Positions 1 through 54,918 of a DNA stretch of 54,918 nt are shown here, piece by piece. The first letter of the stretch is position 1. Every line of letters begins with the position of its first letter. The DNA is from Pseudofrankia coriaricola (lineage in GTDB: Bacteria; Actinomycetota; Actinomycetes; Frankiales; Frankiaceae), in assembly GCF_001854805.1 (NCBI RefSeq), contig NZ_MBLO01000279.1, positions 31,527 through 86,444 of the forward strand, written 5' to 3'. A program made the translations under genes and the position numbers. The notes beneath the pieces were generated by a model. That model ran no database searches. It saw nothing but the letters and a program-made list of their open reading frames with translations, and had not been told where the DNA came from.

Positions 1-1
1 C

Positions 2-415
2 CAGCAGTTCGAGGGCGCCGTCGTGACCGTCACGGACGACCAAGCCGAACTGTGGCCACGGCCGACCGCGATCCAGGCAAAGCATCGTCTCGAATCTGGC
101 GAGGAGCTTCATGTTGACGAGTCGCTGTTCGTCGCCGGCCACCGTCTGACCCTGCAGGGGGACCGGAACCTGGCGCTTTACCACTTCGACGGCATCATCG
201 ACAAGAATGCTGCCTGGGTCTCGGACACCCAGGGCAAACCCGTCGTCAAGCTTCTCCTTGAAAGCAGCGGCAACCTGGCCCTCTACGACGCCGAGGGCAA
301 CCAGCACTGGGAAAGCGGTACTGTCGGCAACCCCGGCGCCGTGTTGATACTCCAGGACGACGGCCTCCTGACGCTCCGCGGTGTCGACGACACCGTCCTC
401 AAGTCCTGGCCCTGA
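2..415 (+). CDS. B-type (bulb) lectin domain protein, 5' partial
   Basis: The frame is open to the left edge of the window, so the N-terminus is probably missing; a GTG at position 23 is the first possible start inside. The visible ~130 residues carry three repeats of the mannose-binding B-lectin fold. The first and second read QGDRNLALY and ESSGNLALYD, close to the family consensus QxDxNxVxY; the third is degenerate (LQDDGLLTL). Such domains bind mannose-type sugars in plant lectins and in bacterial secreted proteins and lectin-like bacteriocins. No signal peptide or second domain is visible in the part seen. The start and full domain layout cannot be judged from this window. Confidence 0.75.
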   Translation, partial: QQFEGAVVTVTDDQAELWPRPTAIQAKHRLESGEELHVDESLFVAGHRLTLQGDRNLALYHFDGIIDKNAAWVSDTQGKPVVKLLLESSGNLALYDAEGNQHWESGTVGNPGAVLILQDDGLLTLRGVDDTVLKSWP

Positions 416-676
416 ACGGCGCGCATGAGCGGAGGCGGCCGATATCCGGTACGCGAACAACTCGCCCAAACCTGATCGCTTGAGCGCGCCGCTCATGTAA
501 CGGGGGGAATGCTATGGGTATACCCGGGGCCGGCCGGCCGCTTCGCTCGCTTTCCAGGCCGGATCGTCGGGTGATGTAGGCCGCAAAAGGACTTAAGAAA
601 GGATTTGGAAAAGGCTGATATCCGCACCGGTCGCGACGCTCTCCAGCTCTGACCGCCCCGCACCGGATGCCACCCG

Positions 677-1522
677 TCATGGGATGGACGATGGTCGTGG
701 CCGCGCGAGAAGCCGGTGGGTGAGCGCGTCGAGGCGGGACGCGGCGGCCCGGTCGAACGATCCGTCGTCCAGGCTGATCCGGCGTCCCTCGACGAAGGCG
801 CTCAGTGGCTCGGGCGGCGGGGCATCGAGAGGCGGGAGGATCTGCCGCACGCTCTCGTCGACCGGCTTCCCGACCTTCTTCAGGGCCTCGACCTGGGACG
901 CGGTCGCCTCGTCGTACGCGCCCGAGAAGCTGGTCGACACGACGCCCGGATGGACGAGGACATACCTGGTCCTGCCGTCAGGGTAGGCGCCCGCGAAGGC
1001 GACGCCGAGCAGGTCGTTCAGTTTGCCTCCCTGCCCCAGCGCGGCGCCGCCGTGGTAGCCGCGTCTCAGCTCCAGGTCATCCCAGCGAACGACCGAGAGG
1101 TCCGCGCCCGGGCCCGCAATGTTCACGATGGCGGGGTTCGCGCCCTTCTCCAGCAGGTCGACCAGCCCATGGCTGAGGAGGAATCTGCTCAGGTAGAACA
1201 GCGCGAAGTTCCCCTCGAACCCCTCCGTGGTCTCCCGGCGAACCGAGCGGTAGTGCCGCGCGCCGAGCACGAGCACGTCCAGCGCGTCGAACCGCTCCCG
1301 CAGGCGCGCCAGGACCATCTCGTTCTCACTGACGAGGCTCAGCTCCGCCTGGATGAACGAGGCCCGTCCGCCGGCCCCGTCCCGCCGGGCGGCGTCGAGG
1401 TATGCCCGGCCCTTGTCCGCGTTGCGGCCCACGACCACGACCCGGTCGCCACGGCGAAGCAGGGTGGCGGCGAGGGCACGGCCGATCCCGTCGGTGCCAC
1501 CCGTGATCACGATGGTTCTCAT
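677..1522 (-). CDS. SDR-fold protein with degenerate catalytic site
   Basis: A 281-residue Rossmann-fold protein of the short-chain dehydrogenase/reductase superfamily. The N-terminal dinucleotide motif TGGTDGIG (residues 7-14) is intact and an Asn in GFEGNFALF (about 105) matches the structural Asn. The catalytic YxxxK reads G163-QGG-K167, so the tyrosine is absent; the usual active-site serine region reads IVNIAGPG, and NNAG is replaced by LGARH. The protein may bind NAD(P) without normal oxidoreductase chemistry. Its ATG overlaps the stop of the upstream MFS gene (ATGA), so the two are translationally coupled and probably under the same TetR control. Confidence 0.8.
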   Translation of the reverse strand: MRTIVITGGTDGIGRALAATLLRRGDRVVVVGRNADKGRAYLDAARRDGAGGRASFIQAELSLVSENEMVLARLRERFDALDVLVLGARHYRSVRRETTEGFEGNFALFYLSRFLLSHGLVDLLEKGANPAIVNIAGPGADLSVVRWDDLELRRGYHGGAALGQGGKLNDLLGVAFAGAYPDGRTRYVLVHPGVVSTSFSGAYDEATASQVEALKKVGKPVDESVRQILPPLDAPPPEPLSAFVEGRRISLDDGSFDRAAASRLDALTHRLLARPRPSSIP

Positions 1523-3162
1523 CTGCCTTCTCCCGTCTTTCCCAGGCTCTCGGCATGGTCGGTCGGCGCCGGGCGCCCGGCGCTTCCCACCGCGGTGGAC
1601 GCCTGGTCGCCGCTCCCCCCGTGGGCGGTCGTGCTCGGGAGCGGCGGCGACCCCCGCTCGACCGTCGTGGGCCTGGCGACCGGCTGGGCCGGCACGGCCG
1701 CACCGGCGGGTTGAGGCTCGGCGGCGGGCGGGGTCGCGACGGCCGGACTCGCCTCACGCCGGGGAAGGAACACGCTGGCGGCCAGGATGATCGCGAGCGC
1801 GACGATGGCGAACCAGTACACCCCGTGGTAGCCCGCCATCGGGTCCTCGCCGCCGTTCCCGACGGTCGTAAGGATCAGGGTGACGACGGCGATGCCGATC
1901 GCCGCGCCGAGCTGGTTGAGAATGTAGAGGACCGAGCTGCCCTGGGGCACCGCCGCCGGCGGCAGCGTCCGGTACAGCGATCCCATGGTCGGTGCCCCGA
2001 CGAAGCTGAGCCCGGCACCGACGCCGAACGCGGCGAGCGCTGGCCATACCTCACTGGTCTGCCCGCCGATCCGGGTGAACCCGAGCTCGGCGAGCACGGC
2101 GACGAGCGCGCCGCACCGGACGAGGGAACGGGCACCGAACCGGTCCGAGAGCCGTCCGGACAACGGCATGGCGATGACCGCGGCCACGGCGAACGGAGCC
2201 ACCAGCAGCCCCGCCGCGAGCGTGCCCCGCCCATGCTGCTGCTGGTAGTACAGGGGCAGCACGAACAGGGTCGCGAACATCGTCAGACCTACCAAGGTCA
2301 TGATGGTGACGCTCGCCGCGAACCCGGCGTTGCGGAACAGCCGCAGGTCGATCAGCGGTGGCGCGCCCCGCCGGGTCGTGGTCCCGCGCCGGGCGTGCAG
2401 CCCGTAGCCGGCCAGCAGCACGACGGCCGCCGCGACGGAGACGAGCACCTGCCAGGCCGCGACGGCGGTCCGGTCGGCCGCCTGTGTCAGGGCCAGCACG
2501 ACGGCCGCGAATCCCGGGCCGAGCAGGGCGACACCGACGATGTCGAGGCGAGTACCGCCGCTCTCCCCGGCGCGCGGAGGGTCGGCCGGCAGCACCCGCG
2601 CGGCTCCGAGCAACGCAACCAGCCCGATGGGCAGGTTGATCAGGAACATCCACCGCCAGGAGAGGTGCTCCAGGACGATCCCGCCGACGATCAGACCGAG
2701 CACCGGGCCGGCCGAGAGCACCATGCCCATCAGGCCCATGGCCCGCCCCGCCCGGCGAGGCCCGGCGGCGCGGGCCAGCAGGGTCAGCACCAGGGGGTCG
2801 AGAACCCCGGCGGCGAGCCCCTGGCACACTCGGAAGACGATCAGGCTGCCGACGTTCCAGGCGAGCCCGGAGGCGACGGACGCGGCGAGGAAGGCGACGA
2901 GAGCGGCCAGCCACAGCCGACGCGCGCCGAACCGGTCCACGGCCCAGGTGGTCACCGGAATGGCGACGGTGAGCGCCAGCAGGTAGCCGGTCGAGACCCA
3001 CCCGATCATGCTCAGCGAGGTGTGCAGCCGGGTGGCGAGGGTGTCGACGCCGACCGCGACCACCGACCCGTCGAGGATTCCCATGATCCCACCGAGCAGG
3101 ACCACGGCGATCAGCCGCCGCAGCGAAGGATCAAGCCGATCCGCGTCCGAAGACCCAGCCAT
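1519..3162 (-). CDS. MFS drug-exporter, DHA2 (EmrB/QacA) type, 14 TM
   Basis: A predicted proton-driven major facilitator exporter of 547 residues. After a short hydrophilic start, membrane segments follow one another, and LDGSVVAVGVDTLA in the first helix matches the DHA2 signature (LDxTvvNvAlP). A Pro/Ala-rich cytoplasmic tail of ~60 residues follows the last helix. The frame is open much further upstream, but that extension has no membrane character and runs over the divergent tetR promoter; I chose the ATG at 3162 because helix 1 follows about 15 residues later. It overlaps the downstream SDR gene by ATGA. The TetR-family gene diverging 130 bp away very probably regulates it. The substrate is unknown. 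Confidence 0.88.
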   Translation of the reverse strand: MAGSSDADRLDPSLRRLIAVVLLGGIMGILDGSVVAVGVDTLATRLHTSLSMIGWVSTGYLLALTVAIPVTTWAVDRFGARRLWLAALVAFLAASVASGLAWNVGSLIVFRVCQGLAAGVLDPLVLTLLARAAGPRRAGRAMGLMGMVLSAGPVLGLIVGGIVLEHLSWRWMFLINLPIGLVALLGAARVLPADPPRAGESGGTRLDIVGVALLGPGFAAVVLALTQAADRTAVAAWQVLVSVAAAVVLLAGYGLHARRGTTTRRGAPPLIDLRLFRNAGFAASVTIMTLVGLTMFATLFVLPLYYQQQHGRGTLAAGLLVAPFAVAAVIAMPLSGRLSDRFGARSLVRCGALVAVLAELGFTRIGGQTSEVWPALAAFGVGAGLSFVGAPTMGSLYRTLPPAAVPQGSSVLYILNQLGAAIGIAVVTLILTTVGNGGEDPMAGYHGVYWFAIVALAIILAASVFLPRREASPAVATPPAAEPQPAGAAVPAQPVARPTTVERGSPPLPSTTAHGGSGDQASTAVGSAGRPAPTDHAESLGKTGEGR

Positions 3163-3189
3163 CACATGGCTCCCATCGGGGCATAATTT

Positions 3190-3205
3190 TGCACTGACCA
3201 GTGCA
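3190..3205. promoter_or_regulatory. TetR-type operator palindrome
   Basis: TGCACTG-AC-CAGTGCA is a perfect inverted repeat with 7-bp arms and a 2-bp centre. It lies in the 130-bp space between the divergent MFS gene (28 bp from its start) and the tetR gene (87 bp from its start). The position and size are typical of a TetR-family operator that controls both genes. The sequence is seen directly; the binding partner is inferred. Confidence 0.75.
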
Positions 3206-3292
3206 CTATAACGCCCGGAGTCGTTCCCATAAGAGGCTCGCCTGATCGCTGTCCGCAGGGGTGCGACGAGAGGTTGGCAGTACCGTGAGGCC

Positions 3293-4078
3293 ATGAGCGG
3301 GACGGCGAGCGAACGACTGGCCGCCGGCCGGTCGGCGGCGACTGGCGGAGCGCGGACGGCCGCCGCCCAGACGGCGCCCGACCCCGACCGGCCCGCCAGC
3401 CCGACCACCCCGGCCGCGGCAACCGCGCTCGGCCGCGCCGGAACCCGCCGACGCGCCGACAAACGGGAGAGCATCCTCCCGACCGCGTTCATGGTGTTCG
3501 CCCGTGAGGGGTACGCCCAGGCGACCCTGGACGTCATCGCGGCCGAGGCACAGGTCGCCAAGCACACGATCTACAACCACTTCGGCGACAAGCAGGCCCT
3601 GCTGCGCGCCGTGCTCGCCGCCGAGGCCGACAAGGCGCTGGCGAAGAACCTCGCCGCGGTCGACGGGCTGCGCGACCTCGACGGCGACATCCGCGGCGCG
3701 CTGGAGGACGTCGGCTACCGCCTCGTCAGCTGCTTCTGCGACGAGCGGAGCTGGGCGCTGCGCCGGCTGCTCTACGCCGAGATCAGCCAGTTCCCCGACC
3801 TGCTCGACATCATCCAGGGACGGGCGGCGAACCCGGTCACCGAGGCGCTGGCCGACCGGCTGGCCCGCCTGGCTCTCGCCGGCCGGCTGCGGACGGCGGA
3901 CCCGGCCGCGGCGGCCGAGCAGCTCGCCGCCCTGCTGACCGGCTCGCTGGAGGCGCGGGGCCGGTTCGGTACCCGCGTCATCCCCGACGACGAGAAGCGT
4001 GCCGTGGCGCGGGCCGCCGTCGACACCTTCCTGCACGCCTTCGGCCCGCCGACGCCGGCGGGCGCGACAACCAGCTAG
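3293..4078 (+). CDS. TetR/AcrR family transcriptional regulator
   Basis: A 261-residue regulator with a ~50-residue Ala/Pro-rich N-terminal extension, then a TetR DNA-binding domain at about residues 55-105. The helix-turn-helix contains ATLDVIAAEAQVAKHTIYNHF, the usual pattern ending in xxYxHF, followed by DKQALLRAVL. The C-terminal ligand domain resembles the AcrR C-terminal type. It diverges from the MFS-SDR operon across a perfect 16-bp palindrome, so local repression relieved by an exported ligand is the likely role. Its stop shares the sequence CTAG with the stop of a convergent pseudogene. Confidence 0.9.
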   Translation: MSGTASERLAAGRSAATGGARTAAAQTAPDPDRPASPTTPAAATALGRAGTRRRADKRESILPTAFMVFAREGYAQATLDVIAAEAQVAKHTIYNHFGDKQALLRAVLAAEADKALAKNLAAVDGLRDLDGDIRGALEDVGYRLVSCFCDERSWALRRLLYAEISQFPDLLDIIQGRAANPVTEALADRLARLALAGRLRTADPAAAAEQLAALLTGSLEARGRFGTRVIPDDEKRAVARAAVDTFLHAFGPPTPAGATTS

Positions 4079-4250
4079 ATCAGGCCGTGGTTCGGGGGCA
4101 GCACGCCGTTGACAATGTGGTTGCCGTTGTGGACGTACTTCCAGCGCGCCGGGTCGTGGAGCGTGTGCGTGCGGGCGTTGCGCCAGTGGCGGTCCAGGTC
4201 GTGCGCGGGCTAGTCAAGGTATGAACCCATGATGCCGGACGGACGGATCG
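4075..4250 (-). pseudogene. C-terminal remnant of an acyl-CoA dehydrogenase-family flavoprotein (DszC/SfnB-like)
   Basis: On the minus strand the last 46 codons read as the end of a flavin monooxygenase of the acyl-CoA dehydrogenase superfamily: DRHWRNARTHTLHDPARWKY, then HNGNHIVNGVLPP and NHGLI. RHWRDARTHTLHDP is the hallmark of the DszC/SfnB group. An in-frame TAG at 4210-4212 interrupts it, just upstream of which RPSGIMGSYLD continues the frame. No start or upstream domain exists. This is a decayed 3' end. The call rests on motif recognition by eye. Confidence 0.7.
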
Positions 4251-4585
4251 GCCGCCCGGCCGACCGAGCTATCGACAGAGAGCGCTGGCTGTACACCGAA
4301 AGTCGACGTGGAGTCGCTTGCTGGCAAGCGGCTGGGGCGGCATGGCTACGTACATTGCCGGGCTCGGGGGGCGCATGTCAACAGTTCATCATGTGATGAT
4401 GTGGCCCGACTTCCAGCCCGACAGGGCACTCCTCAAGGCGTACGGCGTGATCCGATCTGGCCATTTTTCCTGCCGCCATTGGGTTCCTGAGCCGCCGCGA
4501 CTCCATTGAGGCCCGGCCACCCAGCCCACGGCGTCAGGGGACGTAATACTGACGGAACGCCTACGTCAAGTGAGGAGCAGCTAAC
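4251..4585. other. Gene-free stretch upstream of the CGNR regulator
   Basis: No convincing coding sequence was found here. It contains a 14-bp inverted repeat, TCATCA-TG-TGATGA (4386-4399), about 190 bp before the CGNR gene, which looks like a regulator binding site. A GAGGAG ribosome-binding site lies about 10 bp before the GTG start at 4586. Confidence 0.5.
4386..4399. promoter_or_regulatory. Candidate operator palindrome
   Basis: TCATCA-TG-TGATGA is a perfect inverted repeat with 6-bp arms in otherwise non-coding DNA. Its size fits a dimeric GntR-, MarR- or TetR-type site. It may regulate the CGNR-cupin pair downstream, but no dedicated regulator is identified. Confidence 0.4.
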
Positions 4586-5338
4586 GTGCGCGCGATCGAG
4601 CGCCGGTCGGGACGACCGGCGGAGCGGGTGGAGCAGCCGGAGTCGGCGGCGCTGTCCGCGGTCACGGACCATCCGGCGCCCGAGTCGTCGGGACCGCTGG
4701 ACGAGACGCTCGGCGCCGGCAGCCTCTGCCTCGACTTCGTCGCCACGATGCTCGACGCGGACGGCGGGCCGGTCGATCTGATCACGGAGCCGGGCGGCCT
4801 GGCGACCTGGTTCACCCTCGCTGACCTGCCCCAGCCGGCCGGCGGGTTCACCTCGGCCGACCTGAGCGCCGCCCGCGAACTGCGCGCCGCCGCCGACGCG
4901 CTCGCCCGCGTGGCCCTTCGTGGCGAGGCTCCGTCGCCGGACGACATCCGATGTATCAACGCAGCCGCCCGCCACCCGACCCCGGTCTTCCTGCTGCGCC
5001 CGAGTGGCCGGGAGAAGACCGCGGTCGAGGAGTACGAGCCCAGCTCGTCGCTGGCCGTCATCGCCCGCGATCTGATCAACCTGCTCGCCGGGCCCGAGCT
5101 CGACCGGCTGAGGGAGTGCGCCGGCTGCGGCTCGCTCTTCTTCGATCGTTCACCGTCGGGCCGTCGCAAGTGGTGCTCGATGCGCCGGTGCGGCGAACGG
5201 GTCGCCTCGGCGCGCTACCGCCGCCGCCGCGCGGCCGCCGCCGCGACGGCGCCCCTCGGCTCCGCCGATCTGATCACCGGATCCGCGTCGCCGAACCTGG
5301 CTCCCGAACCACCGCATCAGGAGGCGCACCATGCCTGA
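4586..5338 (+). CDS. CGNR zinc-finger, ABATE-domain transcriptional regulator
   Basis: A 250-residue protein. The N-terminal half (LCLDFVATMLD... at about 47-57) matches the ABATE domain (putative stress-induced regulator domain). The C-terminal half is a CGNR-type zinc finger with Cys178, Cys181, Cys197 and Cys202 in CAGCGSLFFDRSPSGRRKWC followed by MRRCGERVASARYRRR; the CGNR tetrapeptide itself reads CGER. The basic end probably contacts DNA. The GTG start is supported by GAGGAG upstream. It overlaps the following cupin gene by 8 bp, so the pair is coupled. The inducing signal is unknown. Confidence 0.88.
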   Translation: MRAIERRSGRPAERVEQPESAALSAVTDHPAPESSGPLDETLGAGSLCLDFVATMLDADGGPVDLITEPGGLATWFTLADLPQPAGGFTSADLSAARELRAAADALARVALRGEAPSPDDIRCINAAARHPTPVFLLRPSGREKTAVEEYEPSSSLAVIARDLINLLAGPELDRLRECAGCGSLFFDRSPSGRRKWCSMRRCGERVASARYRRRRAAAAATAPLGSADLITGSASPNLAPEPPHQEAHHA

Positions 5339-5900
5339 CCGAACAGCGGCCTCGCCCAACACGGCGGCCGGGGCCGGCGCGGCCGACGAGGCCAGCGCGG
5401 CCGACGAGGCGCTGCCCGAGCCGGAGAAGCCGACCGGGCACGAGTTCGACGCCTTCCACCGCCGGCTCCACCAGATCCGCCCGACCGGCCTGTCCGCCCA
5501 CACCGCTCAGACGGCGGGGATGCGCCGCGTCGAGGCGCTGTCCGGCACTACCGTCGGCACCGCGCGGCTGTGGATGGGCCAGACCCACGTCGCTCCCGCC
5601 ACCCGCTCGGCCAACCATCACCACGGCCTGTCCGAGACCGGGATCTACGTCGTCACCGGCCATCCCGCGTTCGTGTTCCTGCGGGACGACGAGGAGATCC
5701 GGCTGGAGACCTCGCCCGGCGACTACATCTACGTGCCGCCGTGGGTGCCCCACCGGGAGGAGAACCCCGACCCCGACGCCGAGGCGGTCGTCGTCATCGC
5801 CCGCACCACCCAGGAGGCGATCGTCGTCAACCTCCCCGACCTGCGCTGGCGAGGCCCGGCCAAGACCTCCAACCGAGGCCGCTCCTGGCACACCTACTAG
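5331..5900 (+). CDS. Cupin-domain metalloprotein
   Basis: A 189-residue protein: a low-complexity Ala/Asp/Glu N-terminus, then a single cupin barrel. Likely metal ligands in the first cupin motif are His96-98 and Glu102 (NHHHGLSETGIY), and in the second His141 (PPWVPHREENPD). It is close to the cupin_2 group of small isomerase/dioxygenase-like or sensory proteins. It is translationally coupled to the CGNR regulator, suggesting that the regulator controls it or that it supplies or removes the effector. The reaction cannot be assigned from sequence alone. Confidence 0.85.
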   Translation: MPDRTAASPNTAAGAGAADEASAADEALPEPEKPTGHEFDAFHRRLHQIRPTGLSAHTAQTAGMRRVEALSGTTVGTARLWMGQTHVAPATRSANHHHGLSETGIYVVTGHPAFVFLRDDEEIRLETSPGDYIYVPPWVPHREENPDPDAEAVVVIARTTQEAIVVNLPDLRWRGPAKTSNRGRSWHTY

Positions 5901-5974
5901 CCCGAGTTTCCAAAGATCTTGGTCCCTCGTAAGCGTCCTCGCAGGTCAGAGTGATTTTTGATCTTGTTTTCGGC

Positions 5975-7692
5975 GTAGTACCTAACTCACCGCCGCGGCG
6001 CGTACCGCCCGAGATCGAACAGGTCGTAGAGCCGCTGCTGACGTGGACTCATCCGGGTGATCATGTGGCGGGCGCGGGGCCGGCCGCGGTCGCCCTGGTA
6101 GAGCAGCACGGTCTCGCCGATGCCCTCCAGTTCGCCGAGCAGCGCCGGCACCGACAGGGCCAGGCCGGCCTGCTCGGTCTCGCGGCGCATCAGGTGCGCG
6201 ACCGCGAGGGCGAGCACGCAGGTGAACAGGTGAACCCGGATCTTGTGGTCGGTGAAGTGGCGGATCGGGGCGAAGGAGACGACGCGCGGGTCCTTGGCCT
6301 GCCGGAACCCGGCTTTCGAGGTCCTCCTAAGAGCGGTAGGCGTCGATCACCGTGTCGACTGGCCAGTCGTCGTGGTCGGTGACCAGGATCCGCTTGCCGA
6401 AGATCTCCTCTTCGAGGGTGTCGTGCGCGACCTCGTGGTGGACCCAGGTCAGCCGCAGGCTGTCGGGGGTGTCGCCGGTCAGCTCGGTGCGCAGCACGCG
6501 GGCGACCCACCGCGGCGCGAGGATCGTGTCGATGTCGGCCTGCACCGCGGGCCTCTGCCGGCGGGTCCGGCCGCGGGCGAGCCGGGCGGCCAGCTCGTCA
6601 AGCTTGCCCGTGGCCTTGGCCAGCGTCTGGCGAAGCCGACCTGTTGGGCTGCGTGCAGACTCGGCGAGTGAGTGAGGACCACCCGCCGGTCGGTGCCGAG
6701 GACCTGGGCGCGGGCGTCGAGGGCGGTCAGGCCCTCGTCGGCGTAGCGGTCGACGATCGCGCGGTCGGTGGCGGGGCGAGTGAGCAGTTCGGGGTGGCTG
6801 CTCGGGGGGACCGAGCCGACGAAGTGCAGGCCGAGCTCGGCGAGCCGGGCGAAGTTCGGTGTCGAGTTCTGCCCGGCGTCGAACGTGAGCGTCATCCCGA
6901 CCGGCCGCTCGACTGCGGCCGTGTAGCGCCGCGCCAGCTCCTCGATCATCGGGGTGAACTGGGTGATGTCGGGCTGGCCGCCCGGGTAGACCCGGGACAG
7001 CAGCGGGATTCCGCCGTCCCTCGTGGCGACCAGGCCCAGGCCGACGAGGCGCAGGTCGTAGCGCTTCCGCTTCGCCTTGCCGCGCGCGGCGACCGATGCC
7101 CGGGTGTTCGTGGAGTCGATGAACGTCGCGAAGTTGGTCATGTCGAGGATCAGCGCGTGGGTGTCGAGGCCGAACACCTCGATCATCCGCCGGGTCAGGG
7201 CCGCCTCTACCTCGTCGATCGCCGCGATCTCGACCCGGTCCATCGCGTCCCAGAACCGGCGGTGGTCCAGCATCCCGGCCGACAGCTTCGTGATCCGCCC
7301 CAGCGAGGTCGACGCGGACCAGTCAGCGAAGCCCGCCTTCGACCGCGGGTCGCAGACCCGGTTGAGCGCTGCCAGCGCCAGGTACGTCCCGACCGTCGCG
7401 CCGCCGCTGACCTTCGCGTCCCCGACCACGCCGTCGATCACGGCGATGGCCTCGAGCTAGGCGAGCATGCCCCAGACCGCGGCGACGTCGCCGAACCGGC
7501 GGTGCACCGTGGCGTCCGGCAGCCCCGGCTCGCCGCCGCCCTGCCCCGTCAGCCGGGCGATCACCTCGTCCTCGGCGCCCAGGTAGACCTGGTCTACGAT
7601 CCGGGGCTGCCCGTCGACCCGGGCGGACGTCGTGGCGTAGAGGTACGTCCTCCCCGCGATCCGCTTCTTGACGATCGACGTTCAGGTACGAC
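5975..7692 (-). mobile_element. IS1634-type insertion element, inactive
   Basis: This region holds a degenerate IS1634-family transposase. Its ends carry a probable imperfect terminal inverted repeat: GTAGTACCTAAC at 5975-5986 and, read from the other end, GTCGTACCTGAAC at 7692-7680. The element abuts a luciferase-like monooxygenase fragment on its right. No clear target-site duplication was seen. Ends are inferred from these repeats and from where the flanking coding fragment stops. Confidence 0.7.
5987..7680 (-). pseudogene. IS1634 family (IS4-like DDE) transposase, multiply disrupted
   Basis: Read piecewise, the product follows the IS1634 transposase: KKRIAGRTYLYATT near the start, LALAALNRVCDPRSKAGFADW, then the first and second catalytic Asp in LILDMTNFATFIDS and LTFDAGQNS, the segment LAKATGKLDELAARLARG, and the end AKDPRVVSFAPIRHFTDHKI. 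Lesions seen: TAG at 7457-7459, a one-base loss near 6631, TAG at 6327-6329, and a one-base gain near 6311-6320. The last two sit around the third catalytic residue (YRS-stop-EDLE). The start is also out of frame near 7685. It cannot make a working transposase. Confidence 0.85.
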
Positions 7693-7790
7693 AAGGGCCC
7701 GCGCCACCGGCCGCCCGGTTCGCGCGGCCGCCTCGGTGAGGGTCGGGGCGATGTAGTCCCCGATCAGCTCCGAGCCGGAGACTCCTCGAC
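7693..7790 (-). pseudogene. Internal fragment of a luciferase-like (LLM, probably F420-dependent) oxidoreductase
   Basis: About 25 codons read SELIGDYIAPTLTEAAARTG followed by RPVARAL. This resembles the internal segment (about residues 170-200) of TIGR03564-type LLM oxidoreductases, which have xxxDYIvPtlxxAAxaAGRPaPRV. On one side it is cut by the end of the IS element, on the other it runs into the stop codon of the quinone oxidoreductase gene in another frame. It is a scar of a deleted gene. Short length limits certainty. Confidence 0.5.
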
Positions 7791-8702
7791 CGTGACGACG
7801 AGCTTGCCGACTGTGAAGTCGGTGATGGCTCTGGTGGCTTCGGCGAGCGGGTAGATCCTGGCCACCGGTACCCGCAGCCGCCCGGAGACAACCTGCGTGG
7901 CAAGGCTGGTAAGGGTGGCCGCGGAGGGGTCAGCCATCACGGTGGTTACTTTGAGATCCCGTGCGGCGTGGTCCTCCGGTGTGAAGTGCGTCGTGGAGGC
8001 GAACCGCCCGCCCACGGCGGTCAAGCCCGCCACCAGGGCGCCGTCGCCAGCCAGGTGCAGGGCGGCCTGCACGCCCCGCGACGCGAGCGCGCGGGTCTGG
8101 GCGACGAGATCGGCATGGTCGACAGCCCAGGCGGCGCCCAGTCCGGTGACGAACGCGGCTTCGGGTCCCGGCCTGCCCGTGGCGATGACCGTGGCCCCGC
8201 GCGCCGCGGCGAGCTGCACCGCGAATGCGCCCACGCCGCCGGTCGCGCCCGAGACGAGAACGGTGTCCCCAGGCCCCGGGGCGACCGCGTCGACCGCGTT
8301 CAGCGCGGCGGTGCCGGCCAGGGCGAGCGCGGCCGCCCGGACACCGTCGAGACCCTCGGGAATCGGCGCCAGGCCGTACTGCTCACCTACCGTCAGGTAT
8401 TCGGCGAGGCCGCCCTGCCCGAGGGTCGGCCGCATCACCACGCCGAACACCTCGTCGCCCGCCTGCACGGTGGTCACCTCGGTGCCGACGGCGGCCACCA
8501 CGCCGGCGAAATCCTTACCGAGCACCACCGGGAAGTCGTAGTCGTACACACCCTTGAGAAAGCCACCGAGCACGCCGAGGTCGAAGCCGTTGATCGACGA
8601 TGCCCGCACCCGGACGAGCACCTCGCCGGGCGCCGGCTCGGGTATCGGCAGGTCGACGACGGCCGGCGCCGCGCCGAAGTGCGCAAAGGCCACAGCACGC
8701 AT
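7764..8702 (-). CDS. NADPH:quinone oxidoreductase / zinc-independent MDR alcohol dehydrogenase family
   Basis: A 312-residue medium-chain dehydrogenase/reductase. The N-terminal GroES-like domain lacks the zinc-binding cysteines, as expected for quinone reductases (VRVRASSINGFDLGV, VVLGKDFAGVVAAVG). The nucleotide-binding motif is VLVSGATGGVGAFAVQLA. The last residues (VEESPARS) extend beyond the usual GKLVVTV end and lie at a deletion junction with the LLM fragment, so the natural C-terminus may be altered. The ATG at 8702 was chosen because GGGAG lies just upstream and MRAVAFAHFG is the standard family start. An HxlR regulator gene diverges nearby and may regulate it. Confidence 0.88.
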   Translation of the reverse strand: MRAVAFAHFGAAPAVVDLPIPEPAPGEVLVRVRASSINGFDLGVLGGFLKGVYDYDFPVVLGKDFAGVVAAVGTEVTTVQAGDEVFGVVMRPTLGQGGLAEYLTVGEQYGLAPIPEGLDGVRAAALALAGTAALNAVDAVAPGPGDTVLVSGATGGVGAFAVQLAAARGATVIATGRPGPEAAFVTGLGAAWAVDHADLVAQTRALASRGVQAALHLAGDGALVAGLTAVGGRFASTTHFTPEDHAARDLKVTTVMADPSAATLTSLATQVVSGRLRVPVARIYPLAEATRAITDFTVGKLVVTVEESPARS

Positions 8703-8712
8703 GGAGATCTCC

Positions 8713-8961
8713 CTACCGAGGCTGGTAGGTTGCCGAGGTGGCCAACGGGGTGGCCGCATGGCGCCATGACGCCCGCAGAGCGGCGACGGACACCTGACTC
8801 GGCCCGGTGAACACGCCGGGCAGCGCCCGCGCCACCTCGATCAGGCGGGCCCGGATCTCCGGCGGCGAGAACTGGTCGAGCTGGTCGTGCGGGATCTCCA
8901 GCCCCGTGGTCACCGGCCGGTCGCCGGCGCGCACGGGCGGCGCGGTCAGATCGACATCCAC
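8713..8961 (-). CDS. Small ORF resembling the N-terminal half of luciferase-domain (DUF5519-like) proteins, probably truncated
   Basis: An 82-codon frame from a GTG with GGGG upstream. It contains RPVTTGLEIPHDQLDQFSPP and ARALPGVFTGPSQVSVAALR, which recall the start of actinobacterial luciferase-domain proteins (PHTQLD..., LPGVexxPSxISVPGxRALW). After ASW the sequence turns to low-complexity TPLATSATYQPR and ends 10 bp before the quinone oxidoreductase start, so the conserved C-terminal half seems lost. It could still be translated as the first gene of that operon. Function unknown. Confidence 0.4.
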   Translation of the reverse strand: MDVDLTAPPVRAGDRPVTTGLEIPHDQLDQFSPPEIRARLIEVARALPGVFTGPSQVSVAALRASWRHAATPLATSATYQPR

Positions 8962-9028
8962 GGATCCCCTACCTTCTGTGCGTTGGTTACTTCTTGTTCG
9001 CGGGCACAGTCTGTTCGAGGATCCGGGT

Positions 9029-9442
9029 ATGGCGGAAGACGGCACTTTCAGCTACGTACCGCACATTCAGGTGCGCGAGCCGGTCGACGAAGGGCACCCC
9101 ACGTGCCAGCTACGCGACGTCCTCGACCGGGTCGGCGACAAGTGGAGCGTCCTGGTCATGAACCTGCTCGGCAGCGGGCCGAAGCGGTACTCCGCACTGC
9201 ACCACGCCATCGACGGCATCTCGCAGCGGATGCTCACGGTGACCCTGCGGAGCCTGGAACGCGACGGCCTGGTGCACCGCGCCGTCACTCCGAGCTCGCC
9301 GCCCCGGGTCGACTACATGCTCACCCCGGTCGGCGAGACCCTCCGCGCCCCGGTACACGCCCTCATCTACTGGGCCCACCAGCACCGGGACTACATCGCG
9401 ACGTCCCGGCTCCAGTACGACACGGCGCAACCGGCCGAGTAG
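9029..9442 (+). CDS. HxlR family winged-helix regulator
   Basis: A 137-residue single-domain regulator. The family signature is clear: TCQLRDVLDRVGDKWSVLVM at about 25-44 with the conserved Cys, then SQRMLTVTLRSLERDGLV for the recognition helix and wing. I chose the ATG at 9029 rather than the upstream frame extension, which has no homology character. It diverges from the quinone oxidoreductase operon across a 67-bp gap, measured to the GTG of the small ORF. HxlR proteins often sense electrophiles or quinones through this Cys, which fits the neighbour. Operator not identified. Confidence 0.9.
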   Translation: MAEDGTFSYVPHIQVREPVDEGHPTCQLRDVLDRVGDKWSVLVMNLLGSGPKRYSALHHAIDGISQRMLTVTLRSLERDGLVHRAVTPSSPPRVDYMLTPVGETLRAPVHALIYWAHQHRDYIATSRLQYDTAQPAE

Positions 9443-9599
9443 GAACGGAACAGGCGCCGATTCATCGGACGCGGCGCGGCAGGGGCTCAGGAACCGGGAA
9501 GCCGACACTCCTTTCGGAGTGCATCGGCGGCCGGCCGACGACGTGAGATCGCATTCTCCTGCTCGCTCGACATTTCCGCGAAGGCAAGGCAGCTGCTGC

Positions 9600-10099
9600 T
9601 GGGCAACCGACGCGAACTGGGTGAAGGTCGAGATCCAGGTCATCGCCGCCGCCGGAACGCTCGCCGGCCTCCACGACATCCCGGCGAACTCGTCGGGTAC
9701 GGCCCGGTCCCCGCCGACGTCGGCCGCATCGCGCTCGACAACCGCGGCCTGCTCTGTCACCACCACCATGCCGCCAAACACCGCGGTGGTTGGACGCTGA
9801 ATCAGCCCGAACCGGGCGTCTTCATCTGGACGAGTCCCGCCGGCCGAACATATCAGGTCGACACCAATACGAACGAGGAAGAGGGCGTACTTCCCGCCGA
9901 AGACAGGAAGAACAAGGCCGCCGCCCGTGCGGCCACACCCGCGACCGCCGACAGGGCCAACGGCGAAAGGCAACCGTCCGAAGAAAACCCGCGGCAGGTC
10001 CGCGGCTGGCTCTGCCCTGGGCACGTCTGCGGCTGTACTGGCACCGCTGGTCGACCACCCCACCCCCACCAGAACTGGCAGCGCTACTTGACCACGTGA
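9600..10099 (+). pseudogene. 13E12 repeat (DUF222) / HNH endonuclease family pseudogene
   Basis: The first part reads DANWVKVEIQVIAAAGTLAG then LHDIPA in one frame. After a one-base loss near 9687 the homology continues in another frame as ELVGYGPVPADVGRIA, and then jumps directly to LDNRGLLCHHHHAAKHRGGW and PEPGVFIWTSPAGRTYQVDT. This is the tail of a DUF222/HNH protein in which roughly 60-80 residues holding the first HNH half (Cys pair and DLDH) have been deleted. The frame then runs through hydrophilic sequence to a TGA at 10097-10099. Confidence 0.75.
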
Positions 10100-10243
10100 G
10101 CCACTCCCACCCACTAGCCGCCCCAACCTGACCAACCAGCGACTAGCTACGTTCCGGCGCGCTGCTGTGGAACTGCCGGTGCTTTACGAGCCGGCGTTCC
10201 GTGGGCCGAGCCCGCCGCACGGCGGCCAACGATCCCTTGAAGA

Positions 10244-10657
10244 TCAGGCAACTTGCTCGCGCAGCCACGAAAGAGGGCGTCCTTCGAGTTTCGACAGGCC
10301 CTCCTCGGCTGTCATCGCGGTCGAGGCGGCGACCGGAAATCGCTGTAGCATCCGGGATGCGGGATAGTAGACGAAGCGCTCGCCGAATTCCGCGCAGAGC
10401 CGGAACGAGCCGACCCAGGAGGCAACCCTTTCGTCCGCACCTCGCGCGGCGAGCAACGCCTCGGCGCTGGAGAAGCGTTCGACAAGCTCCTGTGGATCCT
10501 TGCGGTCGATCGAGTAGTAGGCGTAGACGTTCTCGATCGGGTCGAAGAAGTAGCCGACCTCGTGCCACTGATCGGCTTCAACGGTCAAGCACGGATAGGC
10601 CTTCGAGGTAGCGGCGACGAACTCGCGCACAGAGAGCTGGGCGTCAGACATGTCCAC
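10244..10657 (-). CDS. Hypothetical protein, 137 aa
   Basis: No family was recognised. The protein is soluble and slightly acidic, with aromatic-rich stretches (YPCLTVEADQWHEVGYFFDP, VYAYYSIDR) and a helix-rich middle. The start is either GTG/ATG at 10657 or the second ATG (10651; MSDAQLSVREF). It begins 5 bp after the stop of another small unknown gene on the same strand, so the two probably form a pair. The composition would suit a small immunity or partner protein, but nothing shows that. It lies at the far end of the left arm of the putative biosynthetic locus. Confidence 0.6.
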   Translation of the reverse strand: MDMSDAQLSVREFVAATSKAYPCLTVEADQWHEVGYFFDPIENVYAYYSIDRKDPQELVERFSSAEALLAARGADERVASWVGSFRLCAEFGERFVYYPASRMLQRFPVAASTAMTAEEGLSKLEGRPLSWLREQVA

Positions 10658-10662
10658 ACACC

Positions 10663-10923
10663 CTACAACTCGAGGCGGGCAGCGGCGACCTGCGCTATCC
10701 GCTCTCGCAACTCGCTTTCGAAGGCCGGCGTGGTCCAGTCGTCGCCGGCGAACTCGGTCCCCACCTCGGCTCTGACTTCGCCCACCGGCCGGTCACCGTC
10801 GAATATCTTGACCAGGTAATAGCAGAGTTCGCGGTACTGGTCGTAGCTGTCGAATGCCGCCGTCCACGAGCGCTCCCCATTGATGGTTTCGTTCCTCGCG
10901 AATTCAGGCCAGGAGAATTCCAC
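10663..10923 (-). CDS. Hypothetical protein, 86 aa
   Basis: No family was recognised. The GTG start at 10923 is backed by a good ribosome-binding site (GGGAAGGAG). The sequence is soluble, acidic and aromatic-rich (VEFSWPEFARNETINGERSW, YDQYRELCYYLVKIFDGDRP). The stop is 5 bp before the next unknown gene, and the start is 64 bp after the stop of the MFS exporter, so co-transcription of the three is likely. Function cannot be assigned. Confidence 0.6.
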   Translation of the reverse strand: MEFSWPEFARNETINGERSWTAAFDSYDQYRELCYYLVKIFDGDRPVGEVRAEVGTEFAGDDWTTPAFESELRERIAQVAAARLEL

Positions 10924-10987
10924 CGCTCGCTCCTTCCCAGCGGCCCTGGGTATCGGCACCGAGGGGTCCGCCGAGCCAGGTTCCGGG

Positions 10988-12436
10988 CTACCCGCCGTCG
11001 CCCTGCCTGCCCACTGCCAGCAGGTCCTCCGTGTGGGCCTCCGGGAGGAACAGGGCCGCGATCGCCGCCGCGGCGGCCAGGACGGTGATCGCGATGGCGA
11101 CGGTGTGCAGGGCGGGCACCTGCCCGGCGTGGGCGCTGCGATGGGTGAACAGGGTCGCGACGACCCCGATCCCGAACGAGCCGAGAACCCGCTGGACGAC
11201 GTTGAAGGCGGTGTTCGCATCCGCCTGCTGCTCGGGCCGCAGCGGTTCGGTCGCCACCAGGACCAGCGGTGTGATGACCAGCCCGACCGCCGCCGCGCGG
11301 AGGGTGAGGATCAGCCCGGTGAGCCACAGCGGGGTTTCCGCGCCGATCGCGAACAGGCCCGCGCTGGAGGCGACCAGCAGGGCGAACCCGCCGAGGACCG
11401 TGGGGCGTACCCCGATCCGGGCGGCGGCGCCCGCACCGGCGAGCGTGCCGACGCCGGTCACGATCCCCTGCGGCAGCAGGGCCACACCGGTTATGAACGC
11501 CGAATGGCCCTGGCCCGACTCCAGGAAGATCGGGACCACGAACACGATCGACCAGGCCGCGACCGACGCCGCCCCGCACAGCGTGAAGGCCAGCGCCACC
11601 GACCCCTGGCGCAGGATCGACAGGTCTAGCGCCGGGTACGGGACCCGGCCGGACCGGACCGCGTATACGGCGAGCACGGCCACGCCGACGACGATCGGCC
11701 CCCAGGTCGCGGGCGGCGTCAACGCGCCTCGGGTGATCCGGTCGACGCCGTAGAACACAGCGACGAGCCCGACCGCGAGCAGGCCGAGGCCGGCGAGGTC
11801 GGGCCGGGCCGTTGGCTGGGCCGGCGGCCCGAGGTTCGCGGGCAGCCGCCGGGCCGCGGCGACGGCCAGCAGCCCGATAGGCACGTTGATCAGGAAGATG
11901 GCCCGCCAGCCCTCGCCGCCGCCGATCGCGCCGAGCAGCATGCCGCCGACGCTCGGGCCGAGCGCCGGGCCGAGGAAGAGCAGAACGCCGGCGGCCGGCG
12001 ACATGCGCCTCGACCCGCCGGACCCGCCGAGCAGCATCGACATCGCCAGCGGCACGAGCGGCGCGCCCGCGAGGCCCTGCAGCACCCGCGCGGCGATGAG
12101 CACGCCCACGCCCGGCGCCGCCCCGCACAGCGCCGACGCGCCGGTGAAGGCGGCGAGGAACGCGGTGTAGGTGGGGATGGTGCCGAAGCGCCGCGACAGG
12201 TAGGAGGTGAGCACGAGCCCTGTGCCGAGGGCCAGCAGGTAGCCGCTGACGATCCACTGCACCGTCGGCAGCGACGTGTCCGTCTGCCGGGCGATCGGTT
12301 CGACCGCGACGTTGACGATGCTGGAGTCGAGCATCGTCAACAGCGGGCCGGCGAGCAGCGCGTACTGCGCGCCCGCGCGGAACCTGACTACCTGGGTTGT
12401 CTCGGCGGCCGTGTGCGGCATGGCCTCGATCACCAC
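10988..12436 (-). CDS. MFS exporter, DHA2 type, 14 TM
   Basis: A 482-residue DHA2-family drug/metabolite exporter. Helix 1 carries LLTMLDSSIVNVAVEPIA, the diagnostic DHA2 motif, and ARVLQGLAGAPLVPLAMS matches motif C-region features. Hydrophobic segments run the whole length with only a short tail. The GTG at 12436 has GGAGGAG eight bases upstream. It follows the WS/DGAT-like gene on the same strand with a 153-bp gap, suggesting one transcription unit and, by inference, export of whatever the divergent acyltransferase/hydroxylase operons make. The substrate is not shown by sequence. Confidence 0.9.
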   Translation of the reverse strand: MVIEAMPHTAAETTQVVRFRAGAQYALLAGPLLTMLDSSIVNVAVEPIARQTDTSLPTVQWIVSGYLLALGTGLVLTSYLSRRFGTIPTYTAFLAAFTGASALCGAAPGVGVLIAARVLQGLAGAPLVPLAMSMLLGGSGGSRRMSPAAGVLLFLGPALGPSVGGMLLGAIGGGEGWRAIFLINVPIGLLAVAAARRLPANLGPPAQPTARPDLAGLGLLAVGLVAVFYGVDRITRGALTPPATWGPIVVGVAVLAVYAVRSGRVPYPALDLSILRQGSVALAFTLCGAASVAAWSIVFVVPIFLESGQGHSAFITGVALLPQGIVTGVGTLAGAGAAARIGVRPTVLGGFALLVASSAGLFAIGAETPLWLTGLILTLRAAAVGLVITPLVLVATEPLRPEQQADANTAFNVVQRVLGSFGIGVVATLFTHRSAHAGQVPALHTVAIAITVLAAAAAIAALFLPEAHTEDLLAVGRQGDGG

Positions 12437-12589
12437 GTCCGTGTCTCCTCCCTGGCCTGCGGCATCGTGTGCTCAGCCCTGCTGTCCGGCCAGGCGCCAT
12501 CGTGACATGCGTCGTTTGCCTGCCTCAGGTCGGGACGCGCGAGGACAGGCATTTGGGCCGAGAGGACACGCCCGGCCCACCCCCTGGGA

Positions 12590-13975
12590 TCAGCGCGGCG
12601 CGGGACCCGCGGCCAGCGTGACCACGGCCTCGTCCATCACCGGGACGATCCCGGCCGCGCGTTCCAGGCCCTCGATCTCGGCCAGCCACAGCTCGGCCAG
12701 CTCCTCGCCGCCCGGCGCCGGCACGGTGAAGCCGGCCGTGACCGTCCGCCCGAGGCCACCGAGCGTGATGACCACCTGCCGGCGCCCTTCCCGTACGGCC
12801 GGCACCGGCAACGCCGTGATGACCGGAGCTCCCGCCACCGCCAGCGGCCCGGGGATCGGCCCCAGGTTCGTCGTGTTCACCGCGGCCGTGCGGAGCTCCT
12901 GGCCGCCCCCGATGGTCCGGCGCCCGAGCCGGCTGGGTACCCGGTCGGACCAGAAGCGCTCGCCGAGGCTCGCGCTCGAGCCCCCCTTGTAGGGAGCAGT
13001 CTGGCGGCGCACCTGCTCGAAGCGCTCGGCCGGAGAAGCGAGCTCCAGGGGCAGCGCCACCCGGGTCGCCACGAAGGCATTGCCGAGTATCGAGCGCTCG
13101 GCTGTGCGCCGGGCACTGACCGAGAGCACCGCCCGCACCGGCGACTGGCCAACCGGCGACGACCAGGCCGCGAGCGCCCCACCCACCGTGACCAGGTAGA
13201 CGTCGTTGACCGAAGCCCCGTAGGCCTGGCCGACCGCGCGCAGCCGGTCGACCCCGATGGACGCCCAGCCCACACTGGGGCGACCGCCGCCCGGGCCGGT
13301 GAGCGCCGCGAGCCCACCGGACGGCCCGGCCCAGCTGGCGGCCTGGCGTCGCGCGGCCGACACAAGCATGCCGGGCGTGAGCTTCCCGGGCCGTATCCAG
13401 GCCGGGCCGGCCATCGCGGTGGCCTCGTCGCCGAACAGGTACGTCAACACCCGGTTCTGCGAGAGCCCGTCCACCCAGACGTGGCTGGCTCGGAAGATGA
13501 TGTGGACGTCGCCCGTGCCGGGGCTGGTGAGCAGGCCGACCTCCCAGGCCGGCCCGTCCAGCGGCGTCACCACCCCCGACAGCCGCACGGCCTCCGCCCG
13601 CGCGTCGTTCTCGGTCGCACCCGCCGGCAGCGGGTACTCCCGCACGTGACGGGTGACGTCGATCACCCCGCCGGGCTCCCAGCGCGGCGCGCGGCCACGG
13701 CGCTCCACCAGCCGCTCCGTGAGCGCGGGGAACGCCCGGACGCGGTCGAGAACCGCGGCCCGCACCTGGTCGAGATCCGGCGACCCGGCCAGCCGCAGCA
13801 GGTAACTGCTGACGCTGACCGGACGGGTGGGATAGGCCCGTTGGAAGTCGAGCATGTACCGGTCCATCCGGCTCAGCGGCCGGCCACCCCCGTGCGCGCC
13901 TTCAAGAGATTCCGCGCCACCATCGGATTCAGAGCCACCCATGGACTCAGAGCCAGCCGTGGATTCAGAGCGCAT
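12590..13975 (-). CDS. WS/DGAT-like acyltransferase (wax ester synthase superfamily)
   Basis: A 461-residue member of the wax ester synthase/acyl-CoA:diacylglycerol acyltransferase superfamily. The first domain contains the acyl-transfer motif as S164-HVWVDG-170: the catalytic second His and the Asp-Gly are present, the first His of HHxxxDG is Ser. ASVNDVYLVTVGGALAAW at about 254-271 is the conserved NDV motif. The C-terminal half fits the DUF1298 domain (NTTNLGPIPGP). Residues 1-28 form a Ser/Glu/Gly-rich degenerate repeat. Family members join an acyl-CoA to an alcohol or amine. It diverges from a paralogue across 1 kb and precedes an MFS exporter. Confidence 0.88.
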   Translation of the reverse strand: MRSESTAGSESMGGSESDGGAESLEGAHGGGRPLSRMDRYMLDFQRAYPTRPVSVSSYLLRLAGSPDLDQVRAAVLDRVRAFPALTERLVERRGRAPRWEPGGVIDVTRHVREYPLPAGATENDARAEAVRLSGVVTPLDGPAWEVGLLTSPGTGDVHIIFRASHVWVDGLSQNRVLTYLFGDEATAMAGPAWIRPGKLTPGMLVSAARRQAASWAGPSGGLAALTGPGGGRPSVGWASIGVDRLRAVGQAYGASVNDVYLVTVGGALAAWSSPVGQSPVRAVLSVSARRTAERSILGNAFVATRVALPLELASPAERFEQVRRQTAPYKGGSSASLGERFWSDRVPSRLGRRTIGGGQELRTAAVNTTNLGPIPGPLAVAGAPVITALPVPAVREGRRQVVITLGGLGRTVTAGFTVPAPGGEELAELWLAEIEGLERAAGIVPVMDEAVVTLAAGPAPR

Positions 13976-14982
13976 CCCGACCCCCGTCTCGCGACGCAGG
14001 CCCTACGCCGGCGCCAGGCCTGCCCCGCGTGGGAGGGTTCTCCACCTCGGCCGGCCGAGGCCGGTAACCACGCGTGACCGTAACGCCCTGTATGGGCTGT
14101 ACTGCGCCAGCAGCCTACTGACGCACCAACAGGCAGCCGCGAGGTGGTGCGGATCCGGTAAACCCGCGGGGCCCAGAAGATCCCTTCGGGCTGTGCCGAC
14201 AGTGGGCCTGCCCCCGGAACGGGACGACCACCGGCGCGCCCTCGCGGTACTCGCCTGCCTCGACGCCTGACCGGTGCGGGCCGCGGTGGCGGGCGGCCCC
14301 GGACTGGGCAAGCCTTCCAGCGGATTGACGGCGCGTCTGGAAGCATTCCCGCGGCCTCCCGGGAATAGCTCTCGGCCGGCCCGCCGGGCGCCCGTTTCCA
14401 TGCACCATTCACGATCATCGGCACTCGGCCGACAAGGCTCGGCCCGTGACCGCGGACCGGTGGCCGGTCCGGAACCCTTACCCTCGCCAATCTCCGGCGG
14501 AGTCCGCGCTCACGGCGCTATTACACCTCGGCCTCCCGCCATAGGTAGTCGTAAAACAGTACCCGTGCTGTCGCGTCGCCGACATCACCCTCCCCGCCCG
14601 CCTGCACGCGCTGTCCAGTATCTGTCTTCAACCCAGGGTTGCCAACACCTGGGCGCCAGCCTTCCCAGCTCCGTCGCGGGCCGCCGGCAATGACATTTCC
14701 GCAGGTCAGGCCGCCAGTCGCGCCGAACCTCTCCCAGGCAGCCTGGGAGCCCGCCCCTAGGCGAGCCCGGGAAACCCCGGGGCCCGCGTACCAGGGCTTT
14801 CCCGGGTGCTCGGGCCGCGACGCACCTATATTCATCCTCGTCGTTCGGTTTACGGCCGGCATCGCCGCACGGGTCTGCACCCCGCCCCAGCATGCCGGAT
14901 GCAAACCGTTTCCAGCCCAGCCAAGGGAGCCAGTCGTGAAAATCGCGCGGCGAACCGTCGGCGTTATCCGGAGCGGTCCGCG
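13976..14982. other. 1-kb gene-free centre between two divergent acyltransferase operons
   Basis: Frames here are long because of GC content, but none shows recognisable protein character. It must contain the promoters of both arms. Notable are a perfect 19-bp palindrome (14731-14749) and a 9-bp inverted repeat CCCGGGAAA / TTTCCCGGG (14766-14774 and 14798-14806), both about 180-250 bp before the rightward operon. A TATATT box lies near 14829. Confidence 0.6.
14731..14749. promoter_or_regulatory. Candidate operator, 19-bp perfect palindrome
   Basis: CTCCCAGGC-A-GCCTGGGAG has 9-bp arms around one base, too tight for an RNA hairpin loop and thus more like a dimeric protein-binding site. It lies in the regulatory centre of the divergent locus. 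No regulator gene is present inside the locus, so the protein would be encoded elsewhere. Confidence 0.5.
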
Positions 14983-16515
14983 ATGACAAGGGCGAGCGGC
15001 GAGACGGAAACGCGCGGGCGGGCCGCGGCAAGCGCCGACGGCCACGCGGACGGGCGAGCACTCACCGCCGTCGACAAGATCACACTTGGATACCAGCGGG
15101 CGTATCCACGGACGCGGCTCGCGGTCGGGAACCTGCTGGTCGGTCACGGCCCGGCGCCGGACATCCAGGAGCTACGAGACCTCGTCGCGGACCGGGCCCG
15201 CGCCTTTCCGCCACTGACGCACCGGGTCGCCCCGGCGGGGTGGGGCCGCCTGGTCTGGACAGCCGACACCGCCTTCGACCCGGCGCGGCACGTCCAGGAA
15301 TGCAGGGTGCCGGCCGGCTCGGGACTCGCCGGGCTGCGCGAGGCGATCGAGCGGCTGTCCACCATCGAGATCTCGATGGACGCCCCGCCGTGGCAGCTCT
15401 GGCTGCTCCACGGCGACCGCCCCGACGGCTTCGCCGTGCTCTTCCGCGGCAGCCATGCCCGGATGGACGGCGCCGCGCTGGACCTGGTGCTGGGGAAACT
15501 GTTCGGCCCGCCCGGCCAGGAGGCGCGGCGGGAACCTCCCCGCCCGTTGCCGGACAGGCGCCGTCACAGCCTCCTGGCGGTCGGCAGGGCGGCCGCGCAC
15601 TCGCTCGGCTGGCTCGCCAGCACGACCGCGATCGGCCCGCTCGCCGCGGCTCCGACCGGGCGGACCCGCCACGCGTGGCTGGAGATCGACCTCGCCAGGC
15701 TGCGGGCGATCGGCCGGGCGTACGGAGCGACCGTGAACGACATCTTCCTCGCCGCACTCGCCGGCGCCCTGCGGGCCTGGTGTCCCCCGGAAACCGGCCG
15801 GCCGCGCCGGGCGGCGGGCGGCCGCGGCGCGATACACGCCGCGATGCCGGTCAGCACCCGCCTGGCGCCCCAGCGGGACGTGGTGAGCAACTATCTGACC
15901 ACCGTGCGGATCGCGCTGCCCTACGGCGAGGCGTCGATGCGCGGGCGGGTCGACGCGATCCGTCGGCAGACCATCCGGCTCAAGCGGCACGGGGCCCCGG
16001 GCGTCGCGGAGCGCCTCTTCCTCTGGACGGTCCCGGCGCCCTTGCGGACCGCGGCGCTGTCCACCGGGATCGCCACCCGTGGCTTCGCGCTGACCGCGTC
16101 CAACCCGGCCGGCCTGACCGGCCCGTTCGAGATCCTCGGCCGGCCGGTCGTCGACGCCGTCCCCGTGCCGCCGGTCCCCGCCGGCCAACGCCTCGCGGTC
16201 CTGCTCAGCGGGCTGGACAGGCAGGTGCGCGTCGGCTTCTCGACGGACGCCTCGGTGCCCGGCCACACACGCCTGGCCGACCTGTTCGCGGCCGAGCTCG
16301 ACGCCCTCGAGGCCGCGGGCGGCATCCGCCCCAACCCTTCGGACGGGGCGGTGGCCGGCCCGGTGAGCAGCCTCGCCGGGCCGACCCGCCCGGCCACCCC
16401 CCACTCCTTCGACACACCCGCCATGGACTCCGGCCCGCGGCCGGCGGATCCGTCGACCGCCGGTCCGGGACCGTCAGGCAGACCAGACAGCGACGAAAGA
16501 GCGGTTCAGCGATGA
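14983..16515 (+). CDS. WS/DGAT-like acyltransferase, paralogue
   Basis: A 510-residue wax ester synthase/DGAT superfamily protein, clearly related to the divergent gene: LTAVDKITLGYQRAYP here aligns with LSRMDRYMLDFQRAYP there. The acyl-transfer motif is S157-HARMDG-163, again with Ser for the first His of HHxxxDG, and ATVNDIFLAALAGAL is the NDV-type motif. ALTASNPAGLTGPFEILG matches the DUF1298 end. A ~50-residue Pro/Ser/Asp tail follows. The ATG at 14983 has GGAG upstream; an earlier in-frame extension is unlike protein. It overlaps tyrA by ATGA and opens the six-gene operon. Expected chemistry is acyl-CoA transfer to an alcohol or amine. Confidence 0.88.
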   Translation: MTRASGETETRGRAAASADGHADGRALTAVDKITLGYQRAYPRTRLAVGNLLVGHGPAPDIQELRDLVADRARAFPPLTHRVAPAGWGRLVWTADTAFDPARHVQECRVPAGSGLAGLREAIERLSTIEISMDAPPWQLWLLHGDRPDGFAVLFRGSHARMDGAALDLVLGKLFGPPGQEARREPPRPLPDRRRHSLLAVGRAAAHSLGWLASTTAIGPLAAAPTGRTRHAWLEIDLARLRAIGRAYGATVNDIFLAALAGALRAWCPPETGRPRRAAGGRGAIHAAMPVSTRLAPQRDVVSNYLTTVRIALPYGEASMRGRVDAIRRQTIRLKRHGAPGVAERLFLWTVPAPLRTAALSTGIATRGFALTASNPAGLTGPFEILGRPVVDAVPVPPVPAGQRLAVLLSGLDRQVRVGFSTDASVPGHTRLADLFAAELDALEAAGGIRPNPSDGAVAGPVSSLAGPTRPATPHSFDTPAMDSGPRPADPSTAGPGPSGRPDSDERAVQR

Positions 16516-17711
16516 CCATGCATGCGCGCCTGGTTGATCTCACTGTGGTGACGGCGCCAGGCCCGGACACCGCGTCCCCCGTCCCCACCGCCCCGGTCCC
16601 CACGGCTCCCGCCTCCGCGGCTCCCGCGTCCGCGGCCGACCTCGTGGACACCGCCGACCTCGCCGACCTCGCGGGCCTGCGGGTCCTGGTGGTCGGGACC
16701 GGCCTGATCGGCACGTCGGTCGGCATGGCGCTGAGCCGGCACGGGACCGACGTCCTGCTCTACGACCGGAACCCGGCCCAGACGGCCGTGGCGGCGCGCC
16801 GCGGCGCCGGCCGGGCCTGGCCGTTCCCGGACCCCCGCCAGGCCGGCGTCGTCGGGCCGCGCCAGGCAGGCGCAGCGGACGACCCGGCGGCGGACGAGCT
16901 GACGGCGAGAGCCGGCGACCTCGCGGCGAGCGCCGGACAGGCCGTCGACCATGTCGTGATCGCCGTCCCCCCGCGCGACGTCGGCCAGACGCTCGTCGCC
17001 TGGCAGCGCCTGCTCCCCGGGGCGACCTTCAGCGACACGGCGTCGGTGAAGGTCGAGCCGCTGACCGACGCCGAGCGGCTGGGCGCGGACATGTCCCGGA
17101 TCTGCGGCGCCCACCCGGTGGCCGGCCGCGAGCGCGGCGGTCCTGAGTGGGCCGTGGCGGACCTGTTCACCAACCGGCCCTGGGTCATCACCCCGTCGGC
17201 GGTGACGTCCCGGCTCGCCCAGCGGCACGCGAGCCTCGTGGCCATCGGCTGCGGCGCCTGGGTCGCGCGGCTCGACCCGCGCACGCACGACTTCGCGCTC
17301 GGCCTGCTCAGCCACCTGCCGCACATCGTGGCCAGCGCCTTCGCGGCCCGGCTGGCGACGATGCCGGAGGACCTCGCCCGCCTCGCCGGTCCCGGCCTGA
17401 TGGACTTCACCCGGATCGCCGGGGCGAACGCCGACCTGTGGACGGAGATCGTCGAGGCCAACGCCTCCCCGCTGGCCGACCTGCTCGCCGACGTCGTCGC
17501 CGACCTCGGCGCGGTACGGGACGCCCTCGGCGCGGGCGCGGCCCAGGGCAACGGGACCGCGCCGGTCGTCGAGTCGCTGTTCCGGCTGGGGAACACGGGC
17601 CGCTGCCGGCTGGAGGCGGCAAAGGCCCTGCCCGCCCCCCGGGCGGCCGTCGACGACCACCTCAGCGGCGTCGACCACCTCAGCGGCGTCAACGGGCGGC
17701 TGTCGGCATGA
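16512..17711 (+). CDS. tyrA: Prephenate dehydrogenase, ACT domain absent
   Basis: A 399-residue NAD(P)-dependent enzyme oxidising and decarboxylating prephenate to 4-hydroxyphenylpyruvate. The dinucleotide motif VVGTGLIGTSVG is at 60-71, the active-site His at 201 in GAHPVAGRERGG, and the helical domain holds LLSHLPHIVASAFA at about 265-278. The first ~55 residues are a low-complexity Ala/Pro/Asp extension. At the C-terminus LGNTGRCRLEAAKAL (359-373) aligns with the linker GNxGRxRIPGKHG that leads into the regulatory ACT domain in many actinobacterial TyrA proteins, but the protein ends 26 residues later. Loss of ACT suggests relief from tyrosine feedback. It overlaps both neighbours by ATGA. 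Confidence 0.88.
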   Translation: MTMHARLVDLTVVTAPGPDTASPVPTAPVPTAPASAAPASAADLVDTADLADLAGLRVLVVGTGLIGTSVGMALSRHGTDVLLYDRNPAQTAVAARRGAGRAWPFPDPRQAGVVGPRQAGAADDPAADELTARAGDLAASAGQAVDHVVIAVPPRDVGQTLVAWQRLLPGATFSDTASVKVEPLTDAERLGADMSRICGAHPVAGRERGGPEWAVADLFTNRPWVITPSAVTSRLAQRHASLVAIGCGAWVARLDPRTHDFALGLLSHLPHIVASAFAARLATMPEDLARLAGPGLMDFTRIAGANADLWTEIVEANASPLADLLADVVADLGAVRDALGAGAAQGNGTAPVVESLFRLGNTGRCRLEAAKALPAPRAAVDDHLSGVDHLSGVNGRLSA

Positions 17712-18832
17712 CCACCGAGGCCACCGGCGGGCTCGGCCAACTCGTCGCCGGGCTGCTCCCCTCGCCGTCGCCGATTCGTTTCCTGGACCCCGCCGGCGAG
17801 CCGGTCGACGAGCACGGCGGCTACCGGCCGCCGTCGGACGAGCTGACGGTCCGGGCGTACGAGGCCATGGCGCTGGTCCGCCGTTTCGACACCCAGGCCA
17901 CGGCGCTGGCCAGGCAGGGCCGGATCGCGGCGTTCCCGTCGTCCTCGGGCCAGGAGGCGTGCCAGGCCGGCGCGGCGCTGGCGCTGCGCCCGGGCGACTG
18001 GCTGTTCCCGACCTACCGGGACAGCGGCGCGCTGCTGTCCCGGGGCGTCGACCCGCTGGAGGTGCTGGCCCCGGTCCGTGGCCACCGGCACTGCGGCTAC
18101 GACCCCCTCGCCCATCGGTGCGCGCCGATGAGCACACCGCTGGCGACGCAGGCACCGCACGGCACCGGCCTCGCCGTCGCGGCCCGCTGGAAGGGCACGG
18201 ACGAGGTCGCGCTCGTCCTGCTCGGCGACGGTGCGACCAGCGAGGGAGACTTCCACGAGGCGCTGAACTTCGCCGCGGTGTTCCGCGCTCCGGTGGTCTT
18301 CCTGGTGCAGAACAACCGCTACGCGATCAGCGTCCCCCTCTCCCGGCAGAGCGCGGCGCCGTCGCTGGCCTACAAGGGCGTCGGCTACGGGGTACGCGCC
18401 GAGCAGGTCGACGGCAACGACGCCGTGGCCGTCCTGGCGGTGCTGACCGAGGCCGTGGGCCACGCCCGGGCCGGCCTCGGGCCGATGCTGGTCGAGGCGC
18501 ACACCTACCGGATGGGACCGCACACCAGCTCGGACGACCCCGGCCGCTACCGGGACGACGACGAGGTGGCGATGTGGCGGGTGCGCGACCCGATCGAGCG
18601 CCTGCGGGCGTACCTGCGCGGGCGCGGCCTGCTCGGCGACGCGGCCGAGGCGGCCGTCGCGGCGCGGGCGGAGACGCTCGCCGCCCAGGTGCGGGCCGGC
18701 GTGGCCGACGACGCGCGGGTCGCCCCGACGGAGATGTTCGACCATGTCTACGCCGCCGCGCCGCCCGTCCTGGCGGAGCAGCGGGCGGCGTTGTTGTCCG
18801 AACTCGGCGCGGACGGCGAGGGCGCGCGATGA
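17708..18832 (+). CDS. 2-oxoacid dehydrogenase E1 component, alpha subunit
   Basis: A 374-residue thiamine-diphosphate enzyme subunit of the pyruvate/branched-chain type. The TPP/Mg motif starts LLGDGATSEGDFHEALNF and ends VFLVQNN (about 175-206). FPSSSGQEACQAGAALAL and YRMGPHTSSDDPGRYR are further family landmarks. With the E1-beta and E2 downstream it decarboxylates a 2-oxoacid and passes the acyl group to lipoate. The pairing with tyrA suggests an aryl pyruvate as substrate, though the sequence is closest in style to branched-chain enzymes. It overlaps both neighbours by ATGA. Confidence 0.9.
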   Translation: MTTEATGGLGQLVAGLLPSPSPIRFLDPAGEPVDEHGGYRPPSDELTVRAYEAMALVRRFDTQATALARQGRIAAFPSSSGQEACQAGAALALRPGDWLFPTYRDSGALLSRGVDPLEVLAPVRGHRHCGYDPLAHRCAPMSTPLATQAPHGTGLAVAARWKGTDEVALVLLGDGATSEGDFHEALNFAAVFRAPVVFLVQNNRYAISVPLSRQSAAPSLAYKGVGYGVRAEQVDGNDAVAVLAVLTEAVGHARAGLGPMLVEAHTYRMGPHTSSDDPGRYRDDDEVAMWRVRDPIERLRAYLRGRGLLGDAAEAAVAARAETLAAQVRAGVADDARVAPTEMFDHVYAAAPPVLAEQRAALLSELGADGEGAR

Positions 18833-20013
18833 CCACGGGCCGATCCACCGCGGTCCCGTCCAGGGCGCCCGCCGGCTCGGCGGAGCGGATCTGGCGGGTT
18901 CGCGGAGAGGCCGATGTTCCGCCGGCCCTGGCGGCTTTGGCCCCGGACACGGACACGGACGCGGACGGGGACGAGGCGGGTCCGGCGTCGACGGTGACCA
19001 TGACCATGACGCAGGCGCTCAACCAGGCGCTGCGGGACGCGATGGCGGCGGACGAACGGGTGCTGGTCCTCGGCGAGGACGTGGGCCGCCTCGGCGGGGT
19101 CTTCCGCGTCACCGACGGGCTGCTTGCCGCCTTCGGCGAGCGGCGCTGCCTCGACACGCCGCTGGCGGAGGCCGGGATCGTCGGGTTCGCGGTCGGCCTG
19201 GCGATGTACGGCCTCCGGCCGGTCGTGGAGCTGCAGTTCGACGCGTTCGCCTATCCGGCGTTCGAGCAGGTGGTCAGCCATGTGGCGAAGCTGGGCGCAC
19301 GGACCGCGGGCCGCCTCCGGCCCGCCATGGTGCTGCGCATCCCCTACGGGGGCGGGGTCGGCGCGGTGGAGCACCACTCGGACAGCTCGGAGGCGTACTA
19401 CGCGCACACGGCGGGCCTGAAGGTCGTGACCCCGGCGACCGTCGCGGACGCCTACTCCCTGCTGCGGGACGCGATCGACGATCCCGACCCGGTGGTGTTC
19501 CTGGAGCCGAAACGGCTGTACTGGACCCGGTCGCCGGTGGACCTGCCCGCCCGCGCCGAGCCGCTGGGCCGGGCCGCGCTGCGCCGGGCCGGGCGGGACG
19601 TGACGGTCGTGACCTACGGGGCGACGGTCCCGGTCGCGCTGGAGGCCGCCGAGGCCGCCGCCGGGCGCGGCTGGGATGTCGAGGTCGTCGACCTGCGGTC
19701 GATCGTGCCGTTCGACGACGGCACGGTCGTCGCCAGCGTGCGGCGCACCGGCCGCTGCGTCGTCCTGCACGAGGCCCAGGGATTCGCCGGGGTCGGCGCG
19801 GAGATCGCGGCGCGCGTCCAGGAGCGCTGCTTCCACTCGCTCGCGGCGCCGGTCCTGCGGGTGACCGGGTGGGACGTCCCGTACCCCGCCCCGAAGCTGG
19901 AGCACCACCACCAGCCGGGCGTCGCGCGCATCCTGGCCGCGTTCGAGCGCCTGCAGTGGGACGACGAGCCGGACACCCGCTGGCTCGACCCGCCGGGGGG
20001 CCGGACGTCATGA
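18829..20013 (+). CDS. 2-oxoacid dehydrogenase E1 component, beta subunit
   Basis: A 394-residue transketolase-like beta subunit. The first ~55 residues are an unusual extension with an acidic DTDTDADGDEAG stretch. The core begins TMTQALNQALRDAMAADERV and LGEDVGRLGGVFRVTDGL, with LAEAGIVGFAVGLAMYGLRP and the aromatic FDAFAYPAFEQ typical of branched-chain-type E1-beta. RIPYGGGVGAVEHHSDSSEA follows. It ends with the conserved transketolase C domain (VVTYGATVPVALEAA, VVDLRSIVPFD). It pairs with the preceding alpha subunit to form the alpha2-beta2 decarboxylase. Confidence 0.9.
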   Translation: MTTGRSTAVPSRAPAGSAERIWRVRGEADVPPALAALAPDTDTDADGDEAGPASTVTMTMTQALNQALRDAMAADERVLVLGEDVGRLGGVFRVTDGLLAAFGERRCLDTPLAEAGIVGFAVGLAMYGLRPVVELQFDAFAYPAFEQVVSHVAKLGARTAGRLRPAMVLRIPYGGGVGAVEHHSDSSEAYYAHTAGLKVVTPATVADAYSLLRDAIDDPDPVVFLEPKRLYWTRSPVDLPARAEPLGRAALRRAGRDVTVVTYGATVPVALEAAEAAAGRGWDVEVVDLRSIVPFDDGTVVASVRRTGRCVVLHEAQGFAGVGAEIAARVQERCFHSLAAPVLRVTGWDVPYPAPKLEHHHQPGVARILAAFERLQWDDEPDTRWLDPPGGRTS

Positions 20014-21431
20014 CCGGTTCGCGTGAGGCAGCCCCCGCGGCCCCGACAGGTACCGCCGCCCGCGCGGGCGGCGCCGGCGGCATGGGCGGAGTCGCCGAGT
20101 TCGCCGTCCCCGACCTCGGCGAGGGGCTGACGGAGGCCGTCGTGGTGCGGTGGCTCGTCGAGGTCGGGGACCAGGTCGAGATCGACCAGCCCCTCGTGGA
20201 GGTGGAGTCGGCGAAGGCGCTCGTCGAGGTCCCCTGTCCCTACGCCGGGATCATCGAGGCCCGCCACGGGCGTGCCGGCGACGTCCTTCCCGTCGGCTCT
20301 CCTCTCGTGCGGGTCCGGGAGCGGACCGCCACGGGCACCGACCAGCCGGCCCGGCCGGCACGCCCGCGGGTCCCGGACTCGTCGCACCCGCCGGTCACAG
20401 GCCCGCCGGGGGCGGTGGGCGAGACTCCGCGCCAGGCTCCGGCGATGGCCGCGCCGGCGCTCGTCGGCTTCGGCCCCGCCGCGATGGAACCCGTCCCGGC
20501 CAGGCGACCGAGGCCTCCGAAGACGACCACCGCGACCACCGCGACCACCGCGACCACCGCGCCGAGGGTCATCTCGCCGGTGGTTCGGCGGCTCGCCCAG
20601 GCCGCGGGCCTCGATCTGGCCGCGGTGCCCACCACCGGCGCCGACGGCATCGTCCGCCGAGCCGACGTCGAACGGCTGCTGGCCGCGGCCGGCCGCGCCG
20701 AGGGCCATCCCCCGGCATCCCCCGAGCCGCCCGCCGCACCGGCGGTCCGTCGGATCCCCCTGGCGGCCAGGCGCGTGGTCGTCGAGCGGATGGTGCGCAG
20801 CCGCCAGGAGATCCCGGAGGCGACGGCCTGGCGCGACGTGGACTTCACCGACCTGCTCGCGGCCCGCGACGCGATCAACGCCCGGAGTCCGGACCGGCCG
20901 GTGAGCGTGCTGGGCCTGCTGGCCAGGATCTGCGTCGCGGGGCTCGCGCGCCATCCCGAGCTCAACGCCACCGTGGACACCGCGCGGGGCGAGATCGTCC
21001 GGTATCCGTCGGTCAACCTGGGATTCGCGGTCAACGGCGCCGGGGGCCTCGTCGTCCCCGTCGTCAGGAACGCCGACACGATGACGGCGCCGCGGCTGTC
21101 CGAACGGTTCCGGGAGCTGACCTCCCGGGCCCGCGACCGTTCGCTGGTGCCCACCGAGCTCACCGGCGGCACGTTCACCCTCAACAACCACGGCGCCCTC
21201 GGCACGGACGGCGCCGTCCCGATCATCAACCATCCGGAGGTCGCGCAGCTCGCGGTGGGCCGCATCGCCGAGCGGCCGTGGGTCGTCGACGGCGAGATCC
21301 GCCCGCGGCGCGTGGCTCAGCTCACCGTCGCCTTCGACCACCGCGCCTGCGACGGCGCGCCGGTCGCCGGCTTCATCACCTTCCTGGCCCACTGCGTCGA
21401 GCAGCCACTCCTCATGATCACCGAGCTGTAG
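20010..21431 (+). CDS. 2-oxoacid dehydrogenase E2, lipoyl acyltransferase
   Basis: A 473-residue dihydrolipoamide acyltransferase with one lipoyl domain (residues ~29-103; lipoyl Lys69 in EVESAKALVEV), a Pro-rich linker, a peripheral-subunit-binding domain (VISPVVRRLAQAAGLDLAAV, about 189-225) and a catalytic CAT-like domain with His444 and Asp448 in AFDHRACDG. It transfers the acyl group from lipoate to CoA. The linker includes four near-identical 9-bp repeats encoding Thr/Ala around 20522-20562. No E3 lipoamide dehydrogenase gene lies nearby, so the housekeeping enzyme must be shared. Confidence 0.92.
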   Translation: MTGSREAAPAAPTGTAARAGGAGGMGGVAEFAVPDLGEGLTEAVVVRWLVEVGDQVEIDQPLVEVESAKALVEVPCPYAGIIEARHGRAGDVLPVGSPLVRVRERTATGTDQPARPARPRVPDSSHPPVTGPPGAVGETPRQAPAMAAPALVGFGPAAMEPVPARRPRPPKTTTATTATTATTAPRVISPVVRRLAQAAGLDLAAVPTTGADGIVRRADVERLLAAAGRAEGHPPASPEPPAAPAVRRIPLAARRVVVERMVRSRQEIPEATAWRDVDFTDLLAARDAINARSPDRPVSVLGLLARICVAGLARHPELNATVDTARGEIVRYPSVNLGFAVNGAGGLVVPVVRNADTMTAPRLSERFRELTSRARDRSLVPTELTGGTFTLNNHGALGTDGAVPIINHPEVAQLAVGRIAERPWVVDGEIRPRRVAQLTVAFDHRACDGAPVAGFITFLAHCVEQPLLMITEL

Positions 21432-21454
21432 GAAAGAAGGACGAGGTACCGAAA

Positions 21455-22888
21455 ATGGGCGCGCGAACCGGTAAGGAGTTCCTGGAGGGACTGCTGGACG
21501 ACCGCGAGGTCTGGCTGGACGGCGAACGAGTGGCCGACGTGACCACGCATCCGCGGACGGCCGGCGCCGCCAGGACCCTCGCCGGCCTGTTCGACCTGCA
21601 GCACGAGCGGCCCGACCAGTACCTGGCCGTGGAGCCGGAGAGCGGGGAGACGGTCGCGGTCACGCACCTGATCCCCCGTTCGGCCGCGGACCTGGCCCGC
21701 CGGCACGACGCGATCGCCGGCATCGCGCGGCGCACCCTGGGGCTCATGGGCCGCAGCCCGGACTATCTCAACGTCACGCTCGCCGGCTTCGCCGGGCGCC
21801 CAGACGTGTTCAGGCGCGGCGGCAACGACGAGGGCACGGCCAACCTGCTCGCCTATCAACGCCACGTCATGTCCCGTGACCTGGCGCTGACCCACGCGAT
21901 CGTCAACCCGACCGTCGACCGGTCGCTGCCGGAGACCGCCGCCGGCGGCGGCGAGGTCGTCGTGCACAAGGTGGCCGACACCTCGGAAGGGATCGTGGTG
22001 CGCGGCGCCCGGGCGCTGGCGACCCTCGCGCCGTTCGCCGACGAGATCTTCGTCTACCCCGGCTATCCGCTGGCCGAGGGCGACGAGCGCTACGCCGTGA
22101 TCTTCGCGATCCCGATGGCCACCCCGGGCCTGAGGGTGCTCTGCCGGGACAGCTACTCCTCGCCGGCGCCGGCGGCCGACGCGCCCCTGTCGAGCCGGTT
22201 CGACGAGCAGGACGCCGTCATCGTGTTCGACGACGTCGAGGTGCCGCGCCACCGCGTGTTCCTCGACGGCGACGTGGATCTGTACAACCGTGTGATGCAA
22301 CGGTCCGGCTGGACCGCGAACGTCATGCAGCAGACGACGATCCGGGCCATCTCGAAACTCCAGTTCGCCTGGGAGCTCGCGACCAGGATGGCCGAGGCGG
22401 TCAACAACACCAGCCCCGCGGCCGTCGAGATGCTCGGCGAGATCTGGAGCTATCTGGAGCTGACCCGGTCGACGCTGATCGCCGCGGAGGCCGGCGCCCA
22501 CGAGTGGGGGTCGGGCACCTGGTTCTGCGCCGAGCCCCCATTCGCGGCCCTGCGCCCCACCCTGCCCCGCTGGTTCCCCCGGGTGACCGAGATCATCAAG
22601 CTGCTGGGCAGCCACAGCCTGCTGGCCACCCCGACCCGGGCCGAGCTGGCGAACCCACTGCTGCGCCCGCTGGTGGAGCGCTACTACCAGGGCGCGAACG
22701 GCCTGCCCGCCGACGAGCGGACGGCGCTGTTCCGGCTGGCCTGGGATTTCGTCGGCACCAGCCTCGCCGGCCGCTCCGACCTGTACGAGCGGTTCTACCT
22801 CGGCTCGCCGGGCCGTTTCCTGCAGCTCGCCCAGCGCCAGGCGGCCCGCGACGCCGACTTCGCCCTGGTCGCCTCGGTCCTGCCCTGA
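21455..22888 (+). CDS. HpaB-type FADH2-dependent aromatic hydroxylase
   Basis: A 477-residue oxygenase of the 4-hydroxyphenylacetate 3-monooxygenase (HpaB) family. Family features include MGARTGKEFLEGLLDDREVW at the start, SPDYLNVTLAGFA, HVMSRDLALTHAIVNPTVDR, VEVPRHRVFLDGDV and ERFYLGSPGR. These enzymes hydroxylate phenols ortho to the OH using FADH2 supplied by a separate flavin reductase, which is not in this window. A strong GGAAAGAAGG precedes the ATG, 23 bp after E2. As last gene of the operon it could convert a 4-hydroxyphenyl intermediate to a catechol; whether the substrate is free acid, CoA ester or final conjugate is open. Confidence 0.9.
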   Translation: MGARTGKEFLEGLLDDREVWLDGERVADVTTHPRTAGAARTLAGLFDLQHERPDQYLAVEPESGETVAVTHLIPRSAADLARRHDAIAGIARRTLGLMGRSPDYLNVTLAGFAGRPDVFRRGGNDEGTANLLAYQRHVMSRDLALTHAIVNPTVDRSLPETAAGGGEVVVHKVADTSEGIVVRGARALATLAPFADEIFVYPGYPLAEGDERYAVIFAIPMATPGLRVLCRDSYSSPAPAADAPLSSRFDEQDAVIVFDDVEVPRHRVFLDGDVDLYNRVMQRSGWTANVMQQTTIRAISKLQFAWELATRMAEAVNNTSPAAVEMLGEIWSYLELTRSTLIAAEAGAHEWGSGTWFCAEPPFAALRPTLPRWFPRVTEIIKLLGSHSLLATPTRAELANPLLRPLVERYYQGANGLPADERTALFRLAWDFVGTSLAGRSDLYERFYLGSPGRFLQLAQRQAARDADFALVASVLP

Positions 22889-23055
22889 CCCGCCCGGCGA
22901 GCACCGCCTCTCGCCTCACCCGCGTCACCCGCGACGGCGGACCGCGGACCGCGGACAACCAGTGGCGCGGGCACAGCACTTGCCCACAACGCGGCATTCG
23001 GCCGACGGCCGGGACTCGCTCGACGGCCGGCGCGACCAAGCCGGATGACGCTCTT

Positions 23056-23080
23056 GGTATCAACTCGGTATCGTATCGGC
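23056..23080 (+). promoter_or_regulatory. Direct-repeat operator of toxin-antitoxin operon
   Basis: GGTATC occurs twice with an 11-bp period (23056-23061 and 23067-23072), and the core TATCG recurs again just before the antitoxin ATG at 23082. Short direct repeats of this kind are typical of ribbon-helix-helix repressor sites that autoregulate toxin-antitoxin operons. They overlap the probable promoter. Confidence 0.5.
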
Positions 23081-23081
23081 C

Positions 23082-23288
23082 ATGGCTCTGACCGTGCGAA
23101 CGGATGACGAACTGGAGCGCGCGCTCACCGTGCTGGCCGCCGCCGAGGGAACGTCCCGCCAGGAGATCATCCGACGGGCGGTACTGGAGCGCTACGAACG
23201 TGCCGGCCACGCCGCTCGGGTTGAGGACAGCGCAGACCGGATGATCGAACGCTGGGGCGACGTCCTGCACCGTCTCGGCACAGTGTGA
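23082..23288 (+). CDS. Ribbon-helix-helix (CopG-type) antitoxin
   Basis: A 68-residue protein. Residues 1-45 form a ribbon-helix-helix: MALTVRTDDELERALTVLAA for the strand and first helix, then GTSRQEIIRRAVLERY for the second. The C-terminal ~25 residues (DSADRMIERWGDVLHRLG) would bind and neutralise the toxin. It is followed without gap by a Doc-type toxin gene; stop and start overlap as GTGA. It probably represses its own promoter at the GGTATC repeats. Confidence 0.88.
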   Translation: MALTVRTDDELERALTVLAAAEGTSRQEIIRRAVLERYERAGHAARVEDSADRMIERWGDVLHRLGTV

Positions 23289-23728
23289 CGATGCCGGCGA
23301 ACCCGGTCATCTACCTTGATCTCGACGATCTGCTCGCGCTCATCCGCGCTCTCGGCGTCGGCCCGGTACGCGATGTGGGTTTGCTCGACGCGGCCGCGTC
23401 CCGCCCCCGATCGAGCGCGTTCGGACGGGACGCCTATCCAACGGTCACACTCAAGGCTGCCGCGCTGCTGCAATCACTCGTCCGCAACCACGCACTCGTC
23501 GACGGGAACAAACGGCTCGCCTGGCTCGCCGTAGCCGTCTTCCTCGATCTCAATGGACTAGCCGTGGAGATGACCGACGACGCGACCTTCGACCTGGTGA
23601 TGGACGCAGCACAAGGCAAGGCCGACCTGGAAGAGATTGCCGATCGACTGGTTGTGCTCGCGGTGCCTCACGCGTCCCGGAGGGCCGGCCCGCGGTCCAC
23701 GACCGGCCCGCACACCACGAGCAGATGA
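23285..23728 (+). CDS. Doc-type toxin (Fic/Doc fold)
   Basis: A 147-residue protein starting at GTG 23285, overlapping the antitoxin stop, or at ATG 23291. The Fic-fold motif is HALVDGNKRLAW near residue 68: His, Asp, and GNKR as in Doc rather than GNGR as in AMPylating Fic enzymes. Doc phosphorylates EF-Tu, so this is probably a translation-arresting kinase. The usual Phe of HxFx is Leu. YLDLDDLLALIRALG at the start and VTLKAAALLQSLVRNHALVD are standard for actinobacterial Doc proteins. The last 20 residues are a variable basic tail. The stop overlaps a possible upstream lemA start. Confidence 0.88.
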   Translation: MTMPANPVIYLDLDDLLALIRALGVGPVRDVGLLDAAASRPRSSAFGRDAYPTVTLKAAALLQSLVRNHALVDGNKRLAWLAVAVFLDLNGLAVEMTDDATFDLVMDAAQGKADLEEIADRLVVLAVPHASRRAGPRSTTGPHTTSR

Positions 23729-23744
23729 GCACCGCAGCGCTCCG

Positions 23745-23774
23745 ATTCCACACAGAGAGATTCCACACAGAGAG
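23745..23774 (+). repeat. 15-bp tandem duplication
   Basis: ATTCCACACAGAGAG is present twice head to tail with no mismatch, directly before the lemA ribosome-binding region. If translation starts at the earlier ATG (23725), it encodes RFHTERFHTER; otherwise it is leader sequence. Confidence 0.85.
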
Positions 23775-23781
23775 ATCGCAG

Positions 23782-24357
23782 ATGAGCCCCTCCGTCCTGC
23801 TGCCGGTCGTCGGCGGTGTCGTCGTCCTGGTCGTGGTCGGGCTGGCCTGGTGGGCGGTGCGCGCCCACAACCGGCTGGTCCGGCTGCGCACGCAGGTCCA
23901 GTCGTCATGGGCGCAGATCGACGTCCAGCTCCGGCGGCGCCAGTCGCTGGTTCCCAACCTGGTCGAGACCGTGAAGGCGTACGCCGCGCACGAGCGCGCC
24001 GCCCTCGACGCGGTCGTCTCCGCGCGGTCAGGCGCCATGGCGGCGGCGCAAGGCCCCGGGCAGCGCGGCGCCGCCGAAGGAATGCTCACCCAGGCGATCG
24101 GCCGGCTTTTCGCGGTCGCCGAGGCATATCCCGATCTGAAAGCCAGCCGGAACTTCCTCCCGCTGCAGGGCGAGCTCGGCGAGACCGAGAACAAGATTGC
24201 CTATGCGCGCCAGTTCTACAACAGCGCCGTCCAGTCACTGAACGCGGCCGTCCAGTCCATCCCGACGAACATCGTCGCGGCCTTCGGCGGTTTCCACCAG
24301 GAGCCCTTCTTCGAGGCGGCGGAGGCCGAGCGCGCGGACATCCGCGTCCAGTTCTAA
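23782..24357 (+). CDS. LemA family protein
   Basis: A 191-residue membrane-anchored protein. One N-terminal transmembrane helix (SVLLPVVGGVVVLVVVGLAW) is followed by the LemA coiled-coil helical domain with VQSSWAQIDVQLRRRQSLVP, NLVETVKAYAAHE, and ENKIAYARQFYNSAVQSLN. I placed the start at 23782 so that the helix comes first; an ATG at 23725 in frame would overlap the doc stop and add 19 residues containing the duplicated FHTER. LemA proteins pair with DUF2207 membrane proteins, as here; their exact role is unknown. Confidence 0.88.
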   Translation: MSPSVLLPVVGGVVVLVVVGLAWWAVRAHNRLVRLRTQVQSSWAQIDVQLRRRQSLVPNLVETVKAYAAHERAALDAVVSARSGAMAAAQGPGQRGAAEGMLTQAIGRLFAVAEAYPDLKASRNFLPLQGELGETENKIAYARQFYNSAVQSLNAAVQSIPTNIVAAFGGFHQEPFFEAAEAERADIRVQF

Positions 24358-24370
24358 TGGGCCTCGGCTG

Positions 24371-26278
24371 ATGGGCTTCGAGCTGGGCCTCGCGATCGCC
24401 GCGATCGTCGGCTGGTTCGCACTGTTCGGAGCCTTCGTGCTGCTGACCAGGCCACGCCGCGTCTCACCCACCGCGCCGACGCAGGACTTCGGCGGCGACG
24501 AGCCGCCGGCCGTCGTCAGCCTGCTCGCGCACGGCTGGGAGCACACCGGCGACGCCGCCCGCTCGACCCTGCTCGACCTGGCCGCCCGCCGCCGCCTCGA
24601 GCTGCGCCAGCCCGGTGGCGACCCGCGCCAGACGACGATCCACCTGCCCAGGCAGGCAGGCGACGACAGCGACGCCGGCCTCACGAACTATGAGCGACGC
24701 GTCCTCGACCGGGTAAAGGGCCTCGCCACCGGCGGGGTGGTCCCGATGACCGCGCTCACCTTCCGCGACCCCGGACAGGCGAAGGCCTGGTCCCGGCGGC
24801 TGAAGGCCGAGGTGATCGCCGACGCCCGCCGGCGCGGGCTGACGCGCCGCCGGTTCTCCCGCCAGATCAAGACCGTGCTGATGGTGGCCGCGGCGGCGGC
24901 GACGCTCGCGGTGCTCGTCGCGACGCTGCACTACGACCACCGCGCGCATCCCCATGACAACCCGGCCGCCCCGGTGACGATCGTGACCTTGCTGGTGCTG
25001 GCCGGGATCGCCAACGTGTCCCTGGGCGAGCGGGACACCCCGGCGGGCCGGGCGGTGGCCGCGCGCTGGCTGGGGCTGCGGGAGTTCCTGCGCGGCGACG
25101 AGGCGTTCGCCGAGCTCCCGCCTGCCGCGGTCGCCGTCTGGGACCGCTACCTGTCCTACGGCAGCGCCCTCGGCGTGACCCGCGTCTGCGACGAGGCCGT
25201 CGACCTCGGGATGGGCGACCGCACCCTGGTGTGGTCGTCGTTCGGTGGCGGCTGGCACCAGGTCCGGGTGCGTTATCCGAGCCTGTGGGGCCGGTACGGC
25301 ATGAAGCCGCTCCCACTGGCCGTCTGGGCCTCCTTCTGCCTCGTCGCGGGCATCGCCGTGCTGAACTACCGCGGCCGGGTCGTCGACGGCCTGGCGGGCC
25401 AGATCCACGACCTGCTCTGGCTCGTCAGCCTGCTGCTCGGCCTCTACCTGGTGATGCGGGGGGTGTATCGGCTGTTCCGCGTCGCCGCGGACGTGTCCTC
25501 GCCGGTGACCCTGACCGGCGAGGTGCTGTGGGACGCGCCCTGGCGGTCGAACTCCAGCGGAGACGACGGCGACAGCGTGCCCTGGCTGTACTACCTGGCC
25601 GTCGACGACGGCGGTACGGACGGCTCCGGGTATCCCGGCACGACCGCCTGGGGCGCCCCGCGGGAGCTGTGGGACCGCTACCACGTGGGTGACGTCGTGC
25701 GGCTGACCGCCCGGCCGTGGACCCGCCGGGTCCTCGAGATCACCGTTGTCGAGCCGGGCCGGGCCCGCCAGCTGCTCGAGCCGACGTCCGGCGACGCCAC
25801 CGAGCAGCTCGTCGCCGAGGCGATGGGGGTCGCCCGGCCCGGTCCGCGGCGGACCAGGACCGGCGTGGGCGTGCCGTCGGCCGGCGCGCTGCTGACCGCC
25901 GACGAGGTCAGCCGCGGTGTGGCCAGGCAGGTGACGCCGCTCGCGTCGCCGATCGCCACACCGATGCCGGCGTCGATCCAGCTCTTCGAGGCGGACGGCC
26001 GCCAGGCGGCGGCCGTCCTCGTCAGCACGGGGCTGGCCGCCCGGCTCGCGCTGCGCTCCCGCCGGGGCGGCACACCGCTCGCGGGCATCGGCGACGAGGC
26101 CTATCTGGGTGACCGGTGGGCCATCGCCCGCAGCGGGGACCGCGTGGTAAGCGTGCGGGTCGAGAACAGGGCAGGCCCGCTCCACCCCGACAGCCTGCCC
26201 TGGCTGCTGTCGACCGCGGTCAGCCGCCTGCCCGACGACCAGCCGCGCCGCGACCGGCCCAGCGTCTGGGCGTCGTAG
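24371..26278 (+). CDS. DUF2207-type membrane protein
   Basis: A 635-residue protein. It opens with a transmembrane helix (LAIAAIVGWFALFGAFVLLT), then the conserved DUF2207 middle: ARSTLLDLAARRRLEL, ALTFRDPGQAKAWSRRLKAE and the segment WLGLREFLRGDEAFAELPPA before WDRYLSYGSALG. Two transmembrane pairs surround this part (about 175-215 and 318-365). The C-terminal ~250 residues are an extra soluble region rich in Ser and Gly. It follows lemA by 13 bp, and this pair recurs widely in bacteria. Role unknown; probably in the cell envelope. Confidence 0.8.
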   Translation: MGFELGLAIAAIVGWFALFGAFVLLTRPRRVSPTAPTQDFGGDEPPAVVSLLAHGWEHTGDAARSTLLDLAARRRLELRQPGGDPRQTTIHLPRQAGDDSDAGLTNYERRVLDRVKGLATGGVVPMTALTFRDPGQAKAWSRRLKAEVIADARRRGLTRRRFSRQIKTVLMVAAAAATLAVLVATLHYDHRAHPHDNPAAPVTIVTLLVLAGIANVSLGERDTPAGRAVAARWLGLREFLRGDEAFAELPPAAVAVWDRYLSYGSALGVTRVCDEAVDLGMGDRTLVWSSFGGGWHQVRVRYPSLWGRYGMKPLPLAVWASFCLVAGIAVLNYRGRVVDGLAGQIHDLLWLVSLLLGLYLVMRGVYRLFRVAADVSSPVTLTGEVLWDAPWRSNSSGDDGDSVPWLYYLAVDDGGTDGSGYPGTTAWGAPRELWDRYHVGDVVRLTARPWTRRVLEITVVEPGRARQLLEPTSGDATEQLVAEAMGVARPGPRRTRTGVGVPSAGALLTADEVSRGVARQVTPLASPIATPMPASIQLFEADGRQAAAVLVSTGLAARLALRSRRGGTPLAGIGDEAYLGDRWAIARSGDRVVSVRVENRAGPLHPDSLPWLLSTAVSRLPDDQPRRDRPSVWAS

Positions 26279-26281
26279 GGG

Positions 26282-26324
26282 GCTGTTGGCACCGCCGCCC
26301 CCGAGCCGCGGCGGTGCCAACAGC
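26282..26324. terminator. Strong hairpin after DUF2207 gene
   Basis: GCTGTTGGCACCGCCGC (26282-26298) and its perfect complement (26308-26324) form a 17-bp stem with a 9-base loop, starting 4 bp after the stop codon. No U-tract follows, as is common in high-GC actinobacteria. It can act on both strands between convergent genes. Confidence 0.85.
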
Positions 26325-26325
26325 G

Positions 26326-26362
26326 GCGTGCTTCCCGTCTGCGGCCTGCGCGGGAAGCACGC
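26326..26362. terminator. Second hairpin, between convergent genes
   Basis: GCGTGCTTCCCG (26326-26337) pairs perfectly with CGGGAAGCACGC (26351-26362), a 12-bp stem with a 13-base loop. It follows the first hairpin by one base, so the convergent DUF2207 and SMR genes are separated by two stacked terminator-like structures. Confidence 0.75.
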
Positions 26363-26486
26363 TGCCAGGTTGGACGCCGCGCACGGCGGGCGGGTTGCTC
26401 CGTCTCCGGCCGAACCGGCGACGAGTTCCCGGCCGACCGGGCGCGCGTGGCACGGCCGCACTCGGGGCCGGCCGCGGGCGAGCCGC

Positions 26487-26813
26487 TCAGCGGTGGCTGC
26501 CGCCGAGCTGGAGGCCGATGACGCCGACAATGATGAGCCCGAGGCAGCTGGCCTTGAGGACGGACATCTCCTCCTTGAAGGCCAGCACGCCGATCATGGC
26601 GACGATCGCGGTGCCGACGCCGGACCAGATCGCGTACGCGACCGCGAGCGAGATCGTCCGCAGCGCCCGGGAGAGCAGGTAGAACGACACCGGGTAGCAG
26701 GTCGCGACCAGCAGTGTGGGCCAGAGCTTGGTGAAGCCGTTGGACTGCCGCAGCGCGGTCGTCGCCACGATCTCCAGCACGATGGCCAGGGCGAGCTGCA
26801 CAGCCGCGGTCAC
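26487..26813 (-). CDS. Small multidrug resistance (SMR/EmrE-type) exporter
   Basis: A 108-residue protein with four transmembrane helices. The first contains LAIVLEIVATTALRQSNGFT with the membrane Glu at position 14, the proton/substrate residue of EmrE-type pumps. LAVAYAIWSGVGTAIVAMIG is the signature of helix 3. It probably works as an antiparallel homodimer exporting cationic or guanidinium compounds. It stands alone, convergent to the DUF2207 gene and separated from it by two hairpins. Confidence 0.93.
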   Translation of the reverse strand: MTAAVQLALAIVLEIVATTALRQSNGFTKLWPTLLVATCYPVSFYLLSRALRTISLAVAYAIWSGVGTAIVAMIGVLAFKEEMSVLKASCLGLIIVGVIGLQLGGSHR

Positions 26814-26886
26814 TATCCGACCCTAGTCCGCGAATCCGCTGGCCGCGGGGCTGATCCGGCCATGTCACGCGGCGTTCAGCCGACGT

Positions 26887-26916
26887 CCTCGCGACCACGG
26901 GGACGCGGTCGCGAGG
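26887..26916 (-). terminator. Terminator hairpin downstream of AIM24 gene cluster
   Basis: CCTCGCGACC (26887-26896) and GGTCGCGAGG (26907-26916) form a perfect 10-bp stem with a 10-base loop, 13 bp beyond the stop codon of the last AIM24-family gene on the minus strand. Confidence 0.7.
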
Positions 26917-26929
26917 GTCGCCCGGACGG

Positions 26930-28072
26930 CTACCAGGGGCGACCGCCGGGCCCTCCGGGCTGGCCGAACAGGCCGCCGAGGGCGCCGCCGAGGCCCCCCT
27001 GCGGGTGGCCGGGCTGGCCGGAGCCGTGCGGGTTGCCCTGCCCGCCGAGCCGGTTGCCGGCGAAGCCGCCCTGGCCCATGCCGAACAGCCCGGCCGGCCC
27101 GTTGCCGGACAGCGCCTGGTACGGCGGCAGCAGCTCACTCGGCTGAATGATCGCGTAGCCGTCGCCGGCGAACGACATCTGCCAGCTCTCGCCCGTGTTG
27201 CCGCGCGGCTTCCACGCCGACGAGGACGTCACGGCGGCCTCCATCGAGACCTGCAGTCCGCTCGACCAGCCGACGACCGCGTCCGCGTCCGCGAAGTAGT
27301 AGTTCTGCGGGGTCACCCGCATGACCAGCGGCGCGCCGGTGGTGCACAGCGCGACCTTGCCGGAACCGGTCAGCTCGACCTGGTAGCTGCCGACGCCCGC
27401 GATGCCGACGTCGCTCTGGATTCGGACGATGTTCCAGTTCAGGCTCATGTCGAACGCGAGCACGTTGCGCCCGTCGATGGTCAGGCCGTCGCGGCCGTCC
27501 AGGTCGAGCAGGAAGATGTCCTGCGCCTGGTAGGCGAGGAAGACACTGCCGGCGCCGGACACCTTCATCAGGTGCAGGCCCTCGCCGTCGCCGAAGAGGT
27601 GGCTGAAGTGCCCAGCCCACCCCTCCCACTGCCCGTCGAACTGGGCGGCGCCCTGGTAGGCGACCATCGAGCCGGCGCGGGCGAAGAACTCCCGCATGCC
27701 CTGGGCGCCGAGCGTGGCCTTGAGCATCTTGCCGTTCTGCAGCGTGAACCGCTCGGCGCTGGCCACCTCGGGGTTGTCCAGCAGCGAGCTGCGAATCCCG
27801 GCGCTCGGGTTGCCGCCCATCCCGCCCATCCCGCCGGGCGGGGGTGGCATACCGGGGGGCATCCCGCCGGGCGGGGGCGGCATGCCCGGCGGCATCCCGC
27901 CGGGCGGCGGCGGGAACCCGCCGGGGCCGCCGGGCGGCGGCGGGAACCCACCGCCCGGGGGTGGTGGGTAGCCGCCACCGGGAGGCGGCGGGTATCCGCC
28001 GGGCTGGGGCGGATAGCCCCCTCCGGGGGGAGGCGGGTAGCCGTGGCCGGGCGGCGGCGGTGGGTAGCTCAT
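26930..28072 (-). CDS. AIM24 family protein with Pro/Gly-rich N-terminus
   Basis: A 380-residue protein. Residues 1-85 are a repetitive tract of PPPPGGGYP and PPGGMPPGM units, a flexible tail like those that tether cytoplasmic proteins. The AIM24 (TIGR00266-like) beta-sandwich follows: ARAGSMVAYQGAAQFDGQWE, DGRNVLAFDMSLNWNI, ESWQMSFAGDGYAIIQPSEL. A Gly-rich tail of ~60 residues ends the protein. I chose the ATG at 28072; the frame extends upstream without homology. It is the last of three AIM24-type genes in a row. Function of the family in bacteria is poorly known; links to stress and to tellurium-resistance-type proteins are established. Confidence 0.85.
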   Translation of the reverse strand: MSYPPPPPGHGYPPPPGGGYPPQPGGYPPPPGGGYPPPPGGGFPPPPGGPGGFPPPPGGMPPGMPPPPGGMPPGMPPPPGGMGGMGGNPSAGIRSSLLDNPEVASAERFTLQNGKMLKATLGAQGMREFFARAGSMVAYQGAAQFDGQWEGWAGHFSHLFGDGEGLHLMKVSGAGSVFLAYQAQDIFLLDLDGRDGLTIDGRNVLAFDMSLNWNIVRIQSDVGIAGVGSYQVELTGSGKVALCTTGAPLVMRVTPQNYYFADADAVVGWSSGLQVSMEAAVTSSSAWKPRGNTGESWQMSFAGDGYAIIQPSELLPPYQALSGNGPAGLFGMGQGGFAGNRLGGQGNPHGSGQPGHPQGGLGGALGGLFGQPGGPGGRPW

Positions 28073-28133
28073 GACGTCGTCCTTCCAGCCACGACGGGGC
28101 CAGCGGCGGGCCTGTTGACGGTGGGCTGCATGG

Positions 28134-28826
28134 TCATCCCCGGACCGAGAAGTGCGGGCGCTCGTCCTCGCTCGGCTGCACGACGACGAAGCCCTGGCCA
28201 TGGAAGCCAAGCTGGAACGACTCGCCCGAGCCGCGGCCGAACATGCTGCCGAAACCGGCGGTGCGCCGCTTCTCGATGCTCAGGCCCTCGGTGAATGCGA
28301 CCAGCGCGTCGGTGTCGACGAAGGTCGGCGCCTCGCGGGTGTCAAGCATGATCGGGTTGCCCTTGGAGACCATCGCGACCCAGCCGGCGCCCTGGGTGTT
28401 GTTGCGGATGACCACGTTGAACATGCCCATCCCCGACAGCATGGTCACACCCTTCACCCGCTCGATCCCCCACTGCAGGCTGGCGTCGAAGGCGAGGATG
28501 TTCTTGCCGTTCACCGACACGGCCTCACCCGGGGTGAGCTGCATGACGATGACGTCCTTGCCGTAGTCGGCGAGGTAGAGCAGGCCCTGGCCGCGCGCGG
28601 TCATCAGCGGGACACCCTCGCCGGTGGCCCAGCTGGACGCCAGCCGGCGCACCTCCGGCGGCTGCGGGTCGAACTCGATCAGGCCCTCATAGCCGATCAT
28701 CGACCCGGACCGGGCGAACAGGTCGAAACCCGGCCACATGACCACCTTGGCGATCTTCGACCCGTGCTTGCTCATCCGGTCCATGACCGGCGTCGGGCCG
28801 TAGTGCTGAATCAGCTGTCCCTGCAC
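28134..28826 (-). CDS. AIM24 family protein
   Basis: A 230-residue single-domain AIM24 protein: VQGQLIQHYGPTPVMDRMSK at the start, FARSGSMIGYEGLIEFDPQ, VNGKNILAFDASLQWGIE, and ESFQLGFHGQGFVVVQPSE at the end. The GTG at 28826 has GAGGAG eight bases upstream; the frame runs further up but lacks homology there. It lies between the two other AIM24-type genes, spaced 61 and 73 bp from them. It shares the same GSMxxYxG and NxLAFD motifs but has no Pro-rich extension. Confidence 0.87.
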   Translation of the reverse strand: MQGQLIQHYGPTPVMDRMSKHGSKIAKVVMWPGFDLFARSGSMIGYEGLIEFDPQPPEVRRLASSWATGEGVPLMTARGQGLLYLADYGKDVIVMQLTPGEAVSVNGKNILAFDASLQWGIERVKGVTMLSGMGMFNVVIRNNTQGAGWVAMVSKGNPIMLDTREAPTFVDTDALVAFTEGLSIEKRRTAGFGSMFGRGSGESFQLGFHGQGFVVVQPSEDERPHFSVRG

Positions 28827-28899
28827 CGCGGGCTCCTCGTCTGCGTCTGCGCCGCCAGAGTCACCTCTGGCCAAGTACGGGCCGTGGTCATCCGCGGGC

Positions 28900-30342
28900 T
28901 CACACCTCGTACGGCTGGACGACGATGAAGTGGCCGCCGCCCATCCCCTGGAACTGCAGGTTGTGTGACTCGCCGCTGGCCGTGTGGTAGACCTGCCGCG
29001 AGATCCGGACCTGCGACGAGACGCTGACGCGCATCCCGACGGTCCAGGCGACCAGCGCGTTGATGTCCCCGAACGTCGGCCCCTGCACGGGCAGCGTCAT
29101 CGGCGTGCCCTTCGTCATCACGACGATCGTCCCCGGCCCGGTCATCTCGAAGTGGAAGATGCCGCCGCCCGGGATGCCGGCGCTCTCGATCCGCTTGACC
29201 TCGTTGGTGATGGTCGCGTCGAACGCCAGCACGTTCTTGGTGTTGACGCACAGCTTCTGGCCGGGGCCGAGCTCGACGATGTGCAGGTCGGCCGCGTCCT
29301 GGGCGAGGAACACCTCGCCCTGGCCCTTGCAGGTCATGAGCTTCAGGCCCTGCCCGGTGAGCTTCTCCTCGAGCATCCCGCGCAGGCCGCGGCTCTTGTA
29401 GTCGAAGTCGATGTTGCCCTGGTAGGCGACCATCGAGCCGCGCAGCGCCAGCGCGTCCTCGCCGAGGCGGACCTTGACCAGCTTGCTGTTCTGCTGCACC
29501 CAGCGGCCCTGTGCCTGGTTCTCGGCATACGGGGTGAGGCTCGCCATCGCGCCCGGCGGCACCGGCTGCGCCTGCGACGGCGGCGGCTCCTTGTACAGGT
29601 TCACCAGCGGCGACGCGGCGCCGGCCGCCGCGGCCGGCGGCTGGCCGTAGCCCGGCCGCGGCGCGGGCGGCTGGCCATAGCCCGGCGCCTGGGACGCGGC
29701 GGGCGCCGGCGGACGCGCAGCCGGTCCACCGGGGGGCGGCGCGAAGCCACCAGCCGGAGGGGGTGGCGGCGCGAAGCCGCCCGCCGCGGGCGCGGGCGGC
29801 GGCGCGGGCGCCGGATCCTCGACCTCGCCGCCGAAGGAGCGGATGAGCTCCGCGAGCCCGCCGGCGAAGCCCTGCCCGTTCGCGGTGACCCGCCAGACGC
29901 CCTTGCGGTACACGTCGCCGATCATGACGGCGCGCTCGGAGGTGAAATCGGCCCCGGTGAACGGGTACCGCATCACCTCCTGGCCGCCGACGACGATCCG
30001 GAAGTAGCCGGAGGTGATCTGGCTCCCGCTGCCGGCACCATCGAGCGCCGCGCAGAACGACAGCTTGTGGATCGAGGGCGGCACGGCGTCGAGGGTGATC
30101 CGGAACGACTCGGTGTCGCCCGACTGGGCGCCAAGCTGCTGGATCGAGCCCTCTGGCGACTTCGGCTGGTTGAAGAAGATGAAGTACCGGTCGTCGGAGA
30201 GCCGGTCGTTCGCGTCCAGGCCGAAGCAGGAGATGTCCCAGCTGGTGCCCGGAGCGTTGACCTGGATGCCGATGTACAGGTCAGTGCCCTGCGTGATCGC
30301 GGACAGCTGGCTCTTCTGTCCTCGACCGAACTGCGTGACCAC
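28900..30342 (-). CDS. TerD-AIM24 fusion protein
   Basis: A 480-residue two-domain protein. Residues ~1-175 form a TerD domain: GTDLYIGIQVNAPGTSWDIS, DYFIFFNQP-like DRYFIFFNQPKSPEGSIQ, VMRYPFTGADFTSERAVMIG and DVYRKGVWRVTANGQGFAGG. A Pro/Ala/Gly-rich linker (about 185-280) leads to an AIM24 domain with LRGSMVAYQGNIDFDYKSRG, NTKNVLAFDATITNEVKRI and HFIVVQPYEV. TerD proteins bind calcium and belong to the tellurite/stress-response systems. The GTG at 30342 has GGGAGG six bases upstream; a longer frame would add an Arg/Gly-rich unrelated extension. It heads the three-gene cluster. Confidence 0.88.
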   Translation of the reverse strand: MVTQFGRGQKSQLSAITQGTDLYIGIQVNAPGTSWDISCFGLDANDRLSDDRYFIFFNQPKSPEGSIQQLGAQSGDTESFRITLDAVPPSIHKLSFCAALDGAGSGSQITSGYFRIVVGGQEVMRYPFTGADFTSERAVMIGDVYRKGVWRVTANGQGFAGGLAELIRSFGGEVEDPAPAPPPAPAAGGFAPPPPPAGGFAPPPGGPAARPPAPAASQAPGYGQPPAPRPGYGQPPAAAAGAASPLVNLYKEPPPSQAQPVPPGAMASLTPYAENQAQGRWVQQNSKLVKVRLGEDALALRGSMVAYQGNIDFDYKSRGLRGMLEEKLTGQGLKLMTCKGQGEVFLAQDAADLHIVELGPGQKLCVNTKNVLAFDATITNEVKRIESAGIPGGGIFHFEMTGPGTIVVMTKGTPMTLPVQGPTFGDINALVAWTVGMRVSVSSQVRISRQVYHTASGESHNLQFQGMGGGHFIVVQPYEV

Positions 30343-30707
30343 GCTGTTCCTCCCGCCCCGCCCTACGATCCCCGACCGCGATCCCGGCCGGCCCGGCCCC
30401 GGCGCTGATCCCGCGCCGCGGCCACCGGGCGCCGACACCACCGATGTGACCAATCCCATGGTCGCACCACCGGCGGGCACCCGATGTGGACCGGACTGAC
30501 CGGAACCTAACAGTCCACGGCCAAGGTCATCTCATCACCTGGCGCCACCGAGGTGTCAACCGGCGGACAGCGCGGGACAGGACGCGCGCCGCGCAGGACG
30601 GCACGCGCACAGCGACGACTCCGGCAGCACTGTGCTGGCAGCCATGCACACCGGCCGGATGCCCGGCTGGTCGCGCGACGACCATTGTCGGGCAGATGTG
30701 GGACCTG
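30343..30707. other. Intergenic region between convergent-facing units
   Basis: No gene seen. It carries the promoter side of the minus-strand TerD-AIM24 gene (GGGAGG just before its GTG) and the downstream side of the ABC operon. No clear promoter box stands out. Confidence 0.4.
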
Positions 30708-31697
30708 TCACGACGGTCGTTCCAGGTCGCCTAACGGCATCCAGGGGCGCGAGGCTTCGCCATCGTCGCGCCCCTTTTGGCTAGCATCACCCAAAGGCCT
30801 CCAGGAGCGCGAGGCTTCGCCATCGTCGCGCCCCTTTTGGCTGGCATCACCCAAAGGCCTCCAGGAGCGCGAGGCTTCGCCATCGTCGCGCCCCTTTTGG
30901 CTGGCATCACCCAAAGGCCCCCAGGAGCGCGAGGCTTCGCCATCGTCGCGCCCCTTTTGGCTGGCATCTTCCGAGCCGCCGGCGCCGCCACGATCAGCCA
31001 CGCCGTTCGAGCTCGCGCCATCCGGGGTCCCGGCTCCGGCCACGGGCGCGGGTGGCTCGTCGTCCGCGAACGGCAGCGGACCGAGCTGGAAGGCGGACGC
31101 GGCGGCGAACACCGCGTCCGGCTCAGCTGGCTCGGCCACCGGCTCGACACCCCGGCGCCGCCTGCGCGGCCATGGCGCCGGCAGCCACAGTGACAGCGCC
31201 AGCACCAGCAGCGCCGCCATCGGCAGCACCAGGTACAGCCCGGTCGCGCGCACCCGCATGTCGACCAGGCTTATGACGTAGCTGCCCGCGTTCGGCGGCA
31301 GCTGGTCCAGCACGCCCGGCGAGCGGACCAGGTGGCCTATCCAGCCGGCGAGCAGGGAGCCCGCGAACCCACCGGCCGTGAGTCCCGCGGGGACCGGCCA
31401 GCCAGCGTCGGCGGCCCGGAGACGGGCGAGCACGCCGGCGGCGATGCCGGCACCCAGGCAGATGAACCCGAATGTCGCGTCGATGTCGGCCTGCGTGGTG
31501 AACGCGTTCTCGCTGCCGCTGATGCTGGCCGCGACGTCCAGGTGCGGCGCGGTGGCCGCCCACAGCAGGCCCAGCAGCGGCCCGGCGGCGGTGAGCGCGA
31601 GCAGGCAGACGATCCCCGCGCCCACCCCGGGAAGCCAGTACAGCCGGGCGAACCATCCGGCGAGGCCGACGAGGAAGGACCAGACCCGCTGCTTCAC
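30708..31697 (-). CDS. DUF2567-like membrane protein with 20-aa C-terminal repeats
   Basis: A 329-residue protein of which residues 1-185 hold four transmembrane helices. LLGLLWAATAPHLDVAASIS and DATFGFICLGAGIAAGVLAR resemble the DUF2567 pattern. After a charged Arg patch comes an acidic tail, then four in-frame copies of a 20-residue unit, ASQKGRDDGEASRSW then xPLGD, reaching almost to the C-terminus. The GTG start overlaps the stop of the ABC permease gene (GTGA), so it is the third gene of that operon. The repeats come from a 60-bp DNA array and may not be functional in the protein. Confidence 0.75.
   Translation of the reverse strand: MKQRVWSFLVGLAGWFARLYWLPGVGAGIVCLLALTAAGPLLGLLWAATAPHLDVAASISGSENAFTTQADIDATFGFICLGAGIAAGVLARLRAADAGWPVPAGLTAGGFAGSLLAGWIGHLVRSPGVLDQLPPNAGSYVISLVDMRVRATGLYLVLPMAALLVLALSLWLPAPWPRRRRRGVEPVAEPAEPDAVFAAASAFQLGPLPFADDEPPAPVAGAGTPDGASSNGVADRGGAGGSEDASQKGRDDGEASRSWGPLGDASQKGRDDGEASRSWRPLGDASQKGRDDGEASRSWRPLGDASQKGRDDGEASRPWMPLGDLERPS
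30739..30968 (-). repeat. 60-bp tandem repeat array, about four copies
   Basis: Four units of exactly 60 bp lie head to tail with very few differences, inside the 3' end of the membrane-protein gene. Each unit contains an inverted repeat: AGGGGCGCGA and TCGCGCCCCT in the copy nearest the stop codon (10 bp, perfect); the other copies have TCGCGCTCCT, which keeps pairing by G-U. An inner GGC-GAA-GCC adds a small second stem. Confidence 0.92.
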
Positions 31698-32596
31698 GCG
31701 GTCCCCGCCCGGCGCAGCGCCCCGGCGGCGGCCGCCAGGGTGACGACGGCGACTAGGGCGCACACTCCCAGGTCGAGGGCGACGATGCCCCAGCGGACCG
31801 ACGGCAGGAACGTCTCGGTGAGGGCGTCGACGGCGTAGCTGCTCGGCAGCACGTCGCGCACCAGCCAGCCGACGCCGGGCAGGCGGTCGGACGGGATGAT
31901 CCCGAGGAAGAGCACGATGCTCATGCCGAGCTGGCCGGCGATGGTGGCGAGCTCGGGACGGGGCGCGAGCAGCCCCGCCGCGGCGCCGATGCCCGCTAGG
32001 CTCCCGCCGGCGAGCAGCGCCACCGGGGCGAGGACCCACAGGCCGGACAGCGGAAGATCGAACAGCAGGGCGCCCGTGACGGCGGTGACGACGACGCCGG
32101 GGACGGCGAACGTCGCGTAGGAGGCGGCCGTGCCGAGCACCACGGCGGTACCGGGCACCGGCAGCGTCAGGTAGTAGTCGAGCGCCCCGGCGGCGCGCAG
32201 CGCGCCGAACCGCTGCGCGAGCAAGTTCAGCGCGACGAACGCGACGACGAGCACGGTGCACCCGGCGACGACCTGGGCACAGGTGGTCACGTCGGAGACG
32301 CTCACGACGCCGCGCAGCAGCAGCAGGATCCCCACCGACTGCAGGGTGGCGACGAACATCAGCGGCATGCGGGCGACCTTGCCGCGCGAGAGCTGCCCCC
32401 GGTAGACGGCGGCGAAGGCCGCCAGGAACGGCGTGCGCCCCGGCATCACGGGGACGACCGGCACGGTGCCGCCGCCTACGGCGCCCGCGGCGGTGGCTGC
32501 TCCCGGGGTTCCCACCCGGTCGGCGGGGCCGAGCGGGGAGGCCTGGGGGCCGCCAGCCGCGGGGATGCCGCCGGGGACGACGGGGGCGACGGTCAC
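31694..32596 (-). CDS. ABC-2 type transporter permease
   Basis: A 300-residue protein. The first ~50 residues are a Pro/Gly/Ala-rich cytoplasmic lead, followed by six hydrophobic segments typical of ABC-2 permeases (FVATLQSVGILLLLRGVV, VLAPVALLAGGSLAGIGAA, LGMSIVLFLGIIPSDRLPG). LPSSYAVDALTETF near the end is a common ABC-2 feature. The start is a GTG at 32596; later starts just before the first helix cannot be excluded. With the ATPase gene 43 bp upstream it forms an exporter of the DrrAB kind; substrate unknown. Confidence 0.87.
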   Translation of the reverse strand: MTVAPVVPGGIPAAGGPQASPLGPADRVGTPGAATAAGAVGGGTVPVVPVMPGRTPFLAAFAAVYRGQLSRGKVARMPLMFVATLQSVGILLLLRGVVSVSDVTTCAQVVAGCTVLVVAFVALNLLAQRFGALRAAGALDYYLTLPVPGTAVVLGTAASYATFAVPGVVVTAVTGALLFDLPLSGLWVLAPVALLAGGSLAGIGAAAGLLAPRPELATIAGQLGMSIVLFLGIIPSDRLPGVGWLVRDVLPSSYAVDALTETFLPSVRWGIVALDLGVCALVAVVTLAAAAGALRRAGTA

Positions 32597-32639
32597 CGGG
32601 GCACCAGCCCTGGCCGGGGGTCGCGCGCGCGGGTGGGAG

Positions 32640-33593
32640 TCATGTGCGCTCCAGGTCGCGGGAGGTGCCGCCGAGCGACAGGTAGACGTCTTCCAGGGAC
32701 GGCGTCGCCAGGCTGAAGTCGTCGAGGGCGGCGAACGCCGGGCCGGTGGTGAGTAGCGCGAGCGCCTCGCGGGCTTGCTCCGGAGACATCCGGACCGTCC
32801 AGCGCCGGCCCGCGCGGGTCGCCTCGGCGCCGAGCCAGCGCACGGTCGGGTCGTCGTCCGGCGGATCCTCGCGCCAGGCCAGCTCGAGACGCACGTCCGA
32901 GTCGACGAGGGCCTTGAGGCGGCCGGGCGTGTCGCAGGCGATCACCCGGCCGGCGTCGAGCACCGCCACCCGGTCGAGCACCGTCTCCGCCTCCAGCACG
33001 TTGTGGGTGATGAGGACCACCGTCACACCGGCCTCGTCGCGCCGCCGCCGCAGCGCGGCCCAGACAGCCCGTCGGCTGCGCGGGTCGAGCCCGGTTGTCG
33101 GCTCATCCAACACCAGCATCGGCCGGGAGCCGACCAGTGCCGTCGCGACGCAGGCCAGCCGGCGCTGGCCGCCAGAGATCTTCCCGAGCGGCCGCTCGGC
33201 GACGCCGGTGAGCCCGAGCTCGTCGAGCACGGCGTCCCGCTCGGCCCTGGCCGCGGCCTTCGTCAGACCGCGCATCCGGCCGGTGGTCTCGACCGCGGTG
33301 GCGACCGGCAGGTCGGCCAGCGCCAGATCGCTCTGGCCGAGATAGGCGGCGAGCCGCGCCGGCAGGTCCGGCCGGGCGACGACATCGTGCCCGAACAGCT
33401 CAATGCTGCCCTCGTCCGGCCGTAGCAGCCCCATCATCAGCCGCACCAGCGTCGTCTTCCCCGCCCCGTTCGGCCCGAGAATCCCGAACACCTCGCCAGC
33501 GGGGACGTCGAGGTCAATGCGGTCGTTGGCGACCACAACGGTGTCCCCTGCCCGGTGCCGACGGGTCAGGCCCCGGACGGCGAAGCTACGCAC
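32640..33593 (-). CDS. ABC transporter ATP-binding protein
   Basis: A 317-residue ATPase. Walker A GILGPNGAGKTTLVRL, signature KISGGQRRLACVATAL, Walker B MLVLDEPTTGLDP and the switch His in VVLITHNVLEAE are all intact. A ~100-residue C-terminal extension (WREDPPDDDPTVRWLGAEA...) is like that of DrrA-type drug/lipid exporter ATPases. The GTG at 33593 (VRSFAVRGLTRRH) was chosen since the longer frame has no homology. It drives the ABC-2 permease encoded next on the same strand. Confidence 0.92.
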   Translation of the reverse strand: MRSFAVRGLTRRHRAGDTVVVANDRIDLDVPAGEVFGILGPNGAGKTTLVRLMMGLLRPDEGSIELFGHDVVARPDLPARLAAYLGQSDLALADLPVATAVETTGRMRGLTKAAARAERDAVLDELGLTGVAERPLGKISGGQRRLACVATALVGSRPMLVLDEPTTGLDPRSRRAVWAALRRRRDEAGVTVVLITHNVLEAETVLDRVAVLDAGRVIACDTPGRLKALVDSDVRLELAWREDPPDDDPTVRWLGAEATRAGRRWTVRMSPEQAREALALLTTGPAFAALDDFSLATPSLEDVYLSLGGTSRDLERT

Positions 33594-33799
33594 CCAACCA
33601 TTCTCCCGTACGCCAGGCGTTGTACGTACGGCCGCACTGTCCGGAACGTCACTCGCCCGGCCGCGCGCGGTGTGCGCTCGAGGCCGCGCGACCGCGGGCG
33701 GGGCGAACGTCACACTGTTCAAACGTCACGAGACGCTCATCCGTGCCCGGCCACCGCCACCGCCCGCGGCCGTGAGGCGCGCGGGCGGGCACCGCCGTT

Positions 33800-34444
33800 T
33801 CAGACGGCGCTGCTCATCCAGACGACGATGTCGAGCATCCGCAGCGAGGAGACGGGCGGGCCGCCGGCGGGGACGAGGGTGGCCAGGCGCTGGAACTCCT
33901 CGGCGTTCTCGCGCAGGTCGTACTGCATGGCGCGGACCAGCAGCTGCATGTACTGGCGCCAGGAACGGCCGTCCTTCGGCGCCGCCGGGACGCAGTTCTC
34001 GTGCTGGTAGAAGATCCGAACCTTGGAGTCGAACAGCGGGATGAGGGTGGGGCGCTTGCGGTGCAGCACCTTGGCGATCAGTGAGCCCTTGACGTCGCGG
34101 TCGGAGACGTCCGGGTCGTCGAGCGGGTCGTAGAGCGCGGCGACCAGGTCGAGGGTGACGTCGTCGGCCTCGATCAGCTCGATCCCGGGCGGCAGCTTGT
34201 CCAGCGCGCGCTGGAGCAGTGGCATCAGCGCGGTCAGGGTGTGCAGCCGGTCGATGTCCACGCCGACGCCCAGCAGGCAGGGAGCGAGCAGGTCCCCGGT
34301 GCAGAGCAGGTCCGAGTCACCGTTCGTGACCAGGCCGTCGTAGTACGGGTAGGCGTAGCGCAGCCCGCGCCTGCGTGGTCCCAGATACTCCTCGAGCAGG
34401 CTCTCCGCGTCGAAGACCTCCCGGGTGCCCATCGCCAGCTTCAC
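33800..34444 (-). CDS. DUF6308-like hypothetical protein
   Basis: A 214-residue soluble protein. The pattern CTGDLLAPCLLGVGVDIDRL, then ALYDPLDDPDVSDRDVKGSL and AKVLHRKRPTLIPLFDSKVR fits the actinobacterial DUF6308 family as I recall it; no activity is known to me. The GTG at 34444 has GAGGAG six bases upstream, which is better placed than the GTG at 34465 that gives the longest frame. The gene stands alone between the ABC operon and the phzF-like gene. Confidence 0.65.
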   Translation of the reverse strand: MKLAMGTREVFDAESLLEEYLGPRRRGLRYAYPYYDGLVTNGDSDLLCTGDLLAPCLLGVGVDIDRLHTLTALMPLLQRALDKLPPGIELIEADDVTLDLVAALYDPLDDPDVSDRDVKGSLIAKVLHRKRPTLIPLFDSKVRIFYQHENCVPAAPKDGRSWRQYMQLLVRAMQYDLRENAEEFQRLATLVPAGGPPVSSLRMLDIVVWMSSAV

Positions 34445-34862
34445 CGAAAGCTCCTCATCCTTCACGTCTGGTGCCGTCTCTGGCCATGCGAGCGCCGTCG
34501 GCCGTCCGCCCGTGAGGGTGTTTCCCCCGGTACCAGGTCACGCGGGGCCAGTGCCCCAAACAGTACGGCCGAGCGTGGCGCTCCGTGACCATCCGTCGGA
34601 ATCGTCACTGATCGCCCCGAGCACCCAGCGGCGATCCCCGCGCGCCACTTCGGTCGGTACGGGCATCTCATCATCTCCCGACCCGCCATCCCCGGGAAGC
34701 ACTGGTTACCGCCCAGCAGGCGCGCTGCCAGCCTGTCCCCGGCTGTCCTTTTTGGACCAGCCCGCCCGGTGGAACAGGACGGTGTCACCCGAGCCGGCGG
34801 CAACCCGGAGACACCCGCCACGATGCGGTGACGTCGCGGTCACGATGTGGTGACGTAGCGAT
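34445..34862. other. Divergent intergenic region
   Basis: No gene seen between the leftward DUF6308-like gene and the rightward PhzF-like gene. The right end carries two 20-bp near-identical direct repeats that reach to within 2 bp of the phzF-like start. Confidence 0.5.
34819..34860 (+). repeat. 20-bp direct repeats abutting phzF-like start
   Basis: CACGATGCGGTGACGTCGCG (34819-34838) and CACGATGTGGTGACGTAGCG (34841-34860) match at 18 of 20 positions with a 22-bp period, about two helix turns. They occupy the place where a ribosome-binding site should be, so they could be an operator or a leader structure. Confidence 0.8.
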
Positions 34863-35759
34863 ATGGACGAGTTCCCAGCCGACGTCATCACGGTCGCCGC
34901 GTGCCTCCGGGGCGGCGACGGGGGCAGCCCCACCGCGGTCGTCACGGACAGCGGAGGGTTCGGCGACGCGGAGCTGGCGCGCATTCCCGCGAGGATGGGC
35001 ACCTCGCACGTGGCCGCCATCGCCCCGGGCGTCGGCGCGCGGGGCGAGCGGGAGGTCCGGTTCTTCACGGCGACGGGCGAGCTACCCGGATGCGGCCACG
35101 GAACGGTCGCCGCGATCGCCGTTCTCACGCTCCAGGCGGCGGGGGCGGCCTTCCAGGGCCCACTGCGGGTGGCCGGGAAGGACGTCGAAGCCACCGGCGG
35201 GCTCGCGGCCGGATCCGGCGAGGGCGACGTCATCGAGGCCTGGTTCAGCCAGGGGCTGGTGGAGCATCGCGCCGCCACGGACGCGGAGCGCTGTGCGTTC
35301 CTGGCCGCTCTCGGCCTGGCGCCGGACGCGCTGCACCCCAAGGACGACGTGTCCATCGCCTCGCCCGGCAGCGAGCGCCTGCTGATCCCCGTCACCGACC
35401 GCGCCGTCCTGGCCGGGATCCGTCCCGACCAGGAGCGGCTGGCCGTCGCGAGCCGCCGGCACGGGCAGCTCGGCTGCTTCGTCTACGTCCCGCCGTCGCT
35501 CACCGAGCCCGCGGCGGCCCGCATGTTCGCCCCCGCCATCGGCGTGCCCGAAGACGTCGCCAACGCCAACAGCACCGGCTGCCTCGCCGCGCACCTCCTG
35601 CTCAGCGGCCACCTCGGCGACAGCGACCCGACGGTCGCCGTCGACCAGGGCGACGCCCTCGGGCACCCGTCCACCGTCCACGCCACCGCCACCCGCACCC
35701 CCCGCGGCATCACCACCCAGGTCGGCGGCACCGCCCGCGTCCTCCCCCAGCCCTCATAG
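34863..35759 (+). CDS. PhzF family isomerase-like protein with altered active site
   Basis: A 298-residue protein with the two-lobed diaminopimelate-epimerase-like fold of PhzF. Family marks are FFTATGELPGCGHGTVAAIA and DVANANSTGCLAAHLLLSG; substrate-loop residues after GCGHGT are conserved. The catalytic Glu of phenazine PhzF, normally in a SETxF context near residue 45, falls in MGTSHVAAIAP here, so His takes its position. Many actinobacterial PhzF-like proteins differ at this site, and their reactions are unknown. There are no other phenazine genes, so phenazine synthesis is not implied. Confidence 0.82.
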   Translation: MDEFPADVITVAACLRGGDGGSPTAVVTDSGGFGDAELARIPARMGTSHVAAIAPGVGARGEREVRFFTATGELPGCGHGTVAAIAVLTLQAAGAAFQGPLRVAGKDVEATGGLAAGSGEGDVIEAWFSQGLVEHRAATDAERCAFLAALGLAPDALHPKDDVSIASPGSERLLIPVTDRAVLAGIRPDQERLAVASRRHGQLGCFVYVPPSLTEPAAARMFAPAIGVPEDVANANSTGCLAAHLLLSGHLGDSDPTVAVDQGDALGHPSTVHATATRTPRGITTQVGGTARVLPQPS

Positions 35760-35943
35760 CCAGCCGCGGCCGCACCCATACCGTCCACCATGTGGGCGCG
35801 GTAGTTGCTGGGCATTGACGGTGAAGATGACGACCTCCGCAAGCTCGATCCCGGCCTCGAGCTGATCACGGTCTGGAGTCTCGCCGGCGTCGCCGGACCC
35901 CTTCCACGGAACGGGCCCGGCGACGTCCGCGAGGCCGCCGGGG

Positions 35944-38900
35944 CTAGCTGGCCGCCGGTTCGGCGACGCCGAGGGCGAAGGTGAGGCCCAGGTCGTCGGC
36001 GGTGTGGTGGGTGCCGGCGGGGAGGCCGCCCTCGACGAAGCGGACGGCCAGGATCTCGTCGGCGACGGTGGCGGCGTGCTCGCGCAGGGCTCTGGCGGTG
36101 TCCTCCTTCGAGGCAGCCCACCAGACGTCGATGCGGTCGGTGATCTCCAGGCCGGAGCTCTTGCGGGCGTCCTGAAGGGCACGAACGACGTCACGGGCGA
36201 GGCCCGCGCGGGCGAGCTCGGGGGTGATCTCCAGGTCGAGGGCGACCGACAGGCCCGACTCGGAGGTGACCGCCCAGCCCTGCCGCGGCGTCTCGGTGAC
36301 GATCAGCTCGTCGCCGGAGAGCTCGATCCGCTCGCCGTCGACCTCGACGGCGAGCACCCCGTCGACGGGGAGGCCCGACGTGGCGACGGCGGCGGCGACG
36401 GCGGGCGTGCGCTTGCCGAAGCGGCGGCCCAGCGCCCGGAAGTTCGGCTTGACGGTGATGTCGACAAGGTCGGCGGTCGCGCCCTCGACGATGGTCACGT
36501 TCAGCTCGTCGGCGATCTGCGCGCGCAGGTCGGCGGGCAGCGCCTCGAACGCGGCACCGCCGACCACGGCGCGCGGCAGCGGCTGGCGGGTGCGCACCGC
36601 GCTCGCCGCCCGGGCCGCGCGGCCGAGCTCGACGATCCGGCGAACAAGGTCCATCTGCTCGGACAGCGTCTCGTCCACCCACTCGGCGGGCAGCTCCGGC
36701 CAGCTCGCCAGGTGCACCGAGTCCGGCGCGCCCGGGGCCGCGGCGAACAGCCGTGCCCACAGCCAGTCGGTGAGGAAGGGGGCAAGCGGGGCCATCGCCC
36801 TCGTCACGCCGTCCAGGCAGCGGTAGAGCGTGTCCAGCGCGTCCGGGTCGCCGTCCCAGAACCGGCGCCGCGAGCGGCGGACGTACCAGTTGGACAGGTC
36901 GTCGATGAACCGGGTCAGCCGCCGGCCGGCGCGCAGCGAGTCGAAGCCCTCCAACGCCTCGTCGACCTCGCGGACCGTCGCCGCCAGCTCCGAGAGCGCC
37001 CAGCGGTCGAGCACCGACCGGTCGGCCGGTGCCCTGCCGGGCGCGGCCGTGGGGTCCCAGTGCGCGGCGGAGGCGTAGAGGGCAAAGAACGAGGCCGTGT
37101 TCCAGTAGGTCAGCAGGACCTTGCGGACGATGTCATCGATCGCCTCGTGACCGACGCGGCGGTCCGACCACGGCGAGCCACCGGCGAGCATGAGCCAGCG
37201 GACCGCGTCCGCGCCGTGCCGCTCGAACAGGGCGAACGGGTCGAGGACGTTGCCCAGGTGCTTCGACATCTTGCGGCCCTCGGCGTCGAGCAGCAGGCCG
37301 AGGCACAGGACGGTCTCGTAGCTCGACTGGTCGAAGACGAGCGTCCCGATGGCCATCAGCGTGTAGAACCAGCCGCGGGTCTGGTCGATGGCCTCGCAGA
37401 TGTACCGAGCCGGGTAGTGCTTCTCGAACTCGGCCTGGTTGCGGTGCGGGGCGCCCCACTGGGCGAACGGCATCGCGCCACTGTCGTACCAGACGTCGAT
37501 CACCTCGGGCACGCGCCGGGCGGTGCCGCCGCAGCCGGCCCGCTGGCAGGTCAGCGTCACCTCGTCGACGAACGGGCGGTGCGGGTCCAGGCCGGACAGG
37601 TCCCGGCCGGTGAGCGTCGACAGCTCGGCGAGCGAGCTGACGCAGGTCAGGTGGGCCGAGTCGTTCTCGCAGCGCCAGATGGGTAGCGGGGTACCCCAGT
37701 AGCGGTTGCGGGACAGCGCCCAGTCGACGTTGTTACGCAGCCACTCGCCGTAGCGGCCATGTTTGATCCGGTCCGGGTGCCAGTCGGTCTTCTCGTTCTC
37801 CTCGACGAGCCGGTCGCGGACCACGGTGGTGCGGATGTACCAGCTGGGCAGCGGGTAATAGATCAGCGGCGTGTGGCAGCGCCAGCAGTGTGGATAACTG
37901 TGCACATAGCTGGTGCCGCGCCAGAGCAGCCCGCGGGCCTGAAGGTCCGCGGACAGCGGCGCGTCGGCGTCCTTGAAGAACATCCCGCCGACGAGCGGGA
38001 CCTCGGGCAGGAAACGGCCGTTCGAGCCGATCGGGTTGACGACCGGCAGGCCGTTCGCCCGGCAGACCGCGAGGTCCTCGGCGCCGAACGCCGGTGACTG
38101 GTGGACCAGGCCGGTGCCGTCGGTGGTGGTGACGTAGTCGGCGAGCACGACCGAGTGCGGGGCGGCGGGCGCCGCGCCGGTGGCGTGCCGGCCGGCGACG
38201 CCGTCAGCGCCCGGCTCGAAGCGGGCGGCGTCGAGCAGCTCGAACGGGCGGCGGTAGCGGGTGCCGGCGAGCTGGGCGCCGGTCAGCCGGTCGACGACCT
38301 CGGCGTCCTCGGCGGCGTCGCCCAGGGCGGCCGCCAGCAGCGGCTCGGCGACGACGAGGTGCTCACCGGCGGCGGTGCGGGCGAGGACGTAGGTGACGTC
38401 AGGGTGGGCGGCGACGGCGGTGTTGGAGACCAGCGTCCAGGGCGTGGTCGTCCAGACGAGCAGCTTGGCGTCGCGTTCCGGGGTGAAGTAGCCCTCGGGA
38501 CCGGTGCCGGCCACGACCGGGAAGCGGACGTAGACGGACGGGTCGGCGACGTCCTTGTAGCCCTGGGAGACCTCGTGGTCGGAGAGCGGCGTCTCGTCGC
38601 GGGGGCAGTACGGCGTGACGCGGAAGTCCTCGACCAGCAGGCCCTTGTCGAAGATCTGCCGCAGCGACCACCACACCGACTCGATGTAGGGGGTGTCCAT
38701 CGTGCGGTACGCGCCGTCGAGGTCGACCCAGTAACCCATCCGCTCGGTCATCGCGGAGAAGTCGGCGACGTGGCGCAGCACCGACTCCCGGCAGCGGGCG
38801 TTGAACTCGGCGATCCCGAACGTCTCGATGTCGCTCTTGCTGGTGAAGCCGAGCTCCTTCTCCACCGCGAGCTCGACGGGAAGGCCGTGGCAGTCCCAGC

Positions 38901-39228
38901 CGGCCTTGCGAGGAACGTGGTAGCCCTTCATCGTCCGGTAGCGCGGGAAGACGTCCTTGAAGACCCGTGCCTCGACGTGGTGGGCGCCCGGCTTGCCGTT
39001 GGCGGTCGGCGGGCCCTCGTAGAACATCCACAGCGGCGCGTCGGCGCTCGCCCGCAGGGAGCGTTCGAAGATCTTGCTGTCGCGCCAGCGGTCGAGGGTC
39101 TCCTGCTCGAACGCCGGCAGGTCGACCTTCGCCGGCAGCGGCGCGAACGCCGCCGAGCGGGCGGCGCTGGGCGCGGCGGGCGCGGCGGCTGGCGCGGCTG
39201 GGGTGCTGGTGGGTGTGGGGGTGCTCAT
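35944..39228 (-). CDS. ileS: Isoleucyl-tRNA synthetase
   Basis: A 1094-residue class I synthetase that charges tRNA-Ile. The HIGH-type motif is GPPTANGKPGAHH near residue 70 and the KMSKS loop is KMSKHLGN. The editing (CP1) domain contains the threonine-rich LLVWTTTPWTLVSNTA. The anticodon-binding and long C-terminal regions are complete, giving the length usual for the large, eukaryote-like IleS form. The first ~30 residues are a Thr/Pro/Ala-rich extension. I chose the ATG at 39228; the frame upstream is the T-box leader. Expression is very probably controlled by uncharged tRNA-Ile. Confidence 0.96.
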   Translation of the reverse strand: MSTPTPTSTPAAPAAAPAAPSAARSAAFAPLPAKVDLPAFEQETLDRWRDSKIFERSLRASADAPLWMFYEGPPTANGKPGAHHVEARVFKDVFPRYRTMKGYHVPRKAGWDCHGLPVELAVEKELGFTSKSDIETFGIAEFNARCRESVLRHVADFSAMTERMGYWVDLDGAYRTMDTPYIESVWWSLRQIFDKGLLVEDFRVTPYCPRDETPLSDHEVSQGYKDVADPSVYVRFPVVAGTGPEGYFTPERDAKLLVWTTTPWTLVSNTAVAAHPDVTYVLARTAAGEHLVVAEPLLAAALGDAAEDAEVVDRLTGAQLAGTRYRRPFELLDAARFEPGADGVAGRHATGAAPAAPHSVVLADYVTTTDGTGLVHQSPAFGAEDLAVCRANGLPVVNPIGSNGRFLPEVPLVGGMFFKDADAPLSADLQARGLLWRGTSYVHSYPHCWRCHTPLIYYPLPSWYIRTTVVRDRLVEENEKTDWHPDRIKHGRYGEWLRNNVDWALSRNRYWGTPLPIWRCENDSAHLTCVSSLAELSTLTGRDLSGLDPHRPFVDEVTLTCQRAGCGGTARRVPEVIDVWYDSGAMPFAQWGAPHRNQAEFEKHYPARYICEAIDQTRGWFYTLMAIGTLVFDQSSYETVLCLGLLLDAEGRKMSKHLGNVLDPFALFERHGADAVRWLMLAGGSPWSDRRVGHEAIDDIVRKVLLTYWNTASFFALYASAAHWDPTAAPGRAPADRSVLDRWALSELAATVREVDEALEGFDSLRAGRRLTRFIDDLSNWYVRRSRRRFWDGDPDALDTLYRCLDGVTRAMAPLAPFLTDWLWARLFAAAPGAPDSVHLASWPELPAEWVDETLSEQMDLVRRIVELGRAARAASAVRTRQPLPRAVVGGAAFEALPADLRAQIADELNVTIVEGATADLVDITVKPNFRALGRRFGKRTPAVAAAVATSGLPVDGVLAVEVDGERIELSGDELIVTETPRQGWAVTSESGLSVALDLEITPELARAGLARDVVRALQDARKSSGLEITDRIDVWWAASKEDTARALREHAATVADEILAVRFVEGGLPAGTHHTADDLGLTFALGVAEPAAS

Positions 39229-39299
39229 CGCTGTGGGGTCCCGGTCTCCGTCGGACGTGGCAGTTCCGGCGGAGGGACGACGCCACGCCACTTCCCCAG

Positions 39300-39500
39300 G
39301 GCCGCTATCGGCCTCGGGACGGGCGGGGCACCGCGGTACCACCCTCCTTGCGCGCCGCCAGGTCACCGACCCCGCGACGGCCACTCATTCGCGCCACGGC
39401 TGCCGGATCTACTGACGCCCCAGCTCTCTCGAACTTCCTGGGGCCGCGTTCTCCCGACGACTCAGGGGTGATCTTCACGACGCGCTAACCACCGGGCTTC
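39300..39500 (-). promoter_or_regulatory. T-box leader of ileS
   Basis: Upstream of ileS the minus strand carries GGTGGTACCGCGGTGCC (39329-39345), the T-box consensus TGGNACCGCG. The variable base is T, which pairs with A73 of tRNA-Ile, as expected. The leader lies about 100-270 bases before the start. Actinobacterial ileS T-boxes are known to act on translation initiation. Leader limits are approximate and I could not fix the specifier loop; an ATC triplet lies at about 39470-39474. Confidence 0.88.
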
Positions 39501-39982
39501 CACCGTCCCCGGCTCGCTCAGGCTGCGCCCGCCGCTACTCGTCCCCATCGACGCCTTGCCGCTGGCTTGCTGCGCCCAGCGTAGCTGACCGCTCGACGGG
39601 CTGGCACCGGGTTTCCGCGCAAGATCACGTCGGACAACGCCTACGCCGACGACATGAAGCGACCGAGGCGACGAGCGGACGGAGGGCGGGGCGAAGGCAG
39701 CGGAGCGGGCGAACGTCCGCACCGGGCACCCGCGGGCTCACGATGGCCGGACACTGGCCTTGCGTAGCGGCACAGTTGGCGGGCCGGACGCCCTTGCGTC
39801 ACACCGAACCAACCGGTCCCGATGGAATCGGGCACGCACGTGGCGTAGGTCCGTCTCCTGGGGTTTCTGCGGTGGTCATGTCGACGTTTCCCCCAGTGGC
39901 GCCCACGCGGTCATACTCGACATGACGCAGAAAGTCGGCCCTTTCCGGGGCAGCCCGGACGGACGCTGAGGACGGGTGAAGG
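39501..39982. other. Intergenic region between ileS leader and CFA-type gene
   Basis: No gene or repeat recognised. It must contain the ileS promoter on the minus strand and that of the methyltransferase on the plus strand. Confidence 0.4.
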
Positions 39983-41170
39983 ATGAGCGCGTCGACCTGG
40001 GACCGGTTCGCGGAGAAGCTGCGGCAGGCGAGCCGGAAGAAATCGGTGCGAACACCGTTCGGAGTCCGGATGTCCGACGGCGCGTCGTTCCTGGTTGGTG
40101 ACGGCGAGCCACGGTTCTGGCTCGAAAGCCGGGGCAGCGCCGGGGACCGGGCACTGTCGTCGATGGACCTGTTCCAGGTGGGTGACGCGTTCATTGCCGG
40201 CGCGTTCGACATTAACGGCGACGTGGTGGCGGCCTTTGCCGCCCGCAGGGTCTTCTCCGACTTCCATCCGATCGTCTGGACCAAGCGGTTCGCGCCGCTG
40301 GCGCTCGGCGCGCGCGGCCAGCGCAAGAAGGACGACGAGGCGATCGCCGCGCACTACGACGAGGACGCCGACTTCTTCCGCACGTTCCTCGACAGCGAGT
40401 TCCGCTGCTACACCCACGGGGTCTTCACCGCGGACACGGAGCCGCTGGAGGCCGCGATGGCAAACAAGATGCGCTACGCCTACGACGCATTGGAGCTCGG
40501 GCCGGGGGCGCGGGTGATCGAGGTCGGCGGCGGCTGGGGGGCGTTCCTGCAGTTCGGCTCCGAGCAGGGCGCGCGGGTGACCTCCCTCACGCTGTCGCGG
40601 GCGTCCGAGGCCTTCATGAACGACCTCGCCAAGGAGCGCGGCTACGACGGGGCCACCGTCGTGCGCCAGCACCTGTTCGCCTACGAGGGCGGAGGCGAAA
40701 TGTACGACGCGCTGGTGAACATGGGCGTCACCGAGCACCTGCCCGACTACGAGACGACGCTGCGCAAGTACGCCGCGCTGGTCCGCCCGGGCGGGCGGGT
40801 CTACCTGGACGCGGTCGCGATGCGCCGCAAGCACCATCTGTCCAGCTTCATGAGCCGCCACATCTACCCCGGCCGGTCGACCCCGATGGTGCTGCACGAC
40901 TATCTGGCCTGCGTGGCGAGGTCAGGCCAGTTCCGGGTACGGACCGTGATAGAGGACACCCACAACTACATGCTGACCTGCCGGGCATGGGCGCTGAGGC
41001 TCGACGCCGCGCGCGAGCAGGTCGTCGATCGCTGGGGCCAGGAGATGTACCTGAAGTTCCGCGCGTTCCTCTGGGGCTCGACGGCCGGTTTCGTCACCGG
41101 CCAGCTCGAGGCCTACCGCATCGTCCTGGAGCGCCTGGGCACCCCCGACCCCGCCCCGCTGACCCCCTGA
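39983..41170 (+). CDS. Cyclopropane-fatty-acid synthase-like SAM methyltransferase
   Basis: A 395-residue protein. The N-terminal ~130 residues match the CFA synthase lead domain with DLFQVGDAFIAGAFDINGDV. The SAM-binding site is VIEVGGGWGAFLQFGSEQGA at about 177-196. The enzyme family adds a methylene to double bonds of membrane phospholipid acyl chains; here AAHYDEDADFFRTFLDSEFR follows the CFA pattern (HYDxxxxFF). The end VLERLGTPDPAPLTP is variable. It starts at an ATG with GTGAAGG upstream and stands alone. Methylation rather than cyclopropanation (10-methyl fatty acids) is also possible. Confidence 0.87.
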   Translation: MSASTWDRFAEKLRQASRKKSVRTPFGVRMSDGASFLVGDGEPRFWLESRGSAGDRALSSMDLFQVGDAFIAGAFDINGDVVAAFAARRVFSDFHPIVWTKRFAPLALGARGQRKKDDEAIAAHYDEDADFFRTFLDSEFRCYTHGVFTADTEPLEAAMANKMRYAYDALELGPGARVIEVGGGWGAFLQFGSEQGARVTSLTLSRASEAFMNDLAKERGYDGATVVRQHLFAYEGGGEMYDALVNMGVTEHLPDYETTLRKYAALVRPGGRVYLDAVAMRRKHHLSSFMSRHIYPGRSTPMVLHDYLACVARSGQFRVRTVIEDTHNYMLTCRAWALRLDAAREQVVDRWGQEMYLKFRAFLWGSTAGFVTGQLEAYRIVLERLGTPDPAPLTP

Positions 41171-41602
41171 GCCGCCCCGTCAGGGCGGGATTCCCGACTG
41201 GACAATCTGGCCCGCCAGCCGCGACACGTCGCCCACCGCCCTGCCCGCCTGAGCCTTCTCCGAGCTGACCACCGCCGTCGCGGCGCCCCCGAACATCCCT
41301 TGGCCAGGTGTCGAACCGCGCGGCAAGGTGTGGCGTCGTTCGGGTGAGCCGGTCACACAGCCCCATCGGTGTCGGGGCGATGGACGATTCCACTCCGGCA
41401 AGTAATGCGCGCGGCCTGGCCACAAATGGTGACGGCGCATCAGCGCAGCGCCAACTCAGCCACCTCGCCAGCCCGGGACCGGCCCTACCACCGCCATATG
41501 CCAGGAGCCGGATCCACGCGGGGAGGGCGCTCAGCGCCCGACGGCGGCGCCCGGGTGCGGGCGCGGAGCGTCCGGCACCGGGACCGCCGTACAGTTGACG
41601 AC
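41171..41602. other. Intergenic region before lspA operon
   Basis: No gene seen. A small hairpin, CCGCCC-CGTCA-GGGCGG (41172-41188), lies just after the methyltransferase stop and may terminate it. The rest holds the likely lspA promoter. Confidence 0.45.
41172..41188 (+). terminator. Possible terminator hairpin
   Basis: A 6-bp GC-only stem, CCGCCC and GGGCGG, with loop CGTCA begins 1 bp after the stop of the methyltransferase gene. It is short and has no U-tract, so the assignment is tentative. Confidence 0.4.
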
Positions 41603-42472
41603 GTGGGAGAGGCGCCGACCAGCGAGGGCGACGTACCTGGGCCGGGGGCGCGGGGCGATGATGAGGAGACCTCCATCGCGCGCGCATACCTGGACTGGGG
41701 CAAGGGCCCCGATCTGGCGGCCGGGAAGGCCACCGGCGCGCACGCCGGTCAGTCCGCGCAGCCGCGGGCCGACGGTGCGCCCGGCGGGGTCACCCGGCCC
41801 GGCGATGACGGGCAGGATGGAGGGGGCGGAGGGTCCGCCCCACACACCACCCCGCCCCGCCGGTCCGACGGACGGGTGGTGGGCGTGCGGCGGCCGATCA
41901 TGGTGCTGCTCGCCACCAGCCTCGGCGTTGTCCTGCTGGACGCCATCACGAAGATCATCGTGGTGGCGAAGCTGACCGGGCACGACTCCGTCACGCTGGT
42001 CCCGGGTGTGCTCGAGCTGCGACTGACCCGTAACTCGGGCGCCGCGTTCAGCATCGCCGGCGGCGCGACGGCCCTGTTCAGCCTCATCGCGGTGGCCGTG
42101 ATCGTCGTGGTCGCGTTCACCGCGCGCAAGCTCGGCTCCCGAGGCTGGGCCGTGGTGCTCGGCGCGATCGTCGGCGGCGCGGTCGGCAACCTCATCGACC
42201 GGCTGGTGCGCTCCCCCGGCCCGCTGCGCGGCCACGTCGTCGACTGGATCTACCTGCACCACTGGCCGATCTTCAACATCGCCGACTCCTCGATCGTCGT
42301 TGGCGCCGTCCTCGCCGTCGTGCTCTCCGCGCTCGGCATCGGCCTCGACGGCACGCGCCTGGCCCGGCAGGACCCGGCCGGTCCGGCCGAGGCGGCCAAG
42401 CCGGCCGAGACGGGTGACGCGTCGGGCACGCCCGAGACGGACAGGCCGTCCGAGCCGGCGGGACGGGAGTGA
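41603..42472 (+). CDS. lspA: Lipoprotein signal peptidase II with long N-terminal extension
   Basis: A 289-residue membrane aspartic protease that removes the signal peptide of prolipoproteins. The core has four helices; catalytic Asp residues are in [10 protein letters not shown] and [11 protein letters not shown], and [14 protein letters not shown] is the third family motif. About 90 residues before the first helix are hydrophilic and Gly/Pro/Asp-rich, and 40 more follow the last helix. The GTG at 41603 is one choice; no good ribosome site marks it and starts closer to helix 1 (a GTG run near 41879) are possible. It overlaps the next gene by GTGA. Confidence 0.9.
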
Positions 42473-43416
42473 CGGCGGTGCGGGCCGGCGAGCAGCGGTC
42501 CTTGCCGGTTCCGGACGGGCTCGACGGCCTGCGCCTGGACGCCGCGCTCGCGCGGATGTTCGGCCTGTCCCGGACGGTGGCCGCGGCGATGGTCGACGAC
42601 GGGCAGGTCAGCGTCGACGGCCAGGTGCCCAGCCGGTCCGACCGGGTCCGCGGCGGCGCCTGGCTGGACGTCGAGCTGCCGCCCCCGCCGGGCCCGGTCG
42701 TCGAGGCGGCGCCGACACCGGTCGAGGGCCTGACCATCCTGCACGACGACGACGACATCATCGTGGTCGACAAGCCGGTCGGTGTCGCCGCGCACCCGGC
42801 GCCCGGGTACACCGGCCCGACCGTGATCGGCGCGTTGGCCGCCGCCGGCTACCGGGTCTCCACGTCCGGCCCGGCCGAGCGCCAGGGGGTCGTGCACCGC
42901 CTCGACGTCGGCACGACCGGAGTCATGGTCGTCGCGAAGAGCGAGTCGGCCTATACGGCGCTCAAGCGGGCCTTCCGGGAGCGGACGGTCGACAAGCGCT
43001 ACCGCGCGGTGGCTCAGGGCCATCCCGACCCGCTGCGCGGCACGATCGACGCCCCGATCGACCGGCACCCCCGCAAGCCCGGGCTGTTCGCCGTCGTCGC
43101 GGACGGCAAGCCCAGCATCACCCACTACGACACCGATGAGGCGTTCCGGGCGGCGTCGCTGCTGATCATTCGGCTGGAGACCGGGCGGACCCACCAGATC
43201 CGGGTCCATCTCGCCGCGCTGCGCCACCCCTGCGTCGGTGACCTGGCCTACGGCGCCGACCCGACGCTCGCGGAGAAGCTCGGCTTGCGCCGGCAGTGGC
43301 TGCACGCCTTCGAGCTTTCGTTCGAACATCCGGCGGACGGGCGGCCGGTGACGTTCACGAGCCCCGACCCACCCGACCTCGCCGAGGCGTTGGAGCGGCT
43401 CCGGGCGATGTCGTGA
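42469..43416 (+). CDS. rluD: RluD-family 23S rRNA pseudouridine synthase
   Basis: A 315-residue RNA-modifying enzyme. An S4 RNA-binding domain at about 17-75 ([20 protein letters not shown]) is followed by the pseudouridine synthase domain with the catalytic Asp in [17 protein letters not shown] and [20 protein letters not shown]. It belongs to the RluA/C/D group; specificity for RluD sites is assumed from the lspA-rluD gene order common in bacteria. The GTG start overlaps the lspA stop and the stop overlaps the next GTG. Confidence 0.92.
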
Positions 43417-44720
43417 GCCGGCTTCCGTCGCCGGTGCGCGCCAGCGACCCGGGGGACGATCGGACCTCCCAGCAGACCTCCCAGATCACGACCTCCCAGA
43501 TCGGCTTCGCCGATCCGGCAGGGACCCCGTCCGGCGATCCGGCAGGGACCCCGGCTTCGCGATCCGGCAGGAACCCCGGCCGGGTGCGCGAAAGAAGAGC
43601 ATTTTCGCGCACCCTTTGGTCCTCCAGGGCCGGTTCGGCACGCTACACGGCGGACGCGGTCACGCACCGGGCTACCGCGGCGGTGGTGGAGGCCGCGACG
43701 GCCAGCGGCGCCGGGATAGCGAAAGCGGCGGACCGGGCCGGGCCGGTGCTCGACCGGCTCGACGACGCGCTCGTCCCCAGGACCGGCCGGGCGCTGGAGG
43801 CGGTGGTCGGCGCCGCCGCGGCCACCAGCAGGACGGTCACGGCGGGGCTGCTGCGCCTCGCGCTGCGCACCCGGCTGCTGCCCGGACCGCCCGAACCGCC
43901 CGCGCCCGCGCCCAGGCCCCGGACCGCGGACGGCGGGTCCGGCCCAGACGCCGGGTCCAGCCCGTCCCCCGCCGCCGCGAGGGACGCCTCCGCGTCGGCC
44001 GTGGCGGAGGGGCCCTCGGTCGGCCGGGCATTACTGGAGCGCGGCGCGCGGATCGCCGTCCTCGGCCTCGTCGCGATGATCGTGTTAAGCGCCGCCGCGG
44101 CCCTGCTGCCCGGGATGGACGGCCAGCCCCGCACCGAGCCGGCGAGCCCGCCGCCGGGCGGCGCACCGGCTGGGCAGGCGGACGCGGCCGTCGTGCCCAG
44201 CGTGACGATCGGACCGACCGCGGGAGAGTCGACGGCGGACTACGTGGGCGGCGCGGATCAGTCGCTCGTAGCGCTCGCCGAGGCCGCGCCGGAGGCGGAC
44301 CTGCTGGCGGTGGTGAGCTTGAACGACTACCGGACCCCCGACGGCCTGCAGGCGCTCCTCGCCACCTACCGGGTGACGCAGGTCTTCTTCACCGTGCCGG
44401 GGTCGGGCACGGTACACCAGGCGGAGGTGCGCACCCCGGTGGACGACGTGCTGGCCGCGCTCGCCGCGCAGGCGGCCGAGTCGTCGAGGCGAGCGGCGAC
44501 GGCCACCGACCCCGCGGCCCGGGAGCGCGCGTCGGCGCAGGCGCAGACGATGCGCGGCGGCCGGAGCTGTTCCTGCCTGTTCGCCGCCGTCGTGCGGGCG
44601 TCCGCCGCCCGGCTCCTCGCGCTGCGCCAGGACTCTTCGGTCCGCGTCATCGACGCCGCCCCACCGGCCACACTGGAGAACGCCGTCCGCTTCATCCCGG
44701 TGACCCCCGAATCCCGGTGA
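43413..44720 (+). CDS. Single-pass membrane protein of unknown function
   Basis: A 435-residue protein. The N-terminal ~60 residues derive from short DNA repeats and are rich in Thr, Ser, Gln, Pro. A helical stretch follows, then a transmembrane helix ([20 protein letters not shown] at about 212-231) and an outside domain of ~190 residues with [20 protein letters not shown] and [20 protein letters not shown]. This outside part looks like a conserved actinobacterial domain, but I cannot name it. The GTG start overlaps rluD (GTGA), making it the third gene of a coupled operon. A pair of Cys (RSCSCLF) lies near the end. Confidence 0.72.
43465..43575 (+). repeat. Short direct repeats in start region of membrane protein gene
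   Basis: ACCTCCCAG occurs three times (43466-43500 region), followed by GATCCGGCAGGGACCCC twice and a third partial copy GATCCGGCAGGAACCCC up to about 43575. The units are in frame as TSQ and DPAGTP. Confidence 0.75.
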
Positions 44721-44790
44721 CCCCCGACCACCCGTAACAAGCGCCCCGCGACCGACCTGGCGGGCTCGCGGGCAGGCCGCCGACGTCGGC

Positions 44791-44973
44791 TCAGGAGCTG
44801 ACGGAACCTCGGGCGGCGGCGCGGCGGACCCGCCGGGCGGCGCCCAGCGGGAGCACGCCAGCGGCGAGGAGGGTCAAGGCCAAAGAGGCATAGACACAGG
44901 CCGTCGGGCCCACCGCGCCGACGACCAACAGTACCGCGGCGACCACCAGCGCCGCGCCGCTCAGAACGATCAC
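44791..44973 (-). CDS. Small two-helix membrane protein, 60 aa
   Basis: A frame from a GTG at 44973 with GGAGG nine bases upstream. It encodes two hydrophobic helices (IVLSGAALVVAAVLLVVGAV and ACVYASLALTLLAAGVLPLG) and a basic Arg-rich tail. Small membrane proteins of this shape are often found next to the divIVA cluster in actinobacteria. A longer frame to 45186 has no membrane or domain character. Function unknown. Confidence 0.6.
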   Translation of the reverse strand: MIVLSGAALVVAAVLLVVGAVGPTACVYASLALTLLAAGVLPLGAARRVRRAAARGSVSS

Positions 44974-45353
44974 CTCGACCACCTCCGTCGTTTCACCACT
45001 ATCCCCGCCGGCGACGTCCCGGTGGGTGAGGCGCTGACGGAGGCGGCCGGACGCGAGAGCGCCCGCCCCTGCGCGCACCCCGAGATCGCCGGGGACGAGA
45101 CGCCAGGAACTCGCCTCGGCGACCCCTCTAAGCCCGTGGCCGCCCGCGAAGCCGGCCCGGTGCGGGGACCCCGCACCGTCGACCACGTGCCGAGCACAGC
45201 GCCGCGTGGCGACCGGAGCGCCGCCAGCGGCACCACGTGTTGAAGAGCGCCGGCAACGACGAGGCTCCGCGCGCGCCGGGGCACCGCCGGCCGGAAGACA
45301 CGGTCATCGTCGGCCAGCCCGGCGAACCCTGGCTGGGTCAGTGAGCCAGTGGG
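44974..45353. other. Gene-free stretch downstream of divIVA
   Basis: No gene seen. A weak inverted repeat CCAGCC / GGCTGG (45314-45319 and 45331-45336) lies about 20 bp after the divIVA stop and may be a terminator. Confidence 0.4.
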
Positions 45354-46274
45354 TCAGAATTCCTGCATGCCACCGGCGCGCGGGTCGCGCTCCGCGTGGT
45401 TGACGCCGTTCTGGCCGCCCATGGCGGGCGGGCCGGGCTGGTAGGCGGCTGCCGGCACCCCGACGCCCGCGGGCTGGGGCTGGCCGCCGCCCTGAGTGCC
45501 CGGGTTCAGGCCCGGACGGGCTGGGCCACCAGGGCCGACGGCCGGCTGGGTCGGCATGCCGTCGAGGTCACGCAGCTGCATCTCCAGGTAGGCCCGCAGC
45601 CGGGTGCGGTACTCACGCTCGAACGCGCGCAGCTGCTCGACCTGGCCCTCGAGGCGGCGCTTGTCCTCCTCGAGGCCGCCGAGCTGCTCGGCCACGTGCG
45701 CCCGCGCCTCCGCGAGGATGCGGTCGGCGTCCGAGCGTGCCTCGCGGCGGGCCCGTTCGGACTCGGTGCGCGCCTCGCGCAGCGCCTCGTCCGCGGTCCG
45801 CTGGGCGAGCACCAGGGTACGGGCAACCCGCTGCTCGATCTCGGCGTCGAGCTGGGAGCCGGCCGTGGCGGGCACGCCGCCGCCGCGCTGGCCGACGGCG
45901 GGCATGACCTGGGTGGCTCCGCCGGGGATCGGCACCGGCGAGGTGGACGGGCCTCGGGCGGCAGCCGCCTGCGCCTGTGCCTGCGCCTGCTGGGCGGCGG
46001 CCTGGGCCTGGGCCGCCGCCCTGCGGGCGTCATCGAGCTGCCGGCGCAGCTGCTGGTTCTCTTCCAGGATCTGGGGGGGCACACCGGGGCCGCCGCCACC
46101 GGTGCGGCGCGCCTCGTCGAGCTGGCGGCGCAGGTCGGAGTTCTCGTCCAGCATTCGCGTCAGCTCGGCCTCGACCTCGTCGAGGAAGGTGTCGACTTCG
46201 TCCTCGTTGTACCCGGTCCGGAACCTCGTCGGGCTGAAGACCTTGTTCTGCACATCCTGTGGTGTCAGCGCCAC
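45354..46274 (-). CDS. divIVA: DivIVA/Wag31-type polar growth protein
   Basis: A 306-residue coiled-coil protein that marks cell poles and directs wall growth in actinobacteria. The membrane-binding DivIVA head is complete: LTPQDVQNKVFSPTRFRTGY then NEDEVDTFLDEVEAELTRML. Two coiled-coil parts (about 35-105 and 150-235) flank a Gly/Pro/Ala-rich linker. The tail is Gly/Pro/Gln-rich. The GTG start at 46274 has GAGGAGG upstream. It lies at the downstream end of the division cluster, as usual. Confidence 0.95.
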   Translation of the reverse strand: MALTPQDVQNKVFSPTRFRTGYNEDEVDTFLDEVEAELTRMLDENSDLRRQLDEARRTGGGGPGVPPQILEENQQLRRQLDDARRAAAQAQAAAQQAQAQAQAAAARGPSTSPVPIPGGATQVMPAVGQRGGGVPATAGSQLDAEIEQRVARTLVLAQRTADEALREARTESERARREARSDADRILAEARAHVAEQLGGLEEDKRRLEGQVEQLRAFEREYRTRLRAYLEMQLRDLDGMPTQPAVGPGGPARPGLNPGTQGGGQPQPAGVGVPAAAYQPGPPAMGGQNGVNHAERDPRAGGMQEF

Positions 46275-46367
46275 GTCGCCTCCTCTTGCGGCATCGCCGC
46301 TCCCCGAAGAGAGGGCGGTCTACGGGCAGTCTCCCGCGCTCGTGTCAGCGGCGTGCACACGACCCCG

Positions 46368-46634
46368 TCACAACCTCGTCGCATAGTTCTGCAACACCAC
46401 GATCACGATGAACAACAGCAGGAAACCGAGGTCGAAGGCCACAGCCCCCACGCGCAGCGGCGGGATGAAGCGCCGCAGCAATCGTAGCGGCGGGTCCGTG
46501 GCCGTATACACGACCTCGCAGAGCACCACCCACGGGCCGGTGGGTCGGAAGGAGCGACTCAACGACTGCAGCAGGTCGATGACCATCCGCGCTATCAGGA
46601 GCAGGAGGTACGCGGTCAGCACCCAATAGATCAC
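46368..46634 (-). CDS. YggT family membrane protein
   Basis: An 88-residue two-helix membrane protein: VLTAYLLLLIARMVIDLLQS and AVAFDLGFLLLFIVIVVLQN, with the family signature TDPPLRLLRRFIPPLRVG between. The first normal start is a GTG at 46634, but the usual N-terminus MSxxGxVIYW is present if reading begins six codons earlier at an ATA (46652), with GGGAG eight bases before it. It sits between sepF and divIVA, the standard place. Confidence 0.9.
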   Translation of the reverse strand: MIYWVLTAYLLLLIARMVIDLLQSLSRSFRPTGPWVVLCEVVYTATDPPLRLLRRFIPPLRVGAVAFDLGFLLLFIVIVVLQNYATRL

Positions 46635-46700
46635 GGTGCCGAAGATGCTTATGGCTGCCTCTCCCTGCCTTGCGGACGCCGGCGGCCACGCACCGCGGCG

Positions 46701-47249
46701 TCAGGACTGGTTGTAGAAGCCACCTTCGGCGATACGAAGCTTGTCGCTCTCGGTGACCTCGACGTTCGAGGGGGTCAGGAGGAAGACCTTGTTAGTCACC
46801 CTCTCAAGCCTCCCGTGCAGGCCGAAGATCAGCCCAGCGGCGAAGTCGATCAGCCGCTTGGCCTCGACGTCGTCCATCTCGGTGAGGTTCATGATGACGG
46901 GCGTGCCGTCCCTGAACTCCTCACCGATCTGACGGGCGTCATTGTAGCTCCGCGGCTGGAGCGTTGTGATCCGGTAGGGGGATGCTTCCTCGACGGCCGC
47001 TACCCTCCGCATCGGAACGGGTCCGGAGGGGCGCAGCGGTTCGACGGAGGAGGAACGTCTGGCCATTGTCGGCGGCTCCTCGCGTGCGTCGATACGCCTC
47101 ACCGTCCGGTCGAACGGAACGGGCTCGCGCACGTCCCGCCGGTCATCCTGGCGGTCGTCCTGACCGTCGTCATCGTCGTAGTCGTCGAGATATTCGTCGT
47201 CCTCCTCGGCCAGACCGAGGTAGACCATCGCCCTGCGCCCGAGCCCCAT
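46701..47249 (-). CDS. sepF: SepF cell-division protein
   Basis: A 182-residue FtsZ-membrane linker. MGLGRRAMVYLGLAEEDDEY is a typical amphipathic membrane-binding start; an Asp-rich linker follows, then the SepF core with QPRSYNDARQIGEEFRDGTP, VIMNLTEMDDVEAKRLIDFA and AGLIFGLHGRLERV. It replaces FtsA/ZipA function in actinobacteria by attaching FtsZ to the membrane. The position between yggS and yggT is canonical. Confidence 0.95.
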   Translation of the reverse strand: MGLGRRAMVYLGLAEEDDEYLDDYDDDDGQDDRQDDRRDVREPVPFDRTVRRIDAREEPPTMARRSSSVEPLRPSGPVPMRRVAAVEEASPYRITTLQPRSYNDARQIGEEFRDGTPVIMNLTEMDDVEAKRLIDFAAGLIFGLHGRLERVTNKVFLLTPSNVEVTESDKLRIAEGGFYNQS

Positions 47250-47258
47250 GGCGCGACT

Positions 47259-48155
47259 CTAAGGGACAGGGCGCCGCTCACCGAACAAAGCGGTGCCGAT
47301 CCGTAGGTGTGTCGCGCCTTCGGCCACCGCGGCCTCAAGATCGCCCGACATTCCAGCGCTGACGACCCGCGCCTCGGGGTGGTTCCGCCGCACCTCTTCG
47401 GCGACTTCACGTAACCGGGCGAATGCCGGCCGTGGAGGTACCCCCCGAGGAGCCACCGCCATCACACCCGCGAGCCGCAGCCCCGCGGCCTCGGCGACGA
47501 GATCTGTCATCCGGGCGACATCGCCCGGCGCCGCGCCGCCCCGGCCGGTGGCGCCGGGTGTGTCCAGGCACACCTGGACGCAGACCGCGATCATACGGCC
47601 CTGGCTCGCCGCCGCTCTGGACAGGCTCGCGACCAGTTCCGGCCGGTCGACGGACTGTACCCAGTCGGCCCAGCGGGCGACCGCGTTCGCCTTGTTCCGC
47701 TGCAACTGACCGACGAAGTGCCACACCGGCGCGCCCACGGGCACCCGGGCCGCCGCCCCCGGACCGTCCGCGCCCCCGGCCGGTCCCAGTCTCCCAGGTA
47801 CGCCCAGTCCCCCACCTGCGCCCGGAGCCCCGGCCGGCCTCGCGGCTTGCGAGGAGGCCGCCGTGCCCAGCCGGGACAGCACCTCGGCGACCTTGGGGGC
47901 CGCCTCCTGCTCGCGGTTCTCGGCGAAGTGGGTGACGCCCAGGGCGCGCAGCGCCAGCACATCGGCGGCGGGCCAGGTCTTGCTCACGGCGATGAGCGTG
48001 AGCTCGGCCGGCTCACGGCCGGCGGCGCGCGCCGCCACGGCGATCCGCTCCCGGACCTCGCCCAGGTTGGCCCGCAGCCGCGCCAGGTCAGCGCCCGACG
48101 TCACCGCCACACCCGCGGGTCCCTCCGCATTCGCTGTACGGGCCGGTCGAGACAC
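47259..48155 (-). CDS. YggS/PLPBP family PLP-binding protein with inserted loop
   Basis: A 298-residue pyridoxal-phosphate homeostasis protein. The PLP Lys is in LIAVSKTWPAADVL, and HFAENREQEAAPK, WHFVGQLQRNKAN and MSGDLEAAVAEGATHLRIGT are family motifs. A Gly/Ala/Pro insertion of ~43 residues (about 100-143, SSQAARPAGAPGAGGGLGVP onward) breaks the usual 230-250 residue length. The GTG at 48155 is the longest start; a GTG 17 codons later is also possible. It follows ftsZ after 33 bp, with no yfiH/pgeF gene between. Confidence 0.9.
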   Translation of the reverse strand: MSRPARTANAEGPAGVAVTSGADLARLRANLGEVRERIAVAARAAGREPAELTLIAVSKTWPAADVLALRALGVTHFAENREQEAAPKVAEVLSRLGTAASSQAARPAGAPGAGGGLGVPGRLGPAGGADGPGAAARVPVGAPVWHFVGQLQRNKANAVARWADWVQSVDRPELVASLSRAAASQGRMIAVCVQVCLDTPGATGRGGAAPGDVARMTDLVAEAAGLRLAGVMAVAPRGVPPRPAFARLREVAEEVRRNHPEARVVSAGMSGDLEAAVAEGATHLRIGTALFGERRPVP

Positions 48156-48188
48156 CGCCGGCCCGGTCGGCGAACGGCGGAGGCTCGG

Positions 48189-49559
48189 TTACTTGAGGAA
48201 GTCGGGGACGTCCAGCTCGTCATCCTCGTCGGCGATCGGCCGGACCGGCCGCCGAGGCGGAGGATAGCTCGGCCGCGCTCCCGGGCGGACGCCCGCCGGG
48301 TCGGCCCCGTAGCCACCCCCTTGCCCCTGGCCTTCGCCGGGCGCGTGCTGGGCGGCATAGCGGGCCGGCGGCTCGTCCAGGTCCGGCTGTGGGTCCAGCG
48401 GCTCGGGGATGTACTGCGGCGGCGCGGGCTGCGGCGCGGCCGGCGGCGGGCCCATCGGTGGGGCGTAGCTCGGGGTCGGCCGCGGAGCGGGCGGCGGCGT
48501 CGGGGCCACCGCGGGGATCGCCGGCAGCGCGCCCACGGGAGCCGGGGCGGCGGCGACCGGCGGCGGCGTGGGGCGCGCGCGCTGCGGGGCGATGCCCTTC
48601 GCGCGGCGGTCGGGCACCGTGTCGAAACCGGCCGCGATGACAGTGACCCGCACCTCGTCGCCGAGCGCGTCGTCGATCACGGCACCGAAGATGATGTTCG
48701 CCTCGGGGTGGGCGGCGTCGGCGACCAGCTCGGCGGCGGCGTTGATCTCGAACAGGCCGAGGTCGGACCCCCCGGAGATGTTCAGCAGCACGCCCTGCGC
48801 GCCGTCCATGCTGGCCTCGAGCAGCGGCGAGGCGATCGCCTGCTCGGCGGCGACCGTGGCCCGGTCGTCACCACGGGCGCGGCCGATACCCATGAGCGCG
48901 CTGCCGGCATGCGACATGACCGTCTTGACGTCGGCGAAGTCGAGGTTGATCAGTCCAGGCGTGGTGATCAGGTCGGTGATGCCCTGGACACCGGAGAGCA
49001 GCACCTGGTCGGCGCTGCGGAACGCGTCGAGCACGCTGATGTCGCGGTCGGTCATCGCCAGCAGCCGGTCGTTCGGGATGACGATGAGGGTGTCGACCTC
49101 GTTGCGCAGCGTGTCGATGCCGGCATCGGCCTGGTTCGCCCGGCGGCGGCCCTCGAAGGTGAACGGTCGGGTGACCACGCCGATCGTGAGCGCGCCCAGC
49201 GAGCGCGCGACGTTCGCCACGACCGGAGCCCCGCCGGTGCCGGTCCCGCCGCCCTCACCCGCCGTGACGAAGACCATGTCGGCCCCCTTGAGGACCTCCT
49301 CGATCTCCTCGCGATGGTCCTCCGCCGCCTGCCGGCCGACCTCGGGGTCGGCGCCGGCGCCGAGGCCGCGGGTGAGCTCGCGGCCGACGTCCAGCTTCAC
49401 GTCGGCGTCGCTCATCAGCAGCGCCTGCGCGTCGGTGTTGATGGCGATGAACTCGACGCCCTTGAGACCGACCTCGATCATGCGGTTCACGGCGTTGACG
49501 CCGCCACCACCAATGCCGACAACCTTGATGACCGCTAGGTAGTTCTGCGGGGCAGCCAT
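48189..49559 (-). CDS. ftsZ: Cell-division GTPase FtsZ
   Basis: A 456-residue tubulin homologue that forms the Z-ring. The N-terminal GTPase shows [20 protein letters not shown] and the tubulin signature [35 protein letters not shown] is the T7 loop region. The C-terminal linker is Pro/Ala/Tyr-rich, ~140 residues, and ends in the SepF-binding tail [12 protein letters not shown] chose the ATG at 49559 ([15 protein letters not shown]). A promoter lies about 130-150 bp upstream. It is divergent from murC, with no ftsQ between. Confidence 0.97.
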
Positions 49560-49974
49560 TACGGGGTCGGTCCTCCAGCGGCGTCGGTGGGGCGGACATA
49601 CGCCCGGCTCGCGCGGCAGGACCGTCGGGACGGCTCCACCGGGACGAGACGGGAGAAGTAGCCGCCTAGCTCCAACCTTCACCGTCCACTAGACGGTTAG
49701 AGTTATGTCAACTTGCGACTGTGGATGGACAGTAGGCATGGCGTCCGCATGGGTCAAGGAACCTCCCGGCGCGTCAACCGATGGAATTCGCCGTCCTGTT
49801 CGTCACAGCCTCCGCCCGCATAGCCCCCTCCCGACGGGCCTCCCCACCCGTCCCTTTCTTCCTCCCCCCGCCCCTGGTAGCGGACTCGGGCGAGATGTCC
49901 TCCCCAGCCCCGGGTGAGCGGCCGTCCGGACCAGTCGCGAGCCGAGCCTCTACCTGGCCAGCCGGTGGGAGAGG
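49560..49974. other. Divergent ftsZ-murC intergenic region
   Basis: No gene was found here, although ftsQ normally lies between murC and ftsZ. It holds the ftsZ promoter (see separate entry) and must hold a murC promoter on the plus strand. Confidence 0.6.
49686..49711 (-). promoter_or_regulatory. Probable ftsZ promoter
   Basis: On the minus strand TTGACA (49711-49706) is followed after 14 bases by TAGTGG (49691-49686) and contains AACTCTAACCGTCTAG between. This resembles the conserved TTGACATAAC...TCTAxT promoter in front of ftsZ in other actinobacteria as I recall it. The resulting leader would be ~120 bases. Confidence 0.6.
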
Positions 49975-51492
49975 ATGGTGTCCGTGAGCGCGCGCGTGCA
50001 CTTCCTCGGCATCGGCGGCTCGGGCCTCGCCCCACTGGCCCGGATCGCGCTGGCCCGTGGCCACCTCGTCTCCGGCAGCGACCAGGAGCCCTCGGCGCGG
50101 GTCGAGGCGCTGCGGGCGCTGGGAGCCCGGGTGCGCACCGGTGCCGTGCCCGGCCCGGCGGAGCTGGCCGCCGAGCTCGCCGGCGTGGACGTCGTCGTGG
50201 CCTCCAGCGCCCTGGGCGACGACCATCCGGAGGTCGCGGCCGCGCGGGCCGCCGGCCTGCCGGTGCGCCGCCGCTCCGACTGGCTGCCCGAGCTGACCTC
50301 CGGCTACCAGCTCGTCGCCGTCGCCGGCTCGCACGGCAAGACGACGACCTCGGCGATGCTCACCCTCGCGCTGCGCGCCGCGGGCGCCGACCCCACGGCG
50401 GTGATCGGCGGCGAGGTGCCGCAGCTCGGCGGCGGGGCGCTGGTCGGCTCCGGCGAGCTGTTCGTGCTGGAGGCCGACGAGTACGGCGGCGCGTTCGACG
50501 CTCTGGACCCGGCGCTCGCCGTGGTCACGAACGTCGAGTGGGAGCACCCGGACCTCTTTCCCGACGAGGCGGCCGTGCGGGCGGCGTTCACCGCCTTCAC
50601 CGCCCGGGTCCGCCCAGGCGGCGTCCTGGTGGCCTGTGGCGACGACCCCGGGGTGGCCTCCGTGCTCGGCGCCCTGGCCGAGCAGCCGGGCGGCGGCCCG
50701 CGGGTCGTGCGCTACGGCCTGGGCGACGGCCTCACCTGGCGCGCGACAAACATCACGGCCGTCGATGGCACCACCGGTGGGTCCGCGGGCAGCCAGGATG
50801 TGAGCGGGAACGCCGGGGACCCGCCGGCCGTCGTGACACGGGCCACCGTGCTGCGCGACGGGGAGCCGGTCGGCACGCTGCGCCTGGCGCTGCCGGGCCG
50901 GCACACGGTCCTCAACGCGCTCGCGGTGCTGGCCGCCACGGGCGAGCTCGGGGTGCCCGTCGAGGCGGCGCTCTCGGCGCTGGCCGGCTACACCGGCGCC
51001 GCCCGGCGCTTCCAGCACGTCGGCTCCGCCGACCTGGCAGGCACCAGGGGCGCGGCGGACCTGCCGGGCGACGGCGGCACGGTCGAGGTGATCGACGACT
51101 ACGCCCACCATCCGACCGAGATCCGCGCCACGCTCGCCGCCGCCCGGCAGAAGGCCGCCGGCCGGGAGGTCTGGGCGGTCATCGAGCCGCACACCTACAG
51201 CCGGCTCGCGGCGCTGCTGGACGACTTCGCCGCCTCCTTCGGTGACGCCGACCGGCTCTACGTCACGGACATCTACGCCGCCAGGGAGCACGACGACCTC
51301 GGCCTGCACGCCGCGGACCTCGCCAAGCGGGTTCGCACCCCCGCCGACACGAGCTACGTCGGCTGGGCCGAGCTGCCCGGGCGTCTGGCCGCCGACCTGC
51401 CCGGCCACGACGTCCTGCTGCTGACGCTCGGCGCCGGCACGATCACCGAACTCGGCCCCCGCCTGCTCGCCGGGCTGGCCCCCGCCCGCTGA
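49975..51492 (+). CDS. murC: UDP-N-acetylmuramate-L-alanine ligase
   Basis: A 505-residue Mur ligase adding L-Ala to UDP-MurNAc. The N-terminal Rossmann motif is RVHFLGIGGSGLAPLA, the ATP loop is VAVAGSHGKTTTSAML, and VIDDYAHHPTEIRATLAAA plus VWAVIEPHTYSRLAALLDDF complete the MurC pattern. Start choices are ATG 49975, GTG 49978 or GTG 49984; GGGAGAGG directly before favours the GTGs. Unusually, the gene lies on the opposite strand to ftsZ, murG and ftsW, diverging from ftsZ and converging on murG. A ~30-residue insertion (about 265-285) is Gly/Ser-rich. Confidence 0.96.
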   Translation: MVSVSARVHFLGIGGSGLAPLARIALARGHLVSGSDQEPSARVEALRALGARVRTGAVPGPAELAAELAGVDVVVASSALGDDHPEVAAARAAGLPVRRRSDWLPELTSGYQLVAVAGSHGKTTTSAMLTLALRAAGADPTAVIGGEVPQLGGGALVGSGELFVLEADEYGGAFDALDPALAVVTNVEWEHPDLFPDEAAVRAAFTAFTARVRPGGVLVACGDDPGVASVLGALAEQPGGGPRVVRYGLGDGLTWRATNITAVDGTTGGSAGSQDVSGNAGDPPAVVTRATVLRDGEPVGTLRLALPGRHTVLNALAVLAATGELGVPVEAALSALAGYTGAARRFQHVGSADLAGTRGAADLPGDGGTVEVIDDYAHHPTEIRATLAAARQKAAGREVWAVIEPHTYSRLAALLDDFAASFGDADRLYVTDIYAAREHDDLGLHAADLAKRVRTPADTSYVGWAELPGRLAADLPGHDVLLLTLGAGTITELGPRLLAGLAPAR

Positions 51493-51502
51493 CCCGCGCG
51501 GG

Positions 51503-51532
51503 CGACGTCCGGGCACCGCGGCCCGGGCGTCG
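51503..51532. terminator. Terminator hairpin between convergent murC and murG
   Basis: CGACGTCCGGGC (51503-51514) and GCCCGGGCGTCG (51521-51532) form a 12-bp stem with one G-U pair and a 6-base loop, 11 bp after the murC stop and 40 bp before the murG stop. Confidence 0.7.
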
Positions 51533-51571
51533 ACTCCCCGGTGGGCCAGTGGGCCGCGTGTTCCCCGCGCG

Positions 51572-52702
51572 TCAGTGGGCGGCGTGCCGGCCCCCGGCGC
51601 GGCGCCGGGACGCGGCGGCCTCGCGGATCATCGCGACGATCGTCTGGGCCGCCTGGGGGTGGCCCATGCCGGCGCAGGCGGCGCCCATCTTCGCCAGCCG
51701 CTCCGGCATAGTGAGCACCGGCAGCACCTCACGCGCGATCCAGTCGGCGGACAGCTCCGCGTCGTCGACGAGCAGCCCGCCGCCGGCCTCGACCGTCGGC
51801 AGCGCGTTGCGCCGCTGTTCCCCGTTGCCGTGCGGCAGCGGGACGTAGACGGCCGGCAGGCCCACGGCGGCGAGCTCGGCGCAGGTCATCGCCCCGGAGC
51901 GGCAGAGCACCAGATCCACGGCGGCATAGGCCGACGGGATGTGGTCGAGGTAGGGCACCAACACGTACGGCGCGGGCAGGCCGGACGGCAGCGCCGCCGC
52001 CACCTCGTCGAAGTTCTTCGGACCGGTGGCGTGCAGCACCTGCACCCCGGACTGGGTGAGCGCCCGGGCCGCCCCCGCCATCGCCTGGTTGAGCGAGCGA
52101 GCGCCCTGAGAGCCGCCGAACACGAGCAGCGTGGGGCGGTGCGGGTCGAGGCGGTAGCGGGCCCTGGCGGCGCGCATGGCGGCCGGCGACCGGTCGAGGG
52201 TGAGGATCTCCTCGCGCAGCGGGATGCCGGTGAGCCTCCCGTGGCGCAGCGGTGTCCCCGGATAGGAGACGGCGACGTGCGAGGTGAGCCGGGCGCCGAG
52301 CCGGTTGGCCACCCCGGGCAGCGGGTTGGCCTCGTGGACGACGATCGGCACCCCACGGCGGCGGGCGGCCAGATAGGCGGGCACGGAGACATAGCCTCCG
52401 AAACCGATGACGACGTCCGCGCGGGTCTCGGTGATCACCGCGCCGGCCCGGGAGATGGCGCCCGCGAGCCGGCCGGGGACGGTGAGCACCTGCCTGGATG
52501 GACGCCGGGGAAGCGGCACCTTCGGAACGGTCGCCAGCTCGTAGCCGCGCGCGGGCACGACGCGCGCCTCCATGCCCGTCTCGGTCCCGAGCAGGGTCAG
52601 CCGGATCCGCGGGTCAGCCGCGCGCAGCGCGTCCGCGACCGCGAGCGCGGGTTCGACATGGCCGGCCGTACCGCCGCCGGCGAGCAGCACACTCTTCAGC
52701 AT
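51572..52702 (-). CDS. murG: MurG glycosyltransferase (lipid II synthesis)
   Basis: A 376-residue enzyme adding GlcNAc to lipid I at the inner membrane face. The N-terminal G-loop is [20 protein letters not shown], the second G-loop [20 protein letters not shown], and the acceptor/donor region [29 protein letters not shown] and [21 protein letters not shown] short basic tail follows. Start ATG at 52702. It is 52 bp after ftsW on the same strand, in line with the usual ftsW-murG order. Confidence 0.96.
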
Positions 52703-52754
52703 CGGCTCTCACGATGGCACACCGACCGCGGCGGGCGCGGGCCGGCTCGCGGGC

Positions 52755-54800
52755 TCAGCCGGCGGCGGGTGGCCCGTTGGGATCCGGGCGCGGGGGGCGC
52801 CGGTAGGGCCCCGGCTCGGCGGGCGGCCGGGACGTGGGTTCCCCCGCGGAAGGGGCGCCGCCGGTGCTGTCCTCGCCCGACCGCACGCGCGGCGGGCGGC
52901 GCGCGGTGGGGTTGGCCGCGCGGGCGGGGCCGGATCCGGGGCGCGGGCGCCCCGACACCCGGGCCGGGCGAGCCGGCCGGGCGTCTCTCACACCGTCGCC
53001 GCCGGCGTCGGCGCGAGCGCGAGCGGGCGCGGACGGGTCTCGTTCCCTGGCACGCCGGCCATCCTGGCCCGCGCCGCGCCCGCGGCCCTCGTCGCCGTCG
53101 CGGGCATTCCCGCCACGGCCGCCCGTGCTTCGGGCATCCGCACGGCGAACGTCTCCACGGCGGCCGCCCTTGCGGTCGGCGCCCCGGGCGGGAGTGTCCA
53201 CCTGGCCGGCGCGGCCGGGACGACGGGCGACGCGCTTACCGGCGGGCGCCTCGCGGTCCCCGGGGCGCGGGCGGCCGGAGCCGCGGCGGCCCTGGCGGGC
53301 GCTGCGTGCCTCCCGGCGCTCGCGGGCGCGCTCGGCCAGCAGCCGGGCCGCCGCCGGCTCCGAGCGGGCGAACGCCAGCAGCATGCCGATCGAGAGCATG
53401 GTCGGCACGAGGGACGAGCCGCCGAACGACACCAGCGGCAGCGGGATGCCGGTGATCGGCAGCAGCCCGACGACCGCGCCCATGTTCACGACCGCCTGGG
53501 TGAGGATCCAACCCGTCGACCCGGCGGCGGCGAGGCGCACGAAGTGGTTGTCGCTGCGGTGCGCCACCCGCAGCCCCGCGTAGCCAAAGACGCCGAACAG
53601 GAGCACCACGAGCAGGCAGCCGAGCAGGCCCAGCTCCTCGCCGATGATCGCGAGGATGAAGTCGGTGTACGAGGCGGGCAGCAGGTCGGGCCACTTCTCC
53701 CGGGACGCCCCCAGGCCCTCGCCCCACCAGCCGCCCGACGACAGGGCGTAGATCCCGTGGACGGCCTGCCAGCCGCTGTCCTGGGCCTTGTCGAACGGGT
53801 CTCGGTAGGACAGCAGCCGTTCCAGCCGGTACGGCTCGATCACGGCGAGGATGGTGCCGACGACCGCGATCACGCCGAGCAGGCCGCCGTAGACCCGGCC
53901 GGGCGTGCCTACCACCCACAGGACGACGAACAGCACCGAGAACACCACGATTGTCGTGCCCATGTCGGGCTGCAGCATGATCAGGCCGCCGACCAGCGCC
54001 GTCATCGGCACGATCGGGATGATCAGGTGCTTCCAGTCGCCGAGCAGCCGGCGCTTCCTGGTCAGCAGGTCGGCCGACCAGAGCACCAGCGCGAGCTTGG
54101 CCAGTTCGCTCGGCTGCAGGGTGAGCGAACCGACGCCGAGCCAGCGCTGGGCGCCGTTGGACGACACCCCCAGCGGCGAGAGCACCGCTAGGAGAAGCAG
54201 CAGGGTGAGTGCCATCAACGGGTAGGAGACCCGGCGGAAGACGCGCGCCGGCATGCGGCTCGCGGCGAGCAGCACCGGCAGGCCGATGCCCATCCAGGTG
54301 GCCTGCCGGACGAAGATCGTATAGGACGAGCCGAAGGCCTCGTACGAGCGCACGTTCGACGCCGAGAGCACCATGACCAGGCCGAGCAGCAGCAACAGCC
54401 CGGCCGACGAGCCGAGCAGGTAGTAGGAGGCCAACGGCCGCTCCAGCAGCGGCAGCTTCGCCAGCGCCGAGCTCTGGGCGTCGAGGTCCGGCACCGGGCG
54501 CAGCAGGGCCCGCCGTTGTCCGGGCCGGAGCGTGCCGGCCCTGGCCGCGCCGCTCCTGGCCGCTCCGGCCCGGCCGGCCGGGTTGCCGGCCGGTGGGCGC
54601 CGCCGCGGCACCCGACCGGTCTCCTCGCCGGCCGGGCGCGGCGGGGCTGGTGTCTCACGGACCCGGGGACCCGATCCGGATGGAGCCCCGGGACGGCGCA
54701 CGGCCGGCGCCATCGCGTCGCGCAGGTTGGTCGCCCGCCCCCCCGACGCGGCCGGCGGGCCGGCCGCCCCGGGCGGCTTGTCCCGCGTACCGGCGCGCAC
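52755..54800 (-). CDS. ftsW: FtsW lipid II polymerase with very long basic C-terminal tail
   Basis: The frame remains open to the right window edge, so the true start may lie further upstream; 54800 is the first GTG inside. About 115 hydrophilic residues precede a ten-helix SEDS core: ASYYLLGSSAGLLLLLGLVM, SSNGAQRWLGVGSLTLQPSE, LAKLALVLWSADLL, PITGIPLPLVSFGGSSLVPT. The core polymerises glycan at the septum with a partner PBP. After the last helix comes a tail of about 210 residues, extremely rich in Arg, Gly, Ala and Pro and low in hydrophobic residues. It precedes murG by 52 bp. Confidence 0.92.
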   Translation of the reverse strand: MRAGTRDKPPGAAGPPAASGGRATNLRDAMAPAVRRPGAPSGSGPRVRETPAPPRPAGEETGRVPRRRPPAGNPAGRAGAARSGAARAGTLRPGQRRALLRPVPDLDAQSSALAKLPLLERPLASYYLLGSSAGLLLLLGLVMVLSASNVRSYEAFGSSYTIFVRQATWMGIGLPVLLAASRMPARVFRRVSYPLMALTLLLLLAVLSPLGVSSNGAQRWLGVGSLTLQPSELAKLALVLWSADLLTRKRRLLGDWKHLIIPIVPMTALVGGLIMLQPDMGTTIVVFSVLFVVLWVVGTPGRVYGGLLGVIAVVGTILAVIEPYRLERLLSYRDPFDKAQDSGWQAVHGIYALSSGGWWGEGLGASREKWPDLLPASYTDFILAIIGEELGLLGCLLVVLLFGVFGYAGLRVAHRSDNHFVRLAAAGSTGWILTQAVVNMGAVVGLLPITGIPLPLVSFGGSSLVPTMLSIGMLLAFARSEPAAARLLAERARERREARSARQGRRGSGRPRPGDREAPAGKRVARRPGRAGQVDTPARGADRKGGRRGDVRRADARSTGGRGGNARDGDEGRGRGAGQDGRRARERDPSAPARARADAGGDGVRDARPARPARVSGRPRPGSGPARAANPTARRPPRVRSGEDSTGGAPSAGEPTSRPPAEPGPYRRPPRPDPNGPPAAG

Positions 54801-54918
54801 GTCCCGGGACTGCCCCTGCCCGTCACGCCGCGCCGGGCGCGCCTGGCCGCCGGCGGGGCCCTCGTCGCCGGCGGAGGCGCGGGGACGCGTGGACGACCCG
54901 GCCCGCGGCCCGGCGGCG

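Follow-up and report, generated by a model that had tools for sequence, protein, structure and literature searches.

Four tandem hairpin units of 60 bp encode the C-terminal tail of a probable membrane protein in Pseudofrankia coriaricola. Very probably a dispersed palindromic element of the REP/RPE kind, itself non-autonomous, was captured in frame by the host gene and was then amplified locally to give the array. The element occurs in part of the Frankia group and is there a family of its own without a recognised mover. In this genome the hairpin is present at dozens of places, mostly just behind genes. The DNA analysed, termed the window, is a stretch of 54,918 nucleotides and part of an 11.2-Mb genome assembled in 280 contigs.

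Results

The hairpin array and its host gene

Tandem Repeats Finder reported the array at 30736-30968 of the window with a period of 60, 3.9 copies and 97% matches; its score of 438 was the highest of 130 rows. The hairpins are located on the plus strand, antisense to the host gene and in frame with it, at 30736-30784 (68.0 bits), 30796-30844 (71.3 bits), 30856-30904 (71.3 bits) and 30916-30964 (69.4 bits). Hairpin 1, which is the last one in the gene, has a perfect 10-bp stem and CTAG at its end. The stems of hairpins 2, 3 and 4 each contain a single A-C mismatch on the plus strand, which is a G-U pair on the mRNA. This confirmed the initial annotation, which had described four near-identical in-frame units at a gene end, each with a 10-bp inverted repeat in which a change of the right arm keeps a G-U pair. 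The spacer CATCACCCAAA at 30785-30795 recurs unchanged between the other units (30845-30855, 30905-30915), a sign of local duplication. With all three spacers identical, the array does not have the unique spacers that are required of a CRISPR. The outer leader of hairpin 1, GTCGTTCCAGGTCGCCTAAC at 30716-30735, by eye resembles CTAGGCCGTGTCTGAC, the leader of a sub-family.

The host gene (30708-31697, minus strand) codes for 329 amino acids and ends 28 bp past the array. Read on the minus strand, it stays open across the entire array and yields 20-residue units of the type GDASQKGRDDGEASRSWRPL. A Pfam search with the host protein matched no family; it is probably a membrane protein, judged by eye from its hydrophobic sequence. 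On one side it is next to genes for an ABC ATPase and an ABC-2 permease; on the other there are two genes, one of the TerD/AIM24 and one of the AIM24 type. A promoter-like site on the minus strand was noted near the array at 30684-30711.

Pairing in the hairpin family

The structure exceeds the 10-bp stem as it includes GGC/GCC at the tip and, in the family, an outer GGCC/GGCC. The family unit of about 60 bp consists of a leader of about 11-16 nt and a 46-nt hairpin, GGCCTCCGGnnCGCGAGGCTTCGCCATcnTCGCGnnCCTTyGGCC. RNA folding of the window units was compared with that of shuffled sequences. A strong fold was obtained with unit 1 on the plus strand (z -2.88) and, on the minus strand, with two units (z -2.78); it was modest with unit 1 on the minus strand (-1.67) and with unit 2 on the plus (-1.54) and minus strands (-1.96).

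Conservation of pairing was evaluated in an alignment of 50 copies (A1). Here 92.0% of the cells were paired compared with 86.7% after shuffling, and both-sided pair changes were present in 37 cells compared with 9.7 in shuffled alignments; none of 500 shuffles reached 37. Such changes affected 7 of the 17 pairs of the stem, and pair 10-38 was seen as GC, CG, UA and AU. Many rows of A1 had been chosen with pairing among the criteria, which raises the paired percentage but cannot create four pair types. Both-sided changes could, on the other hand, originate from templated correction of quasi-palindromes without any selection. The mismatched cells comprised 31 A-C and 9 G-U on the plus strand of the element, a possible strand asymmetry. 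If the hairpin acted as RNA, this excess of A-C would favour the complementary strand; the rows of A1 are related, however, and a mutation bias is possible.

The host gene across the genus

An orthologue of the host gene was identified in all eight genomes of the genus, the own genome included. Four hairpin units are present here, one in P. asymbiotica, and none was detected in the other six, at whose host loci the covariance model found no hairpin at E ≤ 0.01. In five of these six the tails of the orthologues were read, and all end without a repeat unit; in the sixth, G004, the covariance model likewise gave no hairpin at the orthologous locus (L077). The copy in P. asymbiotica is still matched by the covariance model with 31.8 bits. 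In folding it does not surpass shuffled sequences (z +1.23 and +0.91), although it can be read through without a stop, and the one-copy tail retains DDGE-SRP--PLGD-ERPS.

These data bear on the suggestion in the initial annotation that selection acts on the nucleic-acid structure. For the family as a whole the both-sided pair changes argue in its favour. At the window locus maintenance of the hairpin by selection was not supported: the A-C/G-U mismatch in units 2-4 is one change that was copied by duplication and not three independent events, and the copy in P. asymbiotica folds no better than shuffled sequences although its frame is open.

Dispersal of the element

Searched with the unit at E ≤ 10, BLAST returned 58 matches in the own genome including the four of the window, which were grouped by hand into 40 places. 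At E ≤ 0.001 matches were obtained in 5 of 41 genomes, all from one genus. An exact pattern occurred in 16 stretches among 84,980 species genomes, a collection which may not contain the own genome; eight were in Pseudofrankia asymbiotica NRRL B-16386, seven in Frankia nepalensis CN7 and one, probably a chance match, in Ancylobacter. The covariance model R1, with which at most the best 150 candidates per genome are scored, detected at least 132 matches among the 150 candidates scored in the own genome (E ≤ 0.05). The sister species P. asymbiotica (G005) and G006 had 68 and 78 matches at E ≤ 0.02. Over the genus at E ≤ 0.1, at least 134 matches in the own genome compare with 73, 84, 42 (G004), 5, 2, 2 and 1 in the others.

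At E ≤ 0.001, R1 had matches in 14 of the 35 genomes of the taxonomic family. These were six of eight in the own genus, all five of genus g3, one of them with 101 matches, the single genome of g5, and two of the 13 genomes of g6 with two and three weak matches; at this threshold g2 (six genomes), g4 and g7 (one genome each) had no match. The eleven best places in g3 and g5 (L167-L177) had the same stem sequence as the copies of the own genus, and the loop was mostly different and A-rich. In the own genome, a sub-family has a loop near AGGAAGANC. The initial annotation had proposed a genome-wide search for the unit, and indeed many copies reside in other genes and in spacers, in the own as well as in related genomes. 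It had further reckoned that a unit missing from relatives and constant in copy number, with conservation at the protein level, would speak against a REP/MITE-like element; relatives do carry copies, and at the host gene their number differs between species.

Longer forms of about 112 bp, six in number and similar to each other, were noticed at L119 2450 and 8097, L102 2472, L084 2540, L120 2510 and L121 2495. They end like the short element, contain a second hairpin and are 89-98% identical to one of them. At L084 the long form directly follows a short form. In the window, a diverged intergenic relative of the hairpin with a different loop is present on the plus strand at 43578-43623 (29.5 bits, a weak match). 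It adjoins another tandem array at 43458-43583, which is made of a different hairpin, TCCCAGATCGGCTTCGCCGATCCGGCAGGGACCCCG, and resembles stretches in L011, L026 and L029.

Position relative to genes and the CTAG motif

Positions relative to genes were determined for 94 arrays. These derive from 134 R1 matches, 95 from the own genome (≥40.6 bits) and 39 from G005 and G006 (≥43.9 bits); an incomplete match of 46.9 bits at a contig end was left out. Genes were called by a purpose-built gene finder based on a codon model. Intergenic arrays numbered 71, and 23 were inside predicted genes, two of which overlap a predicted start. Because coding sequence makes up 0.82 of the loci sampled, genes are strongly avoided. 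The distance to a stop codon was measurable in 62 of the 71 intergenic arrays (for the other nine no stop could be measured). Half of these, 31/62, were at most 15 bp away from a stop compared with 8.9% of random intergenic positions; 20 were in sense and 11 in antisense orientation. Seven of the antisense arrays share bases with the stop codon through their right end, GGYCTA, in which CTA is the reverse of TAG. At one of these seven, L160 13875, the stop codon predates the element, judged from the sister species.

The tetranucleotide CTAG was enriched at the ends of the element. In 178 distinct contexts it occurred nine times at offset -16 and, at the right end, ten times at -3 and eight times at 0; about 0.06-0.14 were expected per offset. 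Of stop codons within 20 bp of an element, 19/51 were part of a CTAG compared with 32/369 of those over 200 bp away (Fisher p 5e-7). By eye, all six long forms have CTAG at the right end and four of six have it on both sides. The motifs GTAG and CGTC had no preferred end offset in 179 contexts, with a maximum of 3 GTAG and 5 CGTC at any offset; CGTC is present within the hairpin (ATCGTCGCG). Since leaders and flanks overall carry little information, CTAG is to be considered a lead and not a rule.

Empty and filled sites in sister species

Five places were compared with the corresponding sites in the sister species; three were empty, one had fewer copies and one was ambiguous. At L160 13875, about 62-65 bp comprising leader and hairpin are absent from G005 and G006. 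At L159 4571, G005 lacks about 60 bp, again leader and hairpin; the sequence there in G006 is a different one, intermediate in length. At L159 15303, leader and hairpin are missing in both. There, the hairpin of the filled site is flanked by CTAG on both sides, and by eye the alignment shows TCAG once in G005 and CTAG once in G006; this was the only one of the five sites with CTAG on both sides. Three copies at L160 2479 correspond to one decayed copy in each sister. At L159 7326 the sister alignment was ambiguous.

Copies inside genes and tandem growth

In copies within predicted genes, for which 19 loci were looked at, the reading frame continues through the hairpin. Such inserts were recognised in five conserved enzymes solely by comparison with distantly related proteins of solved structure. 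In an acyl-CoA dehydrogenase the insert is at query residues 162-192, between aligned stretches of which one stops at residue 165 of 6wy9 and the next continues from there. A hydrogenase maturation protease has extra residues 67-105 compared with 5ttx, encoded by two tandem 63-bp units. In PrmC residues 119-169 are additional to 1t43, i.e. longer than one unit. A phosphoketolase and a Rieske oxygenase carry extra residues at the element when compared with 8io8 and 6y9c, respectively. The 23 genic arrays were distributed over all six frames (antisense 9, 6 and 1; sense 1, 2 and 4). This indicated that no single peptide is propagated and that the propagated entity is the hairpin.

The period of multi-copy arrays was divisible by three in all five arrays within genes, being 60 or 63 bp, and in 6 of 20 intergenic arrays (Fisher p = 0.009). 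One intergenic pair (L043) has a period of 53 bp; its second match is shorter (44 bp). This bias is partly one of ascertainment, because the gene finder would call the place of a frameshifting array intergenic. The proposal in the initial annotation that a REP/MITE-like element entered and was amplified in multiples of three agrees with the many copies elsewhere and with these genic periods. Mean identity within arrays was 0.96 for the hairpin and 0.76 for the leader (59 pairs) compared with 0.76 and 0.29 between loci. Neighbouring hairpins at a distance of up to 100 bp had the same orientation in 57 of 58 pairs; the sole opposite pair is at L109 2357-2499. The high likeness within arrays and the uniform orientation of neighbours fit local duplication.

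Search for a mover

A Y1_Tnp search gave no match in the seven genomes G000-G006, of which G000 is the own genome; the control had matches in 5 of 14. Y1 transposase (RAYT) is lacking here and in six of seven congeners, which is why the element was not filed as a canonical REP. In the taxonomic family, Y1 was present in 17 of 35 genomes: 8 of 13 in g6, 4 of 6 in g2, 3 of 5 in g3, one in g7 and G007 of the own genus. Hairpins are few or absent in g6 and g2, where Y1 is commonest. Among ten genomes with at least 15 hairpins (E ≤ 0.001), three (G024, G021 and G015) have one Y1 gene each and seven, the own genome among them, have none. Ten Y1 loci were fetched, including those of two of these three genomes, G024 and G021 from g3, and no R1 hairpin was present in them.

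A longer autonomous form with the same leader was not recognised among the pattern matches in the own genome. The leader search returned 31 matches (the reversed pattern as a control gave 3), and of 30 about 115 nt downstream were read. The 15 exact matches were short or long forms of the hairpin; of 16 matches with one mismatch 15 were read, and some were family members, the rest unrelated by eye.

Discussion

Relation to known repeat families

MIRU/VNTR of mycobacteria are dispersed repeats of some tens of bp which occur in tandem near stop codons with variable copy number. Compared by description, the present family differs from them by a conserved hairpin with both-sided pair changes. REPs, as characterised in PMC3733652, have been found mostly in Proteobacteria. 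They are located close behind 3' ends, and those of the GTAG class often supply the stop TAG; RAYT marks the GTAG class only, and CGTC REPs have no dedicated transposase. Some REPs are inside ORFs, including some in Rickettsia conorii, where they correspond to RPE-4 and RPE-6. Measured against this description, the present element is like a REP in being a short imperfect hairpin of high copy number, mostly intergenic near 3' ends of ORFs, sometimes overlapping the stop TAG, clustered in tandem and with copies in ORFs. It is unlike a REP in that the GTAG or CGTC end tag is absent (a minority has CTAG), the genome is without RAYT, neighbours almost always run head to tail whereas REPs are often paired in opposite orientation, and the host is an actinobacterium (PMC3733652).

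In-frame palindromic insertions are best known from Rickettsia (PMC10969869). The RPEs described there are likewise palindromic and in frame within unrelated enzymes. They differ in length (about 150 bp compared with about 60 bp here), and the present family is mostly intergenic, has no conserved peptide in view of its six frames, is amplified in tandem in genes and belongs to an unrelated phylum (PMC10969869). As two marks of REPs (end tag and RAYT) and one mark of RPEs (conserved peptide) are missing, the element was considered a variant of this kind and not filed as a member of either. A literature search retrieved no published report of this hairpin element; PMC4447401 reports counts of palindromic repeats in Frankia strains.

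Origin of the array

Several other origins were weighed. The element might be a MITE of an ordinary DDE insertion sequence with a 4-bp CTAG target duplication, which would prefer stop codons since CTAG is rare and often holds TAG. We consider this rather unlikely, even though CTAG is enriched at the end offsets beyond what stop codons alone would yield and flanks on both sides were seen by eye at L159 15303 and in most long forms, with a single TCAG or CTAG in the sisters at the former. CTAG is a minority overall, leaders are not conserved, no terminal inverted repeats beyond GGCC are discernible by eye, and a parent element was not recognised among the leader matches, where divergent parents are possible; a target motif without duplication would give the same picture. 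A canonical REP moved by RAYT appears highly improbable. The hairpin, the sites behind stops, the intragenic copies and the tandem clusters all are as described for REPs (PMC3733652), and three hairpin-rich genomes do hold a Y1 gene each. Against this, most hairpin-rich genomes have no Y1, Y1 is commonest where hairpins are scarce, the fetched Y1 loci contain no hairpin, and neither GTAG nor CGTC has a preferred end position.

Could the hairpin instead be a functional RNA or terminator behind genes that is kept by selection on expression, its spread being secondary? Covariation and the accumulation within 15 bp of stop codons would fit, and according to PMC12306157 E. coli REPs at most 15 nt from a stop stall ribosomes. 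However, the hairpin is missing at orthologous sites of sister species, is patchy across the taxonomic family and occurs in both orientations; a search for terminator-like sites at the window array found none, and Rfam at gathering scores returned no match in 10 sources. This makes such a function improbable as the origin of the family. Selection of the 20-residue unit as a tail of the membrane protein has very little in its favour as an explanation: the frame is open, the period is 60, and the one-copy orthologue retains part of the motif, yet the five other tails read are without the unit, all six frames are used elsewhere, and the per-codon coding score within the window array was negative (-0.34).

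A dispersed palindromic element captured in frame and amplified locally is then the reading which we favour. The unit would have entered the 3' end of the host gene in an ancestor that P. asymbiotica and this strain have in common. Reading would have continued through it because the insertion presumably was a multiple of three and the hairpin, in the frame used here, is free of stop codons. One copy may then have become four by unequal exchange or by slippage during replication. The resulting protein tail is probably a tolerated by-product. More tentatively, one may envisage that REP-like hairpins which favour CTAG, not GTAG or CGTC, spread without Y1 by an undescribed route, feed peptides in six frames into working enzymes and by tandem growth give rise to new repeat proteins.

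An actinobacterial group combines the habit of REPs with in-frame palindromic insertion in one hairpin family. The filled and empty sites in close relatives make it testable how REP-like elements move without RAYT, and also how often such elements create new protein segments and tandem-repeat tails. There is a practical side as well. In L012, L013, L021, L022, L043 and L110 a contig end coincides with a hairpin or is no more than about 80 bp away from one. Arrays may thus be places where assemblies break, and the true number of copies may be higher than counted.

Other dispersed repeats were encountered in the same loci. The segment L160 9205-9753 (contig C147 of the own genome) belongs to a palindromic element of roughly 250-550 bp that is dispersed and very abundant: G005 and G006 each have dozens of strong matches to it, on both strands. 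Three segments of L159 (2494-2652, 9816-9890 and 11843-11955) are also dispersed repeats and have counterparts at many places in G005 and G006.
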